Below are positions 1-36,033 of a stretch of 36,033 nt of DNA, piece after piece (within the stretch, counting starts at the first letter, position 1; every line of letters begins with the position of its first letter). The stretch comes from Dehalococcoidia bacterium (GTDB lineage: Bacteria; Chloroflexota; Dehalococcoidia; GIF9; AB-539-J10), in NCBI GenBank assembly GCA_030605665.1, contig JAUWHW010000038.1, positions 1 through 36,033 of the forward strand. Reading direction: 5' to 3'. The notes beneath the pieces are model-generated. The model was not told the origin of the DNA. It worked only from the letters and a program-made list of their open reading frames with translations, and searched no databases. Made by a program: the position numbers and the translations under genes.

Positions 1-240
1 GAGCTTTTTCTTTAGATGATAATGATCCAGCTGATGCACTGAACCTGGAAGATAGCCTACCTGTATGTTCTTTAACCATCTGTCTCCGTCTGATATGAAA
101 AGTATGTTTTCTGCATCGGCCAGACTGTACTTTTCCTGTGCTATATAGCTTATGTTTTTTCCGAAGGCGTCAGAGTCTAAGATATCGGCATATACGGTCT
201 TATTCTCTAAGATGTATCTCTTATTCTTGGATGTTTTAGT
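1..240 (-). mobile_element. 5'-truncated ISLre2/UPF0236-family transposase fragment, runs off the window
   Basis: Reading the minus strand from about 240 down to 1 gives an open frame with no start codon that continues past the window edge. Its residues include NKTVYADI, ISDGDRWLKNI and PGSVHQLDHYHLKKKL, which match the central part of UPF0236/ISLre2 transposases (conserved GDG-W-hydrophobic block followed by a D-HHL-type block). The N-terminal half is missing: immediately upstream, in another frame, lies the phosphatidyltransferase gene, so the junction near 240 is a rearrangement or insertion boundary. The frame carries no stop from 240 to 1. Whether the rest of the element is intact outside the window cannot be seen. 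Recognition is from remembered family motifs; the exact boundary is uncertain by some tens of bases. Confidence 0.75.
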
Positions 241-728
241 ACCAGCAAACCTACTGCTAATACTATAACCCTTTCAGCTCTGGTAAACAAACCAACTCGA
301 CATTCCAAACCTAGTCCCTCTGCCCTAGCTCTTATATAGCTAACAAGAAAAGAACCAATTAAAGCGGCAAAAATGGCCACAATCTCTAAAGTGGCCCCTT
401 TCGGCAAATACCAAATCAAAAGACCACAAAATATCACTGCTTCGGAAATGCGGTCAACTGTGGAGTCTAGAATAGCGCCAAACTTTGTAGTTTGCTTAAT
501 AAAGCGAGCCAATGCCCCATCGAGGAGGTCAAATAGCCCAGAGATTAAAATCAAAACTCCACCAAGGAAAAAATGGCTGGTAGCAATGACATAAGCTGCA
601 CCAATATCTATAGCTAAACCTACAAAGGTGAGAGCATCAGGTTTTATGCCGCTCTTACTTAAGATCCCGACTACAGGATTAGTAATACGGTGGGCTAAAT
701 TTTCTCGAACTTCGGCTAAGCTTGGCAT
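207..728 (-). CDS. CDP-alcohol phosphatidyltransferase (phosphatidyl/archaetidyl-inositol-phosphate synthase type), C-terminus altered
   Basis: Integral membrane enzyme that transfers a phosphatidyl group from a CDP-linked lipid to an alcohol phosphate. The family signature DG-x2-AR-x8-G-x3-D-x3-D is visible as DGALAR, then FGAILD and STVD at about residues 70-92, and the rest is hydrophobic helices. The start MPSLAEVREN at 728 is preferred; a longer frame to 872 overlaps the upstream glycosyltransferase and adds a non-homologous leader. Upstream neighbours are a GT4 glycosyltransferase and Ino1, so inositol-1-phosphate is the likely acceptor. At 173 residues it is short for the family (roughly 190-210). 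Its last ten residues (KHPRIRDTS) are out-of-frame transposase sequence, so the last helix is probably lost or shortened. Function is inferred from motif and neighbours; activity is doubtful. Confidence 0.82.
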   Translation of the reverse strand: MPSLAEVRENLAHRITNPVVGILSKSGIKPDALTFVGLAIDIGAAYVIATSHFFLGGVLILISGLFDLLDGALARFIKQTTKFGAILDSTVDRISEAVIFCGLLIWYLPKGATLEIVAIFAALIGSFLVSYIRARAEGLGLECRVGLFTRAERVIVLAVGLLVLKHPRIRDTS

Positions 729-861
729 CTTCACCTTCTGCCAATTTATCGGACCTGCCTTTAGCCCACATAGTAGCGGAAATGGAAAACTGAAGCAATT
801 TATCTCCTTTCTAAAAAAGATACAAGGTCCAGCATAGCTCATTCGGTGAAGAGAATTGACC

Positions 862-1971
862 TCACACTTCAAATGAGCAGCTCAGGCTTTCCTCCACTTC
901 TTTATAAACTTGGAGAGTCTTTTCTGCCGTTTGCTCCCAGGAGAATTTGGCAGCTTGCCCTATCCCTTTGGCAATAAGGCTTTCCCTAAGCTGCCGATTA
1001 GTAAGGATTCCCTCTAAGGTTTCTGCTAGTCCCTCAATATTGTGAGGGGAAACCTTGATTGCAGATTCACCTACTATCTCCGGCAATGAGGAGCTATCGG
1101 AGGTTATCACCGGGCAGCCACAAGCCATCGCTTCTAAAGGAGGGAAACCAAAACCTTCGTACAGGGAGGGAAGAACAAAGCACTTAGCATTAGAGTAATA
1201 GGCTCTCAAGTCCTCTTTAGAGATAACTTCGGTGAATATTACCTCTCCATCTAAGTTTAGAGAATTTATAACCTCCGTAGACTGTCTCCTGAAATCTGCC
1301 TCTGGCCCGCCAGCCTTACCCACTTTGACCAGTTTTAAATCCTTAAATTGCAGTTGTTCCTTAAGTCTTTTAAATGCCCTGAGCAACGTCGGCAAGTTCT
1401 TTCTAGGATGCTCCGAGCCAACGAAGAGGATGTAAGGATATTCAAAGTTACTAAGATGAGGCGATGGCTTGAAAATTGTGTGATCAATGCCCGCGTAGAT
1501 AACCTTTATTCGCTCACCTGGTATCTTAAGGTAATGTATTAGGTCGTTTTTTGTTGTCTGGGAATCTGCTATTATTCTCGCTGCCTTTTTGATACCTTTG
1601 TAATCAAGGCTCAAGTAGAATTTATCCCTGTGGTTGAGACGATGGATATATGTCCCGTACCCCTTAAGATCAAAATATCTGATGAGGTCATGCACAGTTA
1701 TAATGTAGGGTATTTTAAGAAAGTTTCCGTGTCGCCCCAGGTGTTGATTGGGCAAGTGGACTATGCCATTCAATTTATTTACTATCTTTACAAAGCTCCA
1801 ATCCTCTCTGATAGCTTCTAATGCATCTCGTGAGAGCCAGGAGATATTAAGGCGCCTAGCAATCTTCTGGTAAATATCTGTATAGACTTTAGGGACATCC
1901 AGTTTCTCAGCAAGCTTCTGAGAATAGATATCCATTGCTCCGGGACCTACCGTCACCACCAAGCTTACCAT
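862..1971 (-). CDS. GT4-family glycosyltransferase
   Basis: A retaining GT-B glycosyltransferase of 369 residues, usual length for family GT4. The C-terminal nucleotide-sugar domain shows FVGSEHPRKNL at about 183-193 and the E-x7-E block in YEGFGFPPLEAMACGCPV at about 271-288, where the two Glu residues contact the donor sugar. The N-terminal acceptor domain has TVHDLIRYF at about 92-100 and ADSQTTKNDL at 135-144. The start at 1971 follows an AGGTGA ribosome-binding site about 9 bases upstream. It lies between ino1 and the CDP-alcohol phosphatidyltransferase on the same strand, an order reminiscent of inositol-lipid mannosylation (PimA-like) in actinobacteria. The sugar and acceptor are not determinable from sequence; a role on an inositol phospholipid is inference. 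Confidence 0.88.
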   Translation of the reverse strand: MVSLVVTVGPGAMDIYSQKLAEKLDVPKVYTDIYQKIARRLNISWLSRDALEAIREDWSFVKIVNKLNGIVHLPNQHLGRHGNFLKIPYIITVHDLIRYFDLKGYGTYIHRLNHRDKFYLSLDYKGIKKAARIIADSQTTKNDLIHYLKIPGERIKVIYAGIDHTIFKPSPHLSNFEYPYILFVGSEHPRKNLPTLLRAFKRLKEQLQFKDLKLVKVGKAGGPEADFRRQSTEVINSLNLDGEVIFTEVISKEDLRAYYSNAKCFVLPSLYEGFGFPPLEAMACGCPVITSDSSSLPEIVGESAIKVSPHNIEGLAETLEGILTNRQLRESLIAKGIGQAAKFSWEQTAEKTLQVYKEVEESLSCSFEV

Positions 1972-2087
1972 CTCAGATCACCTAGCTTCGTCAGATTTAT
2001 AAGTCTTATCAGGCAAGGCAACATAATATATGGATTACTTTTAAGGTATGCTGCTTGAGGCTGTTATTGCTTTGCCGCAAGGGCGGC

Positions 2088-3206
2088 CTATCCCTCAGCC
2101 CCCACTAGCTGTGGCTCGGGCAATGAAACGGGGCCTTCTTGCTCCTGTCCCAGGATAAATGCCTCAGTCTTTAAGCGAGCTTCATCGTCGGAATACTGGA
2201 CCGGTGGGGATTTCATAAAGTATGCCGAGGGTGCCACTATAGCTCCGCTCAGGCCTCGGTCCAAAGCCAGTTTGCAGCACCTTATAGCATCAATAACCAC
2301 CCCGGCTGAATTAGGGCTATCCCATACCTCCATTTTCAGTTCCAAATTCAGGGGGACATCGCCGAAGGTGCGTCCCTCCATCTTTATATAGCAAAATTTG
2401 CGATCCGCCAGCCAAGGGACATAATCGCTGGGACCAACGTAGATATTGTCAGGGCCAAGATCATAGTCTAACTGAGAAGTAACAGCATTGGTCTTGGAAA
2501 TTTTCTTAGATTCTAGACGTTCCCGCTCTAACATATTATAAAAGTCAGTATTGCCGCCAAAGTTCAGTTGATAAGTTCGCTCTAATTTAACACCACGATC
2601 ACGGAAAAGCCTGGTTAATACACGGTGAGTGATTGTAGCGCCAACTTGAGACTTGATATCATCGCCAATAACAGGTAAACCCCTCTCGGCAAATCGGTTT
2701 TGCCAATAAGGCTCACGGGCAATGAAAACTGGTATGCAATTGATAAAGCCGCAGCTAGCTTCTAGCACTTGCTCTATATACCATTTAGTGGCCTCTTCAC
2801 TTCCCACAGGTAAATAATTAAGCACCACATCAGTTTTAGTCTCCTTAAGAATGCTTACTATGTCAGCTGTTTGACCCGGCGCTCTGATAATAATTTTGGA
2901 GAGGTATTTGCCCAGCCCGTCGTGGGTCATGCCACGCTCAACCATTATGCCTGTTTCAGGTACATCGCAAAACTTGAAAGTGTTGTTCGGCGAAGTGTAA
3001 ATAGCTTCAGCTAAATCCTTACCCACTTTGTTTTTATCAATATCGAATGCAGCCACGAAGTTAATATCACTTACATGATAACCTCCTAGCGTGACATGCA
3101 TTAGGCCAGGAACAAACTCATCTTCCTTAGCATTTTTATAATAGTAAACTCCCTGGACAAGTGAAGAGGCACAATTACCAACACCTATGATAGCTACATT
3201 TATCAT
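2088..3206 (-). CDS. ino1: myo-inositol-1-phosphate synthase
   Basis: Converts glucose 6-phosphate to L-myo-inositol 1-phosphate by an internal NAD-dependent oxidation, aldol cyclisation and reduction. The 372-residue length equals the compact actinobacterial/archaeal type. Visible motifs are the NAD-binding GVGNCASSL at 8-16, [10 protein letters not shown] near 129-138, [10 protein letters not shown] near 182-191, LNFGGNTDF near 214-222 and the [10 protein letters not shown] block near 233-242, which carries catalytic lysines in this family. The start is preceded by AGGAAG at normal spacing, with a second purine-rich stretch further up. A glycosyltransferase and a phosphatidyltransferase follow on the same strand after about 116 bases, so its product most likely enters an inositol phospholipid. 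Confidence 0.95.
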
Positions 3207-3381
3207 TCCTATAACTTCCTTTCCCTCCTTCTAATAGATAAAAGCGTTACTTGCTAATAGCTATATAGCTTCAGTTACTCAAAAGGCAGAGATAGAACCA
3301 CACTATCTAGTTTATTCTAGCACTATGAAGAAGTTGGCTAAAGGTTGTCTTCTTTGGTTCTCTCTGTCGCTCTAGGAAAAT

Positions 3382-3522
3382 TTAAGCCTTACCGATTCTA
3401 AATACCTTGGTCCCACATACAGAACAGGTTCCGTGAATTGCTGGCCTCCCGTTCTTAAGAGTAATAGGAGTTGGATTTTTGATATCCCTCTTCATACGGC
3501 ACTTAAAGCAATACGCTTGCAT
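3382..3522 (-). CDS. DUF5679-like zinc-ribbon miniprotein (46 aa)
   Basis: A very short gene that is easily missed. The frame starts with ATG at 3522 behind a strong AAGGGGG ribosome-binding site and ends with TAA at 3382. The 46-residue product begins MQAYCFKCRMKRDIKNP and has two CxxC knuckles (Cys5/Cys8 and Cys33/Cys36) separated by LKNGRPAIHGTC, then ends TKVFRIGKA. This is the layout of the DUF5679 zinc-ribbon family, common in Chloroflexota and some archaea, whose role is unknown. It sits alone between ino1 and the insertion sequence. The metal-binding prediction rests on the four cysteines; no function is claimed. Confidence 0.85.
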   Translation of the reverse strand: MQAYCFKCRMKRDIKNPTPITLKNGRPAIHGTCSVCGTKVFRIGKA

Positions 3523-3585
3523 AAAAAATTACCCCCTTTCTCCTAGCTAGCACATGTCTACCTTACCTTATTATATGTGCTGATG

Positions 3586-4662
3586 TCAATACCTTGTGCT
3601 GGCTGACCACATAGGTAACACTTGAGGTGAACCACGGACTCTGATCAATTCCCTCTCAATATAGTCAATTGGAGTCAGGTAATCAAGCGCTTCGTGGGGT
3701 CGGTTGAAATTATACTCTACTAGCCATTCAGTCAACTGTCGGTTAAACCTATCGCAATCCAGAACTAAATTGCCATCATAAAGCCATTCATATTCTAAGG
3801 TCTGGTGGAATCTCTCAATCTCAGGATTGTCCTTGGGTGTCTTTACCCTGGAGAAGTATCTGGCTATATTGAGATTAGAGGCTGCTCTTTCAAAGTAGTA
3901 AGCAAATTCAGAACCGTTATCAGTCTGGATGTTCTCAATCGGTTGGTTAATAAGATACTGTAGTCGATAGAGAAAATCAGATGCAGCCTTTGAGCTTCTG
4001 TTCTTGTACATCCTGGCATAACCTAATTTACTGGCATGATCCACCGCGGTGAGGATATATCTTTTAAGGTTACCCCAGTATATTACTATGGTGTCGAGCT
4101 GCAGCAGAAACCACAGCCGGGTCTCTTTCCTGAGTTGGGTTATTCTCCTTTTAGGCTTCTGTCTGGCTCTGGCTTGTTTCCTGGCTATCCTTTCTGCCCT
4201 TACCTTGTCTGGATAAATCTTGTGCTTTCGGATTACTCTTTCTATCTTCCAACAGGAGATATCTTCCTTATACTCCTTCTCATAAAGGACCTTGAGTTTC
4301 TTCTTACCGTAGTGGATATGCTCCTTTCGAAGCTTCTTTATCCTGCTTTCCTGAATTAGGGTTACCTCCCAGTTCCTCTTGTGGCAAGGTGCCCTGGATT
4401 GGTCCTTTAAGCTCTCTATTCTCTCCAGACTATCCTTGAACCGATTGAGCCACTTATGAAAAGTCTTTCTGGATATACCAAAATGTCTGGCAGTGAAACT
4501 TGCGTTCTGCTTCGCCTGGGTATAGTAGAATACCATCCATTCTACTCTTAACCTCTCTCTTGCTGAAAGTTGCAAGAGTTCTGCAACTCCTCTCCACCTC
4601 TCATACTTACTCTTTAATTTTATCGGTTTTCTTTTAAAATAATAGAAGTTTTCCTTTTCCAT
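3586..4662 (-). CDS. DDE (rve-domain) transposase
   Basis: A 358-residue transposase that looks intact. The N-terminal third has a helix-turn-helix (ARHFGISRKTFHKWLNRF at about 58-75) for binding the ends, then a basic linker (KQARARQKPKRR). The C-terminal integrase core carries the acidic triad: Asp in LQLDTIV, Asp in IQTDNGSEF and Glu in NPEIERFHQTL, with 34 residues between the second Asp and the Glu. The closing NRPHEALDYLTP block is typical of IS481 and IS3 transposases. A single uninterrupted gene with no upstream orfA favours the IS481 group. The start ATG at 4662 is clear. Neighbouring inverted repeats support a complete mobile element, and no frameshift or internal stop is seen. Confidence 0.9.
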   Translation of the reverse strand: MEKENFYYFKRKPIKLKSKYERWRGVAELLQLSARERLRVEWMVFYYTQAKQNASFTARHFGISRKTFHKWLNRFKDSLERIESLKDQSRAPCHKRNWEVTLIQESRIKKLRKEHIHYGKKKLKVLYEKEYKEDISCWKIERVIRKHKIYPDKVRAERIARKQARARQKPKRRITQLRKETRLWFLLQLDTIVIYWGNLKRYILTAVDHASKLGYARMYKNRSSKAASDFLYRLQYLINQPIENIQTDNGSEFAYYFERAASNLNIARYFSRVKTPKDNPEIERFHQTLEYEWLYDGNLVLDCDRFNRQLTEWLVEYNFNRPHEALDYLTPIDYIERELIRVRGSPQVLPMWSASTRY

Positions 4663-4731
4663 AGATAACCTTCTCCGGCAAGTCTTTTATACTTTCTACC
4701 ATACCAGATGTGTTACCTATGTATCTCAGCC
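3601..4731 (-). mobile_element. Insertion sequence (IS481/IS3-like DDE type) with imperfect terminal inverted repeats
   Basis: The transposase gene is bracketed by inverted repeats. The left copy at 3601-3621 reads GGCTGACCACATAGGTAACAC. The right copy at 4710-4731, read on the minus strand, is GGCTGA, then GAT, then ACATAGGTAACAC. They differ by a few bases and one indel in the middle. The left repeat lies inside the last codons of the transposase, so the element is very compact. I could not define a clear target-site duplication, and the outer ends may lie a few bases beyond these coordinates. Ends are seen directly; family naming is from the transposase. Confidence 0.65.
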
Positions 4732-4858
4732 TCCGCAGTGGTTGTACTCGTTCACGTGATTAGTGACACATTATCCCCTTGTTTTGTCATCACGAGGGTA
4801 ATTCGAGCAAACTTGGAACAGGCTCTGTAATCCCTGAGTTGCCACACCACCATAGCTT

Positions 4859-4918
4859 GGTCGGGGACAAGCCCCGACCCTACGAGATGTAACCGTAGTG
4901 GCGGGGTTCATCCCCGCC
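4859..4918. repeat. Pair of GC-rich palindromes in an otherwise non-coding spacer
   Basis: Two short hairpins stand in the 260-base spacer between the insertion sequence and archease: GTCGGGG-ACAA-GCCCCGAC type at about 4859-4879, and GGCGGGG-TTCAT-CCCCGCC at 4900-4918. They are much richer in GC than their surroundings and resemble the dispersed 'GGGGACAAGCCCC' intergenic palindromes of many bacterial genomes. They could act as RNA hairpins or be remnants of a REP/MITE-like repeat. No gene is supported in this spacer. Confidence 0.7.
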
Positions 4919-4981
4919 TTATTCTCGCAATGGCTTTGAAGTTGCTCCAAGGCATATGATGTAATAAAGTTATCTTCGTTA

Positions 4982-4987
4982 TATAAT
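4982..4987 (+). promoter_or_regulatory. Consensus -10 box (TATAAT) just before archease
   Basis: A perfect TATAAT ends 8 bases before the archease ATG. The -35 position 17 bases upstream (ATGTAA) is weak. If used, transcription would start at about 4994-4996 and give a leaderless or nearly leaderless mRNA. A short AGG lies between the box and the start codon. Assignment is by pattern only. Confidence 0.4.
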
Positions 4988-4995
4988 AGGTTGAA

Positions 4996-5418
4996 ATGGT
5001 TAAAAGAGCTTTCGAAATCATTGACCACACTGCCGATGTTGGTATCATTGCTTATGGACTTGATATTAAACAGCTTTTTTCTAACGCTGCTTTAGGCTTA
5101 TTTAGTCTGATTACAGAGCCTGAAAGCATTAAAGAGAAGATGCAACGCTGCGTAGAGATAATTAGTGAAGACAGAGATAGTTTACTAATAGAATGGCTTA
5201 ATGAGCTTGTTTATCTCTTTGATGCTGAGCACATTTTGTTTAAGAGATTTGATATTGAAAGTTTGAACAGCAACCAGCTTAGAGCTACCTGTTATGGGGA
5301 AGACTTTGATCCTCTAAAACATAAGCTAAAGATGGGAGTAAAAGCGGCTACATACCATATGTTAAAAATAAACAGAGATAGCAGTGGTTACGAAGTGCAA
5401 ATAATCTTCGATGTTTAG
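4996..5418 (+). CDS. Archease, RtcB cofactor
   Basis: Archease speeds guanylylation of the RNA ligase RtcB and allows multiple turnover. The 140-residue product has the family N-terminus IIDHTADVGI (about 8-17), an acidic metal-binding start, the central WLNELVYLFD block, and the C-terminal GVKAATYHML (about 112-121) followed by a terminal IIFDV, where the last Asp is a conserved metal ligand. The ATG at 4996 is required because HTADVG normally sits near residue 10. rtcB follows after 11 bases on the same strand, the classic archease-RtcB pairing seen mostly in archaea and in some bacteria. No frame damage is visible. Confidence 0.93.
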   Translation: MVKRAFEIIDHTADVGIIAYGLDIKQLFSNAALGLFSLITEPESIKEKMQRCVEIISEDRDSLLIEWLNELVYLFDAEHILFKRFDIESLNSNQLRATCYGEDFDPLKHKLKMGVKAATYHMLKINRDSSGYEVQIIFDV

Positions 5419-5429
5419 GGGGTGAATAT

Positions 5430-6887
5430 ATGCCAAAGTGGCAAGGGCAACTTGTTAAGATAGACGATTATCATTGGGAAATTCCTCAGAGCTACAAAGA
5501 TGGCATGAGAGTTCCCGGTTTAATCTACACTAGCCAGGAGATGCTGAAGTCCATACGTGAGGAACAAACACCAGAGCAAGTTGCTAACGTAGCTTTTCTT
5601 CCTGGAATAGTTAAATTCTCTTTTGCTATGCCAGATATTCACTGGGGTTATGGCTTCCCTATAGGTGGAGTTGCGGCTATGAGTGTCAAGGATGGCGTAA
5701 TTTCCCCTGGTGGTGTGGGTTATGATATTAATTGCGGTGTAAGATTATTACGTACCAACCTCAATGAAGCCGAAGTAAGGCTTAAGATTAAGCAGCTCGT
5801 TAATGAGTTATTTGCTAATGTGCCATCCGGTTTGGGTTCTGAAGGAAAGATTAAGGTAAGCCAGAAAGAGATGAAAGAATTAATGATTGAGGGAGCGCAT
5901 TGGGCTGTGAAGCATGGCTTTGGCTCTAAAGAGGACTTGGATGCTACTGAAGAGAATGGGTGCATGAAGGGCGCTGACCCCAGTAAGATAAGCGATAGAG
6001 CGATAAAGAGAGGCATGCCTCAAACAGGCACATTAGGTTCGGGAAATCATTTCCTTGAAGTTCAAGTAGTAAAGGAGATCTTCGAACCTGAGATAGCCAG
6101 TGTTATGGGTATTAACGCAATAGGACAAATATTAGTCCTGATCCACACTGGTTCTCGAGGTTTCGGGCACCAGGTGTGCACTGACCATCTGCGTGTGATG
6201 GAAGAGGCAGCATCAAAGTATGGAATAAGACTTCCTGATCGCCAACTTGCCTGTGCCCCTATAGAATCGAAGGAGGGGAAGGATTATTTGGCTGCTATGG
6301 CCTGCGCTGCCAATTATGCCTGGTGTAACCGGCAATGTATTGTTCATTGGGTTAGGGAAGGTTTTTCTAAAGTCTTCGCTAAAACTCCTGAAGACCTTGG
6401 CATGAAGCAGATTTACGATGTGGCACACAACATTGCCAAGATAGAGGAACATGTGGTGGAGGGGCAGAAACTTAAGCTTTGTGTGCACCGCAAAGGAGCC
6501 ACCAGAGCTTTCCCGCCTGGGCATAAAGATATTCCGCAGAGGTATAAGGAGATAGGGCAACCTGTCCTTATCCCGGGTGATATGGGTCGTTGCTCTTTTA
6601 TTGCTGTAGGCACTCAGCAGGCTATGGCAGAAAGCTTTGGGTCTACCTGTCATGGTGCTGGTAGAGTGATGAGTCGCCATGCCGCTAAGCGAATCTTAAG
6701 AGGTAAGGATGTGGCTCAAGATTTAGAAAGGAGGGGTATCACTGTTAAGACAGGAAGCATACCATCCTTAGCTGAAGAAGCATCTCAAGCTTACAAGGAT
6801 GTTGCTGAGGTGATAGAGGTTTGTCATCAAGCTGGCATTTCCAGGAAAGTAGCCATGGCTGTTCCATTAGGTGTTATCAAGGGCTAA
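5430..6887 (+). CDS. rtcB: RNA-splicing ligase RtcB
   Basis: Joins RNA 2',3'-cyclic phosphate (or 3'-phosphate) ends to 5'-OH ends using GTP and Mn(II), in tRNA or stress-related RNA repair. At 485 residues it is the standard bacterial/archaeal length. Manganese and GTP motifs are all visible: DINCGVR at 99-105 (Cys102), GSGNHFLE at 203-210, HTGSRGFGH at 239-247, HRKGATRAFPPG at 353-364 and CHGAGR at 407-412, in which His408 corresponds to the guanylylated histidine. A GGGGGTG ribosome-binding site precedes the ATG. The adjacent archease is its activating partner. Nothing looks degraded. Confidence 0.96.
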   Translation: MPKWQGQLVKIDDYHWEIPQSYKDGMRVPGLIYTSQEMLKSIREEQTPEQVANVAFLPGIVKFSFAMPDIHWGYGFPIGGVAAMSVKDGVISPGGVGYDINCGVRLLRTNLNEAEVRLKIKQLVNELFANVPSGLGSEGKIKVSQKEMKELMIEGAHWAVKHGFGSKEDLDATEENGCMKGADPSKISDRAIKRGMPQTGTLGSGNHFLEVQVVKEIFEPEIASVMGINAIGQILVLIHTGSRGFGHQVCTDHLRVMEEAASKYGIRLPDRQLACAPIESKEGKDYLAAMACAANYAWCNRQCIVHWVREGFSKVFAKTPEDLGMKQIYDVAHNIAKIEEHVVEGQKLKLCVHRKGATRAFPPGHKDIPQRYKEIGQPVLIPGDMGRCSFIAVGTQQAMAESFGSTCHGAGRVMSRHAAKRILRGKDVAQDLERRGITVKTGSIPSLAEEASQAYKDVAEVIEVCHQAGISRKVAMAVPLGVIKG

Positions 6888-6895
6888 ACGTTATT

Positions 6896-6925
6896 TGTCA
6901 TTCTGAGCGTAGCGAAGAATCTCGC
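6896..6925 (+). repeat. Interspersed repeat, TCATTCTGAGC...GAAGAATCT half-unit
   Basis: The bases between rtcB and the nitroreductase ATG are almost entirely one copy of the dispersed repeat seen elsewhere in the window (13253-13347, 14865-14968, 23443-23512, 25879-25947). It therefore forms the 5' leader of the nitroreductase gene and replaces any recognisable strong ribosome-binding site. Confidence 0.8.
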
Positions 6926-7564
6926 ATGAAGCAAACTGTAATAAAACTTCCCTCTCCAAAACTAAAAAGCAAGATTTCGCTAGAAGAGGTTATAGCCAAG
7001 CGCAGGTCAATTCGCAAATATCGCACAGAGCCACTAACCCTATTTCAATTAAGTCAAGTACTTTGGTCTGCTCAAGGCATAACTGGGGCTGGCAAACATA
7101 GAGCAGCACCTAGTGCTGGAGCTACTTATCCTCTGGAAATCTTCGCTTTCGTTGGCAAAAAAGGTGTTAGCTACGAGCAAGCGAAGCAACCTAAAGAGGA
7201 ACTGCAAGCTGGCATTTACCACTATGAAGTAAACAGTCATTCACTGGTTTTACACCTGCCGGGCGATTTAAGGGAAGAGTTAGCTAGAGCAGCTCTGGAC
7301 CAAGGGTTTATTGCCAATGCACCGGTAGATATTGTTATCTGTGCCCTTTATATAAGGACCTCCTATAGATATGGCAGGCGGGGTGAGAGATATGTTCACG
7401 TGGAGGTAGGGCATGTAGGGGAAAACATCCACCTTCAAGCTGTAGCTTTGGGATTAGCTACAGCGGAAGTAGGTGCTTTCGATGACGAAGAGGTAAGGAA
7501 AGTTCTGGGAGTGGAGGAGCAGATTAAGCCTCTGTATATCATGCCCATTGGCAAACCACTGTAA
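6926..7564 (+). CDS. SagB-type nitroreductase/dehydrogenase (FMN-dependent)
   Basis: Member of the nitroreductase superfamily, SagB-like branch: FMN-dependent oxidoreductases with varied substrates. The 212-residue product has ISLEEVIAKRRSIRKY (about 17-32) for FMN phosphate binding, LSQVLWSAQGITG (about 41-53), APSAGATYPLEI (about 59-70), RYVHVEVGHVGENIHLQ (about 155-171) and a C-terminal LYIMPIGKPL. The ATG at 6926 is chosen because upstream residues (HSERSEES) come from the interspersed repeat and overlap rtcB. A hydrophilic stretch, SYEQAKQPKEE, near residue 80 is longer than I expect for the family and may be repeat-derived. Substrate unknown; no SagC/SagD-type partners are near, so a role in azole peptide formation is not supported. 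Confidence 0.85.
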   Translation: MKQTVIKLPSPKLKSKISLEEVIAKRRSIRKYRTEPLTLFQLSQVLWSAQGITGAGKHRAAPSAGATYPLEIFAFVGKKGVSYEQAKQPKEELQAGIYHYEVNSHSLVLHLPGDLREELARAALDQGFIANAPVDIVICALYIRTSYRYGRRGERYVHVEVGHVGENIHLQAVALGLATAEVGAFDDEEVRKVLGVEEQIKPLYIMPIGKPL

Positions 7565-7785
7565 ACATTAAAATCGCTTGTTCTTCATTCAGTTTTGCCT
7601 TATAGTGCGGCCAGTCTCGCCACTGCTGCTATTTGGTGCTTTGTCGGCGGTCTTTGCGTCGTATTCAGCGCTGCCTTCAGAAAGCTAGCGGCTAAAAAAT
7701 AACCAAGCTACAAGTTTTTCTTTGCCTCATTTTATCAGCTGGTATCGATACTATCGGCTAGAGGTAGCGGATGTATGATCAATTT

Positions 7786-8031
7786 TCAAACAGCCACCAA
7801 TTCTTGCTCGTTTTGAATAATAATTTTTGGGTTTGCATTTTTCGGGGGAATAGGCAGTCCCTTCTCTTTTAATAGATTAATATGCTCTATCATCCCCCAC
7901 TTTGCTTTATAAAGGCAATCCTCGACGGAATGTCCTATTCCTGTGAAACCTTCCAAATCTGGAGAATAAAATCCAAAGTAGTCTGGCTCTTTAGTAGCCT
8001 CGATTATTAATGAATATTCTAATTCAATCAC
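7786..8031 (-). CDS. hicB: HicB-like antitoxin
   Basis: An 81-residue protein of the HicB type: a partial RNase-H-like fold with FGFYSPDLEGFTGIGHSVED (about 19-38), matching the family's 'PDLPGC...G.T.EEA' block, then a helix with KAKWGMIEHINLLKEKG and the PIPPKN tail. It would neutralise the preceding HicA-like protein. The start is GTG at 8031 with a GGGAGA ribosome-binding site, 17 bases after hicA stops, in the usual hicA-hicB order. No separate C-terminal DNA-binding domain is visible, so autoregulation is uncertain. Confidence 0.75.
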   Translation of the reverse strand: MIELEYSLIIEATKEPDYFGFYSPDLEGFTGIGHSVEDCLYKAKWGMIEHINLLKEKGLPIPPKNANPKIIIQNEQELVAV

Positions 8032-8048
8032 TTCTCTTTCTCCCGTTT

Positions 8049-8237
8049 TTATTTCTTTATACCTGCCGCTTTTAGTATAGCATGGCAGGTACCTTTGGGA
8101 ACTTCCTTTGGCCTGTGATAATCTACTCGAATTAATTTATCCCAGCCTGGCTTCCCATAGTACCTTATAGACCCCTTTTCTTTGATAACCCTAAATCCGT
8201 TCTCCTCTAATAGCCTCACCAGTTCGCTAAATTTCAC
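8049..8237 (-). CDS. hicA: HicA-like protein (toxin fold) lacking the usual catalytic His
   Basis: A 62-residue double-stranded-RNA-binding-fold protein: MKFSELVRLLEENGFRVIKE is the usual HicA opening, and GTCHAILKAAGIKK the usual ending (GTLRSILKQAGI-like). HicA mRNA interferases normally carry KGSH with a catalytic His in the second strand. Here the segment reads KGSIRYYGKPG, so Ile replaces His. Other His residues (DYHRPKE, GTCHAIL) are present but in different positions. This may be a divergent subfamily or a non-cleaving version. The start is GTG at 8237, overlapping the stop of a 16-residue upstream frame in a GTGA junction, with GGAG just before it. hicB follows 17 bases downstream. 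Confidence 0.75.
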   Translation of the reverse strand: MKFSELVRLLEENGFRVIKEKGSIRYYGKPGWDKLIRVDYHRPKEVPKGTCHAILKAAGIKK

Positions 8238-8284
8238 TTAGTTCTCCGCATGTAAATATTATACCATCTGAACATATGTGCCAT
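8234..8284 (-). CDS. Leader ORF (16 aa) translationally coupled to hicA
   Basis: A small frame begins with ATG at 8284 behind an excellent AAGGAGG ribosome-binding site, 9 bases away. It encodes MAHMFRWYNIYMRRTK and stops with TGA that overlaps the hicA GTG start (GTGA). Its stop/start overlap and strong initiation signal suggest translational coupling that would set hicA expression. No homology is known to me; it may be a genuine leader peptide or a chance frame in front of a strong Shine-Dalgarno sequence. Confidence 0.45.
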   Translation of the reverse strand: MAHMFRWYNIYMRRTK

Positions 8285-8335
8285 GTCGTATCTCCTCCTT
8301 TTACTTCAAATTTCGAAAATTAGCACCACCATTTC

Positions 8336-8410
8336 GCCTAACCTCCCCAGGCTTTGCGAAGCGCGGAGCATTTTGGCGAATGAAGTGAGACCTCAAACAC
8401 CGTGTTAGCC
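8336..8410 (-). repeat. Integron-attC-like / inverted-repeat element downstream of the frameshifted gene
   Basis: Read on the minus strand the 75 bases begin GGCTAAC (8404-8410) and end GTTAGGC (8336-8342), near-complementary ends with an inner GC-rich hairpin (GCTTCGCAAAGC). A matching GTTAGCCG lies at 9037-9044 upstream of the intervening gene, with 13 of 15 bases inverted-repeated (GTTAGCCGAAAAGCC against GTTAGCCGAAGGGCC). Either an attC-type recombination site or the end of a small mobile element would fit. The inner arms do not pair as well as classical attC arms, so the attC reading is tentative. Confidence 0.4.
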
Positions 8411-8431
8411 GAAGGGCCAAATAAAAAGTCC

Positions 8432-9018
8432 CTATGAAGATTTGGTTTGCCTCTTTTTTCTTTGCCTAGTCGTTTGAACAGAATAAATTTCTGGCACTTT
8501 GGGTTCTGACCTAACAAAAAGTTGTATAGTTCGAAGTATTTCAGAATCAATATCGCAGGTTTCTTGAGCAAGATAATTTACAAGTTCTTGAAATATTTTT
8601 TTCATAGTTAAACATTCTATGCCTTTGTCTTCTAGTACCCTCTGAGCCTCGTTATCAAATTCCCAAGAGACAAGGATTCTCTTCAAATTTTGTGTTTTAC
8701 ATCCAATTTGCTTTAAGGTTGCTAAGCCCTCTGGCGAGAAAAACTTCTCTCAATAAAAAAACCTGCTGTTCTCCTCTGGCTCGCCATTTTCTGTCTCTGC
8801 TTTGCTTCTGACGGACTGAATGGTTTATTTGTAATTCTTGAATAAGCGCTCGAGATTGAAACAGATGATTCAATGTGAAAAAAGGCTGGAGGTGACTTAC
8901 TTGGATCCACTCCAATTATGTCTAACTCTACTTGGCCAACATGTCTGACACTAGTTCTGGTAAAAATACCTCGAACATAGCGAAAATAGGCCTCAACAAT
9001 ACGTTCCGCAGCATTCAT
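8432..9018 (-). pseudogene. Frameshifted gene of unknown function, possible nuclease
   Basis: Two adjacent minus-strand frames read as one protein when a single shift is allowed. The first part runs MNAAERIVEAYFRYVRG, then GQVELDIIGVD, FHIESSVSIS, EEAKQ-like SEAKQRQKMASQRRT and GFFIER. The second resumes as FFSPEGLATLKQIGC, KRILVSWEFDNEAQ, then KKIFQEL and RTIQLFVR. The break is at a run of T (minus strand) near 8740-8750, giving a premature stop after FSRQRA. The ELDIIGVD...HIESSVS arrangement loosely recalls a PD-(D/E)xK nuclease core, but that is only a resemblance. It lies between inverted repeats (8404-8418 and 9030-9044), suggesting delivery as a cassette or mini-element, followed by decay or, less likely, sequencing error. 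Confidence 0.65.
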
Positions 9019-9049
9019 ATTATTCTTATGGCTTTTCGGCTAACATTCC

Positions 9050-9475
9050 TTATACGCCGTGTTCTCCTTGCTTGCATCCGAAGATCTCCACTTTGGTGGT
9101 ATTCTCCTCTTGACTCCGTATCCCACCAACCTTAATTACCCTCACGAAATCAATAGTATCATCTCTGAAGAGACCTAGTTTTGTATACTGCGATCCATCT
9201 TCCTGAATTTGGCGTCTGTAGAACGCATCTACAATAAGCTTGGGGACGTTTTCAATATCGAAGCGTCTATTGCCCGATTTTTTGACAAAGATACGAAATG
9301 CCCACTATTTAACACTAGGAATGTTATCAGGAAAACCTTCAGCAGCTTTGACTCGGATACGTTCTCTTTTATCCTTGTCAGTCTGGCCTTCTCTTGTATC
9401 TGCATAGGTAAAGGCTTCAGGTAAACTAAACGAGTGCACCTTCACATATTTAGCTTCATCATCCAGGTTCCACAT
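9050..9475 (-). pseudogene. RusA-like Holliday-junction resolvase interrupted by an in-frame amber codon
   Basis: From ATG at 9475 (GGAGGG ribosome-binding site) the frame reads MWNLDDEAKYVKVHSFSLPE, then RIRVKAAEGFPDNIPSVK, TAG at 9305, and continues in the same frame WAFRIFVKKSGNRRFDIENV-PKLIVDAF, LGLFRDDTIDFVRVIKVGG and VEIFGCKQGEHGV to TAA at 9050. The second half resembles E. coli RusA: RRRDLDNLQKAAFDAL aligns with NRRFDIENVPKLIVDAF, and LDDAQVVDYRVVK with RDDTIDFVRVIK, so metal-binding acidic residues and the catalytic Lys are conserved in position. No frameshift is needed, only the one stop. It is probably a recently inactivated phage-type resolvase. Frame continuity is seen; the family assignment is inference from this alignment. 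Confidence 0.6.
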
Positions 9476-9636
9476 TGTATTCTTACCCTCCATTTATGTT
9501 AACGAGAACATGGTCTCTAACTCGTTCATATCCGCACCGCGTGTACTACCCCAATCTGGGAGTATAGACGCATTGCGTATGTCTCCTTGCCAAAAATTTG
9601 GAGTCTCTTCACCGTATATCCCCGTGTTCGCCTTGA

Positions 9637-11250
9637 TCAGTCCTTTGCTTTCCCCGCTTGCTTTGTCAGCCAGTATTCTATGCTGTCTGCCAGAGCTAGC
9701 CAACTAGCTTCAATGATATTGGCTGAGCTGCCTACGGTTCTCCAGTGTTCCTTGCCGTCACTGGATTCGATAAGTACTCGCACCTGTGAGGCAGTGCCCG
9801 CGGTTTCTTCAAGTATACGCACCTTGTAATCGGTGAGCTCCACAACAGTCAGGTCGGGGTAGAATTGAATTAAAGCTTTGCGTAAAGCCTGGTCAAGTGC
9901 ATTGACTGGTCCATTACCTTCAGCAGCGGTATGTACTATCTTATCACCCACCTTAACCTTGATGGTGGCTTCTGATAGTGGCTCCTCTTGATTTCCACTA
10001 CTAGGAGGGCGACGGCGTTTCTCCATCACCACCATAAAATCAACTAGCTCAAAGGGTGGCTGGTAGTGGGGTTGAGCACGATGGAGTAACAAGTCGAACG
10101 ATGCTTCAGCGCTATCGTATTGAAAGCCCTGATTTTCTAGCGATTTAACCTGTTCTAGCACTCTGGCAATTCCTTTATTTCCAGGGAGAGGCAATCCACG
10201 CTCCTTAGCTTTGTAGATAATACTCCCCTTACCCGCTAGCTCAGAGATGATAACATGAGGACGATTACCCACTAGCCTAGGATTTATATGCTGGTAACTA
10301 TCTTCCCATTTTGCTAAACCAGAAACATGCATTCCGCCTTTGTGGGTAAAAGCACTGGCGCCCACATAAGGAAGCCTCTCATAAGGAGGCAAATTAGCTA
10401 TCTCAGATACATAGTGGGAAACATCACTAAGCTTATTTAGCTGTTTGTTAGTAACACAATCAATGCCCATCTTAAGTTTCAGAGTTGGAATGATAGAACA
10501 AAAATTGGTGTTGCCACAGCGTTCACCATAGCCATTGATGGTTCCTTGGATCTGAGTAGCGCCTGCCTGAACGGCGGCTAAAGAGTTAGCTACAGCAACT
10601 TCAATGTCGTTATGAGCATGGATACCCAAAGAGACAGGTGTCATTGCGAGCGAAGCAAAGCAATCCCGAACGGCTTCAACAGATTCTGCTATTTGTTGCG
10701 GTAAAGTGCCTCCATTAGTATCACAAAGGATGATACATTCGGCGCCAGCTTTAGCAGCGTGGGTAACAACCTCGAGCGCATATTTAGGATTCCCCTTATA
10801 GCCGTCAAAGAAGTGCTCGGCATCGAAGAAAACCCTGAGCCCATTTGCTCTCAGGTAACCAATAGAATCCGTGACCATATTGAGATTTTCTTCTAATGTA
10901 GTTTCCAGAACTTGGGTTACTTGCTTATCCCAGCCTTTGCCTACAATAGTGACCACCTTAGTTTTAGCCTCTAACAGAGCTTTAAGGTTAGCATCTTCTT
11001 CTACCTTACAATTTGAGTGTCTAGTGCTGCTAAAAGCAACTATCGTGGCGTGGTTTAAATTCAATTTCCGTGCCTGGATAAAGAATTCAGTATCTTTGGG
11101 GTTAGAGCCAGGCCAGCCACCTTCAATGAAGTCAATGCCTAGCTCATCTAATTTCTGAGCAATCTTCAATTTATCCTCAACGGAAAAGGAAATCCCCTCC
11201 TGTTGGGTTCCATCCCTTAAAGTTGTGTCATAAAGCTGTATACAAATCAC
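9637..11250 (-). CDS. cimA: (R)-citramalate synthase
   Basis: Condenses pyruvate with acetyl-CoA to citramalate, the first step of threonine-independent isoleucine synthesis; LeuCDB then give 2-oxobutyrate. The 537-residue protein has the DRE-TIM catalytic barrel (LYDTTLRDGTQQEGISFS at 6-23, ILCDTNGG at 174-181, GIHAHNDIEVAVANS at 209-223, NGYGERCGNTNF near 240-251) and a C-terminal LeuA dimer/regulatory domain from about 410. The GTQQEGI and GWPGSNPKD segments mark CimA rather than LeuA. The start is GTG at 11250 with GGTGGAG 6 bases away. Residues 195-206 (RDCFASLAMTPV) are encoded by an interspersed repeat and form an insertion before the GIHAHND motif. It is the last intact gene of the long minus-strand cluster. 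Confidence 0.93.
   Translation of the reverse strand: MICIQLYDTTLRDGTQQEGISFSVEDKLKIAQKLDELGIDFIEGGWPGSNPKDTEFFIQARKLNLNHATIVAFSSTRHSNCKVEEDANLKALLEAKTKVVTIVGKGWDKQVTQVLETTLEENLNMVTDSIGYLRANGLRVFFDAEHFFDGYKGNPKYALEVVTHAAKAGAECIILCDTNGGTLPQQIAESVEAVRDCFASLAMTPVSLGIHAHNDIEVAVANSLAAVQAGATQIQGTINGYGERCGNTNFCSIIPTLKLKMGIDCVTNKQLNKLSDVSHYVSEIANLPPYERLPYVGASAFTHKGGMHVSGLAKWEDSYQHINPRLVGNRPHVIISELAGKGSIIYKAKERGLPLPGNKGIARVLEQVKSLENQGFQYDSAEASFDLLLHRAQPHYQPPFELVDFMVVMEKRRRPPSSGNQEEPLSEATIKVKVGDKIVHTAAEGNGPVNALDQALRKALIQFYPDLTVVELTDYKVRILEETAGTASQVRVLIESSDGKEHWRTVGSSANIIEASWLALADSIEYWLTKQAGKAKD
10636..10670 (-). repeat. Interspersed repeat (TCATTGCGAG type) inside cimA
   Basis: The plus strand shows TCATTGCGAGCGAAGCAAAG followed by CAATCCC, the well-known second flavour of the dispersed repeat. 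On the coding strand it is read in frame as RDCFASLAMT. It adds roughly ten residues in a barrel loop without breaking cimA. Confidence 0.8.
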
Positions 11251-11311
11251 TGTGACTCCACCTATATTTAAAGTATAGTTATCTCATTCAGTAAGCAAGA
11301 TAAATAAGTTC

Positions 11312-12079
11312 TTACCATTTAGGCTCTCTCTTTTCTAGAAATGCTCTCATTCCCTCTTTTGCTTCTTCAGTTGCTGCCAAAATGGCAAGCATTTCTGCGC
11401 TATGCTCCAATGCCTTATCATATTCCATATCAGCACAAGTATAGAAGTTCCTTTTCCCCATAACAATAGAAATAGGATTTTTGCTTAGTATCTTTTTAGC
11501 TAGTTCAATTGTCGCTGACTCAAGTTCCTTCTTGGGACAAGTTATATTCACTATTCCTAACTTTTCTGCCTTCTGGGCGTTAATTATCTGCCCGGTTAAT
11601 CCCATCTCTAGTGCTTTTTTTCTACCTGTGACTCGTGGAAGCATTGCTGCAGTGGGGCCCATGCACGCAAGTCCCACGTTTACCGCGGTAGTTCCAAAGT
11701 GAGCATCCTCAGATGCTACAGCCAGGTCACAGGATAAAACAATTCCTGTACCACCTGCGGTAGCATAGCCATGGACCATGGCTATTGTCAGTTTACTTAT
11801 GCTGTGGAAAGTCTTATACATGCTGTTCAGCCCAAGGAAGAAGTTACGACATCCTGTCTGGTCAAGGGTGACGATTTCACCAACATCAGCTCCCAGACAG
11901 AAATTTTCCCCGGCTCCTCTCACTATGATTAACCTTGTTTGCTTCTCTGAATCTAGTTCTTCAAGAGTTTGTGAAATTTCAGTAAAGAGTTCTTGGTTAA
12001 GCACATTGCCAGGAGGGCGATCCAATGTGAGAAAGGCAATCTCTCTTTGCTTATCAACAACTACATATTTGTGTTCCAT
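11312..12079 (-). CDS. Enoyl-CoA hydratase/isomerase (crotonase) family protein
   Basis: A 255-residue crotonase-fold protein acting on an acyl-CoA. The oxyanion-hole segments are GENFCLGADVGE (about 57-68) and HGYATAGGTGIVLSCDLAVA (about 104-123), followed by FGTTAVNVGLACMGP and the LTGQIINAQKAEKLGIVN block. Classical hydratases carry Glu in the GGGCE and PEI positions. Here those read GGTGI and TAVN, so both catalytic glutamates appear to be missing, which argues against simple crotonyl-CoA hydration and leaves isomerase, hydrolase or other chemistry open. It sits inside the leucine/isoleucine cluster between leuB and cimA (42 and 61 bases from its neighbours), so it is co-transcribed, yet its contribution to that pathway is not obvious. 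Confidence 0.85.
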   Translation of the reverse strand: MEHKYVVVDKQREIAFLTLDRPPGNVLNQELFTEISQTLEELDSEKQTRLIIVRGAGENFCLGADVGEIVTLDQTGCRNFFLGLNSMYKTFHSISKLTIAMVHGYATAGGTGIVLSCDLAVASEDAHFGTTAVNVGLACMGPTAAMLPRVTGRKKALEMGLTGQIINAQKAEKLGIVNITCPKKELESATIELAKKILSKNPISIVMGKRNFYTCADMEYDKALEHSAEMLAILAATEEAKEGMRAFLEKREPKW

Positions 12080-12121
12080 AGTTATCTTAGCTCACTCCAA
12101 TTTGCTACCAGCACCCTGCCA

Positions 12122-13213
12122 TCAATGTTGCTTTATCCACTCGGCAATCAAGTCTCCTGTTTCCTTTGTCCCTACTTTGATTTTTCCTGCGCTCATTATA
12201 TCGTAAGTTCTATAATCCTGCTCCAAGATAGCAATAACGGCATTTTCTATGGCTTGGGCTTCAGTTTCCAATTCAAACGAATGGTGGAGCATCATAGCCA
12301 CACTTAATATAGTGGCGATAGGGTTAGCCATGTTTTGCCCTGCTCGCCGTGGAGCGCTGCCATGAATTGGTTCGTACATACCAAATGCCTTCCTCTTAGG
12401 AATTCCAGCTAGGCTAGCTGAGGGTAACATACCCATAGAGCCAGCCAGCATTGAAGCCTCATCGGTAAGAATATCACCAAACATATTTTCGGTGACTAAA
12501 ACATCAAATTCACTAGGATGCTGGATAAGTCGCATAGCGCAGGCATCAACTAGCATATGCTCCAATTCGACATCAGGATAATCAGCGGAAATTTCCATGG
12601 CAATTTGCCGCCATAGTCGCGATGATTGGAGTACATTAGCTTTATCAACTGAAACTAACTTTTTATGGCGGCTACGGGCTAACTCAAAACCAACCCGCAA
12701 TATGCGTTCAATCTCTGCTTCAGAATAAGCCATGGTATCAACAGCCTGCCTTCCCTCTGAGCTTCGCCATTGCTTTTTAGGCTGTCCAAAATAAAGCCCT
12801 CCCGTGAGTTCCCTTACTATGACTAAATCAACTTCTTCAATTATCTCTGGTTTGAGTGAGGTGGAGTTAATCAGCATAGGTAAAACTTTTACTGGACGCA
12901 AATTAGCAAATAGCCTTAATCCCTTCCTTAGAGCTAAGAGCCCATCTTCAGGATGGACTTCTGCTTTGGGGTCATCCCAGTTTGATCCACCAACAGCACC
13001 AAGCAATACAGCATCACATTGTTTGCACATATTTAGTGTTTCTTCGCTGAGAGCTGTGCCCAAGGTATCTATGGCAACACCACCTACTAAACCTTGATGT
13101 AAATGGAACCTATGCCCGAACTTTTCGCCTACAGCCTGCAAAACTTTCGTTGCCTCAGCTATAACCTCAGGTCCAATACCATCGCCAGGTAAAACCGCTA
13201 CATCAAATTCCAT
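12122..13213 (-). CDS. leuB: 3-isopropylmalate dehydrogenase
   Basis: Oxidises and decarboxylates 3-isopropylmalate to 2-oxoisocaproate with NAD, and the analogous 3-methylmalate in the citramalate route. The 363-residue product opens [17 protein letters not shown], with [10 protein letters not shown] near 74-83, [10 protein letters not shown] near 98-107, the YSEAEIERI block, and the decarboxylating-dehydrogenase signature [20 protein letters not shown] near 245-264. A longer frame to 13252 exists, but its extra 13 residues come from the interspersed repeat; ATG at 13213 follows GAGGG at good spacing. It lies between leuD and the crotonase gene on the same strand. Confidence 0.96.
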
Positions 13214-13252
13214 ACCTATTCCCTCATTCCTCGCTGTGTCATTCTGAGTCAT

Positions 13253-13347
13253 CGTTTATCATTCTGAGCCCTTCGCTTTCTGTCATTCTGAGGAAGCGAA
13301 GCGACCGAAGAATCTCGGAAACCCTTCGCTATCACTCAGGGTGACAG
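13253..13347. repeat. Interspersed palindromic repeat cluster between leuB and leuD
   Basis: The whole leuD-leuB spacer is occupied by repeat units: a short TCATTCTGAGCCCTTCGC piece, then a fuller copy with TCATTCTGAGGAAGCGAAGC, GACCGAAGAATCTC and a closing ACTCAGGGTGACA arm. The outer arms (TCATTCTGAG and CTCAGGGTGACA) are roughly complementary, so the RNA can fold into a hairpin within the operon transcript. Confidence 0.8.
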
Positions 13348-13845
13348 TTAAACACCTCGTAATCTATGTTTAGTATATTCAATTAGCCCCCCAGCATTGA
13401 TGATACCCATCATAAATTCGGGATAAGGATTAGCCATAAATGTCTTATGCTTGGAAATGTTCTTAATTTCCCCGCTAGTCAAATCTACTTCTAGTATATC
13501 GCCAGACTCTGTTTCATCTACTACTTCAGCACATTCCAGAAGAGGCAAGCCAATATTGATAGCATTACGGAAGAAGATACGGGCAAAGCTTTGAGCAATA
13601 ACACAAGATATACCACAAGCCTTAATAGCTAAAGGGGCGTGTTCCCGAGATGAACCGCAGCCAAAATTAGTAGTAGCAACGATTATATCTCCGGGCTCAA
13701 CTTTAGTAGCAAACTCAGGGTCAACATCCTCCATGCAATGCTTGGCTAATTCATCAGGCTCAGAGACATTAAGGTAGCGTGCTGGTATGATGACATCTGT
13801 ATTGACATCGGCGCTGTACTTATGGACTTTACCTTTTAATCTCAC
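13348..13845 (-). CDS. leuD: 3-isopropylmalate dehydratase small subunit
   Basis: Swivel-domain subunit of the isopropylmalate isomerase, partner of LeuC; also works on citramalate. At 165 residues it is the short archaeal/homoaconitase-like type. Visible features are [11 protein letters not shown] (about 15-25) and [19 protein letters not shown] (about 60-78), the substrate-recognition loop, followed by [20 protein letters not shown] (about 84-103). The start is GTG at 13845 with GGGAGAG upstream. leuC precedes it, but a GIY-YIG gene is wedged between the two subunits, which is unusual because leuC and leuD are normally adjacent. Confidence 0.95.
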
Positions 13846-13865
13846 CTAAATACTCTCCCTCTGGG

Positions 13866-14324
13866 CTAATGGGTACTAAAATCATTGTATGGGGCATTCA
13901 ATGCCAAAGCTGCATAGATCTCAAACAGTGCTTGGGTAACTTGGTCATCAACTTGTATGACGCGTATTTTCATTTGAACAACACGGTTCTTCGCTTCAAA
14001 AAAGGCCTTATCGAAACCTGGGGCTTGCTCCAATTCTTTGCGTGTAACATAGCCAGGGATCCCTTTAGCACGCATCTTCTCCTTGGCTAGATTGAAAGCA
14101 AATGAGGCACTATTGTGTGTTGAACTCAACCTGCCATGCTCTTGAAGCCGTGTCCTCAGTCGATTAGATCGCCCCACATAGAGAGCTTTATCATTCTCGT
14201 AAAATACATAGACGCCCGACTTGGGAATGGCAACAAGATTTTCCCGCGTTCGAAAAGGTTGAGACTCCAGACTCTGAAGCAATCCCGGCATCTTTGCTAC
14301 CAATTCGTCAAATTTCATGTTCAT
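13866..14324 (-). CDS. GIY-YIG nuclease family protein
   Basis: A 152-residue protein with a GIY-YIG endonuclease core: SGVYVFYENDKALYVGRSN (about 36-54) supplies the two tyrosines, NRLRTRLQEHG (about 54-64) the catalytic Arg, and FEIYAALAL near the C-terminus the metal-binding Glu. It has a small N-terminal helical region and no obvious DNA-binding extra domain. The start ATG at 14324 follows AAGGAG inside the end of leuC, 7 bases downstream of the leuC stop, so it is translated as part of the leu operon. Its target is unknown; UvrC or homing-enzyme function is not supported. It separates leuC from leuD, probably as a late guest in the operon. Confidence 0.85.
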   Translation of the reverse strand: MNMKFDELVAKMPGLLQSLESQPFRTRENLVAIPKSGVYVFYENDKALYVGRSNRLRTRLQEHGRLSSTHNSASFAFNLAKEKMRAKGIPGYVTRKELEQAPGFDKAFFEAKNRVVQMKIRVIQVDDQVTQALFEIYAALALNAPYNDFSTH

Positions 14325-14331
14325 CTAAGTA

Positions 14332-15693
14332 TCATCGACTCCTTTGAAGGACTTCTTCAGGATCGGCGATCCTGCCTAGAATAGCGCTGGCGGCAGCTAC
14401 AGCTGGTCCAGCCAAGTAGACTTCAGACTTGGGGCTTCCCATCCTACCGACAAAATTGCGGTTGGTAGTGGATAGGCAGCGCTCACCAGCAGCTAAAACT
14501 CCCATATGTCCGCCAAGGCAAGGTCCACAAGTAGGAGTGCTTACCACAGCCCCAGCCTCTATGAAAATTTCTATCAATCCCTCTCTTAATGCATCAAGAT
14601 AAACCTTCTGTGTGCCCGGGATGATAATGCATCTAATTTCTGGATGTATTTGCCTTCCTTTGAGCAATTTAGATGCTACCCTCAAATCATCAAGACGACC
14701 ATTGGTGCAACTGCCAATTACCACCTGATCTAGTTTTATGTCATCTACCTGACTTACAGGTTTAGTATTAGAAGGAATATGAGGGAAAGCTACCTGGGGC
14801 TCGATTTTTGATACGTCATACTCGATAACCCTAGCGTATTCAGCATTTTCGGCTGGCTGAGATTCTTCGCTTCGCTCAGAATGACAGGGAGCGAAGGGCT
14901 CAGAATGACAGGGAGCGAAGGGCTCAGAATGACAGGGAGCGAAGGGCTCAGAATGACAATGACGAGAGTGCTCCTTTACATATTCTTTAGTTTTATCATC
15001 CACACTGAAGATACCTGCCTTAGCTCCCGCTTCAATGGCCATATTTGCCATAGTGAAGCGTCCATCTATTGATAGCTCGTCGATTGCCTCGCCAGTAAAT
15101 TCCATAACTGAATAAAGAGCACCATCCACACCAATATCGCCAATGGTATAAAGGATGAGGTCCTTACCACCAATCCATTTAGGTAATTTTCCGTGGTAAA
15201 TAAACTTAATGGTTTCTGGTACCTTCATCCATATTTCTCCTGTCGCCATAGCCACGGCGATATCGGTTGAGCCCATACCAGTAGCAAAAGCACCTAAAGC
15301 ACCGTAGGTGCAAGTGTGAGAGTCAGCACCAATGATAACCTGGCCAGGCAAAACAAAGCCTCGCTCAGGCAGAAGCACATGCTCTATCCCCATCCGCCCT
15401 ACCTCAAAGTAAATTATTCCCTGCCCCTTAGCAAACTCCCGCATCAACTTTGCTTGCTCGGCAGATTGTATATCTTTGTTGGGGCAAAAATGGTCAGGAA
15501 CCATAACTACTTTTCTAGGGTCGAAAACTTTAGATATCCCGAGCTTACGGAACTCCTTTATGGCTAAAGGTGCTGTTATATCATTGGACAAAACCAGGTC
15601 AACTTTGACATTTATAAATTCGCCGGGGCTGATTTCCTTCTTATCACTATGGGCTGTTAAGATTTCCTCAACTAAGGTCAAATTGCCTCGCAA
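14332..15693 (-). CDS. leuC: 3-isopropylmalate dehydratase large subunit, with repeat-derived insertion
   Basis: Aconitase-superfamily [4Fe-4S] enzyme that isomerises 2- to 3-isopropylmalate and citramalate to 3-methylmalate with LeuD. Cluster cysteines are in IGSCTNGR and [30 protein letters not shown] (about 124-142) and the C-terminal [11 protein letters not shown] are also seen. At 453 residues it is about 30 longer than its homoaconitase-like relatives. The excess is residues 243-279, three copies of CHSEPFAP followed by CHSERSEES, encoded by interspersed repeats and placed in a loop before [12 protein letters not shown]. The reading frame is kept. The start is uncertain: TTG at 15693 or TTG at 15681 (behind GAGG). 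Confidence 0.93.
14865..14968 (-). repeat. In-frame 24-bp tandem repeat array inside leuC
   Basis: Three exact head-to-tail 24-base units (14877-14900, 14901-14924, 14925-14948), each starting CAGAATGACAGGG on the plus strand, are followed by a partial fourth and preceded by a TTCGCTTCGCTCAGAATG unit. Each unit derives from the interspersed TCATTCTGAG repeat. The period is a multiple of three, so copy-number change would alter LeuC by 8 residues at a time without a frameshift. Confidence 0.92.
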
Positions 15694-15830
15694 ACATCAA
15701 ATAAAATCAAAAGTCAAATATCAAAAATCAAAATGACAACTCAAAATGTAAAACTGTTTTATTTTTGCTCTGTATTTTTGCATTTTGCATTTTAATCTTT
15801 TATTTACTGTGGTGATAGGAATGGACTCGA
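15694..15830. repeat. AT-rich low-complexity spacer between leuA and leuC
   Basis: This spacer is built of short direct repeats: ATCAAAA/GTCAAAT-like words at 15696-15735 and TTTGCAT words at 15775-15795. It has no open frame and contrasts with the otherwise tight cluster. It could be a repeat remnant or a loosely structured transcript segment; no clear terminator or promoter is seen. Confidence 0.55.
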
Positions 15831-17360
15831 CTAAGCTTTTTCCTCTTCAGCCGCTTTCCTGGCTAAAAGTCGATTTAGGGCGTTCATATATGCCTTGGCA
15901 CTGGCAACGATGATATCGGTAGAGGCACCACGTCCAGTATAGGTGATGCCCTCGCTCTCAATTCTTATTAATACCTCCCCAATAGCATCAATCCCTTCAG
16001 TAATTGATTTGATAGTAAATTCTGTAAGCTTATTGGGTATGCCAACTATGCGATTGATAGCCTTACACACGGCATCCACTGGGCCTGTGCCTAAGGCAGC
16101 ATCAGCTAGACTTTGCCCCTCAGGTCCAATGAGCCTCACTGTAGCCGTAGGAAGGCTATGGTCACCACAAGAAACTTCAACATGATCAAGATGGTATACT
16201 TCAGTGGCAGTGCGAAGTTCTTCCGCCACCAGGGATTCGATATCACGGTCGGTGATTTCCCTTTTCTTATCGGCTAGCTCTTTGAGGCTATGAAAGGCAC
16301 GGTTTAGAGCCTCCTCATCCAAAGTATAACCGAGTTCCGCTAACCTCTCTTTGAAGGCGTGCTTGCCACTTAACTTACTCAATACCAGACTGCTTGCTGG
16401 TATACCAACTGATTTTGGGTCTATAATTTCATAAGTTATGGCTTTCTTTATTAAACCATCTTGATGAATACCTGATTGATGACGAAAGGCATTCGCCCCT
16501 ACAATAGCCTTATTAGATTGGACAGCGAAGCCAGTAAGTTCACTTACAAGATGGCTGGTCTTATAAATCCGAGTAGTATCAATATTGGTAGTAAGATTAA
16601 AGAAATCCTGGCGAGTCTTTAGCGCCATAACAATTTCCTCCAGAGAGGCATTTCCAGCTCTTTCTCCGATGCCATTGATAGTGCATTCAACTTGCCGCGC
16701 ACCATTGCGAACTGCCTCGAGGCTGTTGGCTACCGCTAATCCTAAATCATTATGGCAATGGACACTTATTAAAGCCTTATGGATATTGGGTACATTAACT
16801 AGAATACCTTGGATCAAGCTGCCAAATTCCTGCGGCGTGGCATAGCCCACAGTATCGGGTATGTTCACTGTAGTGGCTCCAGCATCAATCACAGCTTCCA
16901 AGATATGATATAGGTAACTAGGTTCAGCACGGCTGGCGTCCATAGGTGAGAACTCAACATCGTCAACGTAGTTTTTGGCTAGAGCCATCATCTTCTCAGC
17001 CCTCTCCAGGATTTCCTCTCGGCTTTTGTTAAGCTGGTAGAGAAGGTGGATGTCTGAGGCAGAGAGAAAAACATGGATTCGTGGATGAGCTGCTTCCTTA
17101 ACTGCTTGCCAAGCTCTATCTATAGCCTCAGCATTGGCATGAGATAAAGCACAAATTACAGGTCGTTGAACCTCTTTGCTAATAAGACGAACAGCTTCGA
17201 AATCGCCAGGAGAGCTAACAGGAAAGCCAGCCTCAATAACATCGACGCCAAGCTTATCCAGTTGTTTAGCTATTTCTAGCTTTTCCTGAACATTTAGGCT
17301 TGCCCCCGCTGCCTGCTCCCCATCCCGTAAAGTAGTGTCGAAAATTATTACTTTGTCCAT
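15831..17360 (-). CDS. leuA: 2-isopropylmalate synthase
   Basis: Condenses 2-oxoisovalerate with acetyl-CoA, the committed step of leucine synthesis. The 509-residue protein has the DRE-TIM barrel ([17 protein letters not shown] at 6-22, [15 protein letters not shown] near 206-220, [14 protein letters not shown] near 234-247), a linker, and a C-terminal LeuA allosteric domain (from about 385) with the [15 protein letters not shown] and [20 protein letters not shown] blocks, so leucine feedback control is expected. The GEQAAGAS motif and regulatory domain separate it from CimA at the other end of the cluster. Upstream, 12 bases away, is the PaREP1-like gene. Confidence 0.95.
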
Positions 17361-17372
17361 GATTATTTCCTT

Positions 17373-17732
17373 TTAAGTAGTAAGTTGGAAGAGCTTTTCA
17401 ATCGTTTCTCTCATCTCCATAGCATAGGTATAAACCTCTTCTATATTGAGTCCGGCTTCATAAAAGCCGCTATGGAGGTAACTGGCATGCCCGTAGGCAT
17501 TGAATATGCTCTTGTCTTCCAGCTTTTTGGTCAACTTTCTAGCATAATCCCCAATCTCTTTATGATGTTCGATCTTTCTTCCTTCGCTTGCAGCTACTGC
17601 CTTTAAGGCCTCAGCCATTGCCCCCCAAAGGAACTCTCCAGCCTTTTCAGCGTCGCCAGCTTCAATAGAGTTGAAGGCATTCTCTATATAGTGGATACTC
17701 TGAGCTTTATATTTTCTCTTTTGCTCCTCCAT
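17373..17732 (-). CDS. PaREP1/HEPN-like small helical protein
   Basis: A 119-residue all-helical protein. Residues 12-48 (AQSIHYIENAFNSIEAGD, then AEKAGEFLWGAMAEALKAVA) fit the PaREP1 family pattern of a sequestering helix pair with the GD-xxAxExxWxAxxExLKAxA motif. The HHKEIGDYARKL and NAYGHASYLHSGFYE parts follow. These families are related to HEPN domains, but the RNase motif R-x4-6-H is not clearly present. The gene is tightly packed between leuA and the 74-residue gene (9 and 12 bases), so it belongs to the operon. Its role is unknown, with a structural or regulatory function being only a guess. Confidence 0.65.
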   Translation of the reverse strand: MEEQKRKYKAQSIHYIENAFNSIEAGDAEKAGEFLWGAMAEALKAVAASEGRKIEHHKEIGDYARKLTKKLEDKSIFNAYGHASYLHSGFYEAGLNIEEVYTYAMEMRETIEKLFQLTT

Positions 17733-17741
17733 AGCTTCTCC

Positions 17742-17966
17742 TTAAATTGGGGGCAACTCGGGGATTTCGTAACTTATGATACTTCCTGTTTTGGCATCTA
17801 TTTTAACCTTAGCGATTCTAACGAATAAAGGTCCAACATCAATTTCCACATTCCAAACATCGTTTTCCCTTGTAGCTTTAAGCGGCAATGCAATAGGGCG
17901 ATATTTTTTAATAAAGGAATGGGCAATCTCCGTGGCCTCTGCAGCAGATTTTATTTCGTTTTCCAA
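17742..17966 (-). CDS. Small protein of unknown function (74 aa)
   Basis: A 74-residue soluble protein beginning MENEIKSAAEATEIAHSFIK and ending SIISYEIPELPPI. The second half (VWNVEIDVGPLFVRIAKVKI, then DAKTG) has the beta-strand rhythm of PepSY-like domains, where a helix is followed by strands and a DAKTG turn. The start is TTG at 17966 with AGGA just before it inside the end of ilvC; only 3 bases separate it from the ilvC stop, so it is translationally linked. It precedes the PaREP1-like gene by 9 bases. No specific role can be given. Confidence 0.65.
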   Translation of the reverse strand: MENEIKSAAEATEIAHSFIKKYRPIALPLKATRENDVWNVEIDVGPLFVRIAKVKIDAKTGSIISYEIPELPPI

Positions 17967-17969
17967 TTT

Positions 17970-18962
17970 TTATCCTTTTAGCCAGGGCATCATATCTCTT
18001 AACCTTTTGCCTACAACCTCGATTGGGTGCTCAGCTTCTCTCCGTTTCATGGCATTAAAGCTGGGACGGCCAGCCTTATTTTCCAGAATCCATTCTGTAG
18101 CAAAACTGCCATCCTGTATCTCTGCCAGAATTTGTTCCATTTCTTCCTTGACTAAATCGTTGATAACTCGTGGACCTCGAGTGTAATCGCCATATTTAGC
18201 GGTGTCGCTTATCGAGTATCTCATATAGTCCAAACCGCCTTGATACATAAGGTCAACGATGAGCTTCAGTTCATGGAAACATTCAAAATAGGCAATCTCT
18301 GGTTGATAACCAGCTTCTACCAAGGTCTCAAAGCCAGCTTTGACCAAAGAGGAGACTCCTCCACAGAGCACTGTTTGTTCACCAAAAAGGTCAGTCTCAG
18401 TCTCCTCAGCAAAAGTTGTCTCTAAAACTCCAGCCCTGGTACAGCCGATACCTTTGCCATAGGCTAGAGCAATATCCTTGGCTTTGCCTGAGGCATCTTG
18501 GTGTATAGCAACTAAAGCTGGAGTCCCTGAGCCCTCGATGTAAAGTCGGCGTAGTATATGCCCCGGGGCTTTAGGGGCTATCATGCTAACGTCAATGTTA
18601 GAAGGCGGCACAATTTGGGAATAGTGGATATTAAAGCCGTGAGCGAACATCAAAGTTTTGCCTGGGGATAATTCCTTCTCAATTGACTCATGGTAGATTT
18701 GAGGATGTAAGCTATCGGGGGCCAGCATAACAATGATAGCTGCATCCTTTGCTACTTCAGCAGCGCCGGCTACTCTAAATCCAGCATCGTTTGCTGCTTT
18801 CCAGCCTTCACTGCCCGGCGCTTCAGCGATGATAACCTGGCAGCCACTATCCCTCAGATTTTGGGCTTGGGCATGCCCCTGGCTACCATAGCCGATAATA
18901 CCAATCGTTTTACCCTTGATTAGGTCCAGGTTAGCATTCTTGTCATAATAGATTTTAGCCAT
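17970..18962 (-). CDS. ilvC: Ketol-acid reductoisomerase, probable NADH-type cofactor loop
   Basis: Converts acetolactate and acetohydroxybutyrate to dihydroxy-acids in valine and isoleucine synthesis. It is a class I enzyme of 330 residues: [20 protein letters not shown] at 21-40, AHGFNIHY near 108-115, [16 protein letters not shown] near 186-201 (Mg-binding Asp/Glu) and [18 protein letters not shown] near 224-241. The cofactor loop reads [11 protein letters not shown] (44-54). NADPH enzymes usually have a Leu-Arg and a second Ser here (GLRPGSKSW); in this one Glu47-Ala48 and Glu52-Gly53 replace them, a pattern expected for NADH preference. A strong AAGGAGG ribosome-binding site precedes the ATG. 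ilvH lies upstream. Confidence 0.95.
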
Positions 18963-19001
18963 ATTTTCCTCCTTAAAATTCTGATATCTAATCTCTAAAT
19001 C

Positions 19002-19027
19002 CTAAACCTTTAGAATTTAAGGTTTAG
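19002..19027. promoter_or_regulatory. Intercistronic hairpin between ilvH and ilvC
   Basis: A perfect 9-base inverted repeat (CTAAACCTT at 19002-19010, AAGGTTTAG at 19019-19027) with an 8-base AT loop fills much of the 76-base spacer. It lacks a T-run on the minus strand, so it is not a convincing terminator; RNA processing or stability control of the operon transcript is possible. Confidence 0.45.
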
Positions 19028-19038
19028 AGTCTATTATT

Positions 19039-19530
19039 TTAAGCGACACCACCACGAGTTAAGGCAATCCTGCCAGTCCTGCTGATCTCCTTAATACCAA
19101 AGCTGCGAAGAAGTTCAAGTAGAGACTTCACTTTATCTTCGTCGCCTGTAACTTCCACCGTTAATGAATCAGAAGCAACATCAACTATGTTGGCTCGGAA
19201 AATGTCAACAATCTGTATAATTTCGCTTCTTGTTGAAGCAGTAGCCTTGACCTTGATTAAGGCTAATTCTCTGGCTACTATATCTTCTTCAGTTATGTCG
19301 GATACTCTGACCACGTTGATTAGCTTGTCTAATTGTTTCCTAACTTGTTCTACCTCTGCAGAATCACCACCAACAACCACAGTCATGCGTGATAAGCCAG
19401 GTTGCTCGCTGTGCCCCACCGCCAGGCTTTGTATGTTAAAGCCTCGGCGCCGAAACAGGCTAGCTACCCTATTCAATACACCAGGCTTATCTTCTACTAA
19501 AGCTACTAAAGTATGTTTTGTATCAGTCAA
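19039..19530 (-). CDS. ilvH: Acetolactate synthase small (regulatory) subunit
   Basis: Regulatory partner of IlvB that confers activation and valine feedback. The 163-residue protein has an N-terminal ACT domain (HTLVALVEDKPGVLNRVASL at 6-25, then RRGFNIQSLAVG) and a C-terminal domain with ELALIKVKA and the IVDIFRANIVDVASDSLTVE stretch (about 107-126), the usual full length. The start is TTG at 19530 with AAGGAAA upstream, 20 bases after the ilvB stop. ilvC follows after a 76-base spacer with a hairpin. Nothing unusual is seen in the sequence. Confidence 0.95.
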   Translation of the reverse strand: MTDTKHTLVALVEDKPGVLNRVASLFRRRGFNIQSLAVGHSEQPGLSRMTVVVGGDSAEVEQVRKQLDKLINVVRVSDITEEDIVARELALIKVKATASTRSEIIQIVDIFRANIVDVASDSLTVEVTGDEDKVKSLLELLRSFGIKEISRTGRIALTRGGVA

Positions 19531-19550
19531 TTCGCTTTCCTTGAAATATC

Positions 19551-21245
19551 TTAATAGATGCTTACCATTTCTGGCTTTGGCATCTCTAAAGTTCGACCTA
19601 GACTTTCTCCCGGAGGCACCATAGGATAGACATTTTCCTCTGGCTCAACAACAAAATCGATGAGGAAAGATCCGGGATGGTCTATTGCTTTCTGTATAGC
19701 CGGATTTACCTCTTCTCTATGCTTCACCCTGAGTGCAGCGATATCATAAGCTTCGGCAATTTTGACGAAATCGGGGTTCCAAAGCTTTGTATCCACATAG
19801 CGATGTTCATAAAATAGTTCTTGCCACTGCCTCACCATGCCCAGATAGCCATTATTGATGACAGCTATCTTTATAGCGATGTTTTCCTGCGTTATAGTAG
19901 CTAATTCTTGAATGGTCATTTGAAAGCTGCCATCACCATCGATGCACCACACCGTTTCTTGAGGGCGACCAACTTTGACTCCTATAGCAGCAGGAAGTGC
20001 AAATCCCATAGTACCCAGGCCACCTGAGGAAATAAGGCTACTAGGTTCAGTATAAACGAAGTGTTGTGCTGCCCACATTTGATGCTGCCCAATCCCGGTA
20101 ACCACTATGGTATCACCTTTAGTGACTTCATAAATCTGGCGAATAACATATTGAGGTAAGAGCTCGCTACCTTGCCTAGTCTCCAGTGATGGATGTTCAT
20201 ATCTCCACTGCTCTAACTGAGAGACCCAATCCAAATGCTCTCTGAAGTCAATTTCCTTGTTCATAGCCTTTAACACATTTTTAACATCGCCAACTATGGG
20301 TATGTCTACTGGTATATTCTTTCCTATTTCTGCAGGGTCGATATCAATATGAATGATGCCAGCTTGCGGGGCAAAATTTTTAGTATCTGCTGTAGCCCGA
20401 TCATCAAATCTCATACCAATAGCAATGATAAGGTCAGCATTTTGCACTGCCATATTAGCATAAACCATACCGTGCATCCCTAACATGCCCAAATTGAGTA
20501 TGTGATTCCCAGGAAAGGCACCGATGCCAAGGAGTGTGCTGACCACCGGTATTTGTGCCTTCTCAGCTAATTCCTTAAGCTCATCGTAAGCCTGGGAGAT
20601 AATTATTCCTCTGCCAGCGATGATAACCGGTCTTTCAGCTTTATTGATAAGCTTTGCCGCTTTTTTGATTTGAACTGAGTGGCCTCGTGAGACAAACTTG
20701 TAACCTGGCAAATCAATTTTTTCAGGATAAACAAATTCCGCCTGTTCTTGCTGCACATCCTTTGGTATATCAATGAGCACAGGACCTGGCCTTCCTGTCT
20801 GAGCGATGCGAAAAGCCTCCCTGACTGTCTTTGCCAGCTCCGCAGTATCAGTGACAAGGTAATTATGCTTTGTGATGGGAAGAGTAATGCCAGTAATATC
20901 TGTCTCTTGGAATGCATCCTTACCGATAAAAGGTCTAGCTACCTGGCCAGTTATGGCTATTATTGGGGAGGAATCCATGTAAGCATTTGCAATTCCAGTT
21001 ACCAGGTTAGCAGCTCCAGGACCTGAAGTAGCTATACATACACCTGCTTTATGAGTAGCTCGAGCATAGCCATCGGCAGCATGAGCTGCTCCTTGCTCAT
21101 GACGAACCAGTATATGCCGCAGTTGAGGATATTGAGGGAAGGTATCATATACCGGTAGTACAGCACCACCCAGAATGCCAAAAATAACCTCAACTCCCTC
21201 TTTAACTAAGCTTTCACATAAAATCTGAGCGCCGGTCTTCTTCAT
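19551..21245 (-). CDS. ilvB: Acetolactate synthase large (catalytic) subunit
   Basis: Thiamine-diphosphate enzyme that makes acetolactate from two pyruvates and acetohydroxybutyrate from pyruvate plus 2-oxobutyrate. The 564-residue length is standard. The catalytic Glu50 is in VRHEQGAAHAADGYAR, the FAD/quinone-like middle domain carries IAIGMRFDDR, and the ThDP motif begins GDGSFQMTIQEL and ends INNGYLGMVRQWQ. The ATG at 21245 follows GAGGAG. It is 11 bases downstream of ilvD and 20 upstream of ilvH, so the three are co-translated. The 2-oxobutyrate branch is fed by CimA/LeuCDB in the same cluster. Confidence 0.96.
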   Translation of the reverse strand: MKKTGAQILCESLVKEGVEVIFGILGGAVLPVYDTFPQYPQLRHILVRHEQGAAHAADGYARATHKAGVCIATSGPGAANLVTGIANAYMDSSPIIAITGQVARPFIGKDAFQETDITGITLPITKHNYLVTDTAELAKTVREAFRIAQTGRPGPVLIDIPKDVQQEQAEFVYPEKIDLPGYKFVSRGHSVQIKKAAKLINKAERPVIIAGRGIIISQAYDELKELAEKAQIPVVSTLLGIGAFPGNHILNLGMLGMHGMVYANMAVQNADLIIAIGMRFDDRATADTKNFAPQAGIIHIDIDPAEIGKNIPVDIPIVGDVKNVLKAMNKEIDFREHLDWVSQLEQWRYEHPSLETRQGSELLPQYVIRQIYEVTKGDTIVVTGIGQHQMWAAQHFVYTEPSSLISSGGLGTMGFALPAAIGVKVGRPQETVWCIDGDGSFQMTIQELATITQENIAIKIAVINNGYLGMVRQWQELFYEHRYVDTKLWNPDFVKIAEAYDIAALRVKHREEVNPAIQKAIDHPGSFLIDFVVEPEENVYPMVPPGESLGRTLEMPKPEMVSIY

Positions 21246-21256
21246 AAAGGCTCCTC

Positions 21257-22924
21257 TCAGTTAACAAACACAGCTCCAGTGCTGGCTGAGGTCACATTAT
21301 CAGCATAGCGTTTAAGATAGCCAGTTTTAATCCTTGGTTCAAAAGGTGATAACAAATTTAATCTTTGCTGTATCTCCTTTTGGGTTAATTCTACCTCTAA
21401 TTTGCGGTGGGGAATATCTATTTTGATAATATCGCCGTCTTTTATGGCGGCTATAGGACCCTTCTCTGCTGCCTCGGGGGAAACATGACCTATGGCAGCG
21501 CCTCTTGTCGCCCCGGAGAAACGACCATCGGTAATTAGAGCCACCTTATCATCCATGCCCATACCACTGAGAAGGGAAGTGGGTGTTAGCATTTCACGCA
21601 TCCCAGGCCCTCCTCTCGGTCCCTCATAGCGGATAACAATCACCTCTCCAGGTTTGAACTCTCTTTTCATTATCGCTGCAGTGGCCGTCTCTTCACTATT
21701 AAAAACTCGTGCTGGGCCCTGATGAACCAGCATTTTAGGAGCTACTGCAGCACTTTTCACCACGCTGCCTTGAGGCGCCAAATTACCAAATAATATACCA
21801 ATACCACCGGTAGTGCTATAGGGGTTGGATAAAGGATGGATTACCTCTTTGTTTTTGATCTTAGCCCTCTTTATCACCTCACCTAGTGGCTTATTTGATA
21901 CAGTCTTTGCTTCAGGATTTAGCAATCCTGATAGTTCTTGCATTATCGCTGGAATGCCGCCGGCTAAGTCCAAATCTTCGATGTGATAATCACCCGCTGG
22001 GCTTAATTTGCATATATGAGGAATATGGTCGCTAATCTCATTTACCAAGGATAAGGGGAATTCGATTCCCGCCTCATGGGCTATGGCTATAAGGTGCAAT
22101 ACGGAATTGGTACTGCCACCTAAAGCCATATCTACAGCGAACGCATTATAAATAGAATCTTTGGTAATGACATCTTTAGGTCGAATATCTCTAGCTAATA
22201 CATCCATAACTTGTTGGCCGGCTTTATAAGCTAGTTGAAGTCGGCGCGCTTGAGTTGCTGGTATCGTTCCATTGCCAGGCAAAGCTATACCTAGGGTTTC
22301 GCTCAGACAATTCATGGTATTAGCAGTAAACATGCCAGCACAACTACCGCAGCCGGGACAGGCAACTCTTTCCAGTTCTGCCAGCTCAGCCTCAGACATA
22401 TTCCCCCTAATAGTCTCACCCACTGCTTGAAAAACTGAACTAATGTCAACTGATTTTAGTTGACCATCCCGATAAAGTTTCCCTGCCATCATAGGGCCAC
22501 CGCTTATAAAAATGCAGGGCAAATTAAGCCTTACCGCCGCTATTAGCATCCCGGGTACTACCTTGTCACAATTAGGAATAAAAACCAAGCCATCAAAAGC
22601 ATGAGCCTCAGCTAAAATTTCAACTGAGTCAGCGGTAAGTTCTCGGCTGGGCAGGCTATACTTCATTCCTGGGTGGTCCATAGCGATGCCATCGCATACA
22701 GCTATAGTGTTAACCTCAAAAGGTACTCCACCTTGGCTTCGGATTCCCTCTTTCACCGCCTGGGCAACAGACTGCAAATGGATATGACCAGGAACAACTT
22801 CACTAAAGCTGTTAATCACCCCAATAAAGGGTTTATCCCAATCATCTGAGGAACAGCCCACGGCATGCAGGAGAGACCTATGGGGTGCTCGCTCAATACC
22901 TTTCTTTATAATATCACTTTTCAT
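21257..22924 (-). CDS. ilvD: Dihydroxy-acid dehydratase
   Basis: Fe-S dehydratase converting dihydroxyisovalerate and dihydroxymethylvalerate to the 2-oxo acids, the shared late step for valine and isoleucine. The 555-residue protein has [12 protein letters not shown] (Cys119) and [20 protein letters not shown] near 184-203, which hold the cluster cysteines, [10 protein letters not shown] in the middle and [19 protein letters not shown] near the C-terminus. The frame opens at 22930, but AAGGGAG directly abuts that ATG; the ATG at 22924 has proper spacing and gives the usual [18 protein letters not shown] start. rpiB is upstream, ilvB 11 bases downstream. Confidence 0.95.
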
Positions 22925-22967
22925 CACCATCTCCCTTAATTTAAAAAGTAAAATTTAACATAGATTG

Positions 22968-23408
22968 TCAATGTAATTCCAGAGCTTTTATTTTATTCAA
23001 TCTTTGTATATGCCTACCGCCTTCAAAACTTGTGCATAGGTAAGCGTTGACAATTTCCAAGGCTGAGTTAACCTCAACGTTCTCCCCTCTAAGACACAAA
23101 ATATTGGCATTATTATGCTGGCGAGCTCGCTGGGCAGTAAAAACATCGTGGCATAAAGCTGCTCTTACACCTTTTAGCTTATTGGCTGCTATGCTCATGC
23201 CTATGCCAGTGCTGCATATTAGAATGCCATGGTCAGATTCACCTGAGACCACTGCTTCGCTTACTTCTTGAGCAATATCGGGGTAGTCTACCGAATCATC
23301 ACTATAGCAGCCAAAATCGCGATAGCTATAACCTAGTTTTTGAAGGAAATTTATTATTGCTTGTTTTATCCTAAAGCCACGATGGTCACAGCCCAGAGCA
23401 ACGTGCAT
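22968..23408 (-). CDS. rpiB: Ribose-5-phosphate isomerase B
   Basis: Interconverts ribose 5-phosphate and ribulose 5-phosphate. The 146-residue length and all family motifs fit RpiB: LGCDHRGF at 5-12, VDYPDIA near 41-47, CSTGIGMSIAANKLKG near 65-80 with the catalytic Cys, and RARQHNNANILCLRGE near 94-109. It lies between sua5 and ilvD on the same strand, with a palindromic repeat in the spacer before it. Ribose phosphate supply suits the purine genes on the opposite side of the region, but it is transcribed with the amino-acid cluster. Confidence 0.95.
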   Translation of the reverse strand: MHVALGCDHRGFRIKQAIINFLQKLGYSYRDFGCYSDDSVDYPDIAQEVSEAVVSGESDHGILICSTGIGMSIAANKLKGVRAALCHDVFTAQRARQHNNANILCLRGENVEVNSALEIVNAYLCTSFEGGRHIQRLNKIKALELH

Positions 23409-23442
23409 TACTATTTACCTCCAAGGTAAGTATTCAACTACC

Positions 23443-23512
23443 CTCGTGTCACCCTGAGCGAAGCGAAGGGTCTCCAAGATTCTTCGGTCGCTATGCTCCC
23501 TCAGAATGACAC
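23443..23512. repeat. Full-length interspersed palindromic repeat (about 68 bp)
   Basis: Begins GTGTCACCCTGAGCGAAGCG, continues with AAGGGTCTCCAAGATTCTTC, and closes CTCAGAATGACACC. The outer arms are complementary, so it can fold on itself. It is the near-perfect reverse complement of the copy at 25879-25947. It overlaps the end of sua5 and provides its TGA stop codon. Confidence 0.88.
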
Positions 23513-24142
23513 CGGGGGTGAACAGTTACCCTCCAAATATTCATTAAAGGCTTTGTCAATTTCGCGTTTAGGTATAATCCCTTGACGCAAAATCGCTGGC
23601 ACTTCACCTGTGACATCTACTATAGTTGATTCGTTACCACTAGGGCACCTGCCACCATCAATGATAAGGTCGACTTTGTCTCCTAGCTGTTGCTTAACCT
23701 CGTCAACAGTTAGAGTGCTTGGCTTGCCACTGATATTAGCGCTGGTTCCGATTATCGGCTTCCCCAAGCCTTGAATAAGAGCTAGAGGGACGAGGTGGTC
23801 AGGGACACGCACCGCTATGGTGGATTGGTCAGTAAGATGAGTAGGTAATGAAGCTGTTTTAAGCAGAATTAAAGTCAAGCCCCCAGGCCAAAAGTGCTTG
23901 ACTAGAAACAAGACCACTTCAGGTACTGGTGCAACTACAGTGCTTAATTGAGACATATCACCAATAAGTAAAGGAAAGGGCAGGTGTCTGGGGCGTTTTT
24001 TTACTGCATAAATTCTTTCCACAGCTTTGGAATTGAAAGCATCAGCACCCAGGCCATAAACTGTGTCAGTAGGGAAAGCAACTATCCCACCAGCCTTGAG
24101 AATTTTAATTCCCCTCTCTACCTGTTCCTGTAAAGCATTCAT
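23501..24142 (-). CDS. tsaC: Threonylcarbamoyl-AMP synthase (Sua5/YwlC/TsaC)
   Basis: Makes threonylcarbamoyl-AMP from threonine, bicarbonate and ATP for the t6A modification of ANN-decoding tRNAs. The 213-residue protein has the YrdC fold: GGIVAFPTDTVYGLGADAFN (about 18-37), the KKRPRHLPFPLLI motif, VRVPDH, PIIGTSANISG and NESTIVDVTG. There is no long C-terminal Sua5 domain. ATG at 24142 (AAGG upstream) matches the family N-terminus; the longer frame adds 16 unrelated residues over the promoter region. The last residues (SPPVSF) and the stop codon lie in the palindromic repeat, so the original C-terminus has been replaced. guaA diverges 58 bases upstream. Confidence 0.93.
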   Translation of the reverse strand: MNALQEQVERGIKILKAGGIVAFPTDTVYGLGADAFNSKAVERIYAVKKRPRHLPFPLLIGDMSQLSTVVAPVPEVVLFLVKHFWPGGLTLILLKTASLPTHLTDQSTIAVRVPDHLVPLALIQGLGKPIIGTSANISGKPSTLTVDEVKQQLGDKVDLIIDGGRCPSGNESTIVDVTGEVPAILRQGIIPKREIDKAFNEYLEGNCSPPVSF

Positions 24143-24200
24143 TGCCTTGACGCTAGTGTAGCACAATGATAAGCTACTGTGTATTACCACCCCCTCTGAA
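24143..24200. promoter_or_regulatory. Divergent promoter region for guaA and the sua5-ilv-leu cluster
   Basis: Only 58 bases separate the divergent starts. For guaA a TTGACG at 24147-24152 lies 17 bases from a weak TAAGCT. For sua5 the minus strand has TGC-TACACT (extended -10) at 24155-24160. The two overlap, so the divergent genes may compete. Pattern-based only. Confidence 0.35.
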
Positions 24201-25868
24201 ATGGAAAACGAGCTACAAAGTCACCGAATCTCTGCTAGTGACGACATCGAAGTCTCTACTTACCTAGAGATCGCCAAAGAACTACGCGGCGAGCAACCAA
24301 CATTTGAGCCTAAGCCGCTACCGCCTGGTGAAAGAGAAACCATAGTAGTGATTGATTTTGGCTCCCAGTATAGTATGCTTATTGCAAGGCGAGTACGAGA
24401 GTGCCACGTTTACTGCGAGCTTGTGCCCTATGATACCCCCTGGGAGAGGATAGATTCCCTTAACCCTCGAGGTTTTATCCTTTCAGGAGGTCCAGCTAGC
24501 GTTTATGCTCCTGAGGCTCCTTTGGCCCCAACATATATTTATGAGAGCCATCTACCAGTGATGGGTATTTGCTATGGTACGCAGGTAATTGCCTCTCAAT
24601 TAGGTGGTCAAGTATCCCCGGGGGAAAAACATGAATATGGTCATGCTATCTTGCATATAAGTGATGAAAATTGTCCTCTTTTTGCTGGTCTTTCTTCCTC
24701 TCTTCCTGTATGGATGAGCCATGGTGACCAAATAATAGAAATGTCACCCGGTTTTAAGGCTTTAGCTTACACCGAAAATTCGCCCATCGCTGTCATGGGC
24801 AACAGCGAAGGCATTTTCGGACTTCAATTTCATCCTGAAGTGGCGCACACACCACAAGGGAAAAATATATTTGAGAATTTTGTCTATCGAATATGCGGCT
24901 GTCAGGGCAATTGGACTTCATCTAGATTCATAACTGAGAGCATCGATAAAATCAGGGAACAAGTGAGAAAAGGAAAGGTTGTCTGTGCTCTTTCCGGGGG
25001 TGTTGATTCAGCGGTAACTGCTACTCTTGTTCATCATGCTATCGGCGATAATTTAACTTGCCTTTTCATCAATAATGGCTTACTGCGTCGTGAGGAACCT
25101 GAAAGAGTGCTTAATACTTTCCAGCGTAATCTCAAAATGGACATAGTTTATGTAGACGCTAGCGAAAGGTTTCTGGAGCGACTTCGCGGGGTGGTTGACC
25201 CAGAAATGAAGCGGCGTTTAATAGGAAGAGAATTCATTAAAGTTTTTGAGGAGGAAGCAGCTAAATTAGGCCAGGTTGATTTTTTGGCCCAGGGAACTCT
25301 TTATCCCGATGTCATTGAAAGTACTACTGCTGAAACTAAAACTGCGGCTAAGATAAAGAGCCATCACAACGTTGGTGGCTTACCCACTAAAATGAAGTTC
25401 ACCCTTATTGAGCCCCTGCGCTATTTGTTCAAAGACGAGGCCCGTGAGGTAGGATTGGCTCTGGGTTTGCCTGAGGATATGACCTGGCGACAACCATTTC
25501 CAGGACCAGGATTAGCTATCCGCATCATTGGTGAGGTGACCAAGGAAAAGTTGGAGATACTTCGTGCTGCTGACTGGGTTGTGATGAACGAGATTAAAAA
25601 AGCTAAGTTTTATCGTCAACTATGGCAAAGCTTTGCTATACTTACTGATGTTAAGAGCGTTGGCGTTATGGGCGATTATAGAACCTATGGCTATCTAATA
25701 GCGGTCAGAGCCATAAATAGCGACGATGCTATGACTGCTGATTGGGCAAGGTTGCCTTATGACCTCCTGGCTAGAATATCGGACCGCATAGTCAATGAAG
25801 TGTCTAATGTCAACAGGGTGGTTTATGATATTACCAGTAAGCCACCAGCGACCATAGAGTGGGAGTAA
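24201..25868 (+). CDS. guaA: GMP synthase (glutamine-hydrolysing), with N-terminal extension
   Basis: Aminates XMP to GMP using glutamine and ATP. The glutaminase domain shows [20 protein letters not shown] (about 49-68), GICYGTQVI with the nucleophile Cys, and [14 protein letters not shown] with the His and Glu. The ATP-pyrophosphatase domain carries the P-loop [13 protein letters not shown], and the C-terminal dimerisation domain ends [13 protein letters not shown]. The protein has about 45 extra residues before the usual start ([17 protein letters not shown] onward), rich in acidic and polar residues. No good ribosome-binding site is seen at the ATG at 24201, so initiation may be leaderless or at an internal GTG near 24348. 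Confidence 0.95.
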
Positions 25869-25878
25869 CTGTTCACCT

Positions 25879-25947
25879 TGGTGTCATTCTGAGGGAGTGT
25901 AGTGACCGAAGAATCTTAGAGACCCTTCGCTTCGTTCAGGGTGACAC
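25879..25947. repeat. Full-length interspersed palindromic repeat (about 68 bp)
   Basis: Starts GGTGTCATTCTGAGGGAGTG, continues ACCGAAGAATCTTAGAGACC, and closes TTCAGGGTGACAC. It sits right after guaA, is the inverted mate of 23443-23512, and its hairpin may terminate or stabilise guaA mRNA. Confidence 0.88.
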
Positions 25948-25997
25948 ATGAAGACTTATAAGCAGGAGTAAAAATAAGATTAAAAAGGAGGAGAAAA

Positions 25998-26270
25998 ATG
26001 AACGGTCCTTTTGATGAAGAGAGTTTAAGCCCTGAAGAGGAAGAGCGAATGGCTATAGAGGACGATTTGGAGATGCTCCGCGAGGATTTGATAGGCGAAC
26101 TGCAAGCCATAAATCAATACCAAGAGCACATAGAGAGCCTGGAAGGCGAAGAGGCTGTAGCTATACTGGAGCATATTATCGAAGAGGAAAAGGAACACGT
26201 TGCTGAATTAGTTAAATTGATTCAGCACCTTGACCCTGTTCAGGCTGAGAGGTTTAAGGAGATTTTATAG
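25998..26270 (+). CDS. Short ferritin-like protein (encapsulated-ferritin/half-ferritin type)
   Basis: A 90-residue acidic helical protein. After an acidic lead, helix one reads REDLIGELQAINQYQEHIES (about 29-48) and helix two AILEHIIEEEKEHVAELVKL (about 54-73), ending QHLDPVQAERFKEIL. The E-x2-(I)NQYQ and EEKEH motifs match half-ferritins such as EncFtn, which build a di-iron site only when two subunits meet. Classical ferritins have four helices in one chain. EncFtn usually resides inside encapsulin shells, but no encapsulin gene is in the window. GGAGGAG precedes the ATG. Iron storage or redox function is inferred, not shown. Confidence 0.75.
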   Translation: MNGPFDEESLSPEEEERMAIEDDLEMLREDLIGELQAINQYQEHIESLEGEEAVAILEHIIEEEKEHVAELVKLIQHLDPVQAERFKEIL

Positions 26271-26276
26271 GGTACG

Positions 26277-26342
26277 ATGGCAAATAGACCTAAACTGAAG
26301 GGAGTAAAAAAGAACAGGGGCAAACATAAGAAAAGGAAATAA
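26277..26342 (+). CDS. Putative 21-residue basic peptide
   Basis: A tiny frame starts ATG at 26277, six bases after the ferritin-like gene, and encodes MANRPKLKGVKKNRGKHKKR plus a final Lys, followed by TAA. Eleven of 21 residues are Lys or Arg. A TAGGG lies just before it. Its last codons supply the AAGGAAAT that serves as purD's ribosome-binding site. It could be a nucleic-acid-binding miniprotein or simply an A-rich leader read in frame; there is no known homologue. Confidence 0.35.
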   Translation: MANRPKLKGVKKNRGKHKKRK

Positions 26343-26348
26343 TAACCG

Positions 26349-27614
26349 TTGAAGGTAATGGTCATCGGTGGGGGGGGTAGGGAACATACATTAGTATGGA
26401 AAATCACTCAAAGCCCTAAGGTTAATAAAGTTTTTGTCGCTCCGGGGAATGCTGGCACAGCACTTATAGCTGAGAACTTGAGCTTCCAGCCTACAGATAT
26501 AGAAACCCTGGGCGAAGTAGCCCAAGACAAAGGTATTGACCTTGTAGTTGTTGGCCCTGAAGTACCATTAGCGTTAGGCATAGTAGATTATTTTGATAGC
26601 TTGGGCATCCCTGTTTTCGGCCCCACCAAAGCGGCTGCCCAAATAGAGTCAAGCAAAGTCTTTGCTAGAAACTTGATGGAAAAATACGGCATTCCTTGTC
26701 CTAAAGGAACGGTTTTCACTTCTTATCCTGAGGCTCGTGAATATCTTGAGCGACAACAGCCACCTGTTGTCGTTAAGGCAGATGGATTGGCTGCTGGCAA
26801 AGGAGTGATTATAACTAGCTCTATGCAGGAGGCTGCTAAGGCTCTTAGCGATATTATGAAGGCCAGAATCTTCGGCTCCGCCGGAGATAAAGTGCTACTC
26901 GACGAATATCTTATCGGTCGAGAGTTAAGCCTCATAGCTTTCACCGATGGCAAAACAGTGTCACCAATGGTTCCTGCTTGTGACTACAAAAAAATTTGGG
27001 ATAATGATAAGGGTCCTAACACTGGTGGTATGGGAAGCTACAGTCCGCCGGGATTTTTTCCTGCTGAACTTGTAGAAAAGGCTACCGATACTATTTTATT
27101 GCCAGCAGTAAACGCAATGGCTAACGAGGGAATAACTTATAAAGGAGTGCTCTACGCCGGGCTAATGGTCACTGATAAAGAATTACTGGTACTGGAATTT
27201 AATTGCCGCTTTGGTGACCCGGAGACCCAAGCTGTTTTGCCCCTTCTCAAAACTGACCTTGTGGATATACTTCTGGCGGTAATTCAAGGCAATCTCGACC
27301 AGGTTAAAATAGAGTGGAGTTCTGAGGCTTGCGTTGGAGTGGTTATGGCTTCTGCTGGCTACCCAGGTAGCTATAGAAAAGATTTGCCCATAAGAGGTTT
27401 GGATAAGGTGAATAGAAATTTGTTAATCTTTCATGCTGGAACCAGGTTGGGTGATGATGGGCTAATCCATACTAATGGCGGGCGAGTGCTTACAGTGGTA
27501 GGTACCGGCAAAGATATGGCTGAAGCCAGAGAAAAGGTTTATAGTAATATTCCCAGAATCTATTTTGAGGGCTGTCATTATCGCAAAGATATTGCTCTTA
27601 GGGAGGTAGTTTAA
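26349..27614 (+). CDS. purD: Phosphoribosylamine-glycine ligase
   Basis: ATP-grasp enzyme for the second step of purine synthesis. The 421-residue product shows MKVMVIGGGGREHTLVWKI (N-domain), VVVGPEVPLALG, the ATP-binding PVVVKADGLAAGKGVII (about 137-153) and the LEFNCRFGDPETQAVLPLLK signature (about 289-308). The start is TTG at 26349, with AAGGAAA upstream, matching the usual MKVLVIGGGGREH; an in-frame ATG nine bases later would clip the strand. purE follows with no gap, and its GGGAGG ribosome-binding site is inside purD. Confidence 0.95.
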   Translation: MKVMVIGGGGREHTLVWKITQSPKVNKVFVAPGNAGTALIAENLSFQPTDIETLGEVAQDKGIDLVVVGPEVPLALGIVDYFDSLGIPVFGPTKAAAQIESSKVFARNLMEKYGIPCPKGTVFTSYPEAREYLERQQPPVVVKADGLAAGKGVIITSSMQEAAKALSDIMKARIFGSAGDKVLLDEYLIGRELSLIAFTDGKTVSPMVPACDYKKIWDNDKGPNTGGMGSYSPPGFFPAELVEKATDTILLPAVNAMANEGITYKGVLYAGLMVTDKELLVLEFNCRFGDPETQAVLPLLKTDLVDILLAVIQGNLDQVKIEWSSEACVGVVMASAGYPGSYRKDLPIRGLDKVNRNLLIFHAGTRLGDDGLIHTNGGRVLTVVGTGKDMAEAREKVYSNIPRIYFEGCHYRKDIALREVV

Positions 27615-28073
27615 ATGGCACAGGTAGGCATTGTCATAGGCAGCAAAACAGATAGAGACATAGTCAAATCTACTACTAATATGTTGGAACAGTTAGGCAT
27701 TGACTATGAGGTTTCCGTTATCTCAGGCCACAGAAACCCTGAGAAACTAAGGGAATATGGTTTGAAAGCGGAGGAGCAAGGTTTTGAAGTTATCATCGCC
27801 GCTGCTGGCAAGGCTGCTCACCTTCCTGGTATTCTGGCTAGCTGGACAACGTTGCCTGTGATTGGTGTTCCCCTAGCTGCTGGTGAACTTAATGGCATAG
27901 ATTCTTTGCTCTCTATAATTCAGATGCCTGCTGGAGTCCCTGTGGCCTGCGTCGGCATTGGCACAAGCGGGGCTCAAAACGCTGCCTTGCTCGCCGCGCA
28001 GATTCTAGGAATGAAGTATGAAGAAATAAGGGAAGCCTATCGCAAATATAAGGCAAAGCTAGCGGAGGGATAA
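27615..28073 (+). CDS. purE: N5-carboxyaminoimidazole ribonucleotide mutase
   Basis: Rearranges N5-CAIR to CAIR (class I) or, if no PurK is present, directly carboxylates AIR (class II). The 152-residue product has IVIGSKTDRDIVKST at 6-20, VISGHRNPEKL with the catalytic His, AAAGKAAHLPGILASWTTLP and the SIIQMPAGVPVA motif. The canonical SAHR reads SGHR. No purK lies in this window, so which class applies is open. It is butted against purD and one base from purB, so the three are co-translated. Confidence 0.95.
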   Translation: MAQVGIVIGSKTDRDIVKSTTNMLEQLGIDYEVSVISGHRNPEKLREYGLKAEEQGFEVIIAAAGKAAHLPGILASWTTLPVIGVPLAAGELNGIDSLLSIIQMPAGVPVACVGIGTSGAQNAALLAAQILGMKYEEIREAYRKYKAKLAEG

Positions 28074-28074
28074 T

Positions 28075-29406
28075 ATGATTGAGAGGTATTCACGACCCAA
28101 AATGAAGAAAATTTGGTCCGAAGAGAATAAGTTTGACCAATGGCTTAAGGTGGAGATTGCCGTCTGTGAGGCCTGGGCAGAACTGGGCGAAATCCCTAAA
28201 GAAGCCATACCCAAAATAAGGAAAGCTAACTGCAACCTGGAGCATATGGCTGAATTTCTAAAGGTGACTCATCATGATATGACTGCCTTTCTTAATTCAG
28301 TTGCTGAAAGCCTTGGTGAAGAATCACGCTTTATCCATCTTGGACTTACCTCTTCAGATATTATGGATACTGCTCTGAGTCTCCAGTTAAAAGAGGCAGT
28401 TAGCATTCTGGAGCAGGGCGTCACCGAGCTTGTCTCTGTCTTAGAAAACAAAGCTATAGAGCACAAACATACTATTATGATGGGGCGAACCCATGGTGTT
28501 CATGCTGAACCAATCACCTTTGGGTTGAAGATAGCTCTATGGGTTGAAGAGATGAAGCGTAATGCACAAAGGTTAAATGAGGCTAATAAAGCCATCTCCG
28601 TAGGCAAAATATCTGGAGCTGTAGGCACTTACGCTACTGTGCCACCTCGAGTCGAGGAAATAGCTTGTGCCAAATTAGGACTTACTCCAGCCCCGATATC
28701 AAGCCAGATAATTCAGCGTGATCGCCATGCCCAATTCATGGCCACTTTAGCCATTCTAGCTGGCTCCTTAGAAAAAATCGCTACCGAGATTAGAAGCCTG
28801 CAACGAACTGAAATCCTGGAAGTGGAAGAACCCTTCCAGGCAGGGCAGACGGGTTCCTCAGCAATGCCACACAAGAGGAATCCCGAACTCTGCGAGCGCA
28901 TCTGCGGGCTTGCCAGGCTGGTAAGGGGATATGCGTTAACCTCTATGGAGAACATCGCCTTATGGCATGAGCGTGATATCAGCCATTCTTCTACAGAACG
29001 CATCATTCTGCCTGATTCTTGCTTGGCAATAGACTATGTATTGTCTTTGCTCATCCCGATAATAAGGGAGCTTAAAGTTTATCCTGATAATATGCGCCGT
29101 AACCTTGAACTCACTCAAGGTTTAGTCTTTTCCCAGAGAGTGCTCCTGGCTTTGATAAACAAAGGCTTAAAACGAGAGGAAGCTTATAAGTTGGTGCAGG
29201 ACAATGCCATGAAAGCCTGGCAAGAGAAAAAGAGCTTTCTAAGTTTGCTGGAGGCAGATAAACAAGTATTAGCTCACCTATCTAAGTCCGAGCTAGAATC
29301 TCTATTTGACTATAATTACTACTTGAAATACGTGGATAGCATTTTTGAAAGGTTGGGGTTAGGCAAAACAAAAGAAAAGAGCTTTTTGTCTCCGAGTATC
29401 ACATAA
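28075..29406 (+). CDS. purB: Adenylosuccinate lyase
   Basis: Cleaves SAICAR and adenylosuccinate, releasing fumarate, in purine synthesis. The 443-residue protein belongs to the fumarase/aspartase superfamily: VTHHDMTAFL near 64-73, LTSSDIMDTA near 91-100, MMGRTHGVHAEPITFGLK near 139-156 with the catalytic His, and the signature GSSAMPHKRNP near 259-269. The C-terminal tail ends with a hydrophilic KTKEKSFLSPSIT. The last 8 bases overlap the convergent EamA gene, so no terminator separates them. Confidence 0.96.
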   Translation: MIERYSRPKMKKIWSEENKFDQWLKVEIAVCEAWAELGEIPKEAIPKIRKANCNLEHMAEFLKVTHHDMTAFLNSVAESLGEESRFIHLGLTSSDIMDTALSLQLKEAVSILEQGVTELVSVLENKAIEHKHTIMMGRTHGVHAEPITFGLKIALWVEEMKRNAQRLNEANKAISVGKISGAVGTYATVPPRVEEIACAKLGLTPAPISSQIIQRDRHAQFMATLAILAGSLEKIATEIRSLQRTEILEVEEPFQAGQTGSSAMPHKRNPELCERICGLARLVRGYALTSMENIALWHERDISHSSTERIILPDSCLAIDYVLSLLIPIIRELKVYPDNMRRNLELTQGLVFSQRVLLALINKGLKREEAYKLVQDNAMKAWQEKKSFLSLLEADKQVLAHLSKSELESLFDYNYYLKYVDSIFERLGLGKTKEKSFLSPSIT

Positions 29407-30286
29407 TAGTAAGTAATATTCCCAGAGCACAGGCTATAGTCCCCAGGATAACACGCTTGGTCAGCTTTTCTTTTAGAAAGATGATGGAAAGAGGGGCAAT
29501 GAAAAGAGGTGAGGTAGAAGAAAGTATAGCTGCCTTAGTAGCTCCGGCAAGCTGTACGCTTATAAAAAATAATACTTCACCTACTGCTTGACCTAAAAAA
29601 CCTGAAATTCCCACTTGGATTAGAACTCTATGATTATATCTTCTGTATTCGGAAACCTCTCCTCGACTTAAGGTCAATGTAGCAAGTAATAAAATGGCAA
29701 AAGGCAGTCGAATGACATTAACCATCAGAGGGTCAACCTCATAAAGTCCCAGTTTAACCAAATTTGTTCCTCCTGCCCAGCACAAACCAGCAAGTAAAGC
29801 AAAAATTATTCCCTTAGCACTATCAGTATTTGATGCTTCCTCTTTTCCCCTAACTTTTGAAGCGCTGGATAGAAGAGTAATGCCGGAAGCGATAAGAATA
29901 GCTCCTAGTATAGTGTAGTAGGTGATTGGTTCGCCTAGAAAAATTGCTGCTATGAGGGCGGTGAAGAAAAACCAGGAACTAAAGGCAATGGGATAAACCT
30001 TGGAGATATCAATTAAGCTTAAAGATTTTATCTGAAAGGTAGCGCCAATGGCTAAACCAAGGATACCAGAACCAATAATGTAAGCTGTGGAGTGCCAGCC
30101 AACGAAAGTTAAACTGCCTAACTTACCCCAAAAAGCCATGATAGTAGTGAGGATTATCCAACCTATACTGAGTTTAATACTATTTATGGATAAGGAACTA
30201 AATTTGGTGCTTATTGGTTTTATAATTAGGCCACCGATAGCCCAAGCCAACGCAGCTCCTATTGCAGCAAGCTCACCTGTTATCAT
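29399..30286 (-). CDS. EamA-family (DMT superfamily) transporter
   Basis: An integral membrane protein of 295 residues with about ten hydrophobic helices arranged as two EamA repeats (about 1-140 and 155-295). The first repeat opens AIGAALAWAIGGLIIKPIS, the second IIFALLAGLCWAGGTNLVKL, and both halves end with the family's late-helix pattern (EPITYYTILGAILIASGI, EKLTKRVILGTIACALGILL). Such proteins export metabolites, amino acids or nucleobase-like compounds, and the substrate cannot be read from sequence. It lies convergent to purB with an 8-base overlap and divergent from purC, so it is a single transcription unit within a purine region. Confidence 0.88.
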   Translation of the reverse strand: MITGELAAIGAALAWAIGGLIIKPISTKFSSLSINSIKLSIGWIILTTIMAFWGKLGSLTFVGWHSTAYIIGSGILGLAIGATFQIKSLSLIDISKVYPIAFSSWFFFTALIAAIFLGEPITYYTILGAILIASGITLLSSASKVRGKEEASNTDSAKGIIFALLAGLCWAGGTNLVKLGLYEVDPLMVNVIRLPFAILLLATLTLSRGEVSEYRRYNHRVLIQVGISGFLGQAVGEVLFFISVQLAGATKAAILSSTSPLFIAPLSIIFLKEKLTKRVILGTIACALGILLTIM

Positions 30287-30375
30287 TCTTCTTTTGTAAA
30301 ATGCTACCTTTTTATATTATAATTGGTTAATTGTTAACTCCATTTTACTACACTTGCCCGGTATAAGGCTTTAGT

Positions 30376-31311
30376 ATGTTTGTTTTGTTACAAACCAATT
30401 TATCTCTTCGCTTACTGCGACGTGGCAAGGTAAGAGATATTTATGACCTTAAAGATAAACTCCTTATAGTGGCTACCGACCGTATCTCCGCCTTCGACTT
30501 TGTCCTACCTTGCGGCATCCCCGACAAAGGAAAGGTTCTTAACCAACTCTCAGCTTTCTGGTTTGAGAAGACTGCCCATATTATGCCTAATCACCTTATC
30601 AAGGTAATTGACAGCAGTGCCATTCTGAACGAAGTGAAGAATCTGTCAGGCTATTCTGCAGAGTTCCCCGATTACCTCATAGGGCGTTCCATGATTGTGG
30701 TTAAAGCCGAGCGCATTCCTGTAGAATGCATTGTTCGAGGCTACCTAGCTGGCTCGGCCTGGGCGGAATACAAAGAAACTGGTACCGTGGGTGATGTTCG
30801 CTTACCACCGGGGATGAAAGAAAGTCAAGTATTGCCCCAACCTATGTTTACTCCTACTACCAAGGGCGAGACAGAGCATGACCGCCCCTTAACTAGTCAG
30901 GATATAAGGAATCTTGAAGAAATGTTTGCTGCGAAACGGAAGCAAAGCAATCTCAATTTGATAAAGGAATTAGAGGAGGAAAGCTTGCTCATTTACCGCT
31001 ATGCACAGGATTATGCTAAAAGCAAGGGCATTATAATTGCCGACACCAAGTTTGAGTTTGGATTTATCAATGGTGAACTAGCTCTTATAGATGAGCTACT
31101 AACGCCGGACTCAAGTCGATTTTGGGATGTCAGTCAGTATGAAGTGGGGCACTCGCAACCCAGCCTTGACAAACAACCAGTGCGGGACTGGCTTTTAGCT
31201 TCAGGGTGGAATAAAAAGCCGCCAGCGCCCATGTTACCACCGGAGGTAATCGAAGCCACCACACAGCGCTATAACAAAATCTACCAACTACTTACAGGGG
31301 AATGTATCTAG
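30376..31311 (+). CDS. purC: Phosphoribosylaminoimidazole-succinocarboxamide synthase, carrying repeat-derived insertions
   Basis: SAICAR synthetase, joining CAIR and aspartate with ATP. The 311-residue protein contains RRGKVRDIYDL (about 15-25), ATDRISAFDFVLPCGIP (33-49), the signature VECIVRGYLAGSAWAEY (116-132), and DTKFEFGF plus the LIDELLTPDSSRFW block. It is of the longer yeast-like type. Residues 82-93 (AILNEVKNLSGY) and 184-194 (FAAKRKQSNLN) are encoded by decayed copies of the interspersed repeats and are extra relative to what I recall of the family. The frame is intact and catalytic motifs remain, so it is likely functional. Only a weak ribosome-binding site precedes ATG at 30376. 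Confidence 0.94.
   Translation: MFVLLQTNLSLRLLRRGKVRDIYDLKDKLLIVATDRISAFDFVLPCGIPDKGKVLNQLSAFWFEKTAHIMPNHLIKVIDSSAILNEVKNLSGYSAEFPDYLIGRSMIVVKAERIPVECIVRGYLAGSAWAEYKETGTVGDVRLPPGMKESQVLPQPMFTPTTKGETEHDRPLTSQDIRNLEEMFAAKRKQSNLNLIKELEEESLLIYRYAQDYAKSKGIIIADTKFEFGFINGELALIDELLTPDSSRFWDVSQYEVGHSQPSLDKQPVRDWLLASGWNKKPPAPMLPPEVIEATTQRYNKIYQLLTGECI
30619..30654 (+). repeat. Decayed TCATTCTGAG-type repeat inside purC
   Basis: The plus strand reads CATTCTGAACGAAGTGAAG then AATCTGTC, a few substitutions from the ATTCTGAGCG...GAAGAATCT repeat core. It encodes residues AILNEVKNLS within PurC. Confidence 0.7.
30925..30957 (+). repeat. Decayed TCATTGCGAG-type repeat inside purC
   Basis: The segment GCGAAACGGAAGCAAAGCAA followed by TCTC resembles the second repeat flavour seen in cimA (GCGAGCGAAGCAAAGCAATC). 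It encodes AAKRKQSNL in a helix of PurC. Shorter and less certain than the other copies. Confidence 0.5.
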
Positions 31312-31424
31312 TTAAAGCTCGTGTCACTCTAAAGCCCACGCTGATGACAAAAATGTGTAGAAAGTTGTTGACTAACCTTCACTGTTGAAAATTATGCCTT
31401 TGAATTAGAGGAGATTTAGATTAT

Positions 31425-32045
31425 ATGGACTGGAATATCATGCCTGGCATTGTAATTGCCGCTTTAGCGGCTATTGGGCTACCTTTAGCCCTTCGCGCAA
31501 GAAAGAAGGCCGGTCCCAAAAAGAAGGAGGAGCTTTGCCAGCACCTCCAAAAAATGGGAGTAAAGGCGTACATGATGCAAACCGGAGACAACAGGGAGAA
31601 GATAGGACAAAAACGCTCTTGGGGAGAGAAGTCCATGGGGATTATTGAGTTGAGAGATAGAAATGTGGATTTCATAAATATTACTGGTGTATCTAGTCAA
31701 TATGGGACAAATTATTTTATTGATTATCTGGTGAAAAACACGAACATAATGGAGAAACGAATGCTGAGGAAGACCAGGTTAATTAGAAAGAAGAGCCCGC
31801 CCCTCTGGGGTAAGGTGGTAGCTATTGAATGGGTGGGGGATAAATCCCTATCGCAAGGTCTTAATTTCGATTATGGCCTGGAAGATAAACTGTTGCGATC
31901 TGCTCTTAAAGATTTGAGGGGAAGTATTCGGATCTTCCCCGAGCCCAAGCACGAATATGCCCGAATAAGGACTGCCTATATTCTCCCCTCTTCAGAGGCA
32001 TTTGAAGCAATAGACATCATAGCTAGATATGTTAAGTCATGGTGA
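31425..32045 (+). CDS. Conserved-looking membrane-anchored protein of unknown function
   Basis: A 206-residue protein not recognised by me. It opens with a single membrane segment (IMPGIVIAALAAIGLPLALR, about 5-24), followed by a strongly basic stretch (RKKAGPKKKEE) that would face the cytoplasm, then a soluble alpha/beta region with GIIELRDRNVDFINITGVSS (about 72-91) and a C-terminal FEAIDIIARYVKSW. GAGGAG lies about 10 bases before the ATG. It stands alone between purC (plus) and the convergent lacD (minus). Codon use looks like its neighbours, so it is probably a native gene; no function is proposed. Confidence 0.75.
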   Translation: MDWNIMPGIVIAALAAIGLPLALRARKKAGPKKKEELCQHLQKMGVKAYMMQTGDNREKIGQKRSWGEKSMGIIELRDRNVDFINITGVSSQYGTNYFIDYLVKNTNIMEKRMLRKTRLIRKKSPPLWGKVVAIEWVGDKSLSQGLNFDYGLEDKLLRSALKDLRGSIRIFPEPKHEYARIRTAYILPSSEAFEAIDIIARYVKSW

Positions 32046-32096
32046 AAACTGCTAAAATTTATGCGCAGTATCGCTAGGGTATCTACAAGAGGAGAC

Positions 32097-33074
32097 TCAA
32101 TAGCTTCTGTGCCAGTTTTCATCCACTTCAGTAAACTGCACCTTAGAATACCAAGGAGTCCCATAGGCATTGGCTAACTCAGTCAGACTTTTAAGCCTCT
32201 TTGCCACAGTAGTTTCTAAGAATGCCAACCTCTCTTGCCGAGAACTAATTTGGGTAGCTTCTTGCCATAAGGCACGTCCGGCCAGAAAGCCTGAAGCTCC
32301 TGCCTGGCAAGCTAGCTTAACCTCGCGGTGGAAGAGTTCAAAATTCACGCCAGCGCTAAGAATAACCCAGGGAACTTGACTTGCTTCATTGAGTTGATGG
32401 CAAAAATCCAGCAACCGGCCTTCATCCTTTTCATATTCAAGGTCAGCAGGAAATTCAGCCTTGAGCACATCAATAGGAAGGGCAGTGATTTGCTTTGCTG
32501 TTTCGATAACTAATTGCGGCTTTACCTTGGCAAAGTTTTGAGGAGCAGCTTCTGCCTTTCCTACTTTATAACTCACTGGTTCAACTACGAAAGGCATATC
32601 TTCTGCTAGACAATCATCAGCCAGCTTTTTCACTGTATCCAGTTGCTTTTTAGCCACATCGGCATCAGGGCGATAATAAAGCAAAAGCTTTGCCCCCGTA
32701 GCTCCCATTTTCTTTACTTTTCTTATGCTCCAACCAGGCAGCAAATCAGTGATTCTCGCCTCTGCCCCACCCGAATAACCGCTTTTTTCTAGACTCACAA
32801 GCAATCCTGTGTTTTTAGGCAAGATGCCGGCAGCAATTGCCTGTCCCGCTCCGTAGATAGGGTCAAGTAAAATAGCGCTAGCATAGGGGGCTAGAGACTG
32901 AGATAAGTCTAGCTTAAAATCCACTATAGCTTGATAGCTAATGCTTTCGGGATGCCTTTCATCAAGCATCTTCATCAGCGAACCCCTGTGGTCAAGAGCA
33001 CACATAGCTAGGATGTCCCTCTCATTAGCTAGTTGCTGTAATCCCCTTATTTTGCCTATGGATAGTTTTTTCAT
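32097..33074 (-). CDS. Tagatose/fructose-1,6-bisphosphate aldolase, class I LacD type
   Basis: A 325-residue LacD-family aldolase. The Schiff-base lysine falls at position 205 in PIDVLKAEFPAD, the same number as in LacD. The N-terminal ILAMCALDHRGSLMKML, LLDPIYGAGQAI, LEKSGYSGG and the phosphate-binding LSAGVNFELF are all present. It begins 4 bases after pfkA stops, so the two are co-translated: PfkA makes fructose 1,6-bisphosphate and this enzyme most simply cleaves it. No lactose/tagatose genes (lacA, lacB, lacC) are near, so a glycolytic or gluconeogenic role is more likely than galactose breakdown; LacD enzymes accept several hexose bisphosphates. Confidence 0.88.
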   Translation of the reverse strand: MKKLSIGKIRGLQQLANERDILAMCALDHRGSLMKMLDERHPESISYQAIVDFKLDLSQSLAPYASAILLDPIYGAGQAIAAGILPKNTGLLVSLEKSGYSGGAEARITDLLPGWSIRKVKKMGATGAKLLLYYRPDADVAKKQLDTVKKLADDCLAEDMPFVVEPVSYKVGKAEAAPQNFAKVKPQLVIETAKQITALPIDVLKAEFPADLEYEKDEGRLLDFCHQLNEASQVPWVILSAGVNFELFHREVKLACQAGASGFLAGRALWQEATQISSRQERLAFLETTVAKRLKSLTELANAYGTPWYSKVQFTEVDENWHRSY

Positions 33075-33078
33075 GTCC

Positions 33079-34065
33079 TTAAGTAGCTAATACCTTCATT
33101 AACTGTAGCAAGTTACTATCTAATTCCTTTCTCCTCTCCCATGTTTCTTTCAATGGCGTAAAAGTTATCTCCCCCTTTAATTCTCCTACCATGTAGCTTG
33201 ACTTACCATTGACTAAAGCATCCACGGCTGCTATTCCTAATTTGCTAGCCAAAATCCTATCCCTAGCCGTTGGCGAACCACCTCTTTGTATATGTCCTAG
33301 GACGCAAACACGATAATCCAGCCTCAGTCTTTCCCATACTTGTTGAGCAACAGGAAATACTCCACCCGCCTCATCTCCCTCAGCAACTATCACAATACTA
33401 GATTTTTTACCCCTCATAAAGCTACGCCTTATATTAAGGCAAAGCTCTTCTATCTTTGTTTCTGTCTCTGGAATCAGGATATCCTCCGCTCCACCGGCAA
33501 TTCCTACGTCTAAAGCAATAAAGCCTCTATCTCTTCCCATGACCTCAATGAAAAAGGGGCGCTGTAGAGACCCAGCAGTATCCCTGATCTTATCTATAGC
33601 ATCTAGAGCTGTATTTATGGCGGTATCGAAACCGATAGCATAATCAGTGCCATAGACATCGTTGTCTATAGTGCCTGGAATGCCGATTACTTTTATTTCT
33701 CCCACCTCGGCTAAGGCTACTGCACCTCGAAAGGTGCCACCCCCACCTATGGTTATCAACCCCTCGATACCTTCACGATGCAAAATTTGCCCCGCTTTTT
33801 TAACCCCCTCCGCCGTCTTCATTTCTTCACAGCGAGCAGTCTCAAGGATAGTGCCACCGCGCTGGATAATATTAGCCACTGATCTGGGGCCTAATTTTAC
33901 AAATTCCCCCTCTAACAAACCTGTATAGCCTCGTCGAATTCCTACTACTTCTAGTTTGTTCTTAACTCCACAGCGGACGATTGCCCTAATACAAGCATTC
34001 ATTCCAGGTGCATCACCACCACTAGTTAAAACACCTATCTTCTTCACAAAGTCCCTTTTACCCAA
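33079..34065 (-). CDS. pfkA: 6-phosphofructokinase (ATP-type), atypical Mg-binding motif
   Basis: Phosphorylates fructose 6-phosphate. With TTG at 34065 as start (AAGGAG upstream; an alternative GTG lies at 34092) the protein has 328 residues: GVLTSGGDAPGMNACIRAIV at 11-30, PGTIDNDVYGTDYAIGFDTA at 130-149 with the catalytic Asp of TIDND, EVMGRDRGFIALDVGIAGGA, and VLGHIQRGGSPTARDR. PGTIDND marks the ATP-using group (PPi enzymes have PKTIDND). Where the family has GGDGS/T, this protein reads GGGGT (107-111), so the Asp that helps bind Mg-ATP is replaced by Gly; the codon is GGT. lacD follows 4 bases downstream. Confidence 0.92.
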   Translation of the reverse strand: MGKRDFVKKIGVLTSGGDAPGMNACIRAIVRCGVKNKLEVVGIRRGYTGLLEGEFVKLGPRSVANIIQRGGTILETARCEEMKTAEGVKKAGQILHREGIEGLITIGGGGTFRGAVALAEVGEIKVIGIPGTIDNDVYGTDYAIGFDTAINTALDAIDKIRDTAGSLQRPFFIEVMGRDRGFIALDVGIAGGAEDILIPETETKIEELCLNIRRSFMRGKKSSIVIVAEGDEAGGVFPVAQQVWERLRLDYRVCVLGHIQRGGSPTARDRILASKLGIAAVDALVNGKSSYMVGELKGEITFTPLKETWERRKELDSNLLQLMKVLAT

Positions 34066-34140
34066 ATTTTCTCCTTTCATAAAGTATAGCACTTATGGCG
34101 GCAAGCCCAGCGGTTTCAGCACAGAAGATTCGCGCTCTTA

Positions 34141-34529
34141 AGCTCATTTTATCATGTTTGCTAAGCCGTTATAGGGCTAGAAATTATGTTGTAGGTAAGA
34201 GAGGGGTTGAGATTGCGTTCTAAGCCTCAAACTTGCCGACATAACAGGGGGGTAACTCTATAAAACAATACGCCAGAATGTTTAATAACAGTTGAAAGAC
34301 AAAGCCTCTCCTGGCGGCAGCTTAATCTATATAGGGAGTTGTTGCAGTAGTTATAGTTAAAAGTTTTACCTTTTCAATGTGTTTTGCGTGGTGAAGGAGC
34401 CTGTGGCAGTTCAGCGATCCGTATTCAGGGTGGTCAATAATCTCATGCTGCATTGCAACTAGTTCATCACATTTAACTTATTATGCTATATTTAAGTGTT
34501 CGACGGAACTAGTTAAAAAGGAGATGGTC
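34141..34529. other. Spacer of about 390 bases with one short, poorly supported frame
   Basis: No RNA gene or long frame is seen between pfkA and the next plus-strand gene. The minus strand holds one 43-residue frame (34322-34453, listed separately). A purine-rich AAAAAGGAG at 34515-34523 is the ribosome-binding site of the downstream gene. Confidence 0.5.
34322..34453 (-). CDS. Possible 43-residue gene or gene remnant
   Basis: The minus strand opens MQHEIIDHPEYGSLNC, continues HRLLHHAKHIEKVKLL and ends with TAA at 34322. The composition (Cys, five His, Trp-free, helical HRLLHHAKHIEKVK) looks protein-like. In-frame sense codons extend a few residues upstream of the Met (KCDELVA) before a stop, and no ribosome-binding site is visible, so this may be the tail of a decayed gene. 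No function can be given. Confidence 0.3.
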   Translation of the reverse strand: MQHEIIDHPEYGSLNCHRLLHHAKHIEKVKLLTITTATTPYID

Positions 34530-35216
34530 ATGGAAATCTTAGTAAGACTGAGTAGACTGCTTTCCCCTTCTTTTTTCGCCATTCTTGCTGGCTTGTCATT
34601 GATGGTTGCTGCTCTATTATTTGTTACAGGCAAACGTGATGCCGCTGAGCCACAAGTAAAAGGCACCAGACTAAGCGAACTGGAGCCACCTGAATACAGG
34701 AGCACTGCTTACCTGGTATTGGCCTTTGGCTGGTCTATGTTTGGCCTTGTCTTAGGCTTCATCTTTGCTGCGATTGGTCCCAGCTTTTGGGGGAGTCTGA
34801 TCCTCGTAATCTTATTGCTGCTCTGTCTTCTGTTCACGTTATGCTTCTTGTACACTGGAGGAGGCACCCTGTTGCGTGCTGTGACAGGTCAGAAAGGCGG
34901 TCTTGTTCCTTGGTTCTTTCCACCTATGCGGCACATTGACTCTCTGATAGTGCGCTTTGGAGACTTGTTAGCTGCAGGTTTTTTTAGGCAATTGTGGTAT
35001 CCGAGGATTGTTACTAAAATCGGCGGTCCAGCTAACGCAGTTAAAGAAACTCCTACAACTGTAATGTCTGGTTACGGGGAGGCAAAAGTCGCTGAGGAGA
35101 TGGAAAGGTTACACCGTAAGCTTGTTGAATACGAAGCTCACCTAGCTCCAGAGCAAAGAGAGAAACTTACGGAGGGGAGGAGAATTGTAGAGGAACTAAG
35201 GAGCATGTACCCATGA
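34530..35216 (+). CDS. Membrane protein of unknown function
   Basis: A 228-residue protein with three hydrophobic segments: residues about 12-34 (FFAILAGLSLMVAALLFVTG), 58-83 (LVLAFGWSMFGLVLGFIFAA) and 88-108 (GSLILVILLLLCLLFTLCFL). The last third is soluble and ends with a charged helical tail (EEMERLHRKLVEYEAHLAPE, then QREKLTEGRRIVEEL) that could form a coiled coil. ATG at 34530 is chosen because AAAGGAG abuts the upstream ATG at 34524 too closely. No family is recognised. It stands alone, with about 175 bases of empty sequence between it and the hisB remnant. Confidence 0.7.
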   Translation: MEILVRLSRLLSPSFFAILAGLSLMVAALLFVTGKRDAAEPQVKGTRLSELEPPEYRSTAYLVLAFGWSMFGLVLGFIFAAIGPSFWGSLILVILLLLCLLFTLCFLYTGGGTLLRAVTGQKGGLVPWFFPPMRHIDSLIVRFGDLLAAGFFRQLWYPRIVTKIGGPANAVKETPTTVMSGYGEAKVAEEMERLHRKLVEYEAHLAPEQREKLTEGRRIVEELRSMYP

Positions 35217-35391
35217 ATCCGTGCCTGTGCAGTTACTATGGCGTCTCTTGAGAATCGCTCTATCCGTTTGCCATAGCATTTAACAATTCATCGTATTGTT
35301 GTGTAGATCGTTAGCGATATTATTTGCAAACTGTAATCAAGCAACGCCTACGTAGGTTCATTAAACTTCATTCCTTTTAATATACTCTCCT

Positions 35392-35721
35392 TTAGCCCTC
35401 AATAACCTCTTTGGTGCTGGGGATTCTGCCAACGATTCTTGCGTCGATGCGAGTGGCTGAATCCAGAGTTCGTCCTAGGGCTTTAAATAGTGCTTCAGCT
35501 TTGTGATGGTCATTGATGCCAGCGAGCACTTTGGCATGTAGGTTAATTTTAGCTTCAGCGGCAAAGGAAACAAGAAAGTGACAGATTAAGTCAGCACATA
35601 ACTCACCTATGTTAACCCGGCCAAAGGATACTTCTACAACACTGTAGGCTCTGCCCCCTATATCCACCACCACCTCAGACAGAGCTTCATCCATGGGAAC
35701 GATAGCATGTGACATGCCCAA
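35392..35721 (-). pseudogene. hisB: 5'-truncated imidazoleglycerol-phosphate dehydratase (HisB) remnant
   Basis: The frame encodes only the C-terminal half of HisB: SHAIVPMDEALSEVVVDIGG, the middle FGRVNIGELCADLICHFLVS, and the second metal-binding motif in GINDHHKAEALFKALGRTLD. Complete HisB proteins are about 190-200 residues and carry a first DDHHT-ED motif in the missing N-terminal half; both motifs are needed to bind the two Mn ions. The in-frame sequence just upstream has a TGA, and homology stops at the start codon (TTG 35721 or ATG 35715). It is most simply a deletion remnant, so histidine synthesis would need another copy elsewhere. Confidence 0.8.
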
Positions 35722-35772
35722 TCTCTTATGAATTCAAGCTAAAATCATAGTAAACAGAGGCTTGTAAATAAT

Positions 35773-36033
35773 TTACATTCTACCATGCCTCAGTATTGAA
35801 ATAAGCAACCAAAAGCCCATTATGCCAGCCCCAAGAAAACCAATTATTCCAATGATAGGTATCTCATTCCACTTAGGTGGGATTCCTGACAGAACGATAA
35901 GAGAAGAGCCGATAACCAAAGAAGCTAAAACAATCGCGAATGCAATACGATTGCTGATTTGGTCGCCTTTCCTGAGCGAGGGCTCCAGCCCTTTGTGCTC
36001 AAACTCTATCTTGAATTGTCCAACCTTGATTTG
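35773..36033 (-). CDS. C-terminal end of a UbiB/AarF (ABC1) atypical kinase, partial
   Basis: The minus strand from the window edge encodes 86 residues before TAA at 35773. They begin QIKVGQFKIEFEHKGLEPSL, then RKGDQISNRIAFAIVLASLV, IGSSLIVLSGIPP and GIIGFLGAGIMGFWLLISIL, ending RHGRM. This is the typical UbiB/AarF tail: a short basic-amphipathic part followed by two C-terminal membrane helices that anchor the kinase-like domain. The kinase core is outside the window. UbiB-family proteins support quinone or other isoprenoid-lipid metabolism; the specific role here cannot be judged. No stop or shift is seen. Confidence 0.82.
   Translation of the reverse strand, partial: QIKVGQFKIEFEHKGLEPSLRKGDQISNRIAFAIVLASLVIGSSLIVLSGIPPKWNEIPIIGIIGFLGAGIMGFWLLISILRHGRM

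Follow-up and report, generated by a model that had tools for sequence, protein, structure and literature searches.

How a tandem repeat comes to lie in frame within leuC is the question raised by a Dehalococcoidia contig (JAUWHW010000038.1), which was analyzed over a single stretch of 36,033 nucleotides (hereafter the window). Palindromes that code for protein are best known from Rickettsia. The array and its surroundings were compared with those of relatives, all of which are draft genomes. Most probably the insert is one copy, now coding for protein, of a family of REP-like palindromic repeats, and the sites that such repeats occupy undergo turnover.

The array in leuC

leuC (14332-15693, minus strand) encodes the large subunit of 3-isopropylmalate dehydratase as a 453-aa ORF without internal stop, in which the array lies in frame. 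The product matched TIGR02083 in two stretches (685 bits) and also PF00330, and its closest fold was 4kp1, the large subunit of the M. jannaschii IPM isomerase (TM 0.92 by target length). Of the aligned stretches in the best PDB alignments, one stopped just within the insert and the next started past it. Read on the minus strand, the array consists of three identical 24-bp half-units TGTCATTCTGAGCCCTTCGCTCCC (14887-14958; singly 14935-14958, 14911-14934 and 14887-14910), similar to half-units found outside LeuC in relatives, and then a full REP-like unit TGTCATTCTGAGCGAAGCGAAGAATCTC (14859-14886), a type with many copies in relatives. The full unit has a TGTC tag (14883-14886), a hairpin (14862-14882) and a CTC tail (14859-14861). 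TRF reported 14874-14958 with period 24, 3.5 copies and 100% matches. Together, the units encode CHSEPFAP three times and CHSERSEES, residues 246-278 (33 aa), and the window LeuC loop is 70 aa long vs. 42 aa in uninserted relatives, a net gain of 28 aa.

An earlier sequence-only reading had described an array of exact 24-bp units in leuC, which the TRF result and the in-frame ORF bear out; the limits it gave (14865-14968) were a few bases off the correct span of 14859-14958, and its estimate of about 37 added residues was too high. Its description of a palindromic repeat within a loop, with the frame kept and the enzyme apparently intact, agrees with the uninterrupted ORF. So does its statement that the cluster cysteines are preserved with the alignments: C329, C389 and C392, which we take to be these cysteines, were invariant among both 47 and 78 sequences. 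It had also proposed structure prediction of the loop. AlphaFold2 with the 78-sequence alignment gave a pLDDT of 89.7, with values <50 only at 247-250 and 252-273 (this replaced an earlier model from 47 close relatives, pLDDT 42.5), and the loop with its insert is predicted to be disordered.

The nearest LeuC relative (P0002, from another record) was 89% identical and had two non-identical half-units in its loop, with both insert junctions in common at the protein level. The three identical units therefore probably postdate the split from P0002, as the sequence-only reading had supposed in calling the expansion recent. The last step was likely a recent amplification in which slippage or unequal exchange brought the 24-bp half-unit to three identical copies. 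By its LeuC relatives the window falls near Dehalococcoidia (Chloroflexota). The best named loci reached 82% identity to the window LeuC, over its N-terminal part, and the insert of the window was absent from all 72 readable LeuC sequences among 80 loci.

Repeat copies across the window

The window contains 10 occurrences of the core GTCATTCTGAGC at <=1 mismatch, where 0.13 would be expected, and 11 hairpin-shaped copies were observed against 0.54 expected, two of which (16849 and 27897) look like chance. A second coding copy (SSAILNEVKNLSG; 30622-30642, plus strand) was placed in purC, in sense, by the hairpin scan with ORF and Pfam reading. Pattern and ORF reading placed a third, of the ATTGC type, in the gene for citramalate synthase, CimA, where it is antisense (10643-10664, plus strand; DCFASLAMT). 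Core and hairpin scans found a single full copy (6896-6923, plus) at the start of a nitroreductase-like ORF (6821-7564) that reads through the repeat (6821-6928, plus); its real start may be the Met after it.

Pattern and hairpin scans recovered three inverted pairs. Between leuB and leuD (13237-13346), half-units are followed by a long-form copy (13285-13313, plus) and an inverted ACCCT copy (13321-13342, minus); the leuB ORF as called opens within repeat DNA (13211-13252, minus), and its true start may be a later Met. The other pairs combine an ACCCT copy (plus) with a long ATTCT copy (minus) at 23447-23511, and a long ATTCT copy (plus) with an ACCCT copy (minus) at 25882-25946. Tags faced outward in 3/3 inverted pairs, counted in the window only.

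Two further genes were also noted. An IS481-like transposase gene lies at 3586-4662 (minus), and the hairpin scan found no repeat copy between position 1 and 6899, the stretch that holds it. A 152-aa protein with a GIY-YIG domain is encoded between leuC and leuD (13866-14324, minus); its gene, which adjoins leuC, was considered as that of a homing enzyme and dropped, no relative being found in the loci searched.

The repeat family and its hairpin

At <=2 mismatches the pattern TCATTCTGAGC-NNANCGAAGAATC had 94 copies in genome G002 and matched 6/14 genomes, and the reversed-pattern control gave 0 in all 14. The string TCATTCTGAGCGNAGCGAAGAATC was present in 12/30 genomes of the family of G002 (<=1 mismatch) and in 11/16 chosen relatives, and the longer form and the ATTGC-stem form were each found in 10/16 genomes searched (controls 0). 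Four plasmid records matched, the best being Planktothrix at 75% identity; phages gave no match, nor did viral contigs searched with one exact pattern. In some genomes of the Dehalococcoidia the TGTC-tagged hairpin element reaches tens of copies.

Stem covariation was evident in G002, where 18 of 22 two-mismatch copies had both changes at paired positions. Among 60 copies from three genomes, selected for five paired stem positions, 50 had the stem ATTCT and 10 had ATCCT, ACTCT or ACCCT; these stems open with an A-T pair, followed by T-A or C-G. A TGTC tag preceded 56 of the 60, and the tails of those listed were mostly CTC, CTA or CTG. The apex reads GC-GNA-GC, with N free. As a single strand, the element would be expected to fold into a 5-bp stem, a tandem G.A, two G-C pairs and a GNA triloop, and the longer form would have one more module added. 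Mini-hairpins with GNA loops and at least two G-C pairs are described as extraordinarily stable and nuclease resistant in the available part of the source (PMC4686876).

The computed DNA fold of the full unit had the expected shape. The DNA folding energies of three typed full units were no better than those of shuffles (z = 0.19, 0.44 and 1.38), and folding energy was therefore rejected as proof of the hairpin, which is argued instead from the covariation and the published GNA mini-hairpin. The half-unit alone folded better than shuffles as DNA (z = -3.5), and the leuC array as RNA gave z = -1.84.

Half-units followed by a full unit occurred at several loci of G002 (mostly 24-bp spacing) and G009 (mostly 23-bp), some of these loci having been selected through repeat searches. 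Groups with at least two units accounted for 7/63 in G042, 11/92 in G002 and 8/94 in G061, with at most 3 units, over 1.16 Mb of these three genomes. Apart from the window, a four-unit array was seen only at one G009 locus (L091: three half-units and a full unit, in 23-bp steps). Since half-unit arrays with 23- or 24-bp steps exist outside LeuC, 24 bp is the native step of the repeat and was not set by the reading frame, contrary to the proposal of one entry followed by frame-set expansion; 24 bp is a length that a gene tolerates.

The LeuC loop among relatives

LeuC proteins were ranked by likeness to the inserted query, and of the best 120 of at least 8000 scored, 18 were dropped and 102 measured. 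In 102/102 the protein had 193 aa before the loop and 140 aa after it; the loop itself ranged from 33 to 96 aa and carried all length variation between the anchors. Among these close LeuC proteins, 85/102 loops exceeded the uninserted class in length, which speaks against the single-entry history assumed by the sequence-only reading. Classes assigned by peptide patterns comprised 38 loops of ATTCT type in frame 1, 34 of ATTGC type, 3 of ATTCT type in frame 2, 6 with another palindrome, 4 other and 17 uninserted. No antisense-like peptide occurred in the 102 loops, though antisense frames are also open.

At the DNA level, the loops of G042, G047, G044 and G045 held elements of the ATTCT type, both short and long, and of the ATTGC type, in more than one frame; among the readable loci, G053, G058 and G056 held decayed types and others had uninserted loops of 42 aa. 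A closely related empty site was not caught among the relatives compared. On a tree built without the loop, at least 20 changes were required among all classes; shuffled labels averaged 52, so kinship matters too. For the three main classes (75 proteins) the minimum was 14 changes, or 12 after 32 weak nodes were collapsed. Outside the loop, differences between the window gene and eight relatives were mostly at third positions (33/13/146 at positions 1/2/3 vs. L134). According to the search tables, some LeuC and CarA matches carry stops.

Other sequences also occupy this loop. A different palindrome fills it in one group, namely L136 (ATCCTGAATCAAGTTCAGGA, peptide ILNQVQDQ), P0070, P0074, P0075, P0078, P0079 and P0087. 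An unrelated tandem repeat (VCGGRVYSAGLCGGRVYSAGLCGG...) was seen there in L041, a Desantisbacteria MAG (MNUO01000093.1), so this permissive place holds a second sort of repeat in a separate lineage.

Copies in other enzymes

Copies were counted as ORF-internal when they lay within an ORF of 120 aa or longer and had 50 aa of it to either side. By this measure 14/46 copies were internal in G042 (364 kb), 16/70 in G061 (398 kb) and 0/59 in the more distant G002 (394 kb); the stretches were chosen for known repeat matches, which makes the fraction meaningful and the density not. From these fractions, colonization of coding DNA looks lineage-dependent. The 30 internal copies sit in 26 ORFs, one of them LeuC; the other 25 were scanned, and 24 had a Pfam family and one had none. 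The enzymes, named from their Pfam domains, include PheT, AroC (two copies), IspH, PurC, HisG, CobU, CarA, PyrK, TilS, RecG, BirA and guanylate kinase. By our own count, 22/30 copies were flanked on either side by sequence that matched Pfam or belonged to LeuC, 7/30 were not, and the HisG copy (1/30) was ambiguous. In some of the 7, guanylate kinase and RecG among them, the copy lies ahead of the first domain, and the true start may come later. In the window, purC and the citramalate synthase gene likewise carry in-frame copies. In the lineage sampled, about one copy in four is in frame within an ORF, for the most part in a loop or linker of a core enzyme.

Individual sites were compared for orientation. 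In the CarA linker (read in 10/18 loci) the element was in sense in 8/8 occupied genomes, although it varied in frame and in type (ATTCT, short or long, and ATTGC), and the site was empty in G053 (two loci). The MTTase site (read in 7/20 loci from 6 genomes) held antisense elements of different types in 3/3 pattern-detected genomes (G061, G042 and G043); G060, G058 and G041 have what look, by eye only, like decayed antisense remnants. PurC copies in the window, G042 and G061 were all in sense, and the PurC loop held the ATTGC-type VIARAESPKQSQ in G042 (L202 / L222:5411-6400) and an LNEVKNL type in the window, G061, G058 and G053. Inserts at LeuC, where read, were likewise in sense. Judged from these sequences, insert orientation looks like a property of the site, while type and frame differ.

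Comparison with known repeats

Among the nearest described repeats are the CGTC REPs, for which the available text of Di Nocera et al. 2013 (PMC3733652) reports no transposase, TGTC variants and the inclusion of Rickettsia RPE-4 and RPE-6, and leaves open whether any transposase moves them. As described there, they share with the present repeats an unpaired tag at one end (TGTC, like CCTC, being a stated variant of CGTC), a first stem pair A-T, intragenic copies, inverted pairs facing outward as in the window and, for the present repeats by a search for Y1 transposases, the lack of an associated transposase. They differ in having an 8-9 bp stem that begins A-T, T-A and a 4-5 nt loop, where ours has 5 bp, a tandem G.A, 2 bp and a 3-nt GNA loop, and in a CCA tail where ours is mostly CTN. 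Because the stem, loop and tail descriptions depart from theirs, the repeats were filed as CGTC-REP-like and not as members. In the part of that source available, CGTC repeats are listed in five phyla, Chloroflexi not among them, and GTAG repeats are listed for Chloroflexi. GTAG REPs and REPINs are likewise short palindromes in many copies, often in inverted pairs (GTAG features as given in the available part of PMC3733652); unlike those with a RAYT, the present repeats have a TGTC tag and no Y1 transposase was found beside copies.

A RAYT/Y1 transposase as the mover found no support. Y1 transposase genes (PF01797) occurred in 3/13 and 5/18 genomes and were not found in G002, G015, G061, G044, G047 or G048, several of them repeat-rich, an absence that is weak in drafts. 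When 12 loci with Y1_Tnp genes were scanned with a 10-nt arm pattern, one loose match was obtained (L195) and otherwise no flanking copies.

The sequence-only reading had likened the insert in spirit to the Rickettsia palindromic elements, and this holds in that in-frame palindromic repeats lie in intact genes. Protein-coding palindromes are known from Rickettsia, where RPE-4, RPE-6 and RPE-1 are short palindromic repeats, in frame, in ORFs whose proteins are likely functional; of the intragenic inserts in that survey, over half consist of dimers or grouped repeats (all from the available part of PMC3733652). By analogy of character, the copies in LeuC, PurC and CimA would be elements of this kind, being palindromic, in frame and in an intact gene. 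The phylum is different, and here several repeat types share a loop, with one orientation per site read. The closest precedent seen for common insertion sites comes from two Xanthomonas species, whose recB genes have REPs in nearly the same position (PMC3733652, as far as available). In the open-access literature searched, the peptide HSERSEES occurred in no paper; the repeat DNA strings matched only a miRNA paper, and no related account of Dehalococcoidia palindromic repeats was found (PMC13390414 is unrelated), as far as the texts were available.

Origin and turnover of the inserts

The repeats are presumably mobile and the leuC insert is presumably translated. Each full unit can be read without a stop in four or five of its six frames (ATTCT forms, 2/3 in each orientation; ATTGC form, 3/3 in sense and 2/3 in antisense), and the LeuC loop is predicted to be disordered. 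The insert is probably neutral for the enzyme. The LeuC loop would have been occupied for long, its resident being repeatedly replaced or extended by other types, with orientation kept and type and frame not. If a resident element is replaced in place, orientation should stay fixed as type and frame change, which is the pattern seen. Tentatively, occupied protein loops could act as exchange cassettes: once a TGTC-tagged hairpin is present, the ends it shares with later types would let these overwrite it through template switching or gene conversion, so that the encoded peptide and even its frame are exchanged at an unchanged position and orientation.

The loops may instead be hotspots for independent de novo insertions, with an enzyme inserting in a fixed orientation at each site and no replacement, which we regard as rather unlikely. 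LeuC inserts do match the searched repeat patterns (0 mismatches in G047 and G045, 1 in G042), the loop of the Desantisbacteria MAG took up an unrelated repeat, and ORF-internal copies are biased to sense (25/33; one-sided binomial 0.0023, with copies treated as independent). A general sense bias, however, leaves the antisense MTTase site unexplained; orientation is constant at each site read while type and frame change, and the CarA inserts of G061, G044, G041, G042 and G043 share, by eye, a related upstream half-unit.

An assembly artefact or chimera is very improbable: repeats are prone to misassembly, but P0002, a separate record with a longest contig of 19066 bases, has both junctions at the protein level and the ORF stays in frame. 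It is just as improbable that the insert is adaptive, its Cys-His units binding metal or tuning the Fe-S enzyme. The window insert does contain four Cys-His pairs, which the sequence-only reading had pointed out; many relatives' inserts, however, read SLRGASATKQSQ or VIARSEATKQSQ without such pairs, uninserted loops exist, and repeats of the same kind are found in unrelated enzymes, so that a Cys-His metal site was rejected. Least credible is simple slippage within leuC's own sequence that owes nothing to a dispersed repeat, which would fit the identity of the three units but is refuted as sole origin by half-units and full units elsewhere in the window and in relatives (reversed controls 0) and by other repeat types at the same LeuC place.

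Implications

The repeats can mislead start-codon calls, and database peptides such as ILNEVKNL may be translated repeat DNA. As different repeat types lie at the same enzyme sites in relatives, the origin, turnover and cost of repeat-derived segments can be traced step by step. If the tentative reading of exchange cassettes is true, a Chloroflexota lineage would keep rewriting surface segments of its core enzymes with peptides derived from repeats, and would do so with no transposase dedicated to the task. Relatives carry different repeats at the same spots of several core enzymes, which suggests that repetitive DNA is taken up time and again into functioning proteins.
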